From: Gonatopus flavifemur
Lineage: Eukaryota; Arthropoda; Insecta; Hymenoptera; Dryinidae
Reading direction: 5' to 3'
Assembly (NCBI GenBank): GCA_018340375.1
Contig: JAFFJZ010000020.1
Location: forward strand, 2,852,001 to 2,916,000
Length of the DNA: 64,000 nucleotides
In this document: piece by piece, positions 1 through 64,000 of the stretch
How positions within the stretch are numbered: position 1 is the stretch's first letter
How the letters are laid out: each line of letters opens with the position of its first letter
Program-made: the position numbers and the translations under genes
The notes under the pieces: generated by a model
What the model was told of the DNA's origin: nothing
The model's database searches: none
What the model saw: the letters and a program-made list of their open reading frames with translations, nothing else

Positions 1-184
1 GAATTTATTGCTGTTTTTATATACCGTTTTATATTATATACGTGTACAAAACTGATGATCTTATAAATTTTATGATTTTCTTATTACAATAAGTCGTAAT
101 TAAAAAAACAAATGAATTGATAATCATGCAATCTACTCGTATGTGAAATACATGAAGTATATTGCACAGAATAATGAATCGTGC

Positions 185-2114
185 TTAAATCTCAATTGGA
201 TTAACAGAAACAACTTGCCGCTTTGGTTCTTTCATTTCATCGTCGGAATCTCTTTGGATATCATCTTGTCCGCCAATTCTAATGTTGTGTTTTTCCTTAT
301 ATTCATTTATCTCAATCCCTTTTTTCGTCACTTGATCGTTCAATGCGCTTATCACTTTGCTTAACTGAAAATTATTTTTCGGAAGTTTTAATCTCGTTTG
401 TGTGTATACACATCAACCGATTATGATATTATAAACATAAAAAATTAGAATAATTTACAGAAGATAGTAAAATATGAACAACCCAAATAAAAAAACAGCT
501 CCATTAGGAAAATGTACAAAAATCAAAATAATTTTCGATCAAACCGCTGTTCAGAAAAAAATACATGAAGAAATGATAAATAAATGAATAAATAAAAGGT
601 AGGCAAGATTCCATTGTTCTCAAACAAATGTGATTCGAACAAATTCTCTAGAACCAGATTATCCTATAGAAAATGTAATGACTGCACTGCACATTTCAAA
701 ATGATATACAGTAAAAAGAAAATTTACAGTATTTCTACCATGCTAAGCGTAGATAATAAAATTTATCTCGTTCAGCATAAGACATTTCACTAGAAAAATT
801 GTAAACTCCCTATGCTTCTTTTTACTACCCTAGAGTTTTTACAATAAACATTCATTTTCCCTATGCTGAGCATAGTGTTTTCAATAGACACTGTAATTTT
901 TCATTTGTGATATGGGCAATTCACAAGAAGTATTTCTTATAGTGTACATTCAGTTCAGTAGATTTAATTTCAAAACATTGGCTGTAATTCATATGCTTTG
1001 AATGGAATTTGGAAATTTAAAAACTTCTTTGACAAATGACACGGGTCTTCTATATCTATGCAGAATTTGATTTCCTGAGACTTCTGTCAAAGGAAGTATG
1101 ATTTACTTTGGAAGTTTGCTATTCGTCATCCATTATTAATCCCTAATTCATCCAATTATCTGTTCAATCATTATGGTTCAAAGAGAGAATATGTCAAGTT
1201 TATAAACCCAGTCTATTCAACAAGGATATTTTTTATACTATCTTTTTTGAAGAGTATAAAGAGATTTTCTAAATCTACACAAAAGTCAGTAGAAATTGGA
1301 TCTCTTAGTTATGAGATATGTTTTCTTTAAAATTAGAAGATTTCATATGTTGAGATTTTTTGATTCTATTCAGTGATTTTCTAAAACACTAAGAGCGAAG
1401 AAGATGATAATTTTGAACCACTGAATTTTTATCACAATAAAAAACTTCCCACATAGCGATTGGAATGTTATTTTTGAGAAACCTCAACCAAATGATTTGG
1501 TTAATGTCTCAGCATTGGCATTTCCTGTGGATGAACGAGAACTCAACTACAAATCTACAATTCTAGTATCTTAATTCAGACTATGGGAAATGAAGATTAT
1601 TAAATACCTGATGTCTATTTGCTATTAGGGCAGGTAATACCTCTTCCACTGTACGCTCACATAAAACTCCACCTATCATTCTGTAACATTTTCTTTTAGG
1701 ATCTACGTTTGATAATGTATCGATGACAATTCTGGAAATAACAATGTATGCTATTCATTCAAATATACATGAAATAAAAAATGTATTCTAATTACAAAGG
1801 ATTCAGAAAATTGGGAATAAAAGCTTGAGGATGCGTGGCATTTAGTGAAACATGTTGAAAATTATGATTTTTGGGAACGTGAATGTGAGTGATCATTTCT
1901 GAATTCTGAGATTCTTTGTGAGAAATGTGGGAAAATATGAATGTAACAGGTTAGGTTATATATACTTATGCTCGTTGAGTTCCATTTCCATTTCGGATAA
2001 TTTACTAGCCATCATTCTTTGTTCATTACGGAGAGTTTGAAAACCAGCAAATACATCTTCATTAGATTTTCCTCCTTTAGAGGACGATTTTCCTGATTTT
2101 TTATCGCTTGCCAT
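185..2114 (-). CDS. PFDN2: Prefoldin subunit 2, three exons
   Basis: Beta-type subunit of the cytosolic prefoldin hexamer, which hands unfolded actin and tubulin to the CCT chaperonin. Exons on the minus strand are 2114-1966, 1731-1608 and 364-185, all with GT-AG introns and matching phase, giving 150 residues (human is 154). Exon 1 carries AGFQTLRNEQRMMASKLSEM and MELNEH. Exon 2 carries VDPKRKCYRMIGGVLCERTV, the conserved beta-hairpin region. Exon 3 carries the second helix ending in EYKEKHNIRI. The two helical arms flanking beta strands fit the family. The N-terminus is Lys/Ser-rich and the C-terminal tail is acidic and divergent, as is usual for this subunit. The start is the only ATG before the conserved block. 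A possible AATAAA signal (minus) lies at 4-9. The 1.2-kb second intron (365-1607) holds no gene, only a weak degenerate inverted repeat near 710-900. The hairpin array starting at 2270 lies only about 155 bp upstream of the ATG. Confidence 0.93.
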
Positions 2115-2269
2115 ATTAGGAATTAGTTTGCAATTCTTGCTGGGATTTTGAAGAACGAAAACATCACATAGGATAGGCACGGAATAAATTTGGAGAAGAC
2201 AGTAGAAAGGAAGCAAGAAAAATGAATTCAACCCAGTAAACATAGATCTCCCAAATGCCTCTAAAGCTG

Positions 2270-3975
2270 TAATTTCATGGGGCGTCGAGCATCAAGCGTC
2301 AACATTGGAAGGAAAGAGAGGTCACACAGTTCTTCTCTTTCCTTCTAATGTTGACGCTTGATGCTCGACGCCCCATGAAATTACATCTTAAGATGTAATT
2401 TCATGGGGCGTCGAGCATCAAGCGTCAACATTAGAAGGAAAGAGAAGAACTGTGTGATCTCTCTTTCTTTCTAATGTTGACGCTTGATGCTCGACGCCCC
2501 ATGAAATCACAGCTTTAAAGATGTAATTTCATGGGGCGTCGAGCATCAAGCGTCAACATTAGAAGGAAAGAGAAAAACTGTGTGACCTCTCTTTCTTTCT
2601 AATGTTGACGCTTGATGCTCGACGCCCCATGAAATTACAGCTTAAAGCTGCCAATTCATGGAGCGTCGAGCATCGAGCGTCCAATTATTTCCCCAGATTT
2701 TTTCGACGCTCAATTGCGAAATGCCACAGGTACCTTTTCATAGAGCGTCAGGCTGGCCTCCCATGGACCGGAATTCGTTCCGGCGGAATGAAAATTGAAC
2801 CAATGCACAATTCTTTATAGATTTCTGATAGAACGCTCTAAAAGAAATTGTGAAAGCGATTGGTTGACAGTCATTCCGCCGGAACGAATTCCGGTCCATG
2901 GGAGGCCAGCCTCAAGCATCGAGCATCAAAATAGTAAATTCCAATTCCAACATTGACACACAACCTCATATGCCAGAAAGGAATTAATTTATATGCTCAT
3001 TTGATGCATTGCTGTTACTAAGCAATAAAGTAAATTACTACTAAAAAGGAATTAATTTAACCAGGACCAGGACTAAAACCCGGTATTTATGGAAATCAAT
3101 TTTAACGTTGGAAATGATGAAAGTTGGAAGAAACCAACTTCATAAATTTCAACGCTGGAACGTCGAAAAAATCTGGAGAAATAATTGGACGCTCGATGCT
3201 TGACGCCCCATGAATTGGCAGCTTAAAACAGTTTGAAATTTTCAGGGATGAATCTTTGAAGGTTTATCTGAAAAATCTACATTTTTTTTTGCTTTTCTAC
3301 AAAATTCAAAATTCCTGCTCTGCACAGACCTAGATAAAACTTCAAAGATTCATCCCTGGAAATTGCAGACTTTTTTGGGCGTTCAGTTTCGAGTATTTTG
3401 GTCGGAAAAATGCCACCAGATGGAGCCACCTATGCGAGCGTATCCGGGGTTGGGAATGCATTATACTTAGTATAAAGATGTAATTTCATGGGGCGTCGAG
3501 CATCAAGCGTCAACATTAGAAGGAAAGAGAAGAACTGTGTGACCTCTCTTTCTTTCTAATGTTGACGCTTGATGCTCGACGCCCCATGAAATTACATCTT
3601 AAAGATGTAATTTCATGGGGCGTCGAGCATCAAGCGTCAACATTAGAAAGAAAGAGAGGTCACACAGTTCTTCTCTTTCCTTCTAATGTTGACGCTTGAT
3701 GCTCGACGCCCCATGAAATTACATCTTAAGCTGTAATTTCATGGGGCGTCGAGCATCGAGCGTCAACATTAGAAAGAAAGAGAGGTCACACAGTGATTCT
3801 CTTTACTTCTAATGTTGACGCTTGATGCTCGACGCCCCATGAAATTACATCTTTAAAGCTGTAATTTCATTGGGCGTCGAGCATCAAGCGTCAACATTAG
3901 AAAGAAAGAGAGATCACACAGTTCTTCTCTTTCCTTCTAATGTTGACGCTTGATGCTCGACGCCCCATGAAATTA
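2270..3975. repeat. Array of seven 114-bp hairpins with TTAA linkers
   Basis: Seven near-perfect hairpins, each 114 bp, lie at 2270-2383, 2396-2509, 2524-2637, 3481-3593, 3608-3721, 3734-3847 and 3862-3975. Each arm begins TAATTTCATGGGGCGTCGAG and the arms meet at a short centre around TCACACAG. Linkers of 12-15 bp contain TTAA in nearly every case, as in CATCTTAAGATG. A longer related palindrome, about 2641-3223, lies in the middle; its arms begin CCAATTCATGGAGCGTCG and are also bordered by TTAA. It contains a nested inverted repeat with GGCCTCCCATGGACCGGAAT arms (about 2750-2910). The stretch 3228-3475 holds another inverted repeat based on GGGATGAATCTTTGAAG. The pattern suits a TTAA-targeting MITE inserted repeatedly at its own flanking TTAA. 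Confidence 0.85.
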
Positions 3976-4199
3976 CATCTTAATATTTCGACTTCTATAC
4001 AAGTATTATACATGTATAATACAGTGTATATTACTGATAAGGTTTTATACGAGTTTAATACATCATAGTGGCGCCCTTAGGAACCAAATATGATTGGTCC
4101 ATCGAAAAATCCATCAGAAATTACCAACAATTACCTTTTATATGTATAATATATGTATTATACGTCAGAAACCTCACTCGACATGTCAAATTCCCAACC

Positions 4200-4990
4200 C
4201 TGATCGTATCCTCTCGAAGGGATACCAGGTATCATCCGAGTAAAGAATTTTTCTGCAAGATTTCTCCGAACTGCACATACGAAACAGTCTGAAATTTTCA
4301 GGGTATAATCTTCAGGGGGCATAAACTCAATAGGAGAATTTTTAGAATAAACTTTAGCGCCACCAAGGGGAAGGGTACTGGAATTAATTTCACATGGATA
4401 CACTAACACAAATGTTCAACAAATCATAAAAGTTTTTGAAACAGTATTAGTGCATTGATGTAAAATGAGTTCAAGTACCCTTCCCCTTGGGGATGCTGAA
4501 GTCAGTTTAAAAAATGTCCATTTGAGTGTACTCAAATGGACTACACTAGTGTATGCTCTCTGATAATCTTTGATACTTTACAAATTACGGTACATAGCCC
4601 GAATTTCAAATTTCAAAAAGAAGTTTTTTTCTCAGTCGGTAAGATGATTTTTTTCAAAAATTTGAAACTCGGACTATGTACCAGTGGTCACAAATCTGAA
4701 ACGCCGACGTTCACTCATACAGACCCAACGGTACATGCATGTGAACATGTGATACGTACATGACCTCACATGTATACACTGTTACGTTCGTGTGAGTGAG
4801 GTCAGCGTTTCAGATCTGTGAGCACTGCTATGTACCGCAATTTGTAAAGCATCAAAGATTATACCCTGTAAATTTCAGACTGTTCCGTAAGTTCCGTTCG
4901 GAGAAATCTTGCGGACAAATTCTTTATTCGGATAGTACACTAATATCTCCTGAAGAGGATACCAGCGTTTACCATCCGAGCACATTGGTT
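4200..4990. mobile_element. Foldback element with nested inverted repeats
   Basis: The outer arms lie at about 4216-4315 and 4857-4980. They share GGGATACCAG-like ends, the phrase TCCGAGTAAAG and the phrase GTCTGAAATTTTCAGGGT. Inside are a second inverted repeat built on AGGGGAAGGGTACT (about 4360 and 4475) and a third whose arms include TTACGGTACATAGCCCGAAT (about 4585 and 4680). This is the same family as the element at 5098-5566. No protein is encoded; short frames here are by-products of the repeat. Confidence 0.6.
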
Positions 4991-5097
4991 AGAAAAAGAC
5001 GGACCTATACGATAGAAAGAAAGGTCGAAGCAAACGCTGTTATCCTGTTAAAAAGGTGGTACATACATATATATACCACTGCGACGCAAAGGGTTAA

Positions 5098-5566
5098 CGG
5101 GATACCAGCGTACCATCCGAGTAAAGATTTTGTCTGAAAGATTTCCCCGAACTAAATTCATGGGTAAGGGGTCTTTTGGCCGAATCGAGATGATTTGACA
5201 ATCGCTAGTCATTCTCTAGTGTTCTCTGAAAGCGACTAGCGATTGTCAAATCATCTCGATTCGGTCCAAAACTTTTTCGGCCAAAAGACCCCCTACCAAT
5301 TCATGGAATAGTCTGAAATTTTCAAGGAGTATTCTTTGGCACTTCACAAATTGCGGTACATAGCCCGAATTTGAAATTTCGAAAAAAAATTATGTTTTAC
5401 CGATTGAGAAAAAAAACTTTTTTTTAGAAATTTGAAATTCGTGCTATGTACTGCAATTTGTAAAGTATCAAAGAATACTCCCTGAAAATTTCAGACTGTC
5501 TCATGCATTCAGTTCGGGGAAATCTTGCAGACAGAATCTTTACTCGAATGTTACACTGGTATTCTG
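5098..5566. mobile_element. TTAA-flanked foldback MITE (GGGATACCAG family)
   Basis: The element is flanked by TTAA at 5094-5097 and 5567-5570. The left end reads GGGATACCAGCGTACCATCC and the right end is its inverted, diverged copy. TTAA duplication is the hallmark of piggyBac-type transposition, so this is probably a non-autonomous piggyBac-like MITE. A separate element with arms GGGGTCTTTTGGCCGAA is nested at about 5164-5300. Confidence 0.7.
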
Positions 5567-5570
5567 TTAA

Positions 5571-5717
5571 GAGGATACCAGCGTACCGACCGCGGGTATG
5601 GTTGTTTCCTACGAAATTACTTGAAACTGAATTTATGAAAATTTTAGATCTTTTCATAAATGTTTCGAGTAATTTGGTAGAAAAAAACGTTCTCACATCG
5701 TAACTGAAGGTATCCTC
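5571..5717. mobile_element. Short TTAA-flanked MITE sharing a target site
   Basis: This 147-bp element has GAGGATACC at the left end and GGTATCCTC at the right. It is flanked by TTAA at 5567-5570 and 5718-5721. The left TTAA is the same four bases that bound the preceding element, so the two elements lie head to tail with one shared target site. Confidence 0.7.
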
Positions 5718-5833
5718 TTAAATTTCATTGTTTCTTGACTCTTTACTCGTCATTTCCAATTCTCTTTTTTTTTGGTTGGCAATAAATTTTGATGGGTGTT
5801 TTTTTATTCCAGTTGATCTAAAAAGATCTAATA

Positions 5834-6600
5834 CACTGAGAGAAAAAAATCTTAAACCAAGAATATATTGGATTGACCGAGTCCAATCCGATATTTTCTT
5901 GAATCAAGAAAACTTTCTTCAAACGAAGAAAACATTCACTCAGTTTGAAGCTACCCTGTGCGAAAAAACCAATAGAAACCGATAGGCGAAATCCTAATGG
6001 AATCAATGATATCCTATCGGTTTCTGTGCGGTTATTGTCACAGGACCCAAGGGTTTCTATGAGATTCTAAGTGGAATCTGATGTTCCATGGGTTTCTATC
6101 AGCATGATCGGCAAAACCTGATTAATTCTGATAGGAATAAAATAGCTTATCGGTTTCTATGCGGTTATTGTCACAGTACCTATGGGAATCCATGGGAATC
6201 TATGGGACTTTTCGGACAGGGTATACAACGTGATGTGGAGAAAATTTTCTTACTCCAAGTACGTATCTTATTTAGATGAGAAAAAAAATTCATATTCTCA
6301 GACCAAGAAAATATGTTCTTCAGAGTTGTTCATGTTGTTCAGAGTTTTTCAGAATTCTTTAGGGAGATCCAGGCCCGACGAAACGTTCTTAGCCCGAGTG
6401 GGTATAAGACCGGGGAGGGGGGGGGGGCATGAGAAATACTTGCCCCAACAAATTTCTTAATCAGACTGGCCTTTACTGTGGTATAGTTCGATCATTGGAA
6501 AATAAAATATTCAAAATTCCGTGTGGGTAATTACCCACTCAACCATTTGCCGTGTGGGGGGTGCTCCCCACTGAACCCACATTATTCGCCGGGCCTGAGG
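5834..6600. repeat. Degenerate repeat patchwork
   Basis: The left edge CACTGAGAGAAAAAAATC resembles other foldback ends in the window. The segments 5964-6045 and about 6075-6178 are related copies of a block containing GGTTTCTATGCGGTTATTGTCACAG; a further copy lies at about 41474-41550. A G-tract of about 12 bases lies near 6416-6428 and a short inverted repeat near 6520-6580 (GTGGGTAATTACCCAC). I see no gene between 5720 and 7094. Confidence 0.5.
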
Positions 6601-7094
6601 ACATCTACAGTTTTGCAGTAAAATTCAGAGAAATTTTTCTCACTAAGGCAAGGTGGCTCTCAAAACTACTTTTGACGAATAAAACAAACTTCTGAATCAT
6701 TTTTGAAAACACTGCAACCAAGTTATAAAATTCCACGATGTTTTGACAGAACAGCACATAATTTGTTACTTCTTAAATTATAATTCTGAATTGTCTTTTT
6801 AAAATAGAAGATTGTAATTGTATTGGAAATTGAACATATTTCATATAAATATACACTTGAAATTACATATTTTATGAAACATACCAAAATGATAAAAAAT
6901 ACTTTTTTTGATTCTTTTTGGAAGCGATCAAAGAAAGTATTATACAAATAAAGTTCTTGAAGGTTCAATTCGTAAAAATGAGAATGTTAACCATTAAAAA
7001 CATTAACAATTTTCGAATAACATTCGCATGAGTGGACTTTTCATTTACATGACTATAGGAGATATGAAAAAATATCACAAACTTACAGCAATGA

Positions 7095-7194
7095 CTACTG
7101 ATTTATATGAATCTTAACATGCTCCATTAATACATCTTTATCATTGAAATCTTCTCCACAAATTCCGCACACCAATTCCTCGTCGTCGTCATCG

Positions 7195-7234
<40 letters not shown>

Positions 7235-9932
7235 TCTCAGACTCTTGATATTGGACTACTTGAATCACTGCCGATTGAGATGGAGCTTCTTGAATTAAAT
7301 TTTCTTCCGATTCATTTTGCTCTTCTATGCTGTGATCTGGTTTGTCAATATGGTGTGTTACAATATCCATTGGTACATCCACTTCGCTTATTTGTGCAAT
7401 TTGACTGGAAAAGCTTTCATGCTCTTCAGGATTAGGTATGGCTAGCACTGGGAGAGATTGATTTTGTTTCGATATTAAATGCAATGTATTACTTTCTTTA
7501 AGAGTTGATATCAAGTGCATTGTTGTTAGGTTGTTACTGTGCCTTGTGGTAGTTATGGTATGAAAAGAATGATTTGCTTGTACCGTCGGTGCATTGTGTA
7601 CTACGTTATGATCTTTTTCTATCGTGATTGAACTTAACGCATCGTGGTCATCGTCAAGCGAAATATTATCCTTCATTTCTGTTATCAAACGTACGTTACT
7701 TGACTTTAGCCCTGAAATCAATTGTAAGCTTTCATTGTCTCTTTGCGTGGTGACCAAGTATAAAGTCTCATTTTGTTTCCCGTGTCCGATTTGGCTACCC
7801 AACGGTTTATCCGTGGATCCCGTGATCGATAAGAAAACTTCGTTTTGACCGATTTTGGAATTCACCCGATTCCCAACATTTGGCTTATTTTGAGAAGCAT
7901 TGTTGGCAGAGGATTTGAGTTTTTTCTTTATTGATTTGGATTTTGTAGGGTGGTTATTGGTTTTAGCTTTGGCTTCCGCAATCATTTGATCCGAATGTTT
8001 AACGATGTGCGCACATAATTCGTCACGATCTTGGTTCATGGTGCCGCACAAAGGACAGGGAAAAGGTGGACCGGTGATATCCGTTTCGTTTTTACCTGCG
8101 GTATGAACCCAACGCACGTGCTCTCGCAGAACTACTTTTTGATTAAATGCTCTAGAACATAATGGACAAACGTGTGGTCTTTCTCCTGTATGAATGCGTT
8201 CGTGTTTCCTCAAAGTTCCACCATCTCTGAACGATTTCCAACAGAATTTACATCCATAAGGTCTTTCTCCCGTATGTGTTCGATGATGTATTAAATATCC
8301 TTGCCGGGAAGAAAATGTTTTCGAACATGTATCACAATGAAAGTGAGCTGGACTCCCAGCGTGCGTTCTACCATGCTCCCAAAGACCCTGACGCGATACA
8401 AAGCTTTTTCCACATTCCGTGCAAGTGAATGGCGAATCACCCGGATGGGCGGATAACCGATGTTCATCCAACTCCGTTTGCTTTTCGAATTGAGAACCAC
8501 ATACTTCACAGGAGTATGTTTTTTTCCTATGAATCCATTGGTGTCTGAACATTTTTTGCTTTGTAGTAAATTTCTTCCCACATTCCGAACACGCGTGTTT
8601 ACCCCATTTACTGTTGGAAATACCTTGTTCGATATTGTTCTGCATTATTTTCTTTGCACAAGTTGTCTGATGATTAGCTAAATGAGTTGCATCTTGAAAT
8701 TGCTTGTCGCAATATTCGCATTCTATAGGCGTATTCCAATTTTTAGATGCATGAATCTTTTCATGCGACGTTAAAGCTGTTGCGCGGGAAAAACTCACCC
8801 CGCATTGGTTACACGTGTGTTGTTTTCCATTATTCGTTTCGACTTCCGAATAAGTCTTTCTGTTTTCTCTATTATAATTGAGCGCTTCAACTTTAACCAT
8901 GTTGTCAGAATTGTTGAATGAATTCAATGTTACGTTATACTGCTGATGGATCTGATTACTCATATTATTAGGTTGATTATATTCAAATTGTGCTACATCT
9001 GTACTAGATATGACATCGAATTCCTGAATTGCTTCTATTTTTTCTTGATTATTAGGATTACTGGGCATGGTATAGTTATGAAAATTATAAGACGGAACGG
9101 TCCAGTGAACTTGACAAACATCATAGTTCTGAATACTCTGAACGGATGAAGTTGAAGCATTTTGCGATTCCGAAGCATCATTTTCAGGCCACTTTCTGAT
9201 TATCTCTGCACTCTGCGAAGTATTATTACCTTGCGTTTGCATAACAGCCCGACCAGCGATATATGTATGGATTTTCATATGGTTTGAGAGACTAGAAGGC
9301 CTTTGGAAGTCAGCTCCGCAAATGGTACATTTGTGCGGTCTTTCCACTTGATGTACTTGCAACATATGCGATTGAAGACTAGTTTTCGAACGAAATAAAT
9401 TGCCACAAATTCTACACGCATGAGGCCGATCTACTTGATGACACACCAAATGATTGTTCAAATCCATTTTCCTTTCGAATGTCTCTCCACAAGTCGAACA
9501 GGATAATTTAATTGGAGTACAGGTGGATTGATGTTTGCCGATTTCAGCTTGAGTAAACTGATTCGCGCAATTCGGACAACTGACTTTTTTATCTTCGAAA
9601 CAAGGATACATCCCGCCGAGTTGGCGAAGAGCTTCTACAGCCATGGATTCGTCGTCTCCCGACGTATATTGCAGTTGCTCTTCCTTTTTTATGTAAATAG
9701 GGTATACGATTGAATTCTCCTCGTCGTCGTCAGAATGTTCTGTTAGAATTTCAATGGCTACTTGCGTTTCTGCTATATCGTTATTAACTGAGACTTCCGT
9801 TAAACCATCTTGAAGAACACATTCGTCAACAGGTTCGCATATCTCTTCGTGAGATATAATGTCCTCTTGTATCGCCTCCTCGACTCCGGAAAGAGGAAAT
9901 GTGACATAATGATTGTTATCCTGGGTCTCCAT
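7095..9932 (-). CDS. C2H2 zinc-finger protein with 14 fingers
   Basis: A single uninterrupted reading frame of 945 residues, most likely a nuclear DNA-binding transcription regulator. Residues 1-115 are acidic. Cluster one (about 119-222) holds four fingers; the first ends in Cys instead of a second His. Cluster two (about 374-646) holds nine fingers; the second also ends in Cys and several have TGERP-type linkers, which favour contiguous DNA contact. A Ser/Asn-rich tail follows, then about 17 consecutive Asp residues, then one isolated finger (CGICGEDFND) close to the C-terminus. No ZAD, BTB or SCAN domain is visible at the N-terminus. The ATG lies just ahead of METQDNNHYV. The gene points away from EFR3, with 1.6 kb between the two starts. 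I do not recognise a specific orthologue. Confidence 0.9.
7182..7232. repeat. Trinucleotide run encoding poly-Asp
   Basis: About 17 GAT/GAC codons in a row (read as ATC/GTC on the plus strand) lie just before the last zinc finger of the preceding gene. Mostly pure triplet repeats like this are prone to length change, so allele length may vary between individuals. Confidence 0.9.
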
Positions 9933-10501
9933 TGTAAGTGTATCGATGAAGAATTTTCAATATGCTTTATTTTAAACTTAATATCGTTGGTTGACGAGAG
10001 AAGATACTTTAAAATGTTTACTTGTGTTTAACATTTTATGTTCAATTTAATAAAATTCAAAGTGTATCTTTCCACGTTGGTTGAATAAAATTAATTATTG
10101 ACTTGAATTTTCTTCTCTTGAATGGTTTGTAAATTGGAGTTGATTCGAGCCATATCTGTGAATTGAATGAATAAATCGTTAGGTGATGCAAAAAGGTCAT
10201 ACTGAGAAACGTATAAAAATTGCAAATCAATAAAAATTTTGAGTGATTGTGGTAATAATTATACCGTGAAGTCAGTTGATGTATATTTTCTTTTATTGAG
10301 CTTCGTCGATTTATTATTTAAATTACAATCAGATGAGGTTATCTAACGAAAAGTGATGAAAAGTACCAAGGCATACCAAGGGTTGGAACCACTGAACTTT
10401 ATATACAGGGTGTTCCAAAACAAACTTTCGGCCTTTCACTATTGAGCTCTGTAAACATACCGGGTGCTTTCGATAACTACTCCGAGCCATTGAACTTTAT
10501 A

Positions 10502-10584
10502 CCCAGATAGCATAAGAATTCTAAAAGAGTTTTATATGAATACATTTCATTCATTATGAACTCTTTTAGAACTCGTGCTATCTG
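10502..10584. mobile_element. 83-bp MITE, CCCAGATAGCA ends
   Basis: The left end is CCCAGATAGCATAAGAATTC and the right end is its inverted copy truncated at CTATCTG. TA lies on both sides (10500-10501 and 10585-10586). It belongs to the CCCAGATAGCAC / CCCACACAGCAC family, which recurs at 24662, 28703, 34359, 34894, 39761, 40376 and 45771. Confidence 0.6.
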
Positions 10585-10920
10585 TATATATTCGATCAAT
10601 TGAATCCGTGACATGGTACTTTTGATGAGTTTAGGAATAGACTTGTCAACTCTGATGATTGACTGCTTCTTGTATAACCAACCAATCGTATTTTTGATTT
10701 CAAAAGAATTCACCAATGATCAAAGTTTGGGCGGTTTTTTCTGACAACCCTAACAATGGGTACCCCGTCATCCAATAACGACCGCCATTCGAGTGCGAAT
10801 GCTCTGTCTTTTTTTTAACTAAGCATATAATAAGAGAGAACGCTAAAATGTCATTGTGATATTGAAACATAGCCCAGCAGACGTCGTTTTGCTGTACATT
10901 GCCATGCATTGCCATACATT

Positions 10921-11333
10921 AGCTAAGTTCGTTTAGTAGTGTCCCAAGTTACCCCAACTTGCTCCAAATATTTTGCATTCGTTATTTCCAATTATAGGAA
11001 CGAAATGATTGGTTTGTTACAAGTTAGAGCAACCCAGAACACGTAAAACGAACGAACCTATTGCTGTAGTTGATCGGGGAGTCGAATGGGGATGGCTAAA
11101 GTATTATAATTTGTCAAATAAGATAAGACTTCCCCTAGGAAAGCTTTATCTAGAAGAATTCGATCAAAAATTATCATCCGCTTGAAATATAATAGCTAAG
11201 TTCGTTTACCGATGTCCCAAGTTACCCCAACTCGCTCCAAGTATTTTGGATTCGTTACTTCCAGTTTAAGCAACGAAATGATTGGTTTGTAACAAGTTGG
11301 AGCAACTCAGAGCACGTAGAACGAACGAACCTA
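10921..11333. repeat. Two direct copies of a 140-bp repeat
   Basis: Copies at 10921-11060 and 11193-11333 share AGCTAAGTTCGTTTA at the start, CCCAAGTTACCCCAACT and GAACGAACGAACCTA at the end. Start and end are partly inverted copies of each other (TTCGTT against AACGAA), which suggests two insertions of one MITE. The second copy ends about 200 bp upstream of the EFR3 ATG. Confidence 0.7.
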
Positions 11334-11531
11334 ATGTGTTGATTTCAAACTTCCGTGTCATATTCACTCTTCGGCAGATGTTACTAAAGAATTGATTCCT
11401 ACAACTCGAAACGAGTTGTCCTTATTTGTATCAGTGTCATATCCAATCTTATTATATATTAAAACTATTTTTAAGTAGCTTAGAAAATTAGTCACGAGAT
11501 TTGCCATCCTCTTATTCAATATTCAATTAAA

Positions 11532-14500
11532 ATGCTTGGTAAGTACAAACATGTAGGTGAATCCTTCATTGTAAGATGCTTCTTTTCAAAGACTAATCTA
11601 GTCATTATTTTATGCTATACGATGATTTTTTTCCCATGTATTTCTTTATTTTTGTTGATTCTATGAATGTTTTCTGTTTTGGAATCATTTGTAGGATGTT
11701 GTTGGTGTTGTTCTGCTTTACGACCACGGTACAAGAGGCTAGTCGACAATATTTTCCCTGTAAATCCTCAAGTAAGACCATCAGATCATTTTATCATGCA
11801 TTTGTATGTTTCTCAGTCAATATCGATAATAATCAACATTAATTTGTCATTAAAATTTTTATGTTGAAACAGGATGGCTTGATTAAAAATAATATGGAAA
11901 AGTTGACATTTTATTCTCTGAGCAGCCCTGAAAAGTTAGACAGAATTGGAGAATACTTATTTCAAAGAGCGTCCAGAGATATCTACAGGTACATGATATG
12001 AGTCATTATAAAGATTATTATTGTTATACTTCAAATTTTTCTTGTCATCATAATTAAACTATAGTTGCGGTGTATCATTACTTACAAGTGATTAATGCAT
12101 AGAATCAGATCAGTTTACTATGTAAACAAAAAATAGTGATGTACTTATGAAATTCACATAACAAGATTCATTGTTTGATACTATTGTTTTTTTCATAAAA
12201 ATCAAGTGACTTGGAAGAATATTTATCTTCATTATTTGCATGTCAATCCTATCGTTGAACTTATTTTTTATTTGATGTTTATTTTTGCAGAAGGCGCAAT
12301 GGTTTTGTGGTCATCGCTATGGAAGCCATGGATCAACTCTTAGTCGCCTGCCATGCGCAAACTTTGAATTTATTTGTAGAAAGTTTTTTAAAGATGGTAC
12401 AAAAATTACTGGAATCAACGGATCCGCAATTGCAGATCCTAGCGACGCAATCTGTAAGAAAAGAATTATTTCATTGTAATCTGATTTTACATGTTTTTTT
12501 ACAAATTTCTTTTATGATTCTATTGTTTGTGCATCCCTCGAATAGTTGAAGCTTCTTTAACTTTTGCTATAATTTTGTGGATGTGTTTTGATCATATTCT
12601 CACTCTTTTAATCCAGTTGCACAAATTTCTTGCTTCTTCCAGTTTGTTAGATTTGCCAACATCGAAGAGGACACGCCGTCTTATCACACACGTTACGATT
12701 TCTTTGTATCAAAGTACTCTGCCATGTGTCACTCCAACAATGACGATCTCACCATTCGCAAGCAGATCAGACTCGCTGGAATACAAGGATTACAGGTAAA
12801 ATCTTTCATTTTTCTATTGAAAGTGTTGTTACAGAGATGGGAAATGTGGCACTGTTGTATTGTTTTGTACATGAATTGTCTACCAGCCGCAATTATTCAT
12901 TCATTTATTTAATGGGTTAAACTCATCACAATAAAGACAATCTAATTTTAGACAAAGAATTTCATCAGAATCATATGGCAATATGCTATAAAAATAACAA
13001 TTTTATAAGAAACAAAGAATTTCATCAGTATGGAAATCAGTGGTGTCTCTGATTCATAAATATAATTATCTGAGGATTTCAACTACAGTTCACGAAGACT
13101 CATGTTGAAAATATCTATCCACAAATTCAATCTAAATTCTAAAGAACGCTATAAAATAATAATTTAATTGATTGATTTGAAATGATTCTAATCAAGAATT
13201 GAGGAAAATTCTTTTTCAAGAATCAAAGAGAATGAGAACAAAGGTGTTCATTCAAATAACAAATCACAATGTCTTTGATTGTGAATTATATTTTCTCACT
13301 TTCACATTTAACATACCATTCGATTAATCATGTACCTCGTTGAACGTTAATTCAATCTTTAATTATCGATGTCCCTGAATATGTTCCTGATTTTATTGAA
13401 CTAAATAAAGGGCTGTGACATTCTCAAATTCTGTGAAAAATGTTGAAACGTACAAAGAATTATCTATTTTCAACCAACTCTTGCACGTTCAGTACATGTT
13501 TCTAGATTTCAAAAAAATTTTCTGCTTATGTTTCAGGGTGTGGTGAGGAAAACTCTCTCCGACGATTTGGTTGAGAATATTTGGGAACCGGTTCATATGG
13601 ATAAGATAGTACCATCATTGTTGTATAACATGCAAAATGGAAGGTAAGATTTTCCCTTTGATTGAACATTCAATCACCAAAAATCTTAAGGGGATACCAG
13701 TGCCGGGACATTAACCAAATTTATTCTGACATTTTATTCAAAAATGGAGCAAAAAAATCAAAACATCGCTCTATACAGACCAACTTTATCAATTCAAGAA
13801 GCGATATTTTGATTTTATTGCTTCATTTTCGAATAAAATGTCAGAATAAATTTGGCTAATGTTCCGGCGCTGGTATCACCTTAATACTCTGCAAGAGTTG
13901 AAGAGAGAATAAAGATGATGATCACAATGACGGGATTGAAAACTGAGACTGAGAAAGGATTGATAGATTGATGGATCCCTTTTGAAAAAACCCGATATCG
14001 GGATTTCATCGTTAAATCATCAGCTGTATCAATACTATCCAAAATCTATCGTTTGGTTTCATTATCAGACAAGTCCGATAAAAATACGAAATCTACGATA
14101 ATTATCCGACATAAAACCGATCAGCTAGCCGATGATTTCCCGATATCGGGTTTACGTTGGATAATCATCGTAGATGTCGTATTTTTATCGGACTTGTCTG
14201 ATAATGAAACCAAACGATAGATTTTGGATAGTATTGATACAGCTGATGATCTAACGATGAAATCCCGATATCGGGTTTTTTCATAAGGGATTCGATCCAA
14301 TATGTATCTTAATTTGAATTAATTATTCGAGAAACGAACTGAAATCCTTAGATAATTTACAATCGAAATTCAATTCAAACGGTTAATTCATACACATCCA
14401 CATTTCCCGTAGATATTTTAACAAAGAAGATGCCACACCTGACAGTCCCACCGAGGAAAGATTGGATCCACCACAGTTTGCAGAAACTTGCATGAGAGAA

Positions 14501-17500
14501 CTTGTAGGACGGGCCTCTTTTGGCCATATTCGATGCGTTATAAGACCAGTTTTAAGGTTTGTTGATATTTCAATTACAACATTTGATGAACATCATTTAT
14601 ACTCTTAACTGATAAAATTATAATTTTCCAGGCATTTAGATAATCACAAATTGTGGGTTCCTAATTATTTTGCTATTCATACATTCAGGATAATTATGTT
14701 CTCTATACAGGTTTGGTTTAAAATTCTTTTATATTAAATTTAACGTTAAAGTGTGCTTAAATTGAGCGATATATTTTACTGATTCTTTTTCCAGTCTCAA
14801 TATTCTTATACAGTTGTTGAAGCTTTAATGACACATCTTGACGATCACTCGAAATCTTCCCCAAAAATTAGAACTAGCATTGCGGATACGTTATCCAAAA
14901 TCATTTCAATTGCAGCTGGAGAGAGCGTTGGTAGGTTTCAAAAACTGTTTATATATTCATTTTCTTTATTTATTCATATGATGTTGGGAGTAAAATTCCT
15001 TGTAACAAAGAAATTTAATACACGTAAGTTGGGGTGATTAAAGCAAAAACGTTTTATGAATTCTCAGGATAAAATTGAGTTCAAACAAACCAAATCAGTT
15101 GATTTGTTTCATAACTTCTGCAATTTTGTATAGAACTTGACTAAATCATAATACAATATCTGTGAACCTTTTCTCTAGAAGTTTGCATGGTTCGTGAATT
15201 GATTTTTCAATTTATTGTTTTTTTTTTTTTATGAATAATAGAAAAACAATACTTCATCATTCAATCCTTTAAAAGAGTATATGAGAATTTCAATAAAAAT
15301 CTGCGTAATTTGGTGAGTTTTTATGCCCACTTGAACATCCAATCAAGTTTGGGGCTTGCACCAACAAATTATTTATTTTAAAGCTTTTTTTTTTTAAATT
15401 GATTCCGTTGTTTTACTTTAAATGCAGCGTATGTCATCTTATTGGACACATTTAGCTCTTGACATTACTGGTAAACATTGTTCCTATATAATTTGAAGTA
15501 TTTCATATATTGTTCCAACATTTTGTGATAATTTATAGATCAGGTGTGGCTGCTGTATAAAAAAATTATTTTTAGCTTACTTTTTCGACATCAAACATCA
15601 TAAAACGATGGATTATGAGTGAATCATTCGAGAAACGAGACAAAACTACATATTCTCTTATTCATTAATTAACAATATCTAGTAGATATTATAATAATAA
15701 TAGATATCTAGTAATTCTAGGGTTCACGAGATCTTCTTAATGAAGATGATGAAAAAGAAACCATGAAATTTAAAGAGCAGAAACCCTGAACTTTTACAAC
15801 TAGTAACTCCCTTTAAATAAATCAACCGTGTCAAAGATCAAGATAAAACCGTATACTTATAATTATAATTACAAAAGAAGCTTATTGATATTTGTAGGTC
15901 CTTCCGTATTGGAGATTATCAATTCTTTGCTGTCTCATCTTCGAGTCAGTGTAACAAGAAATCAGTCTTCAAGCTGCGACGAGCAGTTATATCAAGAAGC
16001 TCTTATTAACGCACTAGGAGAGTTTGCAAATCATTTGCCTGATTATCAGAAAATTGAAATTATGATGTTCATCATGAGCAAAGTACCATACAGTCAACCG
16101 GATCGATTGGTATCCGTTGGCAAAGGAGATGTTCTGCTCCAAAGCATTTTGCTGAAATCTCTGTTGAAGGTGAGAAAAATTAAGTTTGATGATACGGTTT
16201 TAATTAAAAAAATAAATAATTATCTTATTTATATTTTACATGTATATTTAAAGGTTGGGACAAAGTATCAGACTATTCATTTGAACACAACCTTCCCACC
16301 AAGCTTCTTGGAACCATTGTTACGAATGTCCCTAGCCCCGGATGCCGAAATGAGACTTTTGGTACAGAAAATCTTCCATACGTTGATCGATAGACATCGA
16401 AACATAACAAAACTCGCTAAACCTAGGTAAGTGCATTGAAATAATAATAAAAAATTGGTATAGAGAACTCTGCGATCTTTCAAAGAGGCACTTTTCTGCG
16501 TGTAGTTAACGGCAAAGCTGTTTCTTTGGCTATGGGTCCAAAAGATCCCGAATGACCTTTACGAATGTTTTTGAAAGTGTGACATCAACGGGTTAAAAGA
16601 TTTATTAATATTTTACATTTGTACTGCGCTTCAGTTATGGTCACATAGTGGTCAGGTTCATCTGATTCGATTTAAAAACATGAAAAATTTTTTCCTGCAA
16701 TTTGCATTATTACAATATTTTGAAAGCGTGCAAATTTTGCGCGTTTTTCTATATTTGCATTGTCTACATAAACGAAGAAGCCACGTGCTCATCAGCAGTG
16801 TATTTTTGCTACTTCGATAGAGAGAGCTTAGTAATCATGCGGGACGGTCAACAAAATTGTTGTTATCAAAAATCAGAAAAATTATATGTTTAATCGAAAA
16901 AACTTCTTTTATTTCATCCATCTGTGTATCTATAAGAATTTCCATCCACATCATCATTCGCATCATCCGATTCATCGTATCAATTTGATTGCAGTCGGAT
17001 AACCAGAACAGAATTACAAGCGGTCGCAAAATCACAATTTTTGAAAACATGTTTCCTTTCTCCTTTTCATTTTTCTGTGAAGATGGGGTTGAACAGTGTT
17101 GTGATATTCGTCGAGCTGGGAAATCGCAGCTTGGTCACGTGACTACGTTTTGCACCAACACATGTATGTGTTCTTGTCGGTGAGCGGTTCACCCATGAGA
17201 GCGCTCACATGTGTCAGTACAAAACGTAATCACGTGACCAAGCTGCGATTTCCCAGCTCGATGAATATCACAACACTGGGATTGAAACCAATGCAAGATA
17301 CTGTACATAACTTTGGCTGAAAATTCATATTGATCAAATAACAAAAATGGAGGATATCCGCAAAATAGCGGCATTCATGAAACTTCGAAATTTTCTGTAG
17401 AAGTTCAGAGCTTACTCTTTTTTTTCCTCCATTTTAATTTGCCTGAAACTTCTATCGTATAATTAACGCCTCGTGAATTGATTATGCTTAAAGTTTCATG

Positions 17501-19588
17501 TCATTGGGATGATGCGAACATGAAAAAGGCAGGTTTTGAAAATATTGCCAAATGATGCGAATCGCAAAAAAGAAACAATTTTCACAGTTGTCAACCGATT
17601 CGGATGAAACTTATATGAGACCATTATTGGGTCATAATTAGAACGTGGTATAAGTTTCATAGCAATCGGATAACAGGAAGCGAAGATATGCGTGGTCGCA
17701 AAATCACAATTTTTCAAACCATAGTCCGCTATATTTCCGAAACGCGCCATCCGATCGATACCAAAATCAATAGGCCTCGAGTCCTCTCCTAGCCAAACAT
17801 ACTGGAAAAACATTATTCCGATCGGTGCATTCTGAGGAGAGCTATCGTGTGCACGCACGCGCACACATACATTTTTGGGAATCGAATTTTTTCGACGTTT
17901 CTAAAACGTTTGGTAAAGGCGAAATACCCCCTTCTGCATAGCGGATTTTTAACCCTATCACAATACTTCCATTTCCTTACATATAAGGAACATGGAAGTA
18001 AAAGGATCGTACAATTTTTCTCTAATCAAAGTTATATTTCTTTTACAGTGTTAATGTGGAACAACTCAATCTAGTCATTGAGAAATCATCCAGACCTGAT
18101 GTTATTTTTATTCGAAAACACGGGCCTGAGATTTACTTGGCGCTTTACGAATCTTTGGAACTCTCCAGCAATACAGTGGATAACGTTGAATCCATATATA
18201 CCACGTTAGCATTACTCGCTGTAGAGCTTGCGTCGGAAGAAAGCGTATTAGAGCTCTTAAGATTAGTTTTGAGCATTCAAGATTTAGCTCTCACCAGTTC
18301 TCAAATTAGTATCTCTTTGAAGTTCAATTTACACGCCATAGTCATTAGTTTGTTAGTTTTAATATCTTACGTCTGCAATATAACTTCTTTGTTGGATTAT
18401 GCTAATAAGGTAAGTTGATCAAATTTCAAGAAAATTATTAATAATGATGCAATTCTATGATCGTTTGATTTTTCTCTAGATTGTGGATACTCGTAGATTG
18501 GAAAGTCCTTATTTATTGCCCGAACTTGAATCGCAATACGATAGCAGTTTGTCTTCCAGATTAAATGCGAATACTTTGATTGATCAAACGATGGTTAGCG
18601 AGTGCTTGAAGAGTGCGGGTCTTGATAGTGGAAAATTGCAACAGGGATCTGGTTATAACAGTACTTCTCTGCATCATAGGTTGGTATAAAAGTAGTCATT
18701 TCGAGTCATTATCACTGAAATATAGTTACTGCGTCGGGCTCCTGCTGAGGTTCCATGAAAATTTAAGGAATTTCCAAAGAATAACAAAAACGTTGCTCAT
18801 TTTTTCTGGAATAACGAAGAAAACATCTGTCTTCAAGATTATACAAAACATTAGAAAATATGAGACAAGTAAAGCTCTTATACAATAATATTAAAATTTC
18901 CCTGCCAAATCATTGTAAAATCAGAAATCTTCTGTACAATATCATTATCAGTTGATGTTAATCTTTATAATGCCCTAAAAGTAAAATGAATCTACCATTT
19001 ACAGACATTCGTGGGTGGATAATGCCGGCCGAAATTCATTAGGCGATATCAATTCTGGAACCACTGAGCTAGACAGTGGAGGTTCATCTCCTGGTATTCA
19101 AAAGGTAATTTATTGTTTTTTAATAATTTCCATGAAAAATATACGATACGATAGATTATCTAAACACAATTCTTTCTTATCTCAACAACTAGAAACTGCC
19201 TGGAGAGGAATTAACATTTGAAAGTATGAAACGAATATTAACAGAAACTAACAACAATCAAGTTGTGGAGGAAGAAAGAAGAATAGAACTTTCAGAACTC
19301 TTTAGAAACGCACCATTCCAAGATCTTGTTTCCAAAACTCAGCCTAAGGTATTCTAATATTTTAGTTTTTTTTATTTCTTATTTGTTATGAGAATCGAAT
19401 AACCTGTTTGTTCTTTTACATTCAATTTTCAATAGCACGAAGTACTTCAGAATAAATTATCAGAAATCTTCAACACATTATCCGTGGATCCAAGGAATAT
19501 AATCCAACCAATGGGTCCACCAACGGACGCAAAATTGAGTCAAACTCCAGCTTACGAGATACATTTTCCAGAATTATTCGTATTTTGA
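11532..19588 (+). CDS. EFR3: EFR3 plasma-membrane anchor, 16 coding exons
   Basis: Orthologue of EFR3 (Drosophila stmA/rolling blackout), the palmitoylated peripheral membrane protein that recruits the PI4-kinase III alpha complex with TTC7 and FAM126. Exons are 11532-11538, 11695-11771, 11873-11988, 12291-12453, 12643-12795, 13537-13643, 14413-14556, 14632-14710, 14795-14930, 15898-16169, 16254-16426, 18049-18409, 18480-18679, 19005-19104, 19193-19348 and 19436-19588. Every junction is GT-AG and in phase, giving 798 residues (vertebrate EFR3A is about 820). The N-terminus MLGCCWCCSALRPRYKRLVD has the Cys cluster expected to be palmitoylated. Exons 3-11 carry the conserved helical-repeat core, including NIEEDTPSYHTRYDFFVSKY and WEPVHMDKIVPSLLYNMQ. 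The Ser-rich segment in exons 13-14 resembles the loop before the conserved C-terminus. The first coding exon has only 7 bases, so it is the least secure part. No frameshift or premature stop is seen. Confidence 0.95.
13690..13880. mobile_element. TTAA MITE in EFR3 intron 6
   Basis: This 191-bp foldback element has TTAA on both sides (13686-13689 and 13881-13884). Its ends are GGGGATACCAGTGCCGGGAC and the inverse with GGCGCTGGTATCACC. The arms extend about 55 bp through ACCAAATTTATTCTGACATT. It is probably piggyBac-like and shares its end motif with the elements at 5098, 5571 and 41098. Confidence 0.82.
13978..14289. mobile_element. 312-bp palindromic MITE in EFR3 intron 6
   Basis: The arms are about 135 bp long and begin CCCTTTTGAAAAAACCCGAT. 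The internal phrase CCCGATATCGGG, itself a palindrome, recurs near both ends and at the centre. A possible AT duplication lies at 13976-13977 and 14290-14291. No coding capacity. Confidence 0.75.
16980..18020. repeat. Repeat copies inside EFR3 intron 11
   Basis: The 1.6-kb intron 11 holds two diverged copies of a block, about 16985-17050 and 17655-17725. Both have CGGATAAC followed later by GGTCGCAAAATCACAATTTT. The reading frames in this stretch match no family I know and are broken across the copies, so I treat the block as a non-coding interspersed repeat. Confidence 0.5.
17094..17278. mobile_element. hAT-like MITE in EFR3 intron 11
   Basis: This 185-bp element starts CAGTGTTGTGATATTCGTCG and ends with the inverse ending CACAACACTG. 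Eight-base flanks GGGTTGAA (17086-17093) and GGATTGAA (17279-17286) differ at one base, fitting an 8-bp target duplication typical of hAT transposons. The arms run about 70 bp. Confidence 0.8.
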
Positions 19589-22500
19589 ATAAGAGTACTC
19601 CCACGTCTTTTTCCATATCTTCACTCTGATTATGACATTTTTTGTGATGAGAAGGGGGAGGGGGGAATTGTTGAAACTTAAATTTAGATTTATCGAATCC
19701 ACATTTTATACAGCCAATTGGTATAGTTCTTCAATTGATTCGATTTATTGATTGTTCTTTTCTTCCTTGCGAGTACGAAATTTTCAGTGAATATAGAAAT
19801 CACAGTGATATTTTCAAGTAATTATTAGATTCGTTAGAAGTATTGGCATATTTTCAAGTAGGACTGTGGATTACAAAATGTATGTCTAGTTTAATACTGT
19901 TATTTAGTTTAGCAAATTCTATGAAAGAATGATGTTGAACTTGTTAAATGTTTATGTATATGTATATTATATGAAAACATATACACTACTGTTTTTAAGG
20001 ATTTTCAAGGATCGGAAAAAAGTATCACCTACACAATTTGAGGCTAGGATTGATATTAATTATAAACAAGATTTTGAGAAATGTTGTGTTCTAATGTTCA
20101 ATGTTGGATATGCACTGTTCATTGTTATATATTTCAAATTTGTATTATGCGAGTTATGGAAAAATGTTGATGCAAAATTTCATATACCTTTCCCGATGCT
20201 TGAAGTTCCTTAATCTGTTGACAAAATGAATAGTATATTGTTCATCAAGGGGGGAAATTTCCCACTTCTTCCCGAGGTGAACATACTATTTTTTCCCACA
20301 ACTGCAAGGAAAGTGAAAATCATCTGTTTAATTGCATATAAAATATTCATATGCATATTTCAGAACGAAAAGATAGTTTGTATTTTCCTCCCGCTGTGAC
20401 ACATTCGTTTGGAATTCAGCACTTTCTCTCCTAAAAATAGGTCAGAAAACATCAACTTTCCGTGCAGGTGTGGGAAAAACGATATTTTTCCTTGTTTCTT
20501 GACAGTGCTGCTTTAAGATAGTGACGTAAAGGCAGAGTCTAATTAGGCTAGAGCTTAATTAAGTTAATTTAAATTTTTGAGGTCACATTTTTTTTCTCTT
20601 CTGAAAGAACTTTATCTCGGTCATTCCATTGCTACGAACGAAGTATATGAATGTCGATTTAATTAGTCGAAACTGTATATTAAGTCACAAACTAAGCAAT
20701 TACAGATCTTTATAATCGAAATTTTCAATGAAGGAATTCAGCAAATGAGTTCACATATTCCAAACTTTGCAAAAAGAATCCTTTCATTAATGAATGCAAA
20801 AATAAAGAATGCTCGAAGAGTCAGTGAAGTAGAATTTTTGGAGAATCCAGTAAGAGCTTGTGGAAGTTTTGAAGCTCAAAATTAATTCTCTAACAGCCCT
20901 ATTCCATTGACAAGAATTCACCATTACTTAGCTGTCAAACTGATGAGAATGTGGATGTAGTAGGGGTGAAAATCAATCCCCTATCGTGCTATAAAATGTC
21001 TATTGGATGCCATTAACCAATACGAAGATTCACAGTAATGAATGATGATTGAAATCCATTTTTACAGTTGTAGTTCAATGGATGTTTCGAACCAACGTAG
21101 AAAACACGAGTTGAATAGAATTGATTCAAGTTACTTGGAAGTTATTTTGTATTCTTTATATGTTATCTTTTTATACAACAGCATTTTATAACTTTAGTGA
21201 GTATTCATTGATTTTTCGTATCTTTAAATCTAATTCGATTCCCATTACGAACGGAAAATACTCTGAACATCAAAATAAATGTATAAAGTTGAATACAATT
21301 TTTCTACAAATTCTAAAAAAATTACCAATACCTTGCTTGTCAGTATTTTCAAAGATAATATCTCGTCTGTTCAATTCAAATATTTGGATCTGAAATTTGA
21401 TTGTAAATTACAAGAAACAATGTGTATAATTAAGAAAATAATTTGCCTGGCGTATTTGTGAATATTTTTTTTTTTTGTGGTAGTTACTTAACAGAAATAT
21501 GAGAATGTCTGTGGATACGCACATTGCTTTTGTCACGCGGAAGGAATATTTGAAAATTTTCAAGTCTTTTTTCGTGATTGTGTACATAAAATCCTAAAAT
21601 TTCTATACCATTTTTAGATATTATACTTTGTAAAATTTGAATATAGTAACAATAAGTAAAAATCTATAGAAATAAATTTTATGCATAAAGGGGAAGGATA
21701 ATATATCCAAGAAACTCAATATAAGTCAATGAGTTTCATTACCATAAACAGGAAAAGTTGCATTACAAATACAAAGTATGCAAGTGAACGTTGAATATTG
21801 AGAATTTCGAAACGAGATAAAATTTTCGAGTTCACAGTTTTTCCATGTCTTTCATTTTCTGTGATTTATTGTGTTCAACTCTTTTTCTTTCTGACCAAAT
21901 TCATTTGAATTGGAGACAAAATTTACGATGTGAGTCAATTTGTCGTATGTACAAAGTATTTTTAGGAAAAATTATATCAGAAATTATTTAGGTAGATGCA
22001 AATCACGTGAGATCACGGATGATGACCAATACGAATCTAAAACAGAGTATAAAATTAAAAAAAAAACATAATCTTCAAACAATGCAATAAGTAGAACAAA
22101 ATCAAACGTTCTCAATACTCATTTTAACTAAGGACTAAAACCATTCTCAACGTTATAACGTTGATTAAAATCTATATGATACTTGTATACAATTACGAAT
22201 GTACGTATCGTTAATGTTTATTAATCTCACACTAAAATGATGCGATGTATTCTATTGAGGATACACAGGCTATAATATAAGTGACGTTTTTAAAATATTT
22301 TAAATAATTTATTTTATCGTATCTAACCAAATTGATTGCGTTTCATAAGCAGATGTATTTGATTTTATGTTTTAAAAGAACATACATGTAACGTGCATGA
22401 TGTGCCAATGCACATTTGATTGAGAATTTTCTTTGTTCGTAAATCATGCGCTTTTATGTAACATAACTGTCGATTTATATATTATTTTATTTTACGTGAT

Positions 22501-22744
22501 TTTGTTTACTTAGGCATGGAATGACCGATTGTTGTTTTTTTTTGAAAAAAATATTTTCAAGTTTGTTAAAATTTATAAAAGTCTTAAACTGGCACTGCTT
22601 CTTGAAATAAAAATGAATTAAAAGAAAATATAAAATTTCAGAATTCAAAAACAATAACGGTTTTACATAATATAATAATTTTATTCAACAACTAAATGTA
22701 ATGTAATGTAATATAATATATATATTTATCAGACTAAAGAGTTT
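19589..22744. other. EFR3 3' UTR and convergent intergenic region
   Basis: No coding gene is seen in these 3.1 kb. The stretch is AT-rich, and EFR3 and NDUFA2 converge here. Candidate poly(A) signals for EFR3 on the plus strand are AATAAA at 20801-20806 and 22606-22611. If the second is used, the 3' UTR is about 3 kb, which is plausible for this AT-rich, repeat-poor stretch. Short frames around 19929-21461 lack family features. Confidence 0.5.
22680..22685 (-). terminator. NDUFA2 poly(A) signal
   Basis: AATAAA on the minus strand, about 60 bp after the NDUFA2 stop codon. This position suits a short 3' UTR. Confidence 0.65.
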
Positions 22745-24369
22745 TTATGGTTCACTCAATGCGAGCTGTTTCACCCTCTCAAACACCTCTTCAGATTTCA
22801 GATTTGTTAGTGGCATGCTTTTTTCATAACCAAAATCTGAAAAAACAAAATGAGATTTAAGTTAATTCTCTTAAGTAGATTTTTATTGTATTTGATTGTT
22901 CGATTTTTTCAAGATGACATAGTCGACACTTTATTATTAATAACTTGAATTTTGCTTGGAAAAAACATCAAAGCGAGCCTTATGTTTGAAGAAATTGAAT
23001 AAATTTCATTTGTGATATATTATTCTGGAAAATCTTTAGAAAGTGTAATAAAATTCAAGTTCTGACAAAATTTCATGAATTAACATACATGTACAAATCA
23101 ATGCTATGAATAAAAAATCTACTTTGAAGTTCATGGATTCTTTTCATTAAATCTTTTTTTTTTCCAGTACCTAGCCAAATATTGAGAAATGAAAAACTAT
23201 TTTCAGAATTTTGCAGTTTTTTATTGGAGATTTTAAATATTTTAAACGCATCATCAAGATTATCGAAGTTACAAATACTTGCAAGATCAAAGCAAGATGT
23301 CTGAATGGTAAAAATATCAAAAAAATTATGAAAATTTTTCGTTCAATCCAAATTAGACTCAAATTATTTTGAGCAGTGAGTAATAGTTCCTTGAATTATG
23401 TTATAAATGTCAAATCTTGTGTGGCTACGATATTTGATGTTTTCTTGGTTTCTTGTTTTATTTTTAAGAATCATCTAACGATTCACACATCTTTTGAACT
23501 CAATATTTTAAATACTACAGTCATCGATAAGTCATGAAAGTATGTTCAACAGGTTGCAAAAGGGTTTTCAAAATTCTATATAATTCATACATAATTATAT
23601 ACAAATTGTATATAATTTTGAAAATTTTTCCACTTAAGATGAACTGAAGTTGAGTGAGTTTTGTAACAACATACTATCTACAAAATAATATTCAGACCTG
23701 GAATATTAAGGAATATAAAAATGTATACTTGTATTTAAATGACTAAAAAATATCCTCAATGAAGGACAGATATTCTATGACAAATTCAAATAACACTGTA
23801 TACACCCAAACCTTGTATAAGAAAAATATTCAATTTACCATAGCGTGCGTAAACTTGGGGCTCGATAAAGGAACATTCTCTGATTAGAATAGGAAATTTT
23901 GGATTATCTTGCTTCAATGGCACGTACTGTCGTTCAATGAATTCCCTGTTGAAAAGAAATAAACAACAATATAATAATATTACATAAAATGTACTTTGTT
24001 GAAACACTGAAAACATCTCTAGTGAAAAAAAACCAGGATTAGCTTATGTGTGCTGGAAATATTGCTATATAATCATGAAGAGAATTATGTAAGTTTCAAT
24101 TACAAAAAACTTATAATTCTTCAGAAAAAAACTCCTTTTCTTTACTTTAGTTGTATATAAATAAAATCATATATAACCTTGTAAGAAATTCACAAAACTA
24201 TTATATATGATACGTATCAGAACGTATGTAGTCCATATAGAGACCTACTTAACTAGAAATGTTTGCTTTTTATTTGGTTGCTTTACCTAACTCCTTGACT
24301 AGATTTTGAAGTTTGACACAAAAGGATCCTTAATTCTCTAAGGTGAGAACCGAATTTAATTCCTGCCAT
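22745..24369 (-). CDS. NDUFA2: NADH dehydrogenase 1 alpha subcomplex subunit 2 (B8), three exons
   Basis: Accessory subunit of mitochondrial complex I with a thioredoxin-like fold, located in the matrix arm. Exons on the minus strand are 24369-24287, 23945-23839 and 22836-22745. All introns are GT-AG with consistent phase, and the product is 93 residues (human is 99). Exon 1 begins MAGIKFGSHLRELRILLCQT. Exon 2 carries NPKFPILIRECSFIEPQVYA, the most conserved block of the family. Exon 3 ends in EEVFERVKQLALSEP. Two Cys residues, 18 and 52, are spaced as in mammalian B8, where the pair can form a disulfide. The start is the first ATG, directly before the conserved first strand. No cleavable presequence is visible, as expected for this subunit. 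The introns (22837-23838 and 23946-24286) hold no gene. Confidence 0.95.
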
Positions 24370-25773
24370 ATTCAAAATATTTTTTCTTGTATTATTGCCT
24401 TGAAATAATGTCGATGTTTACACCAGTTTACACTGAGAAATAGAAAAGATGAGAGGGCGCTAGTAATAATTAATGCTCACATCGATTATTCAATATCGAG
24501 ATTCATCGACGTTGCTTGTTTTTTTCTTGAAGTTGTCGATTGTCGAAAGTTGGTTTGGAGATTTTTTGTTTTTTAACACACAGAAGATAACATAACAGGT
24601 CAGAATGAGTTCATAATGACTATCTTCGGAAGTGAGAATTCTTAAGAAATTCTTTATTAATCCCAGATAGCACACGAAAAATTTTTTTTCCAAAACAAGA
24701 ATAGAATTCTTCAGGCGCTGATAACACACAATGAATTCTTTTTCAAAGACAAGGGTAATTATGCAGAAGTACGGCTCTTGGGGAACACAGGTTTTTTTTT
24801 TACTTTTTTTTGCATGAATGCCTTCCTTAGAGCCCCACAATAACATTCAAATGAGGGTGCAAGGAAAAGTTCATAAATAGGTCATTTAGAGCTCACAAAC
24901 ATTACACAATGGTAAAACAATAGGAAAACAGATTATTTTTCCCTTTTTTTGCATGCATACCTTTCTTCGGGCCCCAAAATAACGTAGAGATGGGGAAGCT
25001 AGAAAAAGTTCATAAACAGGTCATTTAAAGCTCACAAACAGTACACAATGGGAAAAAATAGAGAAATGGGTTTTTTTAATTTTTTTTTTTGCACGAATGC
25101 CTTCCTTCGGGCCCCAAAATAACATCCAAATGGGGCAGCTGGAAGAAGTTCATAAATGGGTCATTCACAACTCACAAATAGTGCAAAAAACACAAAATTC
25201 AAAATTCAACATTCTGACTACAAAAATCAAAGATTCTTAGTAAAAAGTTTCATAGATTTTCAACCCATACACAAGTTCATTAATAGATCATTTACAGTTC
25301 ACAAATAGTGCAAAGAATTAAAAATTCGCATAATTACCAAGAAAAAGGTTTGTGTGTGTACGTGTATCTGTGTGAATTTTGAGCTTTTTGCACTATTCGT
25401 GAGCTGTAAATGACCTACATATGAACTCTTCTTAGTTTCTCCCATTTGAATATCCCTTTCAGGTCTAAAAGAAGGCATTCATGCAAAAAAAGTAAAAAAA
25501 ACCTGTTCTCCTCAGGAGCCGTACTTCTGCATAATTACCAAAACAAGAGAAGAATTCTTCAAGAACTCTTTTTGAATTAATGAATTCATGAGGAGCTCTG
25601 AGGGAGTTCAATGTTTGGGACATTAACGAGTTATTTCAGAGTACTAAAACAATACTTTCAGCATTCTCAAAGAACTCATTAATGTCCCAAACATTCAACT
25701 CGTCCAGAGTTCCATATGAATTCGTTAGTTCGAAAAGAGATCTTGAAGAATTTTATTCTTGTTCTCGAAGAAT

Positions 25774-26261
25774 CCCAAGTAACACGAAAGTGCTGCTGAA
25801 GTACTATGTAAATGCCACTTGGTTATATTCATTTGGTACAGCAGAAGACATTCCATGGCACGTTCATAGAACGTTCGTTTTCGTGAACGTACTATGGAGA
25901 TATTTTGAATGTATTTAGCTGTACCAAATGTATATAATAAGAATATCCTATGAATCTTCTATGCACGTGGTCAGTGGCGTAGCGAGGGAAGTGCGAAGGG
26001 GGTGATCGTCCCGAGCGCGTAGATAGAGACGCTCCAGAATAAACAAATGAAAAATGTTTATATATTAACTGGCGGCGGGAAGTGCGGCCCGAGTAGTAAA
26101 ATTTTCACAATTATGTATAAATGACATATATGAATCACGTATCAACTATATTGAATAACATATAAATTTTATATAATTGTGAAAATCTTTCCTTCTAGGA
26201 AACTTTGCCCCGGGTGTCAAATCACTCCGTTACGCCACTGCACATGGTTGTGTTGCTTGGG
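25774..26261. mobile_element. CCCAAGTAACACG MITE nested in the outer element
   Basis: The ends are CCCAAGTAACACGAAAGTGC and the inverse TGTTGCTTGGG, with AT on both sides. It interrupts the preceding foldback and is itself interrupted by the hAT-like element at 25972-26240. This makes three insertion levels. Confidence 0.65.
25972..26240. mobile_element. hAT-like MITE, CAGTGGCGTAGC ends
   Basis: This 269-bp element begins CAGTGGCGTAGCGAGG and ends TTACGCCACTG. The eight-base flanks CACGTGGT (25964-25971) and CACATGGT (26241-26248) differ by one base. The CAGTGGCGTA terminus and 8-bp duplication are typical of hAT elements. An internal inverted repeat around ATAATTGTGAAAAT lies near 26100-26190. 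Confidence 0.83.
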
Positions 26262-26277
26262 ATTCTTCGTGTGGTAT

Positions 26278-27115
26278 CCCTGGTTAAAAGAACCAATTGA
26301 ATCCCATAGAAACCCATTCAAATTGAATGGGTTTCAATGGGACGAATAAGACGACCTCAAGTTCCTATTCAAAATGAATAAGAATGAATTGGACAAATCA
26401 TGTTGATGGGAATTGATGGGTAATAACCCATTGGAGGCATGACAAATGTTATTGGTTTCAATAAGCACGTTGTAAACTAGGAAATTTCAATGAGTTTTAT
26501 TGGGAAATATCCAATGAACTCCTGCAATGACTTTTCAAATGAAAGGTGAATCGGTTTGAATTGGAAATTTCGCAAACCTGATTTTATAAGAAGGAATGGG
26601 ACAGTATGTGTTGAATAAGTTTCTTTAGGAAATATCAGATTGAATTCTCACTTTGGGTCATAGGAAAGTTCAATCGGTCGTAATTGGAAATTTTCCACAT
26701 TTGTTTCTATTGGAAGAGATGGGAAAATTCTAGAAGATCAAAGTTGAATGAGTTCGTATTGGAAATTTCTGATTGAATTCGCCACTGCCCTTCGAATATA
26801 TTTTCAATGGGTTTCAATCGGAAATCTCCAAAAGCGGATCCTATTGGAATGAATGGGGCAATTCTAGAACATAGATGTTGAATAAGTTTATTTAGGAAAT
26901 ATTCGATTGAATTCTCACTTTGGGTCATAGGAAAGTTCAATCGGTCGTGATTGGAAATTTCCCACATTTGTTTCTATTGGAAGAGATGGGAAAATTCTAG
27001 AAGATCAAAGTTTCATGAGTTCATATTGAAAATTCCTGATTGAGATTCCGGCTGCCATTGGTATTGATTGTCAGTGGGGATCTCCAACAGCTGATCCTAT
27101 TGGAACGAATGGGAC
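26278..27115. repeat. CCCTGGTTAAAAG element with 265-bp direct repeats
   Basis: The left end CCCTGGTTAAAAGAACCAAT matches the terminus of the complete element at 37228-37463. Inside, two direct copies about 265 bp apart (about 26613-26870 and 26878-27110) share TCACTTTGGGTCATAGGAAA and GATGGGAAAATTCTAGAAGA. No matching right terminus is found, so the element seems truncated. From 27116 to about 27365 I recognise nothing. Confidence 0.55.
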
Positions 27116-27369
27116 AACGCCAGAATGTGAGTGTAAAGTATGTAGGTATTGTGTGTACGGCCCTGTGCGTTGCATATTTATGCGCATGCGTTATTACTGT
27201 CGTTTGGCAAGAAGACGCGTACAACAGTCAGTCAGAGCAAGCCACTAGGACGACACGCACGCCTATACAAAGTAAATTATAAGAACCGTTTCACATGTCT
27301 TTCTATATATGTATATTATGTATCTTCCATTAGTTATAACATGATTTTAAATAAAGATGAGGGCGCCCG

Positions 27370-28085
27370 GTTCCTACAAGTTTCAATCCTACAACTTACC
27401 GATCCTATAACCATTATGTGACGTGGCTCAATCCTACAACCTGATCATCCTACAACTGGTTCATCCTACGAGTTAAAATTGTCGATTGGTTCAATCCTAC
27501 AACCAGTTAATTCTACAACTGGTCGATCCTACAAGTTGAAATTGTCGATTGGTGCATTTCTACAACCAGGAGATTCTACAACTGTTTGATCCTACAAGTG
27601 AAAAATGTCGCGAAGTTCAAACCTACAACCAACGGATCCTACAAGTTGAAATATTTTTGATAAACGCAGAGCTTGTTTCTACAACTGTTCGATCCTACAA
27701 GTTGAAATTGTCGATTGGTGCAATTCTACAACCAGTAAATTGTACAACTGTTTGATCCTACAAGTGAAAAATGTTGCGAGGTTCAGTCCTACAACTGCAA
27801 GATCCTACAAGTTAAAATTGTCGATTGGTTCAATCCTACAACCAACGGATCCTACAAGTTAGAATTGTCGATTGGTTCAATTCTACAACCAGTAGATCCT
27901 ACAAGTAGAAATGTCGCGAGGTTCAGTCCTACAACCAACGGATCCTACAAGTGAAAAATGTCGCGAGGTTCAGTCCTACAACCAACGGATCCTACAAGTT
28001 AGAATTGTCGATTGGTTCAATTCTACAACCAACGGATCCTACAAGGTAGAATTGTCGATGGGTTCAATCCTACAAACAACTGCCC
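27370..28085 (+). repeat. Tandem CCTACAA array, copy 1
   Basis: About 716 bp of units near 46 bp, each made of two half-units of about 23 bp centred on CCTACAA or CTACAA. Typical phrases are GGATCCTACAAGTTAGAATT and GTCGATTGGTTCAATCCTAC. Unit variants occur in a fixed order. The same order appears on the minus strand at about 41890-42605. The open frames across it follow from repeat length and are not taken as genes. Confidence 0.85.
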
Positions 28086-28483
28086 CGTTGGCCCATAGAA
28101 TTGACAAAAAATTGATCATTCAACATACGTCGATAATTGAAAATCTGAAAATGTAAAATATCATCCCTTTTCTATGGTAATGTGAAAAGCTGCATTCTCC
28201 ATGTCATATTAAAAAGGCAGCATTATTAATGATTCATTGTTCATTCCAAAAAAGTGTAGCGGTTAATCGATTCTTCGTCGTAATAATGATAAGATTGCTG
28301 CGATGAATTGAGGTTATTCATAACCTCAATTTCGGTTTGAATTCCAACCTCGGCGCATAAAAGTATAAATCTCTGGGACTGAATGAACTGATTGAACAAT
28401 ATTGTAATCGACAAGTGTGGGATTTGATCAAGATTTTTATTCAAATTAGCAATAAAGTAAATTGCAGACAATTATATGCTGTG

Positions 28484-28852
28484 GTAGGGTGTCATAGCCC
28501 CGAATGTCCGCTGGCCCGAATGCCACATGCCCGAATGGTCATATGCCCGAATGATGGATTATAAATTATAATATAAATCAACTGGCGGATGTCTTATACG
28601 ATTCAAGAGCGTTGATAAACCATTAATAGGGTTTTTCTATCGTATCAAAAGACCCAGTAGCTGATTTCAACCATGATTCATAATTTATAATTCGGGAAGA
28701 TGCCCACACAGCACAGATGTCCAAGAAGAATTCTCGAGAATACAAAATGAATTTTTCGAACCCCAATTGAACTCTTCATGAACTCTTTCTGAACTACTGT
28801 GCTGTGTGGGTGACCATTCGAGCATATGGCATTCGGATCTATAACACCCTAC
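28484..28852. mobile_element. hAT-like MITE with GTAGGGTGT ends
   Basis: The ends are GTAGGGTGTCATAGCCCCGA and the inverse ATAACACCCTAC. The flanks ATGCTGTG (28476-28483) and ATGCTGTT (28853-28860) fit an 8-bp duplication with one mismatch. The left subterminal part repeats the phrase GCCCGAATG four times. It is interrupted by the MITE at 28703-28810. Confidence 0.75.
28703..28810. mobile_element. 108-bp CCCACACAGCACAG MITE
   Basis: The ends CCCACACAGCACAG and CTGTGCTGTGTGGG are perfect inverses, flanked by TG on both sides. It lies inside the GTAGGGTGT element. It is the same family as the 225-bp copy at 40376-40600. Confidence 0.8.
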
Positions 28853-28981
28853 ATGCTGTTATATGCGATTCACACATAATCTTGTATGATTTTTATTTCA
28901 GAAAAAAGACTGCATCACTACATGAAAATTTTGTGAACAATAAACGGGTGAGAAAACGGGTATTTCAAAGTGATTCACCCT

Positions 28982-29144
28982 CCCTGGTGAAAAAACAGTG
29001 TGCATGAAGCGTGCATGGCCACCAATTCACTCTCGCCGAGTTCTTCATCTTTCTTCAAATAGACGGTCAGAAAAAGATAGATAATTCGAGAAGAATGAAT
29101 TGGCGGTTATGCACGCTTTACGCACGTTGTCATTTTCACCAGGG
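28982..29144. mobile_element. 163-bp CCCTGGTGAAAA MITE
   Basis: The left end CCCTGGTGAAAAAACAGTGT and the right end TTTTCACCAGGG are inverted, with arms running through GCATGAAGCGTGCATGG. CT lies on both sides. Confidence 0.7.
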
Positions 29145-29192
29145 CTTTTACAGTATATCAATACATGATGAGTTGTTGTTCAATCTTCAATC

Positions 29193-29358
29193 CAGTGCTG
29201 CCAGATGGGCATTGCTGTTGAGAGGAAGTGTACCCCCACTATCGTTCCACATATATAAGTTACACATGTGTTTCGGAGTATATAAATGTGTGAGTATGTA
29301 TATGAATGATGGAGGGGGTACACTTCCCCTCAACGGCAATGCCCATCTGGCAGCTCTG
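29193..29358. mobile_element. 166-bp foldback, CAGTGCTGCCAGATGG arms
   Basis: The arms read CAGTGCTGCCAGATGGGCAT and the inverse ending GGCAGCTCTG. They continue through a GAGGAAGTGTACCCCC block. The CAG-type terminus suggests a hAT relative, but I do not find a convincing 8-bp duplication. Confidence 0.65.
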
Positions 29359-30022
29359 CTTATATAGCTATATTGTCCTGCAGGACAAACCCGATCACAT
29401 GTAATCGGGAAATCCAATAGCCCATAGAAATTCATCAATTATGAACTAATGCGGACATAGAAATGGGCAATCATTGACCAATCCCAGCCAATCTCATTGA
29501 GTAATAATTGACCAGTTATTCATCAGCTTTGGTTAGCTGGGTAATTTTTACTAATTCACTGAGTCCTAGATAGACTGGTACAGATGAAGCATGAAAATTA
29601 GAACTCTGAAGTAGATGCGCGACCTCTAAACTTCATCGCATTGGATCCGGCTTTTTGGCAGGGCATAATATAAGCGAAATTTAAAATTAACAGAAACATT
29701 GGATCCTCAATATTTGAGAAGAAAAAAAGGAACTGGAGTGGGGAAATTTTCAAAATTATATACACTGTTCGTTTTTACGTTTTAGAACTAACCGTTTTCT
29801 TGTAGAACCAACTTTTTGGTTAGAACTCACCCTTCATAATTATGCCCTGCTGTTTGAGCCTTTCATTTCATACCAAAAGAAAACTTTTGGGGCAGGAGGG
29901 GGAGGGGGTGAGACAATGATTTTGAAAAAAAAAGTGTTTTTTGAAACGACGTAATATATATTTTACAATTTAGGAATTGGAAATTTCAATATTAATACAT
30001 AAAAGATTAGGAATATACCCTT

Positions 30023-30525
30023 CCCGAAGGGAACATGAAGCTCCGACAAATGTTCAGAATAGATCATGATAGATCAGACTGAAGCTCTGTTGGAGCTCAA
30101 GTTTAGATTCGTAAACGTTCGACGAAGGTCCGATGAACGTTGACATGTCCACTTGAAAATAGTTTGAATGAACGTTTATAAAACGTTCATCGAACGTTTG
30201 CTAAAGGTTCGTTCGAGTTGCAATTTTTCGATCAAAGTTTTTTTCAAAGTATATTTTTCCACGAAAAAATGAAAGATTGGGGCATTTCTAACTATAATTG
30301 TAATTCCGTCTGAAACATAAAAAACTGAAGGTTGAATGAATCTTCGTAGAATCTTTAATAAACGTTCTATGAACCTTCATTCAAGCTATTTTCAAGCGGA
30401 CATTTCAACGTTCATCGGACCTTCGTCGAACGTTTCCGAATCTAAACTTGAGCTCCAACGGAGCTTCAGTCTGATCTATCATGATCTATTCTGAACGTTC
30501 GTCGGAGCTTCATGTTCCCTTCGGG
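30023..30525. mobile_element. 503-bp CCCGAAGGG palindromic MITE, copy 1
   Basis: The arms begin CCCGAAGGGAACATGAAGCT and run about 220 bp, with TT on both sides. The centre (about 30230-30330) is not palindromic and shows orientation. A copy of the same length lies at 34987-35489 in the opposite orientation. The stretch 29359-30022 holds no gene. Confidence 0.82.
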
Positions 30526-31510
30526 TTGTAACATTAAAATGTTGTATGTGGGCATTTCCACGGAAAGTGTCATATTTCGTTAAAAAAACATGAGCAAAAA
30601 AATGTTCAGGCACACCATTCAAACTTTTTACCCATGTTATATACATTTATTAAAGTTGATTTTTCAGTGTGGTGCTGAGCTCCAAGCTTGCGCTCGGTTT
30701 TGACAAATTATTTCAGTTATTGAATTTTTAGATCTGGTTTGATATTTCATTATTCAAAAATCACAAGGCATACAAACTTGTTTCGTATTCAGACATGTTC
30801 AGGATACTTTTTACGGATTTGTGAATGATTTATATCAGTAAGAAAAATATATACCAACTTTTTTTCCAGGAATAATAATTTTTTCCTTCAAAAATCAGAC
30901 TGACAAGATGCCAGTGAAAATCTGTTTAACGCTGTTGAAATAAAATCTCTCAATAATTTCTGCGAAAACTGCTGAGGGTTATTTTTCGAGAAATTGAAAC
31001 CTTTGGAATAAATGAATTTGTATTGACTTCCCTTCCATCCGATGGTGACGACAAATGGCGCTGAGATCGAGTTCAAGTATTTTTGAATCACGCAATCAAA
31101 TTTTTCTAAATACTTCGGAAAATATATTTAAAACTTCAAATTTTCTGAAAAAAAGTTTCACAAAAGTTTGTTGTCCTAAACTTGAAAAATAAACGAAATT
31201 AAAAGAATAAGGATTTTTATGTAATTTCTTTACATGATTGTTTATAACTATGTGACCAATTTTCATAAGTACTGTTATAAACGAATTTATTATGAAAAAA
31301 CTGTTACAATTAACATTATAAGCGAATCGCATGAAAATTTTCATGTGGATGCTTCTTGTTTGTTTTGTAAGATGAAGCCCACGAAACCATCCCTAACAGC
31401 ACACCCACGTTGCATTGTCGTGGACTCTACGTGAACGTGGATACAACGTGGATGAACGCAGATCCCACGTAGAGGCAACGAAGAAGTGTCCGGGATCGGT
31501 GGATGTGCTG

Positions 31511-31761
31511 CACTGAAAGAAAGGATTGGTAACAGTTATCAAATATATTCTCAAATATGACCAATCAAATATTCGATAACATTGATCAAATATCAATAAA
31601 ATTCATAAAATATTTGATGTTTATGAACACATATATTATATTCAGTAACTGTTAACAACTATTCTATAAATATTTTTGGATATTTGATCAATGTTATCGA
31701 ATATTTGATTGGTCGTATTTAAGAATATATTCGATAATTGTCACCAGCCTTTTTTTCAGTG
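31511..31761. mobile_element. 251-bp CACTGAAAG foldback
   Basis: The ends are CACTGAAAGAAAGG and CCTTTTTTTCAGTG, and the arms include ATATTCGATAACATTGATCA. TG lies on both sides (31509-31510 and 31762-31763). Confidence 0.72.
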
Positions 31762-31961
31762 TGTACGGGATAGAATGAAGTATAATTGAAGACAAATTTG
31801 TAATATGATGGTCGATTGGTTCAGTTGATATTTTTTTCATCAACAAGGCATAAAATATAAAGAATTTCAGAAAAATGCCTTTTTTTGTTGAAAATTTCGC
31901 AATAAATAATCAGCACAAAATTCCCATGGTGGTTTTGTGGGAATTTCCTCTGATGGAATCA

Positions 31962-32091
31962 CCCTGGAAAAAATTCCGATAGAAAACGATTGGGTGTATC
32001 AAAAACTGATCAGAAACACGATAGATTCTTTATCATTTTTAATAAGTTTTTGATACACCCTATCGTTTTCTATCGGATTTTTTTACCAGGG
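31962..32091. mobile_element. 130-bp CCCTGG foldback
   Basis: The arms run from CCCTGGAAAAAATTCCGATA through GATAGAAAACGAT and GGGTGTATCAAAAACT to the inverse ending ACCAGGG. CA lies on both sides. Confidence 0.72.
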
Positions 32092-34358
32092 CACGTATCG
32101 GTATCTGCGAAATGTCATTTATGTACAAAGATCAGATGAAAAACTCATTATCCCAAAAGTTATAATTTTCAAGTGGGTGTTACTTGTAAAATTCGATCGA
32201 AAACTGTCGATGTTTGGAAGTCGAATACTTCAACAATTTTTGAAGCACACCTCTGCCCTTTATATAGTGTCTGTCCGAAGCCTAAAACTAATAGAAAATC
32301 TAAGGAAATTGACCTCCAGTGATTTTTACTAACATTGGATTACCAACATAGTGTCGTATTCATGTAATTTAAGTAGCTTGGGGTCTGGAGTATTGAGCTG
32401 ATTTTTGTCAAAATTTTTTTAATCACGCGCAAGAATGTTGTGAGCAAGCAAAGTAGTCGATCTATAACGGGTTACAAGTCAAAATGTCCATTTTTCGTAT
32501 TTTTTTTAATCACTATGAGTGGTATCCGTTTATGAGAACTTCTGTAATCACTGTAAGTTATTGTTCCTGTTTTGAGAAGTCTGATCACATACTTTCACGC
32601 ACAGGGAATTGAATTTTATGCATGGGATCAATTATGAATGACGAGTAACAGAAAAATGACACTTCCTGTGTAAACGCCCATATATGTTATATGCGCTCAT
32701 ACTATATCTGAATACACTATGAACTTTCATAATATACACGTATTCGGTTGTTACTTGAATGGAATTAGGTGGAAATCTTGATTAAGATACAATGTCTTCA
32801 GTTCTATCGTAACTCTTCAAGAATGAAATATGACCTTTTATTTGAATTCAATTCGAATTGTATAATAAAGTATTTAAAAAAATCATTCTTTTCATTTTAG
32901 TTTCATTCACTAGTAATGAAAAGATATTACATACGATTTGCTCTTACACTAAACTATTTTGGTAACTTAAAATATATGTTACTTGAGTACTTTATATATT
33001 GTCAGTTCGTGAAAAGTAATTATTAATAGTTTGAATTCTTATCACTCTTGAAATTGGGTAACTGAAACTATATAGCCCTTCAAAAGGTTTTGTAAATAAT
33101 CTTATCTCTAATGTAGTGTCATTTGTGAAATTTTCTAACAAAAATCAAGGGGTAACCGTCGAAGACTTTTATTAAGAGATACTTGAACCAATCTAATTTA
33201 TATAACATTCATTAGACTTTTCGAGCATACTCAACTTTCTTAGTTTTCATATAGTAATACATACCACTTATGAAAAATAATTAACTTCGATTTAATTTGA
33301 AAAGTCATCGAAATATATGTGAAGAAAATAATCTGGGACAATCACAATATTTTAATACTATCATGTATGAAGGGACGCGGTGGCGTCTCGACGCCAAGTT
33401 ATATGAAAAACCCCTGGAGAAAAAATATATATATGACATGTAAAAATGCAACAGCAGAAGTCGTGTGCTATCGTGTATCTTTACATGTAAATCGAGATAG
33501 TCAAAAAATCTTTTACCCACAATAACTCATCACACATTGAATTTCATGGAAAAATAATTGAAATTCTATGATATAATTTGGACACATACTTTCGATTAAG
33601 CACACTACGAACTCGATCAGTTTACGTGATACTGAAATATAAACGTTTTCAAATTTCCATGCGATTCAAAACATCAGGATTCTTCTCCATCATCGTCATC
33701 GGTTTTCGATTTCTTCTAATCACGATAGTTTGTCGCTATTTATAAATTTTATATCTGTCTTTTTTCCTCTTGGGATTTCTGATATTCTGTCCTTTTCTTG
33801 CTTCCAATATCCAATAGAATCTTGCTTTTAATATCCTATAGCATCTTGCTTTCAATATATCCAATAGCATTTATTTCAATAATGTGTAAATGTATAATAG
33901 GTTATAATGTGTGAATGTGTAATATAGGTTATTGATATGGTATAGAGCAGTGATCTCAGAATGCGGGAGCTAGCGGCCTCCACCAAGCGGTCAATAGGCA
34001 GGGTTGGGTTTATTACGCGATTTTTCGATTCATTACGTATCTTACTCACGTAATATATGTAAGATTGTGTAAGATACTTGAACCCTCTTACCCCCCAAAG
34101 GCAAGGGGTTGATTTTGTGCGTAAGATACCCGGTATCTTACGCGTCGTAAACTATGTAAAATACTTGGAAGTATATTACGTGCACTGTTAGAAAAATCTG
34201 CTTGAAGTTCAGTACAAAAAGTTTGGAAGCAATTAACATACAAAAATATGTTATAATTTCCCAACACTTTTATCTACTTAAAATGATACATGAGATTATG
34301 ACCATCCATGTATAAAGTTTTTAAAATTCATGCACGAAGTTTTGGAAATTCATGCACA

Positions 34359-34658
34359 CCCAGCCAGCACCGATGATCGATTTGAATTCATAAAAGATCA
34401 TGAAGACTTCTCAAAGACTTCCCAAATAGTCCCCGTTATGCGACTAACAATGACTTCAATATGAATCTAATGCATTCAAAATGAACTTTTGATGAACAAC
34501 TTAATGATCAGAAAGAACTCATATCGAGACTACATATTGGATTCTTTCTGAACATCAAGTTGTTCATCAAGAGTTCATTTTGATGCATTTTATTCATATT
34601 GAACTCATTGTTGGTCGCATAACGGGAGCTCTTTGCGGGAGCTCCGGTGCTGTCTGGG
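34359..34658. mobile_element. 300-bp CCCAGCCAGCAC MITE
   Basis: The ends are CCCAGCCAGCAC and GTGCTGTCTGGG, with CA on both sides. Inner arms include CCCGTTATGCGAC and GAACTCTTGATGAAC-like text, shared with 39761-40041 and 34894-35614, so this is one MITE family. Confidence 0.7.
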
Positions 34659-34893
34659 CATCTATGTACTAATTTTCAGTACTCGATATTTCAATTCCAT
34701 GAAACTTCATGATGTGTCATGAAGAAATCATCACACAGAATTTTGAAAATCAATGCAATAATTTGCATGAATTTTCTGAATCTTTTACAATAATTCCGCA
34801 AACGAATTATTCAAAATTCTTTGTGAAATGTCATAGAATCCATATGAAAAAATCCGAAAGTCTATGAATATACAGGTTGACCGAAGTCGTATC

Positions 34894-35614
34894 CCCAGAT
34901 AGCACAACGCAGTCCCCAATGAACTCCCGTTATGTCCGCACAAAATGAATTTATTTTGAACTCATTTGGTGTTTCAGGCATTCTTTCCCGAAGGGAACAT
35001 GAAGCTCCGACGAACGTTCAGAATAGATCATGATAGATCAGACTGAAGCTCCGTTGGAGCTCAAGTTTAGATTCGGAAACGTTCGACGAAGGTCCAATGA
35101 ACGTTGAAATGTCCGCTTGAAAATAGCTTGAATGAAGGTTCATAGAACGTTTATTATAGATTCTACGAAGATTCATTCAACCTTCAGTTTTTTATGTTTC
35201 AGACGGAATTACAATTATAGTTAGAAATGCCTCAATCTTTCATTTTTTCATGGAAAAATATACTTTGAAAAAAACTTTGATCGAAAAATTGCAACTCGAA
35301 CGAACCTTTAGCAAACGTTCGATGAACGTTTTATGAACGTTCATTCAAACTATTTTCAAGGGGACATTTCAACGTTCATCGGACCTTCGTCGAACGTTTA
35401 CGAATCTAAACTTGAGCTCCAACAGAGCTTCAGTCTGATCTATCATGATCTATTCTGAACATTTGTCGGAGCTTCATGTTCCCTTCGGGTTATGAATTCA
35501 TTTGATATGAGATGAATTCATCAGGCATTCATTTTTGGCGGACATAACGGGGACTGTTTAGGCACACTTATTCTGCTACATATGAATTCATCAGGTATAC
35601 TTGTGCTACCTGGG
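34894..35614. mobile_element. CCCAGATAGCAC MITE split by a 503-bp element
   Basis: The left end is CCCAGATAGCACAACGCAGT and the right end GTGCTACCTGGG, with TC on both sides. Inner arms carry TCCCCAATGAACTCCCGTTA and CGGACATAACGGGGACT. Its middle is interrupted by the CCCGAAGGG element at 34987-35489. Confidence 0.72.
34987..35489. mobile_element. 503-bp CCCGAAGGG palindromic MITE, copy 2
   Basis: Same length as copy 1 at 30023-30525 and nearly the same sequence, but inverted as judged by the asymmetric centre (ATTACAATTATAGTTAGAAA here, its complement there). TT flanks both ends. High similarity suggests recent movement. Confidence 0.82.
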
Positions 35615-36175
35615 TCGAATATATTTGAGGAACACATTCTGCATCCAAAATGCAACAACTTTCGTATTTGGAAACATTGTTTTTGAGGCTTAGTTTTCAG
35701 GGTTGGCCGAGTTTTAGCCACCCCTGGTTTTTATTATGGTTTTAACCACTTTCAGCCGGCCTGGGTTTTTTTATAAAAGTTCTGGTCAAAATGGCAAAAA
35801 TGGTCATTATATGTACACATTATTTTTTACTCTCCGATCAAAGCGATTTCCGCAACAATACCTTCTCAAACTTTTTATGTGATTTGATTTCAAATCACTT
35901 GAGGATAATTGAACAATAATTCTTTACAATAACCGTTCAATAAGTGTCGGAGTACTATATGGAGAGGTATTTGAAATAACTTGAATTATGTTGAAATAAA
36001 ATATGCAGAAGATTTATTCCAAGTTTCAGCATTAAATTGTTTTTAGCTTCTGTTGAAAAAATTTATGTTGTGGTTTTTCATTTGGATATATCCGTAAAAA
36101 CATACGGCGACTAAATTTTTTTCATGATGAAGCTATAAAAATTTCCATCCATGTTTGAAAAATTATTATTGTAAA

Positions 36176-36382
36176 ACTGTAAAAAAAAAGTAGTGGAGCC
36201 AACCTCGCGGCGAGTTTGGATACGGTGAATCCCGCCGTGCAGTTGACTCAATTGCATATCGATTGAAATGACCGAATAAGTGTTCACTTACTTCAATCGA
36301 TATTCAGTTGAGTCAACTTCATGGCGAGATTCGCCGTATCCAAACTCGCCGCGAGGTTGGCTCCACTACTTTTTTTTACAGT
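36176..36382. mobile_element. 207-bp ACTGTAAAAAAAAAGTAG foldback
   Basis: The arms ACTGTAAAAAAAAAGTAGTG and their inverse ending TTTTTTTTACAGT run about 70 bp and include the GC-rich phrase CCAACCTCGCGGCGAGTTTG. The GC-rich arms stand out from the surrounding AT-rich DNA. Confidence 0.75.
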
Positions 36383-36657
36383 ATATTTTTTTAACAATCC
36401 GGTATTAAATCGAACTGATCAAATATACTCGGAGCCATAATTCACTACATTTGACCGTTCTGGTAATCATCTTATTGAATATATAACTAAGAATTATCTG
36501 CTAACGGATTAGCACATTGCTCCCTTGTTTTTGTTGGAGAACAAATTTTATTTCGCCTCAATCTTATCTTTTAACCGATACAGCGAAGCCTCATATGGGA
36601 ACATTATGGGATAGTTCCTGAAATCTTTTATAAGTTTCATTATGACCGGATGATCAC

Positions 36658-37093
36658 ACTGAGAGAAATTTATTGTGAAAAATTACTGGTTTTTATCATT
36701 AAATGGGGGTATCCTTCACATAAAATTATAAATTGATAAAAAGACCGGTGATTTCATAACGTTATTTGAACCGGACAAAAATGTTACCGTCACCAGCGTT
36801 GAATATGATTGTTTGTGATTACGAACCTTGCTCCTTCCCTCAAAACCACGACTCATTCTCGAAAATGTTATGGTTTTCAATTTATATCATTCTCACCAAC
36901 CGAGAGTTTTTTTCCACATTGTGTCATAAAAAATTACTGTTTTTGAATATCCATTCCGACTGGTTTCAATTTCTAAACTTCTTGATATGAAAAATTACTG
37001 TTTTTTTTTCATCAATTTATGATCTTATAACAAGAATATCCCTCGTCTAATAGAAAAATCAATCATTTTCAATGATGAATTGCTCTTAGTGTA
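36658..37093. mobile_element. Degenerate CACTGAGAG foldback
   Basis: The left edge CACTGAGAGAAATTTATTG and the right edge GCTCTTAGTG are inverted, and TGAAAAATTACTG occurs in both halves (about 36677 and 36987). The repeat is imperfect, so the limits are approximate. Confidence 0.45.
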
Positions 37094-37227
37094 TGGAAGA
37101 CGAGATATGTGCGTTTGAAAACTTTCTCTATGAAAAGAAACAAATATATTGCCACATCGATCTAGTCTCCTCCGATCTTCCGAACCAAATTACTTGAAAT
37201 TCATATGACGCATTTACTTCTTCCATA

Positions 37228-37463
37228 CCCTGGTTAAAAGAATCCATTGAATCTGACAAATGAAATTCAATGAGATTTGGTCAGAACATTGTCCAAGTTT
37301 AATCGTAATTCAGTGAGATTTGGCCAGATTCAACGAGATTCACATGAAAGTTCTGACGAAATCTCATTGAAAAATCACCGGTGAGATTTGGTCAGAACAT
37401 TGTCCACGTTTAATTGTAATTTCATGAGAATTGGTCAGAATCAATGGGTTCTTTTAACCAGAG
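37228..37463. mobile_element. 236-bp CCCTGGTTAAAAG MITE
   Basis: The ends CCCTGGTTAAAAGAATCCAT and GGTTCTTTTAACCAGAG are inverted, with TA on both sides (37226-37227 and 37464-37465). The inner text GAGATTTGGTCAGAACATTG occurs twice. From 37466 to 38338 I see no gene or clear repeat. Confidence 0.78.
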
Positions 37464-38340
37464 TAGTCACATTCAAGCAAAATTATATTACATTCAGCTG
37501 ATTAGAATATAACGAAGGCATACCCCTAAAAAATTCTAAAAATATCCGTTTTCAGTATCGATTACACTTTTTGAAGAAATATATTGTATTTCTGATTCGA
37601 ATGATACAAAATATATGTGAATAGGTAAGTGTATCCTACTATCGCAGGTTATGTAATTATGAGATTTGTGAAATGCAGAAGTTTAAATCGATTGTTGAAA
37701 CAAATTCGAAATTGAATGTGAAGAAACATTGTATATTATAAATGTTAATATTACACACTGAACATTTTTGGACAATACATGGTATACGCATCATTTGATT
37801 TTCCGATATTTATGCGTGCATTTGTTGGAATAAATGATTCAACCTTTAACAACATGAAGAGGAAATCCACAGTTTTCGATACTTTATTGGAATAGCTTTG
37901 ACAAAATTATCTTTCAAAAAATAGTATATTTTGTATCCTTTACTTATCAACTGTAATTATACGTTAAATAATGTAATACATAACATAACATCCATATAAT
38001 AAAGTGATTTTCAAATAACTCCAAAAATAGTAGCAAAAGACATGGAAGTATTTCACATAACTACTGTCAATACATTTGTATTTCAAATAGTATTATATCT
38101 TATGGATTCATTCGAAATCTGTCTATTCATATTCATTTGTATGCGGTGTTTGAGCCTTTGCATCGATTTTCATCAAGGATAAACTTCATTAATGGCATGT
38201 GACGAATATAAAAGACCCAATAGATATTTTCCGCATTTTGACCATTTTTGCCAATTTTCATCATTTTAACTGGTTTAAACCACTCTTATCCAGTGGCTAG
38301 GACAAAAGTGATAAAAGCCGAATTTTTTCCAACCCTGTTA

Positions 38341-39622
38341 TTAGGTGTACAAATAAGTTTCCGCGGTTTTTTATAAAAAATTAAGAATTTATTGTAAAGG
38401 AAAAGTACATTACGTTTTATTTAAAGTATTTTCCATCATTTGCCACTACTTTTCCCCATCTTTCTGGCAACATTCGGATACCCCGTCGAAAAAACTCTTC
38501 ATCTTTTGACGCTATCCACAAATCTACCCAATTTTTGGTGTCTTCATATGATGTGAAGCGCTGCTCAGACAGACCATGTGCCATCGACCGGAACAGGTGA
38601 TAATCAGAAGGGGCTAAGTCTGGTGAATACGGCGGGTGGGGTAAAACTTCCCAGTTGAGTGTTTCCAAGTATGTTTTTACCGGCGCCGCAACATGTGGAC
38701 GAGCATTATCGTGTAAAAGAATAATTTTGTCGTGTCTGGAGTAGTAATGGGCGCGTTTTTCCTTAAGTGCCCGACTCAATCTCATCAATTGTGTTCGGTA
38801 GAGAGCTCCAGTAATGGTTTCGCTTGGTTTCAGCAATTCATAATACACGACACCAAGCTGATCCCACCAAATACACAGCATGAGTTTTTTTCCATGAATA
38901 TTCGGCTTAGCTGTCGATGTTGATGGTTCGCCGGGCTTAACCCATGACTTTCTCTTCTTTGGATTATCGTAGTGAATCCATTTTTCGTCACCAGTGACTA
39001 TACGATGCAAAAACTCTTTTTTATTCCTGGCAAGCAGCATTTCACTCATGCATAATCGGCGTTCAACGTCTCTCGGCTTTAGTTCATATGGAACCCAATT
39101 TCCTTGTTTTTGAATCATTCCTAACGATTTTAAACGATGTGAAATTGCTTGTTGAGTCACTTGTAGAGTAAGTGCAAGTTCTTTTGCGTTTGGGACGAAT
39201 CTTCCTCCAATAGTACTTCTAATTCCATGTCTTCGTACACTTTCGGCCTTCCACTGCGTTCTTTGTCTTTAACGTCAAACTCACCGTTCTTAAACTTTTG
39301 AAACCATTCCTGACAACTTCTCTCACTTAAAGCAGCTTCACCATATGCTTCTAGAAGCAATCGATGCGCCTCAGCTGCAGATTTTTTCACATTAAAGAAG
39401 TAAATCAAAAGTTCCCGCAAATGATGCTTATTCGGAATAAAACTTGACATTTTTGCACGAAAAAAATTACGTGATGCTGATACGGAATCACTAGTACTTC
39501 AAGGTTATGGTGTTGCCAGATGACTAAACTTGGGATATTACGTTTTACATCTGACAATTTCTCCATAACCTTCTGGTGGGGCCATCTTTTGACAAACCGC
39601 GGAAACTTATTTGTACACCTAA
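38341..39622 (-). mobile_element. Full-length mariner element, copy 1
   Basis: This 1,282-bp Tc1/mariner transposon has 29-bp perfect terminal inverted repeats beginning TTAGGTGTACAAATAAGTTT. It is flanked by TA at 38339-38340 and 39623-39624, the expected target duplication. Length, ends and encoded transposase all match mariner. The perfect repeats suggest recent insertion, although the transposase carries a frameshift. Confidence 0.96.
38417..39450 (-). pseudogene. Mariner transposase with one frameshift
   Basis: Cut-and-paste transposase of about 345 residues. The N-terminal helix-turn-helix region (39450 down to about 39187) contains EAHRLLLEAYGEAALSERSC and RSGRPKVYED. After a single-base shift in the CAAAAGAAC run near 39178-39186, the frame continues to 38417. 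The catalytic motifs are intact: VTGDEKWIHYDN, LLHDNARPH and YSPDLAPSDY. There are exactly 34 residues between the second and third Asp, the DD34D signature of mariner. The C-terminal RGIRMLPERWGKVVANDG is also conserved. The shift makes this copy non-functional unless it is a sequencing error. Confidence 0.93.
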
Positions 39623-39760
39623 TAGTTTTTGAGATATGGGCAGTTTTACATTGTTTTTTCTTTTTAATCAAAAGCATTCAAAGACCGTGTGCTACGTACT
39701 TGAACTTCATATCATTCACTAAGTTGGAAAAAAACAGATCTCAAGAAAAAAACATTTTAA

Positions 39761-40041
39761 CCCATACAACACAAGAGTCCCCGCAAAGAGCTCCCGTTAT
39801 GCGACCAACAATGAGCTCAATATGAATCCAATGAATTGAAACTGAACTCTTGATGGACAACTAAATGTTCAGAGAGAACTCATATCGAGATTTCATAATG
39901 AATTCTCCGGGCATTCAATAGTTTTCCATTTTGAATTCATTGAATTCATATTGAATTCATTATTGGTCGCATAACGGGGACTATTCAAGAGGTCTTTGAG
40001 GAGTCTTCATAAATTCAAATTGATAATTTGTGCTGGCTGGG
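39761..40041. mobile_element. 281-bp CCCATACAACAC MITE
   Basis: The ends CCCATACAACAC and GTGCTGGCTGGG are imperfect inverses. The inner text CCCGTTATGCGACCAACAAT is shared, inverted, with the element at 34359-34658. No clear target duplication. Confidence 0.6.
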
Positions 40042-40375
40042 ATAGATTCTTGATATTGGTTTTCCGATTATATATCAGTGCCGGGCCTAGCAAATACTAT
40101 GTCTCTCTTTACGTCCATTCAAACATGCAGGTTAAGGAGATACGAGCGATGGTGTCGAACCTCTCTTTCTATCATATAGGTGTGTCCTGTTCTAACCAAC
40201 GTGTGTTCGGTCGGTGAGCGCATGGAGCTGAAACTAGCGGCCAAAAGCTGGCAGCCGATTGATGTAATTTTTGATACAATCATTTTATCAAGTATTCAAG
40301 TAGCAAAATCGCTTAGTCGGAAGCAGGACGCAGGGCGTAGGGCAGGGACGTAGGATTGGGTACGCACGATACGTT

Positions 40376-40600
40376 CCCACACAGCACAGCCATATCCCAA
40401 ATGAACTCCCAATCAGTTCCCGTATGTCAGTTCAGAAAGAATCCATAAAGAACTCTCCGAATTCTTAAAGAATTCTTATTGAATCCCAGGTATTCATATG
40501 GAACTCCTTCTGAACTATCATACGGGCACTCTTGAAGAACTCCACGATGAATTCATAAAGAATTCTTTATGAATCCATCGGGACCAGTGTGCTGTGTGGG
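40376..40600. mobile_element. 225-bp CCCACACAGCACAG MITE
   Basis: The ends CCCACACAGCACAG and the inverse GTGTGCTGTGTGGG are flanked by TT. The inner text CCGTATG and its inverse CATACGGG suggest nested arms. Sequence from 40601 to 41097 and from 40042 to 40375 shows no gene. Confidence 0.75.
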
Positions 40601-41097
40601 TTAGGTTTTATGCATGGAATAATGTGCGCATAGAACTCACACAGAAAATGCAGACAACTAACAGGAGTGTTCTTTATCATCTTTTTTCATGGTCAAATTG
40701 AGTTATGATTTTTAAACTGTGAATTTGTTCCAATCATAGTACTCTGTAACATACATTTCATGCGTTCTAAATTGTGAATCTCAAGTAAAAATTAATTTTA
40801 CGATGATTTATGCATTCTCTGCATTTTGTGCATATTCTACATATTTCATGCATAATCTGCGCATATTTAACGCATAATACTTATCGCGTGCACGCAGAAT
40901 CCAACCCTTATTGGAAGCTACTCAATCAATTCCTGATATGAAAAACATTCGGAGCAAGTTCCATGGAAAAATTGCAACAATTGGCTGCTAACTTTTGGCT
41001 CTAGTTTCAGCGTCATGGTAAGCGCTGGTATCAGTGGTATCCCCTTGAGAAAAGATCGAAAGGGAGGCAAACTGTTGCTCTTTTAATCCTTCAGTAA

Positions 41098-41405
41098 GAG
41101 GATACCAGACTTCTCATCGGAGCAAGTTTTTTTGCAACATAATACTCAAGACTAAATTCATAAAAAAATCTGAAATTCCCAGAGATGATTCTTTGAGACT
41201 GTATCTACGTCTGTACCGAACCCGAATTTCAAATTTCGAAACATTTTTTTTCAAAAATTTTTTCTCAAAAATGAAATTCGGGCTCTGTACAGGCGTAGAT
41301 ACAGTCTCAAAGAATCATCTCTGAGAATTTCAGATTTTTTTATGAATTCAGTCTTGAGTATTTTATTGCGGAAAAACTTACTCCGATGGTAAATCAGGTA
41401 TCCTC
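41098..41405. mobile_element. 308-bp GAGGATACCAG foldback
   Basis: The left end GAGGATACCAGACTTCTCAT and the right end GGTATCCTC are inverted. TTAA follows on the right (41406-41409) and a mutated GTAA precedes on the left. The arms run over 130 bp through AAACTTACTCCGATG-like and GTACCGAACCCGAATTTCAA text. It belongs with the piggyBac-like family seen at 5098 and 13690. Confidence 0.7.
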
Positions 41406-41425
41406 TTAACCTGCACGTTTGAATG

Positions 41426-41449
41426 GAGAGAGAGAGAGAGAGAGAGAAT
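41426..41449. repeat. (GA)n microsatellite
   Basis: About 12 uninterrupted GA dinucleotides. Confidence 0.9.
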
Positions 41450-41559
41450 TCGTTAGATCTGGCGCTGGTAAAGACCAATAGTAACCAATAGGCCGAATGC
41501 TATTGGAATCAATGATATCCTATGGGTTTCTATGTGGTTGTTGTCACAGAATCGATGTG

Positions 41560-41880
41560 AATTCATGCAACTAAACGGGACATTTACATGTCCCTGGAAT
41601 ATACATGCGACGTTTTTAGAACATCCTGAGACGTTATTTGCACGTTCGGTACTTTTTGGCACGATTTTCCCAGTTTTTTCCTATTTTTCCATGCTTTTTC
41701 CCTATTTTTGCATGGTTTTCCCCTGTTTTTTTCACAAACATGGAAAAACAGGAAAAAATTTAGAAATAGCATAAAAAAATAGGGAAAAAACAGGGGAAAT
41801 CCTGCCAAAAAATACCGAAATTTTCCATGAGAAAAGAATGAAAAAACAGGGAAAATTTTCCTACGGGAATACGTAGAATT
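41560..41880. repeat. Low-complexity inverted patch
   Basis: Runs of TTTTTCC / TTTTTGC text (about 41665-41740) are followed by their approximate inverse (about 41740-41860), forming a long weak foldback. The adjoining 41575-41652 block, with CATGCGACGTTTTTAGAACA, recurs inverted inside the MITE at 45771-46144. No gene. Confidence 0.5.
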
Positions 41881-41889
41881 GCACAAATC

Positions 41890-42605
41890 CACAATTTCAA
41901 CTCGTGAGATCAAACAGTTGTGGAAACGAGTTGCGCTTATCTCGAATATTCCAGCTTGTAGGATCCGGTGGTTGTAGGATTGAACCAATCGACAATTCTA
42001 ACTTGTAGGACTGAACCTCGCGACATTTTTCACTTGTAGGATCCGTTGGTTGTAGAATTGAACCAATCGACAATTCTAACTTGTAGGATCCGTTGGTTGT
42101 AGGACTGAACCTCACGACATTTCTACTTGTAGGATCTACTGGTTGTAGAATTGAACCAATCGACAATTTTAACTTGTAGGATCTTGCAGTTGTAGGACTG
42201 AACCTCGCAACATTTTTCACTTGTAGGATCAAACAGTTGTACAATTTACTGGTTGTAGAATTGCACCAATCGACAATTTCAACTTGTAGGATCGAACAGT
42301 TGTAGAAACGAGCTCTGCGTTTATCAAAAATATTTCAACTTGTAGGATCCGTTGGTTGTAGGTTTGAACTTCGCGACATTTTTCACTTGTAGGATCAAAC
42401 AGTTGCAGAATCTACTGGTTGTAGAAATGCACCAATCGACAATTTCAACTTGTAGGATCGAACAGTTGTAGAATTAACTGGTTGTAGGATTGAACCAATC
42501 GACAATTTTAACTTGTGGGATGAACCAGTTGTAGGATAATCAGGTTGTAGGATTGAGCCACGTCACATAATGGTTGTAGGATCGGTAAGTTGTAGGATTG
42601 AAACT
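41890..42605 (-). repeat. Tandem CCTACAA array, copy 2 (inverted)
   Basis: Reverse complement of the array at 27370-28085. Distinctive non-repetitive variants are shared in order, for example ATTATGTGACGTGGCTCAAT near the outer edge and TTTTTGATAAACGCAGAGCT in the middle. The two arrays are therefore copies of one long sequence, not independent amplifications. The outer edge abuts the 191-bp foldback at 42612. Confidence 0.85.
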
Positions 42606-42611
42606 TGTAGG

Positions 42612-45180
42612 ACTGCAGGCCTCTCAAAAGTACGGAGGAGAAAAACAGAACGATACGGAAACCAGAGCCTCTGATCTATACAATAAGCAGAAAATCAGGA
42701 GGATACTCGTTGATTTAGACGTGAAATGAGGGATTTTAAAATAAGATGATTCTCGACGAAAGTCGATGCCACACGCGTATCAAGCGTCTACAGAGGAGAC
42801 GTGGTCGGAGCAATGAAACGACGGAGGGAGGAGAACGGAGAAGAACGTTGGCCACGCCCCAATGTCTGGACACAGAGAAGAGATGTTAGTAGTGGAAAAG
42901 TCGTAGGAAAGTAGTTCACCAGTAGTTGGTGAGATTCTTACACTTTTTCCTCGATCTGACGGTTCTATGAATATTGCATGGGGTATATCTATAATCTGTA
43001 GGTATCTAAGAGATGTTGAAAGATGTAAAAATGCTCACACGAAAATTTCGAATCAATCAGAACGACTTAACTCGAGAAAGTACTGCTCAAGTCGTGGACA
43101 AGTAGGTAAAAAGTAGTTGGTGAGATTCTCACACTTTTTCCTCGATCTGACGGTTCTATGAATATTCCATGGGGTATATCTATAATCTGTAGGTATCTGG
43201 GGGATGTTGAAACATGTTACGATGCGCACACGAAAATTCCAAATCAATCAGAACGACATAACTCGAGAAAGTACTGCTCAAGTCGTGGAAAAGTAGTTCA
43301 CAAGTAGTTGGTGAGATTCTCACACTTTTTCCTCGATCTGACGGTTCTATGAATTTTCCATGGGGTATATCTATGATGTATGAGTATCTGGGGGATGTTG
43401 AATCATGTAACAATGTTTACACGAAAATTCCGAATCAATCAGATCGACATAACTCGAGAAAGTACTGCTCAAGTCAAGATATACCCCATGCAATATTCAT
43501 AGAACCGTCAGATCGGGGAAAAATGTGAGAATCTCACCAACTACTTTGCACCTGCGTTTCCACGACTTGAGCAGTACTTTCTCGAGTTATGTCGTTCTGA
43601 TTGATTTGGAATTTTCGTGTGAGCATTTTTACATGTTTCAACATCTCTTAGATACCTACAGATTATAGATATACCCCATGCAATATTCGTAGAACCGTCA
43701 GATCGAGGAAAAAGTGTGAGAATCTGACCAACTACTTGTGAACTACTTTTCCACGACTTACACATTATCTTTCTCATTTATATGGTTTTGATTCTCTCGA
43801 AACCTCCGTCAATATTCATTCATATGATCCAGAATCTCACACGTAATTCTACAGCATAGACATACCCCATAGAATTCCCATGGAAGTGTTAGATCAATGG
43901 AAAAAGGTGCGAATGCCACCAACAACTTATTTACTACTTTCCCGCTACTTGAGCAGTACTTCTTCGAGTTATGTCGTTCTGATTGATTTGGAATTTTCGT
44001 GTAAACATTGTTACATGATTCGACATCTCCCAGATACTCATACATCATAGATATACCCCATGGAAAATTCATAGAACCGTCAGATCGAGGAAAAAGTGTG
44101 AGAATCTCACCAACTACTTGTGAACTACTTTTCCACGACTTGAGCAGTACTTTCTCGAGTTATGTCGTTCGGATTGATTTGGAATTTTCGTGTGAGCATC
44201 GTAACATGTTTCAACATCCCCCAGATACCTACAGATTATAGATATACCCCATGGAATATTCATAGAACCGTCAGATCGAGGAAAAAGTGTGAGAATCTCA
44301 CCAACTACTTTTTACCTACTTGTCCACGACTTGAGCAGTACTTTCTCGAGTTAAGTCGTTCTGATTGATTCAAAATTTTCGTGTGAGCATTTTTACATCT
44401 TTCAACATCTCTCAGATACCTACAGATTATAGATATACCCCATGCAATATTCATAGAACCGTCAGATCGAGGAAAAAGTGTGAGAATCTCACCAACTACT
44501 TTGTACCTACTTTTCCACGACTTGAGCAGTACTTTCACGAGTTAAGTCGTTCTGATTGATTCGAAATTTTCGTGTAAGCATTGTTACATGATTCAACATC
44601 TCTTAGATACCTACAGATCATAGAGATACCCCATGCAATATTCATAGAACCGTCAGATCGAGGAAAAAGTGTGAGAATCTCACCAACTACTTTTTACCTA
44701 CTTTTCCACGACTTGAGCAGTACTTTCACGAGTTAAGTCGTTCTGATTGATTCGAAATTTTCGTGTAAGCATTGTTACATGATTCAACATCTCTTAGATA
44801 CCTACAGATCATAGAGATACCCCATGCAATATTCATAGAACCGTCAGATCGAGGAAAAAGTGTGAGAATCTCACCAACTACTTGTGAACTACTTTCCTAC
44901 GACTTCTTCACCACTAACATCTCTCCTCTGTGTCCAGACATTGGGGCTTGGCCAACGTTTTTCTCCATTCTTCTTCCTCCATCGTTTCATTGCTCCGACC
45001 ACGCCTCCTCTGTAGACGCTTGATACGCGTGTGGTATCGATTTTCGTCGAAAATGATCTTATTTTGAAATCGCTCATTTCACATCCAAATCAACGAGTAT
45101 CATCCTGATTTTGTGCTCATTGTATAGATCAGAGTCTCTAGTTTCCGTATCGTTTTTTATTTTTCCTCTTACGTACTTTT
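42612..45180. mobile_element. 2.5-kb foldback with 191-bp tandem units
   Basis: The outer arms (about 42612-42905 and 44890-45180) are inverse copies carrying ACACGCGTATCAAGCGTCTA and CAATGTCTGGACACAGAG. Inside, the left arm has three direct 191-bp units, marked by TCGATCTGACGGTTCTATGA at 42951, 43142 and 43333. The right arm has eight inverted units, marked near 43507, 43697, 43880 (diverged), 44079, 44270, 44459, 44655 and 44849. The arms meet at about 43475-43485. The layout recalls Foldback elements: long inverted ends filled with tandem repeats and no transposase. Repeated frames here are artefacts. From 45181 to about 45480 I see no gene. Confidence 0.78.
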
Positions 45181-45770
45181 TTCTCAAAGAAAATCACATT
45201 TTTCTTCCCTACTTTTTTACTACTTTTCCACTACTCGATTTTGCACATTTAGATCTACTTTTCCACTACTTTTCCACTACTCCACATTCTAACAGGGTTT
45301 TTATTCCTTCACATATATCTCTCTGGGCCCATCACCTGTTATGAACACGAAATGACTTTTTAGATATAAAACAGGAGAGAAATAAAATAAACACGCATGT
45401 GTTCACGCAACTAAGCGCTGGACAATACTCATATATTTCGTACAAGAACATAGATAGATCAAGGTACATCATACCAACGTAAAGGTGGCGTTAGTGGTCT
45501 CAACAATTATTTCTGCGTGATGATGGTGCGAGCAACCCGGAGTACTCTGCTGCATCTTCTATTCGTTGCGCATATTGTGGGCACGGTCTTAAGCAGATGA
45601 ATTATATTGTCGACTCGAGTAATTGTACCTTAGATTTATTATTCTCTGCTTTTGACAATATCTCCGTGTCTAGAGCCTTTGATTCTCTGGTGAATGTCGA
45701 TGCGTATCATCCTCCCTTGCTCTGCTCTATCCCTCTCCGCCTTAGGGGAAACTTATCTTGATCTTCAGTA

Positions 45771-46144
45771 CCCATACAGCACCGGGAGGTTTCCTAAACG
45801 TTCAGAAGACGTGCTTGATTTAACAGAGAACGTGCAAATAACGTCTCAGGATGTTCTAAAAACGTCGCATGTATGTCCCAGGGACATGCAAATGTCTCGG
45901 TTAGTTCTATCTATGTCCCCCTGTGACTTTGTGGTTTTTCAAGGTTAGTTTTCATGAAAGTACGTTTAGAAGACATGATGAAAACGTCTGGTAGTAGATC
46001 AAAGGAACGTGCTTAAAACGTATTCAAGGATATCAAATGGGAAGATACTCTAAATGTTTGTAAAACTTGCTTCAGCGGGACCAAAACACGCAAAACCAAG
46101 AGCACGTTTTCAAAACGTTCAAAGAACTTTCTGTGCTGTCTGGG
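45771..46144. mobile_element. 374-bp CCCATACAGCAC MITE in the LINE
   Basis: The ends are CCCATACAGCAC and GTGCTGTCTGGG, flanked by TA at 45769-45770 and 46145-46146. Removing the element and one TA restores the LINE reading frame (LQ followed by YGFYKNF). This proves both the insertion and its exact limits. Confidence 0.9.
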
Positions 46145-46266
46145 TATGGCTTCTACAAAAACTTTAGGAACTCAGGTTTTATTAGCATTAACAATTTTTT
46201 GGGTTCCTTTGATTGGGTCTCTTCGCTTGCGGATTGTTCTGTTAACGGAACAGTATCTATTCTCTA

Positions 46267-47369
46267 CACTGTAAAAAAAAACTGGAAATTTACTGTGCAA
46301 CTGGACTGGAAATTTCCAGTGCTAGTACTGGAATATGGATATTCCAGTACATGTACAGAGATTTTGTTGTTACGTTACTGAAAATTTACCAAGCATAACT
46401 GAAAATTCAGTCATTGTACTGGAATTTTCAAGTTTGAGATGATGTACTGAAATTTTGCCATGATTTCGCGAAAATTTTACCGGCTCGTACTACAATTTTA
46501 TAGTTCTTGTGCATCAAAAAAAAATATTCCCTCAAAAAGGACTTGAGAAAAAATTTGGAATTTAGAAAAAAAAACCTAATCGTTGGTATACTGGAATTAT
46601 ACAGGTTTTTAACTGCAATTCTCAGGTTTTGTGATGGAATTTTCCAGTTACTATGCAATTGAATTATACAGGTTTTGAACTGCAATTTTCAGGTCGTGTG
46701 ATGGAATTTTCCAGTTGCTATGCAACGGAATTTAATCACTGTTGCACTGAAATTTTCCACTTCTATTGGACTTCGTCATTTCTGGCAGGAAAAATTTCAA
46801 GTCTTTATATTAAAAATTTCCTGATTGAGATTTTGAATAATAATTGTAATTGTAGCCAATGAAATTGATATATGAGGTTTTTCCAAGACTTATCCTCTTG
46901 TGTTCTAGATATGAAGCATATGTAGTAACCCAAGCTGGCCTTCCAACATGTCGCGCTATAGCTCATCGGTTAGGTCTTAGGTTTCAGTTGGTAGGCAGGT
47001 AGAAAAGTGTGGGTTCAAATCCTGTTAGGTAGACATGAGTTTCTGTCCATCCAAATGAACGATCAAAAGTTTCTCAATCATCTTGGAACACAAGGACCCT
47101 GCAAAATCACTTTGCGTAAGCAATTTTTTTTCAATTTTCATGGATATTTTCAGCATTAATTTTCCAGTACATGTCCTGGAAAAGTCCAGCTCGTGTACTG
47201 AAAAATTCCAGTACCGAGGCTCAGAAAATTTCCAGTTTTGATGCGGAAATTCCATAACGTTTGCACTGAATTTTTGCAGTACAAATGTGCTGAAATTTTC
47301 CGGTACATGTACAGGTTAATGACTTCCAGTACATGTACTGGAATTTTCCGGTGAAATTTTTTTACAGTG
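46267..47369. mobile_element. 1,103-bp CACTGTAAAAA element in the LINE
   Basis: The ends are CACTGTAAAAAAAAACTGG and the inverse TTTTTTTACAGTG, flanked by TA at 46265-46266 and 47370-47371. Removing it joins SILY to NTLHSAID in frame. Subterminal regions are packed with variants of CTGGAAATTTCCAGT and ACTGGAATTTTCCAGTAC, on both strands and both sides. The centre is unrelated and holds a tRNA-like patch. The many short sub-repeats could be transposase-binding sites. Confidence 0.88.
46952..47035 (+). ncRNA. tRNA-like promoter boxes, probable SINE remnant
   Basis: TAGCTCATCGGT at 46959-46970 fits the Pol III A box and GGTTCAAATCC at 47012-47022 fits the B box exactly. The spacing of 53 bp is somewhat long for an ordinary tRNA. 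I cannot draw a sound acceptor or T stem, so this is more likely a tRNA-derived SINE head than a functional tRNA. It lies in the middle of the CACTGTAAAAA element. Confidence 0.45.
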
Positions 47370-48370
47370 TACAATACACTACATAGCGCCATTGACAGGT
47401 TCGTGCCAACTAGGCATTCTCGTGAGAGTAAATTCCCTTTGTGGTTTTCGTCTGATTTGATCAAAAAGATCAAGGATAAAAAGCGTGCTCATAGATTGTT
47501 CAAGCTCTCACCGTCTCAAGAAGTATATTCTATCTTTCAGAACCTCAGAGCTGAATGTAAATCCTTATGGGAGCGTTGCTACGCGGGCTATATGAGAGAA
47601 GTTGAAGGCATGTTGAAGCCTTTTGGAGCTATGTCAATTCTACCCGTCATACCAATGAATTATGACTTTTGACGATGTGTTTGTCTCTGACGGTTATGGA
47701 ATTGCTAATACCTTTGCTCAATATTTTGCCTCCACTTGTGCTGATACTAATGCCTCTTATGACCTGCCGTATGGGTTTTTAGAGAATCTAATTGATTCTA
47801 TTACTTTCCAACCTCATCTTTGCAAAGCTTTGGAACTTAAAGCTGAGTAAAAGTGCGGGACCAGATGGGATCCCTCCTTGTATTTGCAAAGAGTGTGCTT
47901 TTATTTGTATCTACTCCCTTAACTCTTATCTTCAATCTTTCTATTTCAAGTGGGGTCTTCCCTACTGCCTGGAAGGTATGCTTTGTAACACCAGTCTTTA
48001 AGAACGGGAGTAAGGCTGATGTTAAAAATTATAGGTCAATTTCTATTCAGAATGTTCTTGCTAAGATCCTTGATGGTCTTGTTACCACTACGCTCTATGG
48101 TGCTGTGACATCTATTTTGGATCCGAGCCGGGATGGGTTTGTTAGTGGTAAATCCACTGTTACGAACTTGTGCCTTTTTACCCAGTTTGTGTCCTCTTGT
48201 ATTGATAGAGGGGTGCAAGTTGACGCGATCTATCTGGATCTTAGCAAGGCCTTTGATAGGGTAAGCCATGATATCCTCATAAGTAAATCACATCAAGTTG
48301 GTGTGTGCAGCAATCTATTTAGATGGGTTGCTAGTTTTTTAAGCCATCGTTCTCAGTTTGTAGAAGTTAA

Positions 48371-49091
48371 GGAGGGGGGGGGTATGGTTATTTCGACAGA
48401 AAAAAGACATGTTTTTAAGATTTTTTTCTGCTTATACAGATGTTGTAAGTTTATTGAGTCAATCTCCATATGATGATGTAACATTCCAACAATACTTTAC
48501 TAAATTTTCATCGCAAAATATTGGAAATTGAGTGAGTGATAAGAAATCTCCGGAGGTGCCTCGAAAAAAAGTTGTTTTGCGGTGTTCACGATAACTCGAA
48601 ATCTACTGAACCAATCGTTTTGAAATTTTGCACAGTACTTTTTCACATGATTTCCCAGGTAACATCGAGGGCTTTTTTTTTTTAATATTTGTTGATTTTA
48701 CAACAACAAATAGGCTGATTGTTTCATGCGAAAATCGGTTTTCTTGCTTCAAAGTGTCGCGAAAAATTTAAAAATGAAGAAAAAAAAATCCCCTCGTCAT
48801 TACCTCGAAAAAATCTCCTTTAAAGAATGCATTTTGGTTCTTTTGTTTCAGATGATTCTGTCACAAGTTATCGTGAACACCGCAAAACAACTTTTTTTCG
48901 AGACACCTCCGGAGATTTCTTATCACTCGCTCAATTTCCAATATTTTGCGATGAAAATTTAGTAAAGTATTGTTGGAATGTTACATTATCATATGGAGAT
49001 TGACTCAATAAACTTACAACATCTGTATAAGCAGAAAAAAATCTTAAAAACATGTCTTTTTTCCGTCGAAATAACCATACCCCCCCCCCCC
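48371..49091. mobile_element. 721-bp TTAA foldback with G-run ends, in the LINE
   Basis: The ends are GGAGGGGGGGGGTATGG and CCATACCCCCCCCCCC, flanked by TTAA at 48367-48370 and 49092-49095. The arms run over 200 bp through TTTCGACAGAAAAAAGACAT and CAATCTCCATATGATGATGT. Removing the element with one TTAA joins the LINE frame as VEVKG-FCSDYLDV. The arms include GAAATCTCCGGAGGTGCCTC and its inverse. Probably piggyBac-like. Confidence 0.87.
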
Positions 49092-49840
49092 TTAAGGGGT
49101 TTTGTTCCGATTATTTGGATGTTCCATGTGGTGTCCCGCAGGGCTCTCATCCCAACTAACATTTCAATTCTTGAAGATATCTGAAAGAATACTTAATTGA
49201 GAGATCTTTAGGAACTTTCTTGAACAGTTCTGAAGCAGTCTTGAGGTTATATGAGCACATGATCATAAATAACACAGAATAAAACTCTGAATGTACCTGT
49301 TATGACAATCGTATTGCGAATGAGAAATCCATGAATTAAAAGCTTGAATCAACCATTGAGATATCAAGAAATTTGAAAGTTTGTAAAAAGTACGATTTTG
49401 TCGCCTTATGACGTGCACAATAAAATTACCGAATATCCACTTCACAACAATTTGTCAGAAATACTTTAGAAGGAATCTGCGGTATTCACGAAATATTAAC
49501 GACCACTAGAACACAGAATTGATTCCTGAATATATTCCACTAAATTTATTCATCTTTCCTATTTGTAAGTACATTCAACTCTTTTGATATTTATCCATGT
49601 GACGATAAGAGAAAATGCTGTGACTCTTTGTTTTCCTTCAAATTACTCAACAGTTGTATTGATCTGCCCTCCTTTTTGGAATTAGTGAACTTTCGTGTAC
49701 CCGGAAGATTGTTGAGACACCCTTCGGACTTATTTGATGTTCCTTTTTCTACTTCCACTGTAGGATAAAATTCTCCGTTGTCAAGGATGTGTCGTATTGA
49801 TAATCAAGCTAACCTATCACCACACTTTGATTTTTTTAAT

Positions 49841-50640
49841 TCTAGTTTATGCTCTTTCTCGATAAATTTTTATAGGGGCTTATTGCAATAATATAAATTG
49901 TCTTATTTTGCTCGATTATACTATTTATAGCTGTATTCTTATGCATGAGTGAACTCTGTTTTTTTTGTATTATGCAACTTGTTTGCGTTAATCTTTTACT
50001 TGATTGTATTCATTGGGCATTTGTCCGTTGGAAATACGAATAAATTGTTAAATCACGCATTAGATGACACCTAAGGTGAAACCGAAAGAACAATTTAGGG
50101 AATAGTAACAGAGCGCATGCGGATAAGTAAGGGGGAGAGAATCGGCGTATAGTCAAGGCTTTTTTGCGGAAGAAAGACGCGCGATAGTAGAGAGGAGTCG
50201 GAGTCGGTGAAAGCGTGCGATAGGGGTCGGACGCGTTACGTAAAACGAGGCTTGAGTGGCGTGGATGTGTCGTGCGTGGAAGGCGCGTTAGTTTAGTAGG
50301 TTCGTAAATGCGATTTGCCGCGAATAGTTTAGTTTTTGTTAAGCGTTTCAGCATTAATCGTTGGAGTACTTTATATCATGTCGTTTCGAGGTACAATTAG
50401 TTTGATGAGGTGCTATTGTAATTAATTATTAATTAATTTTCTACTTCATTGAATGAACGTTTATTCTTATTCAAATAAACACATTCGTGTGTGTGAGTGT
50501 TCTTTACAAAAGAAAAGCTATCCTGAAAGTTCCAAGGTCCTCATTAGTGGTGTATGCGTGGTGAAATTCTTAACATATCAGAAGTCGGATTCTACTCACT
50601 GAAAACCCACAAGAAGCATTCATGGAAGTTTGAAAATAAA
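49841..50640. other. Gene-free stretch before the gypsy remnant
   Basis: AT-rich to about 50050, then a more GC-rich block (50090-50310). This block could be the leader or LTR region of the following gypsy-like element, but I find no second copy to show an LTR pair. No gene is supported here. Confidence 0.35.
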
Positions 50641-50842
50641 GTGAGTGCATTCAAAGTGCGTGGAAATGGCAGTGAGCGATGCCGAGTTCGAAGAATTCAT
50701 TCGGCGAAATCAGCTCCTAGTGGAAGAATTAATCGATCGAAGATTAAGTAATATGTCTAACGCGCAATTAATGGCGGCCGTGAATCGTCTGTGGATACCG
50801 GAATTGCCGAACCACGAGGTCGGGGAAGAGAAGCATCTAATA

Positions 50843-52141
50843 TCAGGTTGGCAACTAAGTAATTGTGGATTTCACTCATAGATGGTGTTAGTTGAATTTT
50901 TAGGTTTGCAGACGTAGTACAAATGTAAAACACATCTTGTTATTTGATAGTTGGCAATTCAGCTGTCAATCAGTAACAAAATTGTTTGATCGCTTGCGTA
51001 GTTTTCGTTTGGCGTTCGTTGAGAAATGGAAAATCAAAAGGAACATTTTCGTCATATTTTTCTTTTTTATTTCCGCAAAGGGAAAAACGCATCGCAAGCT
51101 CATAAAAAGTTATATGCTGTTTATGGTGACGAAGCCTTAAAAGAACGGCAGTGTCAAAATTGGTTTGCCAAATTTCGTTCTGGTGATTTTTCACTCAAAG
51201 ATGAAAAACGCTCTGGTCGTCCAGTTGACGTTGATGACGCCCTAATGAAAGCAATAATCGATTCGGATCGTCACAGTACAACACGTGAGATTGCAGAGAA
51301 ACTTCATGTATCACATACATGCATTGAAAATCACTTAAAACAACTTGGCTATGTTCAAAAACTCGATACATCGGTTCCTCACGAACTGAAAGGAACGCAT
51401 TCAACGCAACGCATTAACATCTGCAATTTGCTCAAGAAACGTAATGAAAATGATCCATTTTTAAAACGACTGATAACTGGCGATGGAAAATGGGTTGTGT
51501 ACAACAATATCAAGCGGAAAAGATTGTGGAGCAGGTCAGGTGAACTAACTCGAACAACAGCAAAAGCTGATATATTTATGAAAAGAAGGTTTTGTTATCA
51601 GTTTGATGGGATTACAAAGGAATTGTCTACTTTGAACTCTGACCACCCAACCGAACGATCAATTCTGATGTCTACATTGAACAACTAACGAAATTAAACA
51701 ATGCAGTTAAAGAAAAGCGGCCCGAATTGACAAATCGAAAAGGTGTTGTATTCCATCATGACAATGCAAGGCCACACACATCTTTGGTCACTCGGCAAAA
51801 ATTATTGGAGCTTGGTTGGGGTTGGTTTGGGATCTTTTGCCACATCCACCATATAGTCCTGACCTTGCACCATCTGATTACTTTTTGTTTCGATCTTTCC
51901 AAAACTCCTTGAATGGTAAAAATTTCAGTAATGATGATGATGTCAAATCGTACCTGATTCAGTTTTTTGCTAATAAAAACCAGAAGTTTCATGAACGTGG
52001 GATTATGATGCTGCCTGAAAGATGGCAAAAGGTCATCGATCAAAATGGGCAATACATTACAGAATAAAGTTATTCAGTTCCATGAAAAAAGTGGCTTTGA
52101 TTTTCTAACAAGAATCCGCAATTACTTAGTTGCAAACCCAA
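50843..52141 (+). mobile_element. Mariner element, copy 2, inside the gypsy gag
   Basis: This 1,299-bp element has diverged inverted ends (TCAGGTTGGCAACTAAGTAA against TTGGGTTTGCAACTAAGTAA, inverse) and TA on both sides (50841-50842 and 52142-52143). Removing it joins the gag reading EEKHL-IDRRLW. It is a different mariner family from the copy at 38341, as both the ends and the transposase differ. Confidence 0.93.
51026..52067 (+). pseudogene. Mariner transposase, multiple frameshifts
   Basis: Transposase of the mariner superfamily, broken into pieces. The first (51026-51688) starts MENQKEHFRHIFLFYFRKGK and contains RQCQNWFAKFRSGDFSLKDE and ITGDGKWVVYNN, where the usual E after the first catalytic Asp is G. 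The second piece (about 51727-51825) carries HHDNARPHTSLVTR. The third (51816-52067) carries PPYSPDLAPSDYFLF and GIMMLPERWQKVIDQNGQ. At least two frameshifts (about 51590-51690 and 51825) and some missing residues in the middle make it inactive. Relatives of this family are common in insects and are known for horizontal spread. Confidence 0.92.
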
Positions 52142-53344
52142 TAGATCGACGACTATGGATCGTGTAGGTGGAGCTGCGGCGCCCCCTAACACATCACGCA
52201 ACTCAGAGACGGATCGTGCGACCAACGAGAATTTACAGGAAAATCGAGACACGAGGGGATTAGTTTCCCGCATGGTGGAAGAGAATAGAAGGAGAGATCA
52301 AGCTTTGGAACGCTTGGTGGAGAGGGTAACCATTGATCGCCGAGAAAATGGATCTGAACCACAAGCAGAACGACTACGAAACGTGGAACCACGTGACGGC
52401 AATTGTGATAATTTCCACGTAATGCCTGATTTGAACGCCCATATCGATACGTACAGCGGCGAAGTCGATGAAATAAAAGCACAAGAATGGCTCCGATCTA
52501 TCGAATCAAGAAAAAACATTGCACCGATGACCAGATTCTTTTACCTTGGAAACTGCACGAACACATTTAACGGGAGCAGCAAAACAATGGTATTTACGTG
52601 TCGGTAATACTATCAACAGCTGGGCTGAGTTCAAAACCGCGTTCCGCTACACGTTTCAACCTCCAGGGAGCACGACAGCGAGATGGTTAGAGATGGATAC
52701 CCGAACACAACAAAAAGACGAAAGCATTAGTGCATATTTCCAAGCGAAAGCTAAGTTGTGTTACGACTTGTATTCATCTGACCAGGAAACTAAGGAGCAG
52801 ATATTAATCGGTCTTTGGTCAAAAGATACGTGTACTGCAGTGGAAGCTAGAGACCAGGAGACTCTCAACGACTGATTACACGATTTGATAAAGTGTGAAC
52901 GAACGGAGCAGCAGCGACTGGAAAGAATCAGAGTCAAAGAAGGCAAAACTCCGCAAAGTCATACACCGACGCGCTATGTCAAGGAAAATGATTGATCGAC
53001 GGATAAGACAGATGAATCGGAAGCTCGACACTGACAGGATCGTGCACGTGATGAAGCGAACAGGAATGAAGGAAAAAAGTGTTATGTGTGCAGTCAATAC
53101 GGACACTTGGCAAAAGATTGCGAAAAAAGTTCAAAAGGAATAAAGTGTTTCAAGTGTGGAGAGTTTGGCTCCACCCAACGACAATGTACGAAAGCGGAGG
53201 CGACGCAAGCATCTACGCCACGGACGATGCAACCTATTTACCGACAGAAGGACAACGCTGCGAGTAAATATATCAAAAGAATTCAAATAAACGGAATTGA
53301 GTGCGAGGGACTTATAGACGTCGGGAGTACCGAATGTACAGTGG

Positions 53345-54100
53345 ATGTTCCGTCGTGCGCCTGCAGACGGGGACGACTACATACAGCGTATACCTCTCCT
53401 CCAGCGGGATCACATGACCTAATTGCAAATTAGGGGAAATGGTCATCGACACGAGATGATCGCTGATAATCGATCGAGTCAGTGCGGCAAGAAGACTCCT
53501 CGCGTGAACCCACGCTTCTTATTCTAATACTTCTTACACGTGTCGCATCACTATTCTCTTTCTCTCCGTATCGATCTGACTAGTATACTTCGCGTATCCT
53601 CTCCCGTCGTTATACAAAAGTATTCAGATATGAAAAACATTTAGTGCTCACGGTGGTGGCTGTTTTCTCTACCTTCATGAAGGCATCGTTCCTCATTTCG
53701 CTCTCTCCGTGGGGTCTTCTTCTCTTCGACATTCTCTTCGTCGATGACTGTCTGCTTCTCGTGGAATCTACGGTGCACCGCAACGCTGCTGTATGCATGT
53801 ATGAGTGAGTCGAATGATTCTCTGGCCAGTGAATGGTAATATTAACCGCATAATGTTCTTTAATTATTGATTGCTTGAATTCAGAGGAAGTGACACTTCT
53901 GAACTAGCATAATTTCCTTTTGTATTTGATTACGAGTTCAATTATATGTTGTTTGAATTTAATTACTCTCTTTCTCCTACTGCATGAGTCTACCTAGAGC
54001 GAGACAGAATTTATTCCATCTCATACAGTCCGCTAACGCTTCCGAAATCCCTTCTTTTTGCAATACAAGTTCAATATTCAATTTTCTCTCCATTTCTCCA
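53345..54100. other. Unrecognised 750-bp insertion in the protease region
   Basis: The protease reading is interrupted after ECTV and resumes near 54108. The intervening DNA is CT-rich in places (53540-53600 and 53690-53770) and has no coding frame I recognise. It might be a solo LTR of another element, but I could not find a target duplication. Confidence 0.4.
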
Positions 54101-54829
54101 TGTCAGCATGGCGAAGGCCGAAACAGTGGAAGCAACACGAGCCCTGTTATCCGGATTCACCATCGAACCTAATGTGGTCTCATTGAAAAGTTTTAGACCA
54201 CAAGAATTTCGAGTGACGTCACCAGGGACTGTGACATCAACGGTTGAAGTGGACGGTGTCAAAGTGTACGATATACCAGTACGAGTAGTACCAGATGATT
54301 CACAGCAGGTGGACGTAATCATTGGTCAAACATTCACAGAGGCTCCACATGTCAAGTATACCAAGTGTGGGGACAAATTCACCTTCGAAGAACTTAACTC
54401 GACCGAGTTAGAGGAGGAAACCTCCAATTCGGCTGAGGATACGGACAACAACGGAACCACGATATTGCCACCGTAGTCAATTAATTTCGTACAAATGGAG
54501 AGTAACTCTGGAGAGGTTACAATACCTCTTACCAACTTGAGCACGCAGGAAGAAAAGGTCGACTCATCAATGTGCTCGGTCAAAATGAAGTGGAAGCTGG
54601 CAGCCGCGAGCTGGCGGCCGCAGGGGTTATGTTTTGGCTGGGACTGTACCTGAACAAAACGATCAAACTATTTGGATATTTCCTACATAAATACATGCGG
54701 AAATAAAATAATGGTGATATCTAAAGACATGAATTTGTAGTATTTGAGACGAGGAATTCGAAAACATAAGATTTGTCTCGATACGAGGTCGTTTTCATAG
54801 AATTTTTTGCAGAAAAACGAGGGGTTATG

Positions 54830-56430
54830 TATTGGTTCAAACGAATTTCATCACCTACTGATGAGACGGCGTTCGATTCAGAGGATGAGAAGCATCAATT
54901 CTTATAGGATTTTGTCTGGGGAATCCAATGGTATAAGTTTCATTTTGTTACGCGGCCGTTTTCGTGGGTTTTTTGTCGATAAGAAGCGACATTTCTAACA
55001 ATGTTGACATGATTTCGGTGAATTTTGTTATTTCGTGACAGGACGTCGTCCGACCTAGGGATGGAAATCCATCAATTCTTATGGGAAATTGTCCAGGGAA
55101 TCCAACGGTGTATGACTCTTTCCGTTACGCGGCCGTTTTCATGCAGTTTTCGTCGAAAGAAAGCGGGACTTTTGTCAATTTGCCCACAATTTGTATGAAT
55201 TTCGTTATTTAATGACAGGTCGACGTGCGATTATTGGAATAAAATCTATGAATTCTTATGAGGAATTGTCCACAGAATCCAACGATATACGGCTCAATCC
55301 GTTACGCCGCCGTGTTCTTGAATTTTCACGCGAAAACGCATTGGCTGGTAATTGATGGAATAATCCAGATTATGCGAATTCCTCCAGCAGCCGCGGGGTT
55401 GCCGTTCGATTGGAAGGATGAGATGCATCAATTCTTATAGCAAATTGTCCAAGGAATCCAACGGTGTATGACTCATTCCGTTACGCGGCCGTGTTCATGC
55501 AGTTTTCATCGAAAGAAAGCGAGACTTTTGTCAATTTCCCCACAATTTTCATGAATTTCGTTGTTTAATGACAGGTCGACGTCCGATTATTGGAATAAAA
55601 TCTATGAATTCTTATGAGGAATTGTCCACAGAATCCGACGATATACGGCTCAATCCATTACGCCGCCGTGTTCTTGAATTTTCACGCGAAAACGCATTGG
55701 CTGGTAATTGACGGAATAATCCAGATTATGCGAATTCCTCCAGCGGCCGCGGGGTTGTCGTTCGATTGGAATCATGAGATGCATCAATTCTCATAGCAAA
55801 TTGTCCAAGGAATCCCACGGTGTATGACTCTTTCCGTTACGCGGCCGTTTTCATGCAGTTTTCGTCGAAAGAAAGCGAGACTTTTGTCAATTTGCCCACA
55901 ATTTGTATGAATTTCGTTATTTAATGACAGGTCGACGTCCGATTATTGGAATAAAATCTATGAATTCTTATGAGGAATTGTCCACAGAATCCGACGATAT
56001 ACGGCTCACTTCGTTACGCCGCCGTGTTCTTGAATTTTCACGCGAAAACGCATTGGCTGGTAATTGATGGAACAATCCAGATTATGCGAATTCCTCCAGC
56101 AGCCGCGGGGTTGTCGTTCGATTGGAAGGATGAGATGCATCAATTCTTATAGCAAATTGCCCAAGGAATCCAACGGTGTATGACTCATTCCGTTACGCGG
56201 CCGTGTTCATGCAGTTTTCATCGAAAGAAAGCGAGACTTTTGTCAATTTCCCCACAATTTTCATGAATTTCGTTATTTAATGACAGGTCGACGTTCGATT
56301 ATTGGAATAAAATCTATGAATTCTTATGAGGAATTCTCCACAGAATCCGATGATATACGGCTCAATCCGGCACGCCGCCGTGTCCTTGAATTTTCACGCG
56401 AAAACGCATTGGCTGGTGATTGATTGAATA
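54830..56430. repeat. 356-bp tandem array with 178-bp substructure
   Basis: Strong units begin near 55216, 55572, 55928 and 56284, a period of 356 bp, marked by GACAGGTCGACGTCCGATTA and GAATTGTCCACAGAATCC. Each unit contains two related halves: one has GTATGACTCATTCCGTTACG, the other ATACGGCTCAATCCGTTACG. The array is therefore a dimer of about 178 bp. More diverged halves extend left to about 54830. Repeated 60-residue open frames in it (55258, 55614 and 55970) come from the period and are not genes. Confidence 0.88.
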
Positions 56431-56486
56431 ATCATTACATATGCGAATTCTTCCATAGGCTGCTAGCACTCTCTTACTTCTTCCCA

Positions 56487-56712
56487 CACTGTAAAAAATT
56501 CCTTTGTACATTCACAAAAAACGTTTGGAAGTTTTTTACATAACTTTTTCTTCGTTGGAGTTCAGAAAAAACTTTGCAGAAAATCAAAAACTTTTGTCAA
56601 ACAACAAAAATTTCGAAGTTCTCCAAACTTTTTTTCTGGAATCCAACGAAAAAAAAGTTATGTAAAAAACCTTTTTTGTAAATCTACACAGGGATTCTCT
56701 ACTGTGTGATTT
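56487..56712. mobile_element. CACTGTAAAAAATTCC foldback, copy A
   Basis: The left end CACTGTAAAAAATTCCTTTG is present; the right end is degraded. The arms include GTTTGGAAGTTTTTTACATA and its inverse. It is a sister of the copies at 57066 and 57393. Confidence 0.6.
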
Positions 56713-57065
56713 CCATTCCTGTATGAGTGAAAATGTCATTCGAAATATGTTTCTTCCATTACATCGATCACGACGAACGTTTCGCTATCGGATGTGTATG
56801 GAATCACAATCCGTATCTTTTGTTTTCATTATCCCCAAATTTTCTAGGTATCCAATTGCCATCGCCTTGGACCTCGAAATCGTCCAAAATGGACTCGTTA
56901 TGTAACCGAAAATCTACCTGAACATTCCAATACCTGATATTTGCGAGATCATCACCTGGAAAATTTGTTGTTGTGACAAGAAATGTATACACGCATTAGA
57001 TTTCGTAATTTGTTCTAATATTTGGAATCGTAGATGTTGAAATAACTTTCAAAATTCATTCATCA

Positions 57066-57292
57066 CACTGTAAAAAATTTCTTTGTAGATTTACAAACGA
57101 AGTTCGGAAGTTTTTTACATAACTTTTCTTCCGTTGAATTTCAGAAAAAAGTTTGCAGAAAATCAAGAAATTTTGTCAACCAACAAAAATTTTCGATGTT
57201 CTCCGAACTTTTTTTTGGAATCCAACGAAAAAAAGTTATGTAAAAAACTTCCAAACGTTTTTTGTAAATTCACAAAGAAATTTTTTACAGTG
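57066..57292. mobile_element. CACTGTAAAAAATTTC foldback, copy B
   Basis: The ends are CACTGTAAAAAATTTCTTTG and the inverse AAATTTTTTACAGTG. The arms of about 100 bp include AGTTTTTTACATAACTTTTC. No protein. It shares its terminal bases with the larger element at 46267. Confidence 0.78.
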
Positions 57293-57392
57293 TTATATAA
57301 CCAAAAAAGTCTGAGAAAGCCGGATGTAATTCTTCGAAATTCGATGCGTTCAGGTATTTACGATAGCAATCAACAATTTATTTTCTTCCATG

Positions 57393-57621
57393 CTCTGTGA
57401 AAAATGTATTTGTGGATTTGCAAACAAACTTTGGAAGTTTTCTACATGAACATTTTTTCTGGTAGATTCCGAAATAAAGTTTGGAGAGAATCAAAAATTA
57501 TTGTTATTTGACAAAAATTTTCAATTTCTTCCAAACTTTATTCTGGAATCAACCAGAAATCATGTTTACGTAAGAAACTTCCAAACTTTTCTTTTAAATC
57601 CACAAAGATATCTTTTACAGT
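57393..57621. mobile_element. CACTGTAAAAAA-related foldback, copy C
   Basis: The left end is CTGTGAAAAATGTATTTGTG and the right end CTTTTACAGTG. The arms are clearly diverged relatives of copies A and B (TTTGGAAGTTTTCTACATGA). Confidence 0.65.
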
Positions 57622-59055
57622 GTGCACCATTATGAGAATCTAAGATATTTTCCCATATTTGGTGATTGAAACGATACGACAGTTACCATGTGAGTACGTT
57701 CCATTTTCCAAACAAACAATTTTTCCGAAATATCAAATTTGGACTGTGTGACGACGAAGATGAAGTGTTAGAAAACCATTCCTGGAAATTACAGATTTTT
57801 CCATGAACTCACTTCCGATTAATTTGGTACCAGAAAAGCGTGCTCGGATGGTAACACACCTATTCTCTCAAACCCAGTAGCTTATTCATTTTCCGTTGCG
57901 ATTCATTTTTCTCCGTTGTTGCTTTTCTGTTTCTTTGATTTCATGTTCATGCATATGAGTCTGTTCGTAGCTTCGTTGGTATCCCTTCTCCTCTCTCAAA
58001 ATCGCCAATCGGAAGGTCAACATTGCGTCCACACTGTTGCCATCATTGTTTACTCCAGATTCTCAATTGTCTTAGTTTTCAATTCTATCAATATCATCAG
58101 GTCAACTACTGCAAATCTTCGTGTTACATTTGAACTGAAGACCGCCTGTGCAGAAGTCAAATTCAGCTGGTTCATTTCTCTTACACGTTTTTTCGTTTCA
58201 AACGGTTATAAAGTGTTTGAATCCTATTTTAGTTCATTTTTATTAGTAGAGTTGAAAGTATTCATCTCTCGGAAAAGATTTCCTTTACTTTGTTTTTTGT
58301 TCCACCGATTATTATCTATCATTTTCAAGGAATCGCGTTCCGAAATTTCAATTTACATGTATTTTAGTTTTCTACGTTACTTAGGTTAGTGCATTTTTAA
58401 TGTGTTCGTTGTAAAGTAACTCGCATAATCAAAGCACGGTTGGTGTTATTCAGAGAAAGTCGTTCATCGAATGAATCTTTCAAAAATTCTGAAACAGCGG
58501 ATATATTTTATTTACTAAGGTTACAGCTTTCGTCTTTTTATGAGTTTTTCATAACTTTTGTTCATTTTCCGTTAATAGTTGAAACGGTTTCTCTTTATCA
58601 CGGAAGCTCAGATTCAGTTTTCGTTCAATTAGTCATCAATACACATTTCACCTGCTGAGAAATATCTCATCTTCATTTGAATTACATGTACCTTAGAGTT
58701 TATCATAATTCTTCATTACACATTCATAATCATATGAATATTTATTTTTTACGTGGATATATTCAACATATATTTCGTTTGTTTCTTTAGTTCCTCCTTC
58801 ATTTTACTAATAAGCAATTATTACCATCAAGAATCAGGCTTTGGAAACCTTTAATTTTATGTATTGTAGATTTATATGCTTGTCATATAATGAAATGCAT
58901 TTTATGCATGGAAGCGTATGTTGTTCTGTTCAAAGTGAGGCGTTTTATCCCTTGTTCACAAATTTCGTTCATCTTATTTTATTTCCATAACTGAAGACGT
59001 TTTTCGTTCGTATCGTTTGATTTCTTTTCTTTCTTTCGTTTTACTTGTCATAAAC
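57622..59055. other. Presumed leader of the DDE/Ulp1 element
   Basis: About 1.4 kb between the MITE cluster and the ATG of the large frame. A piece of the GATACCAG-family right half (TGCTCGGATGGTAACACACC) lies near 57838. The frame at 57916-58389 is T-rich and looks accidental. I found no convincing promoter. Confidence 0.4.
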
Positions 59056-62000
59056 ATGAAAATTACTCATGAAGCGATAGCTGAAGCTATCCTGGAGATT
59101 TATCCCAATGTTGAACCAGCAACAGCATGTCAAGATTTATGTCGACAATCTTTCAGCAAGACTTGTGGCACATGGAAAGTCCTGTGCAGTCGGATATTAA
59201 AAGGGTCATCAGAAAAAACTGTACTGAAACATATGTTGAAGTGTTTCGCCATGTTTTCGAGAAATAGTTTACTCATTCAAAACCTCGCAGAAGGAAAATA
59301 CAAAGCGAACATCACTAAGTTAGTGCTCGAAAATTGTAATCCTGAAAGTGAAGATTCAATGATCAGTATAAATACGAATTGTGAATTGAGTAAGAATGGA
59401 GATCTATATACAGCAGAAAATACTGATGATTCACAGAAAATAATTTCAGAAATGTCATCGCTGAACATTGATGAAAATGATAATAAGCTTTTGCGAAATG
59501 TGGAAATGTGTTCCAATAAAGATATATGTTATTGTAGTCGTGAAGATAACATTTCCGATGAATTATCTACAAACTACGATCCTGAGTGTAATATCCAAGC
59601 ATTGCAACGTGATATAGATCAAAGAACACATCAACAACAGAGCTCCGCAGACTGTGAGAATGATCTCAGATTGACAATCCCCGACAAGAAATCCGGAAAT
59701 AGTGTATACTTTACTCCATCTTATGATGAAAATCAGAATGAAGTCCCCGAAGAACCATCATCTCCTACCAAAAGTTGTATGTCTTTGCTCTCCTCTTCTA
59801 CAACGTATATTGATGACTGCAATCCTCTTGCAATTCAACAAGAAGTAGCATCATCCATACTCCCTGATGACGATTGGAATATACCAGATTTAACATCTGC
59901 GAGTCTCGAAAACGCACGCGAATATGTTGTTGATCTTGTTCCTCAATCTTGTCAAATTTCTAGAAATGGAAAAGTTTTTGAAGTAACCACGTATCCTCTG
60001 AAGCCTTGTATTTCTTTGTCATCTTCTACCATAAGTTGTGTAGAAGAATTCACTCCTTCGGTCTCTGAAAATGACGTACAGTCATCTTGTTCATTCAATA
60101 GTGATGGGAATGAATCTTTTGAGGAACACGATGGAATTAGAGATGAAAAAGACTTATCTCGCATTTCTGATCAAAGCGACGCAAGTGATGAAGAAAAAAA
60201 AAATGATATTTACAGGAATTCGAAAACCTTGAATAGAGAATTTTCTGATGATGAATTGAAAGTACAAATAATGGGATTTGAACTGGATGCAAAATTAATT
60301 ATTCCTCGCGAATTTTGGAAAAAATATTGGGGTAAAAGTAATGCTAAGGGCCGTGTACTTTTCTTGAGGTCATGGTATGAAGATTTCAACTATTATTTCG
60401 AACAAAGTTATCCAATTTGTGTACTGTCATTCAAGTGGCATAAATGCTATGACAACAAAAGTGACAGACAGCGTTATGTGACTATTCAAGCAAAATGTAA
60501 AAATTCCACATGCACAACATTTAGGTTTATCAGTATTGATCGAATATATGAACCGTTCTGTGATGTGCCGATGCTCGTATTTATAAGCTCAGAATTATGC
60601 CACCTTAAGAAAGAAAATCATCGCAGATTCGTGAGGAGGGAGACACGAGAAAAAGAGAAAATGTTGATGAAAGGACGTGCACCGACAATTCATGCACAAC
60701 AGAATCTTGCAGAAACATCCAAATTATTCGCACAACAGTTACAATATGGTAACCTGAATCACGCCCCAAGTAGCATGATCTATCAAAAAATTGCTAACGA
60801 AGAGAAGATATGTGGAAATTTGGATAAGAATGTAGATATTGCTTTGATGGAATTATCTATAAAGTTTCGAGAATCATGGCCTGGACAGTATCGTCCAGGT
60901 TATATACAAGAAAGTTCAACAAATCCTGTGCGCATCGTTCTTTTCACAGAAATCATTATCAAGTATCTATTGACCCTCAAATCCCAATATATCAATTGTT
61001 ACTTTGATAGTACTGGTTCAGTTATCGCAAGAGTTCCAAACATTGTATCCAAAAGAGAAGTTCCTAGTGTTCCACTTAATAAAAGAAAAAATCCAATTTT
61101 TTATTATGCATTGGTTTTACCCGGCAGCAAAACTTATGGACCACTCCCTGTTGCAGAGTTTATTTCCGAGATTCATGATGTAGCAGCAATATCAGCATTC
61201 TTACTCAGATTTAATGCCAGTGTGAAACGTCACACAGATAAACTTCTTATAAATAAAATTGAAGTAGATTTTAGCCTGGCATTAATACAATCATGTTTGT
61301 TGGCGTTTAACACAATGAGTTTATCTGAATACTTGAAATTAACGTTTCAAAGCGCAGAAGGAAACGATTTCGAATTTTTCATGAAGAACTTGACAATCAT
61401 TCACATTTGCTCTACTCACTTATTACGTACAGTGTTTCGTAAAATTAAAACTCTTACAAACAACAAAAGCATACGATCTACGATCGGTGCTATGATCAGT
61501 AAATTTATACACTCTGAAAATTTGGAATCAGCTGCACGTATCATGATGGATTTGGTTTGTATTTTTGGTATCAGAACGAAGACACGGAATCAACAAAAAA
61601 TTTTACGTGATTTACCAACGATAGAGTTACCCACATTCAGCAGTGACGATGAAGAGGAATATGAAAAAAATGAAGAGATAGAGAACTGGGACAATGAAAC
61701 AGAAAATCGTAATGCTAATGATCAAATTCCAAAATTATCCAATCCTTCAACATCCAAAAATGTGCGCCATAATTCACCATATTATCAGTATTTTGGTGGA
61801 ATATATGTAAGCTTATTAGATCGAACTGTACATGCTCATCGTCATATTAAAATATCACGTAATCAGCAATTTGGTTTCAAACATAAAAAAACGTCAAAGC
61901 AGGGAAAACCACAGGGACTGAAATACTATGGTACCAGAAAACTTGTAATCCGTAGCGTAAGCGCATTGTGCGTAAGCGCACAAAATTGTGTACTGAAGAA

Positions 62001-63703
62001 ATCAAACATTCTTGGAAGAGAAAAGTAAACAATTCCAACAGACAGAAGAACACAAAAATTAAAAGGAACGTTAACTGTATTAATCAGACGTACATAACGG
62101 GGAATTTGCGTTTTTATAAATATAAAGTTCACACTTTGCGTAAATCTCTAGCTTCATCCACCATGGACATGAGGAATGAACCTGAGATAAAGTTGACTTC
62201 ATTCAAAAATCCATATTACTGTCAACCTTTTCTGGATTACTTCATCGAATACATCGCACCCTATTTTGCCTTATGGTCCGCTTTGGTGATATCTCGGATG
62301 AATTTGTATAGGGATAGCAATGCGAGCGTTGAGAATTTTTTCAAGATATTGAAGATGGATATTTTGAAAAGACAAAAACATTTATCTGTACTAGAATTCA
62401 TAAGCATCAATGAATCTCTTTTGGAAGGACGGTTGAAAATGAGACAAACCGATTTAACAACAGAACGGCAAAAACGTAATTTGTCAAGAAAATGCGACGT
62501 TCCTGAATTAGCTGAAGAAAAGTGGGTCGATAAAAAACGACAAAGACCCCTTAAGGTTAACAAATTTTTTGTTCATAATAAACGTAAAGTTGCGAGTGCA
62601 AATACTGATAGTCACGTAAATAAAAAAATAAAAACTCCTGAGAGGGAATATTTCACACAATTATCACCGCAAAATGATGGAAATCCATCCATATGTATGG
62701 AAACCAATGAGCAATATACTCGGAGTCCATCACTATCGTCACAAATCCTGGAAGAAAAAGATATCGGGAATGAAAACAGAGAATACAAATCACCGTGGCA
62801 AGATGTAATTGACTACCCACAAGAATGGGAAACAGAGAATATACATGTTTTAGATTTGATCATCGATCGGGACGCCTTGAGAACACTACTTCCAGACAAA
62901 GAGGTTGAAGATAATATAGTGGATGGGTTTTTATCTATAATAAATTATAAACATAGTTCAGAAGAAATTTTGTGTTTTGATACTAAATTTACGGTTTGGT
63001 TATTGAATACAAACAAAGTGTCTATCGGTTTCATAAAGTGGGCACATACAGTGCAAGCTTGGACTTACGATGTGTGGCTGATACCGATGTGTTACAATCG
63101 GCACTGGACATTGATTTGTATTGATTTCCGTCATAAATATTTTGTTTATATTGATTCCATGCATGGAAATCCCCCAAAAACATTGCAGCAACAACTATGC
63201 AAGTTCATCGAAACAATATTACAACAAAAAAATGAAGTATTAGATTGGAAAAATTGGACGTGGTGTCAACCGAAAGATATCCCACATCAAGGAGGAACTG
63301 TTGACTGTGGCATTCACCTCTTGATATGGAGTTACAGAATATTGACGGGAGAACGTTTTAAATTCAATGCTGGAGATGTCATAAGGATAAGGAAGTGGAT
63401 AATGAAAACAATGATTGAGGGGAAAAATCTAAGCGAATCTCGGTCTAAAGCGTTCTCCATAAAAATGGATTCAGATGCGAGTATGTTACAAACGAAAATG
63501 AAAACACTGAAAAAAACATCGAAACTTTCATTGATAACTAATGGAATTCGGATTAATAACACGGATGAATATTGCACCTCGTTATTGGGGCTGATAAGGA
63601 ATGGAATATGAGATGGACTTTACCTGAAAATGCTGAATACATAATTTCTCGAACGAGTTTTTCCGTCCTGGAAAATGGAGATCTCACTACGATTTTTAAA
63701 TAA
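59056..63703 (+). pseudogene. DDE-transposase/Ulp1 (C48) fusion frame, two frameshifts
   Basis: A frame of about 1,550 residues starting at MKITHEAIAEAILEIYPNVE. Residues 100-420 are acidic and Ser/Asn-rich. A conserved-looking core follows: QIMGFELDAKLIIPREFWKK, then a transposase-like region with YFDSTGSV (Asp at 61006), NKIEVDFSLALIQ (Asp at 61267), HICSTHLLRTVFRKI (a C-x2-H pair) and NASVENFFKILK (Glu at 62331), which I read as a DDE triad like that of MULE-type enzymes. The C-terminal Ulp1/SENP protease has YNRHWTLICIDF (His 63102), YIDSMH (Asp 63153), HQGGTVDCG (Gln 63288, Cys 63306), so all active-site residues remain. Two lesions break it: about five surplus bases at 61951-61960, beside the repeated GCGTAAGCGCA, and a missing G in the run at 63587-63590. 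After the second, the frame continues to TAA at 63701. Transposase family assignment is uncertain; the protease is clear. Confidence 0.78.
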
Positions 63704-63739
63704 AAATCCAGAGGACAAAGGTGCATACCAACCAATGAA

Positions 63740-63890
63740 AGACCAGTCTTCAGACAACGAAATTAACCCAACTCATGGGGGGATTCACGAAAACCTGCCC
63801 TCATCCTGCCAAAAACCACATGAAAACGGCCACGTAACAGAATACGTCATACACCATCGCATTCCTGGAAAGATTTGCTAACAAGAGTTA
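63740..63890 (-). repeat. Inverted copy of the left-array repeat
   Basis: On the minus strand this reads TAGCAAAT, then GGAATGCGATGGTGTATGAC, then GTTACGTGGCCGTTTTCATG, then AATTTCGTTG. The plus-strand units at 55435-55570 give the same landmarks in the same order and spacing, with substitutions. It begins about 40 bp after the repaired stop codon of the DDE/Ulp1 frame. Confidence 0.8.
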
Positions 63891-63903
63891 TATCATGTGT
63901 TAC

Positions 63904-64000
63904 ACTGTAAAAAATTTCTGTATGAAATTGAATAGAAAAGTATGTGAAGCAATTAACACATACAATTTCTTTTGAATTTTCAAAGAAATAATTTATTAAA
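63904..64000 (+). mobile_element. CACTGTAAAAAATTTCTG element, cut by window edge
   Basis: The left end matches the foldback copies at 57066 and 46267. The right part lies outside the window. Confidence 0.5.

What the first reader, a model, noticed from the sequence alone, without database searches (positions are those of the whole stretch)
54720..63900. Large transposon uniting a DDE-type transposase with an Ulp1/SENP SUMO protease
A single frame joins a transposase-like region (Asp at 61006, Asp at 61267, C-x2-H at 61408-61419, Glu at 62331) to a C48 protease whose His, Asp, Gln and Cys are all present. Facing subterminal repeat arrays enclose the frame. Ulp1-like domains captured by DNA transposons are known (for example plant Kaonashi MULEs), but I do not recognise this insect arrangement. 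A transposon that could remove SUMO or SUMO-like tags might counter host silencing or regulate its own transposase.
Basis: partly seen in the sequence, partly recalled or inferred. Interest (0 to 1): 0.88.

Follow-up and report, generated by a model that had tools for sequence, protein, structure and literature searches.

The report
Transposon carrying its own SUMO-protease domain
This is a real "jumping gene" in what is probably an insect genome, whose cut-and-paste enzyme is fused to a domain that looks able to remove SUMO tags from proteins; similar fusions are known in other transposons, and the test of whether the protease part is kept by selection points to yes but rests on few copies.

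Summary
The core observation holds. Two overlapping + strand frames, 59017-62028 and 61968-63611, encode a Zn finger, D-D-CxxH-E and a Ulp1/SENP-type C48 protease with H-D-Q-C intact. They are in different frames in this copy, so "single frame" is wrong here, but a divergent copy (C271) reads both in one 1510-aa frame. The element starts at 54585; its right end (about 68051) and real right array (65424-67743) lie outside the window. Sixteen gene-less copies with the same terminal repeats and inverted arrays have exact 8-10 bp target duplications, so these ends move. In 22 of 30 transposase loci a C48 match follows on the same strand. Between two divergent copies dN/dS is 0.24 for C48 and 0.21 for the transposase; recent pairs scatter up to about 1. 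Models give an RNase H core and a SENP fold. Best label: a Rehavkus-like/foldback, MULE-type transposon with a C-terminal Ulp1 domain. Ulp1 fused to transposases is already published (Ginger1; hydra, lancelet and plant Mutators), so this is a new variant of a known kind. Protease activity, target and role are untested.

The parts
54585..64000 (+). Part of the transposon that lies in the window; it continues to about window coordinate 68051 (C111:2920051), about 13.5 kb in all
   Evidence: Homology with the C43 copy starts at 54585; the inverted match 54585-56463 vs 68051-66174 is 96.4%; terminal repeats ATGAAGTGG... at both ends
54585..54660 (+). Left terminal inverted repeat end; 45 of 76 positions shared with the divergent C323 subfamily
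   Evidence: shuffled control mean 19, maximum 31 of 76
54893..56455 (+). Left tandem array, 356-bp higher-order unit of two ~177-bp halves
   Evidence: TRF; weaker similarity to the array reaches back to about 54728
56486..57620 (.). Nested hairpin-like inverted repeats (CACTGTAAAAAA... type), probably inserted small elements; also partly present in the two gene-less copies read
59017..62028 (+). ORF1: N-terminal part, Zn finger and first part of the transposase core (D, D, CxxH)
   Evidence: family conservation
60419..60603 (+). Zinc-finger ligands Cys 60419, Cys 60496, Cys 60511, His 60601 (WRKY/FLYWCH-like)
61006..61008 (+). First catalytic Asp (D-[AS]-T-G)
   Evidence: invariant in the 10 rows; at the end of the first RNase H strand
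61267..61269 (+). Second catalytic Asp (DFS)
   Evidence: invariant in the 10 rows
61408..61419 (+). C-x2-H motif
   Evidence: nearly invariant (P0001 has a gap)
61968..63611 (+). ORF2: end of the transposase core (Glu) and C48 protease; different frame from ORF1
62331..62333 (+). Catalytic Glu (SNASVEN)
   Evidence: Glu in all 9 of 11 rows that reach the column; in helix 665-678 of the homologue's model
62856..63422 (+). C48 Ulp1/SENP domain (PF02902; PDB match to SENP5)
63102..63308 (+). C48 catalytic His 63102, Asp 63153, Gln 63288, Cys 63306
63741..63889 (-).

Best explanation
This is one copy of a foldback-type, Rehavkus-like cut-and-paste DNA transposon. Its single gene, in its unbroken form, makes one protein: a Zn-finger DNA-binding part, a DDE (RNase H-like) transposase and a C-terminal Ulp1/SENP-type protease. 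The transposase is inferred to bind the terminal repeats and possibly the satellite-like arrays, cut the element out and insert it with 8-10 bp duplications. Because the protease is part of the same polypeptide, it would be carried to the element's ends and remove SUMO, or a SUMO-like tag, there: from the transposase itself, or from host repair or silencing proteins. Shown here: the domains, fold class, arrays, ends, duplications and recurrence of the fusion; constraint on C48 is shown for one long comparison only. Inferred: DNA binding to the arrays, protease activity and its substrate. The window copy itself is frame-broken and probably cannot make the whole protein.
Against: No Pfam transposase model matched the window or C271 proteins. 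Foldseek found no PDB match at E <= 0.001 for the window's own core, its VIA scores are below 8, and for P0002 Foldseek's 50 listed matches are C48-like protease chains only, the transposases appearing in the VIA second look. 8 of 30 transposase loci have no C48 match nearby, and 15 of 37 C48 matches have no transposase. Selection: the partner in the low-ratio comparison, C323:26.5 Mb, has Ala at the catalytic Asp, and C323:49.81 Mb has Asn; recent pairs give 0.76 and 1.06 (C48) and 1.03 and 0.68 (transposase), while two short C48 pairs give 0.25 and 0.22 with wide intervals; window vs C363 gives 0.47-0.48. C111, C43 and C41 share a frame-shifting difference and C363 has stops, so no unbroken frame was seen in this exact subfamily. 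Substrate and activity are unknown.
Confidence: 0.7

Rival explanations
1. The protease serves the transposition reaction itself (trimming SUMO from the transposase or from repair factors at the cut), and has nothing to do with host silencing.
For: Bao et al. 2010 proposed a role in repair after or during transposition for Ulp1/OTU domains of transposons (PMC2836005, passages). C48 is fused in cis to the transposase, and in one long comparison is about as constrained.
Against: No experiment here; the silencing role is equally compatible with the fusion.
Confidence: 0.38
2. The protease counters SUMO-dependent silencing of the element (piRNA/heterochromatin type), a protein analogue of plant KIU/VANC elements.
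For: KIU-carrying Vandals with an Ulp1 domain escape silencing in plants (PMC13317346, passages). SUMO promotes Argonaute-directed silencing in C. elegans (PMC8131101, listing with start of abstract).
Against: No expression, chromatin or small-RNA data; the role of Ulp1 in these plant elements is itself called unknown in that review.
Confidence: 0.3
3. The C48 domain is a passive passenger captured from a host gene and now decaying.
For: C48 matches carry stops at several loci; the catalytic Asp is lost at 2 of 12 fully covered loci and the His at the partly covered C78; recent pairs have ratios near 1, with wide intervals.
Against: Ratio 0.24 between divergent copies; H, D, Q, C kept at 10 of 12 covered loci; recent pairs show the same relaxation in the transposase, as expected of dead copies; the fusion spans copies about 30-50% identical and metagenomic relatives about 30% identical; only 23% identity to the host-like Ulp1 at C323:28.86 Mb, so the capture is not recent.
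Confidence: 0.12
4. Two unrelated elements sit side by side: a satellite array and a gene that were never mobilised together.
For: 16 two-ended array copies show no transposase match; two were read and lack the gene.
Against: C111 and C43 share ends, arrays and gene at different sites with duplication-like flanks; divergent copies C271 and C323:49.49 Mb also have the gene between inverted arrays.
Confidence: 0.02

Closest known systems
Rehavkus transposons (e.g. Rehavkus-1_TC of Tribolium; PMC10218199, PMC6446971, passages seen)
   Same: Large element (9.5 kb there), short tandem arrays of a ~164-bp satellite in inverted termini, 9-bp duplications, one ORF, arthropod hosts
   Different: The table of PMC6446971 gives a PHD finger, and its main text has no Ulp1 or C48; window and C271 proteins have C48 and no PHD match. 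Relatives P0006 (C48+PHD) and P0007 (PHD+YqaJ with a C48-like end) bridge the two
Ginger1 and animal MuDR elements with Ulp1 (Bao et al. 2010, PMC2836005, abstract and passages)
   Same: C-terminal Ulp1 (or OTU, or Ulp1+PHD) fused to a DDE transposase in animals
   Different: Ginger1 has CCGG/CCGT-specific duplications and a Gypsy-type integrase; here 8-10 bp duplications, CxxH core and long inverted arrays.
Plant Kaonashi/KIU Vandals and grapevine CACTA/MULE with ULP1 (PMC13317346, PMC2528002, passages)
   Same: Mutator or CACTA transposons with a captured Ulp1 domain
   Different: KIU: non-TIR MULEs with Ulp1 in one of three genes; here TIRs and a fusion to the transposase
Drosophila foldback elements and Tetris (PMC4079207, passages)
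   Same: Inverted termini built of tandem repeats, 8-10 bp duplications, gene-less copies
   Different: Tetris lacks conserved ORFs; no Ulp1 in the passages seen
Cryptons with C48 (PMC3212892, passages)
   Same: C48/Ulp1 peptidase encoded by a mobile element
   Different: Tyrosine recombinase, not DDE; C48-bearing CryptonF and CryptonS elements are described for oomycetes in the passages seen

Membership tests
Ulp1/SENP (C48) protease | PF02902 match above the curated cut-off | tested here: met
   52.8 bits vs 20.7; C271 53.3 bits
Ulp1/SENP (C48) protease | His, Asp, Gln and Cys of the active site | tested here: met
   window H, D, Q, C; 10 of 12 covered genome loci; P0006 has Asn in the Asp column
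Ulp1/SENP (C48) protease | deSUMOylating activity | not testable with these tools
MULE (Mutator-like) superfamily | RNase H-like DDE core with CxxH between second D and E | tested here: met
   in the window D, D and CxxH are in ORF1, E in ORF2
MULE (Mutator-like) superfamily | 8-11 bp (mostly 9 bp) target-site duplications | tested here: met
   16 of 16 gene-less copies exact: five of 8 bp, ten of 9 bp, one of 10 bp; C323:49.49 Mb copy 9/9; C43 8/9, C111 7/8
MULE (Mutator-like) superfamily | match to a Pfam transposase model (diagnostic rather than defining) | tested here: not met
   no transposase family at E <= 1 for window or C271
MULE (Mutator-like) superfamily | WRKY-GCM1/FLYWCH-type Zn finger (recalled as common in MULEs) | tested here: inconclusive
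Rehavkus | PHD finger in the transposase | tested here: not met
   no PHD match in window or C271; present in relatives P0004, P0006, P0007
Rehavkus | minisatellite/satellite arrays in inverted termini | tested here: met
   vs PMC10218199
Rehavkus | transposase clusters with Repbase Rehavkus sequences | not testable with these tools
   no Repbase sequences available
Foldback elements | long inverted termini made of tandem repeats, with gene-less mobile copies | tested here: met
Ginger1 | CCGG/CCGT-specific duplications | tested here: not met
   8-10 bp duplications

The most novel reading that the evidence does not exclude
In a Rehavkus-like clade of animal transposons, a ubiquitin/SUMO-removing module (C48, sometimes with PHD; OTU in relative P0008) is a standard working part of the transposase. 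In this foldback lineage the DNA-binding transposase carries a SUMO protease to hundreds of satellite-like array units, stripping SUMO locally and so protecting both gene-bearing and gene-less copies from SUMO-dependent silencing or repair checkpoints.
Probability: 0.18. Interest if true: 0.75.

Novelty: new variant of a known kind. Interest (0 to 1): 0.4.

Why it matters
Ulp1 domains recur in unrelated mobile elements (Mutator, CACTA, Ginger, Crypton), which suggests that SUMO removal helps mobile DNA, but why is an open question. Here the domain is fused to the transposase, recurs across copies only about 30-50% identical, and belongs to a family with gene-less copies bearing exact duplications, so a protease-dead versus normal comparison on short terminal-repeat donors is directly testable. 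It also ties a SUMO protease to foldback satellite arrays.
Full report
What was checked. The window is part of contig C111 of a 636-Mb genome. They lie in two overlapping + strand frames, ORF1 59017-62028 and ORF2 61968-63611, not in one.

The protease. ORF2 matches PF02902 (Peptidase_C48) at E 6.3e-14, residues 327-478, and by sequence is closest to solved SENP5 (E 5e-12), SENP1 (1e-10) and SENP2 (9e-9). His, Asp, Gln and Cys are present in the window and in relatives P0001-P0003 and P0007; P0006 has Asn in the Asp column. In the same genome 12 loci cover all four positions: 10 keep H, D, Q and C (one of these with a stop in the aligned part), C323:26.5 Mb has Ala and C323:49.81 Mb Asn at the Asp; of the partly covered loci C78 has lost the His. 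The domain shares 23% identity with a host-like Ulp1 gene at C323:28.86 Mb over 194 columns, so capture is old.

True ends and arrays. Comparison with the C43 copy (98.5% over 12.2 kb) places the left end at 54585 and the right end at window coordinate about 68051, outside the window. The left array is 54893-56455; the right array, inverted, is 65424-67743. A search with one array unit gave 252 matches (40 of 273 candidates scored). A search with the left 300 bp gave 40 matches (40 of 368 candidates scored), which I paired into 19 two-ended elements and 2 single ends. Of the 19, only C111, C43 and C41 coincide with a transposase match, itself a capped list; the other 16 (3.9-10.7 kb) do not. 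Two of the 16 were read in full and have no similarity to the gene. All 16 have exact direct repeats of 8 (5), 9 (10) or 10 bp (1) next to the ends; 0 of 240 cross-pairings of their flanks match exactly at 8-10 bp or within one mismatch at 8 or 9 bp. C43 has 8 of 9 and C111 7 of 8. So the terminal repeats with their arrays are mobile without the gene, as in foldback elements.

Divergent copies. The same protein family occurs at 30 loci by my chaining of 50 matches (46 of 105 candidates scored); C41/C43 and perhaps C47/C55 are duplicate contigs. In 22 of 30 a C48 match follows on the same strand within 10 kb (20 at 0.85-1.73 kb, two at 6-7 kb); 8 of 30 have none; 15 of 37 C48 matches have no transposase near, among them the host-like Ulp1. 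At C271 both parts are read in one unbroken 1510-aa frame, 43% identical in the transposase, between inverted arrays of a 184-bp unit. At C323 49.485-49.497 Mb another subfamily has inverted ~184-bp arrays, about 82% identical to each other, a terminal repeat sharing 45 of 76 positions with the window's (shuffles: mean 19, maximum 31) and a perfect 9-bp duplication. The arrays of C271 and C323 are related (61-62% over 1.4 kb), window vs C323 weakly so.

Selection. Nei-Gojobori ratios. Long comparison, C271 vs the C323:26.5 Mb copy: transposase 0.205 (0.154-0.274, 423 codons), C48 0.238 (0.152-0.349, 278 codons). C271 C48 vs C323:49.49 Mb: 0.15 with dS 2.3, near saturation; four further pairings saturated. 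Window vs C363: transposase 0.48 (0.36-0.65), C48 0.47 (0.28-0.87). Recent pairs: C323:49.49 vs 49.81 Mb, C48 0.76 (0-1.44), transposase 1.03 (0.75-1.43); C392:5.0 vs C55, C48 1.06 (0.45-3.86), transposase 0.68 (0.47-1.00); C392:11.66 vs C323:49.59 Mb C48 0.25 (0.08-0.89); C392:11.66 vs C78 C48 0.22 (0-1.12). The pattern, low over the long comparison and mostly relaxed in recent ones for both domains, is what one expects if both were constrained in active lineages and inserted copies then decay. But it rests on one unsaturated long comparison, whose partner has lost the catalytic Asp, so the constraint on C48 is supported, not settled.

The frame break. Copies on C111, C43 and C41 share a short frame-shifting difference near 61.95-62.0 kb that the C363 relative lacks. 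C43 and C41 are nearly identical over 15.9 kb with identical left flanks at the terminal repeat and count as one insertion. The lesion therefore predates at least one transposition or duplication, and these copies were probably moved by protein made elsewhere (inference). An unbroken frame exists in the divergent C271 copy.

Relatives elsewhere. The protein searches gave P0001-P0003, P0004 and P0005-P0009. P0002, P0003 and P0006 carry PF02902; P0006 also a PHD finger; P0007 PHD and YqaJ, with a C48-like end that aligns to P0006's (E 3e-29); P0008 an OTU domain; P0004 a PHD finger and a C-terminal part I could not name. The sources are metagenomic, or in P0004's case a MAG protein, except Prorops nasuta. 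PHD is given as the finger type of Rehavkus (PMC6446971, passages), and Rehavkus-1_TC has 164-bp satellite arrays in inverted termini (PMC10218199, passages). The present family fits Rehavkus in arrays and duplications but lacks the PHD match, so I call it Rehavkus-like, not Rehavkus.

What is known. Bao et al. 2010 (PMC2836005, abstract and passages) describe Ginger1 transposases with C-terminal Ulp1, OTU or Ulp1+PHD, and state that Ulp1 occurs in Mutator transposons of hydra, lancelet and plants. Plant KIU Vandals (PMC13317346, passages), grapevine CACTA/MULE (PMC2528002, passages), Cryptons (PMC3212892, passages) and Utopia/NeSL retrotransposons (PMC4640811, passages) also carry it. So the fusion principle is known. 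What I did not see in the library is an arthropod foldback/Rehavkus-like element with it.

How it most likely works. Supported here by sequence and models: Zn finger, DDE core and SENP-type protease in one protein, and mobile inverted arrays. Inferred: the Zn finger binds terminal repeats and perhaps array units (extra binding sites in tandem terminal repeats are reported for Galileo in PMC4079207, passages); the DDE core cuts and joins; the tethered protease removes SUMO from the transposase, repair or silencing factors. SUMO promotes Argonaute-directed silencing in C. elegans (PMC8131101, listing only). That SUMO also acts in Drosophila piRNA silencing is recalled from general knowledge, with related papers seen only in a listing. 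I give the reaction role 0.38 and the anti-silencing role 0.3; nothing here separates them.

Noticed in passing
window 51026-52067 (+) and 38339-39429 (-): Mariner-like transposase ORFs, broken; the two stretches are related (about 59% in BLAST). The mariner name comes from reading the ORF, not from a database match.
   Followed up: no
window 52155-54584: Gypsy-like gag/protease remnant (by eye); the transposon's left end at 54585 lies just beside it, so it may have inserted into or next to this remnant.
   Followed up: no
window 56486-57620 and 63902-64000: Several nested hairpin sequences beginning CACTGTAAAAAA; some also lie inside the two gene-less copies read.
   Followed up: partly
window 42898-44905: A different 191-bp tandem array with copies in both orientations, no significant similarity to the element's arrays; it could be another foldback element.
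   Followed up: partly
window 2262-2681 and 3473-3983: 128-bp tandem arrays that match themselves on both strands.
   Followed up: partly
P0008 and P0009: Relatives of the transposase with an N-terminal OTU domain (P0008, PF02338) or what looks by eye like an OTU remnant (P0009, no Pfam match): another ubiquitin-type protease in the same transposase clade.
   Followed up: partly
P0004, residues about 900-1067: C-terminal part with an NTCPVDN motif that looks like another cysteine-protease-like domain; no confident Pfam match there.
   Followed up: no
G000:C359:15134725-15149029 (-): Cluster of four C48 matches without a listed transposase nearby; possibly host SENP genes or a domesticated copy.
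   Followed up: no
G000:C323:49.24-49.81 Mb: Four transposase loci of the family within 0.6 Mb.
   Followed up: no
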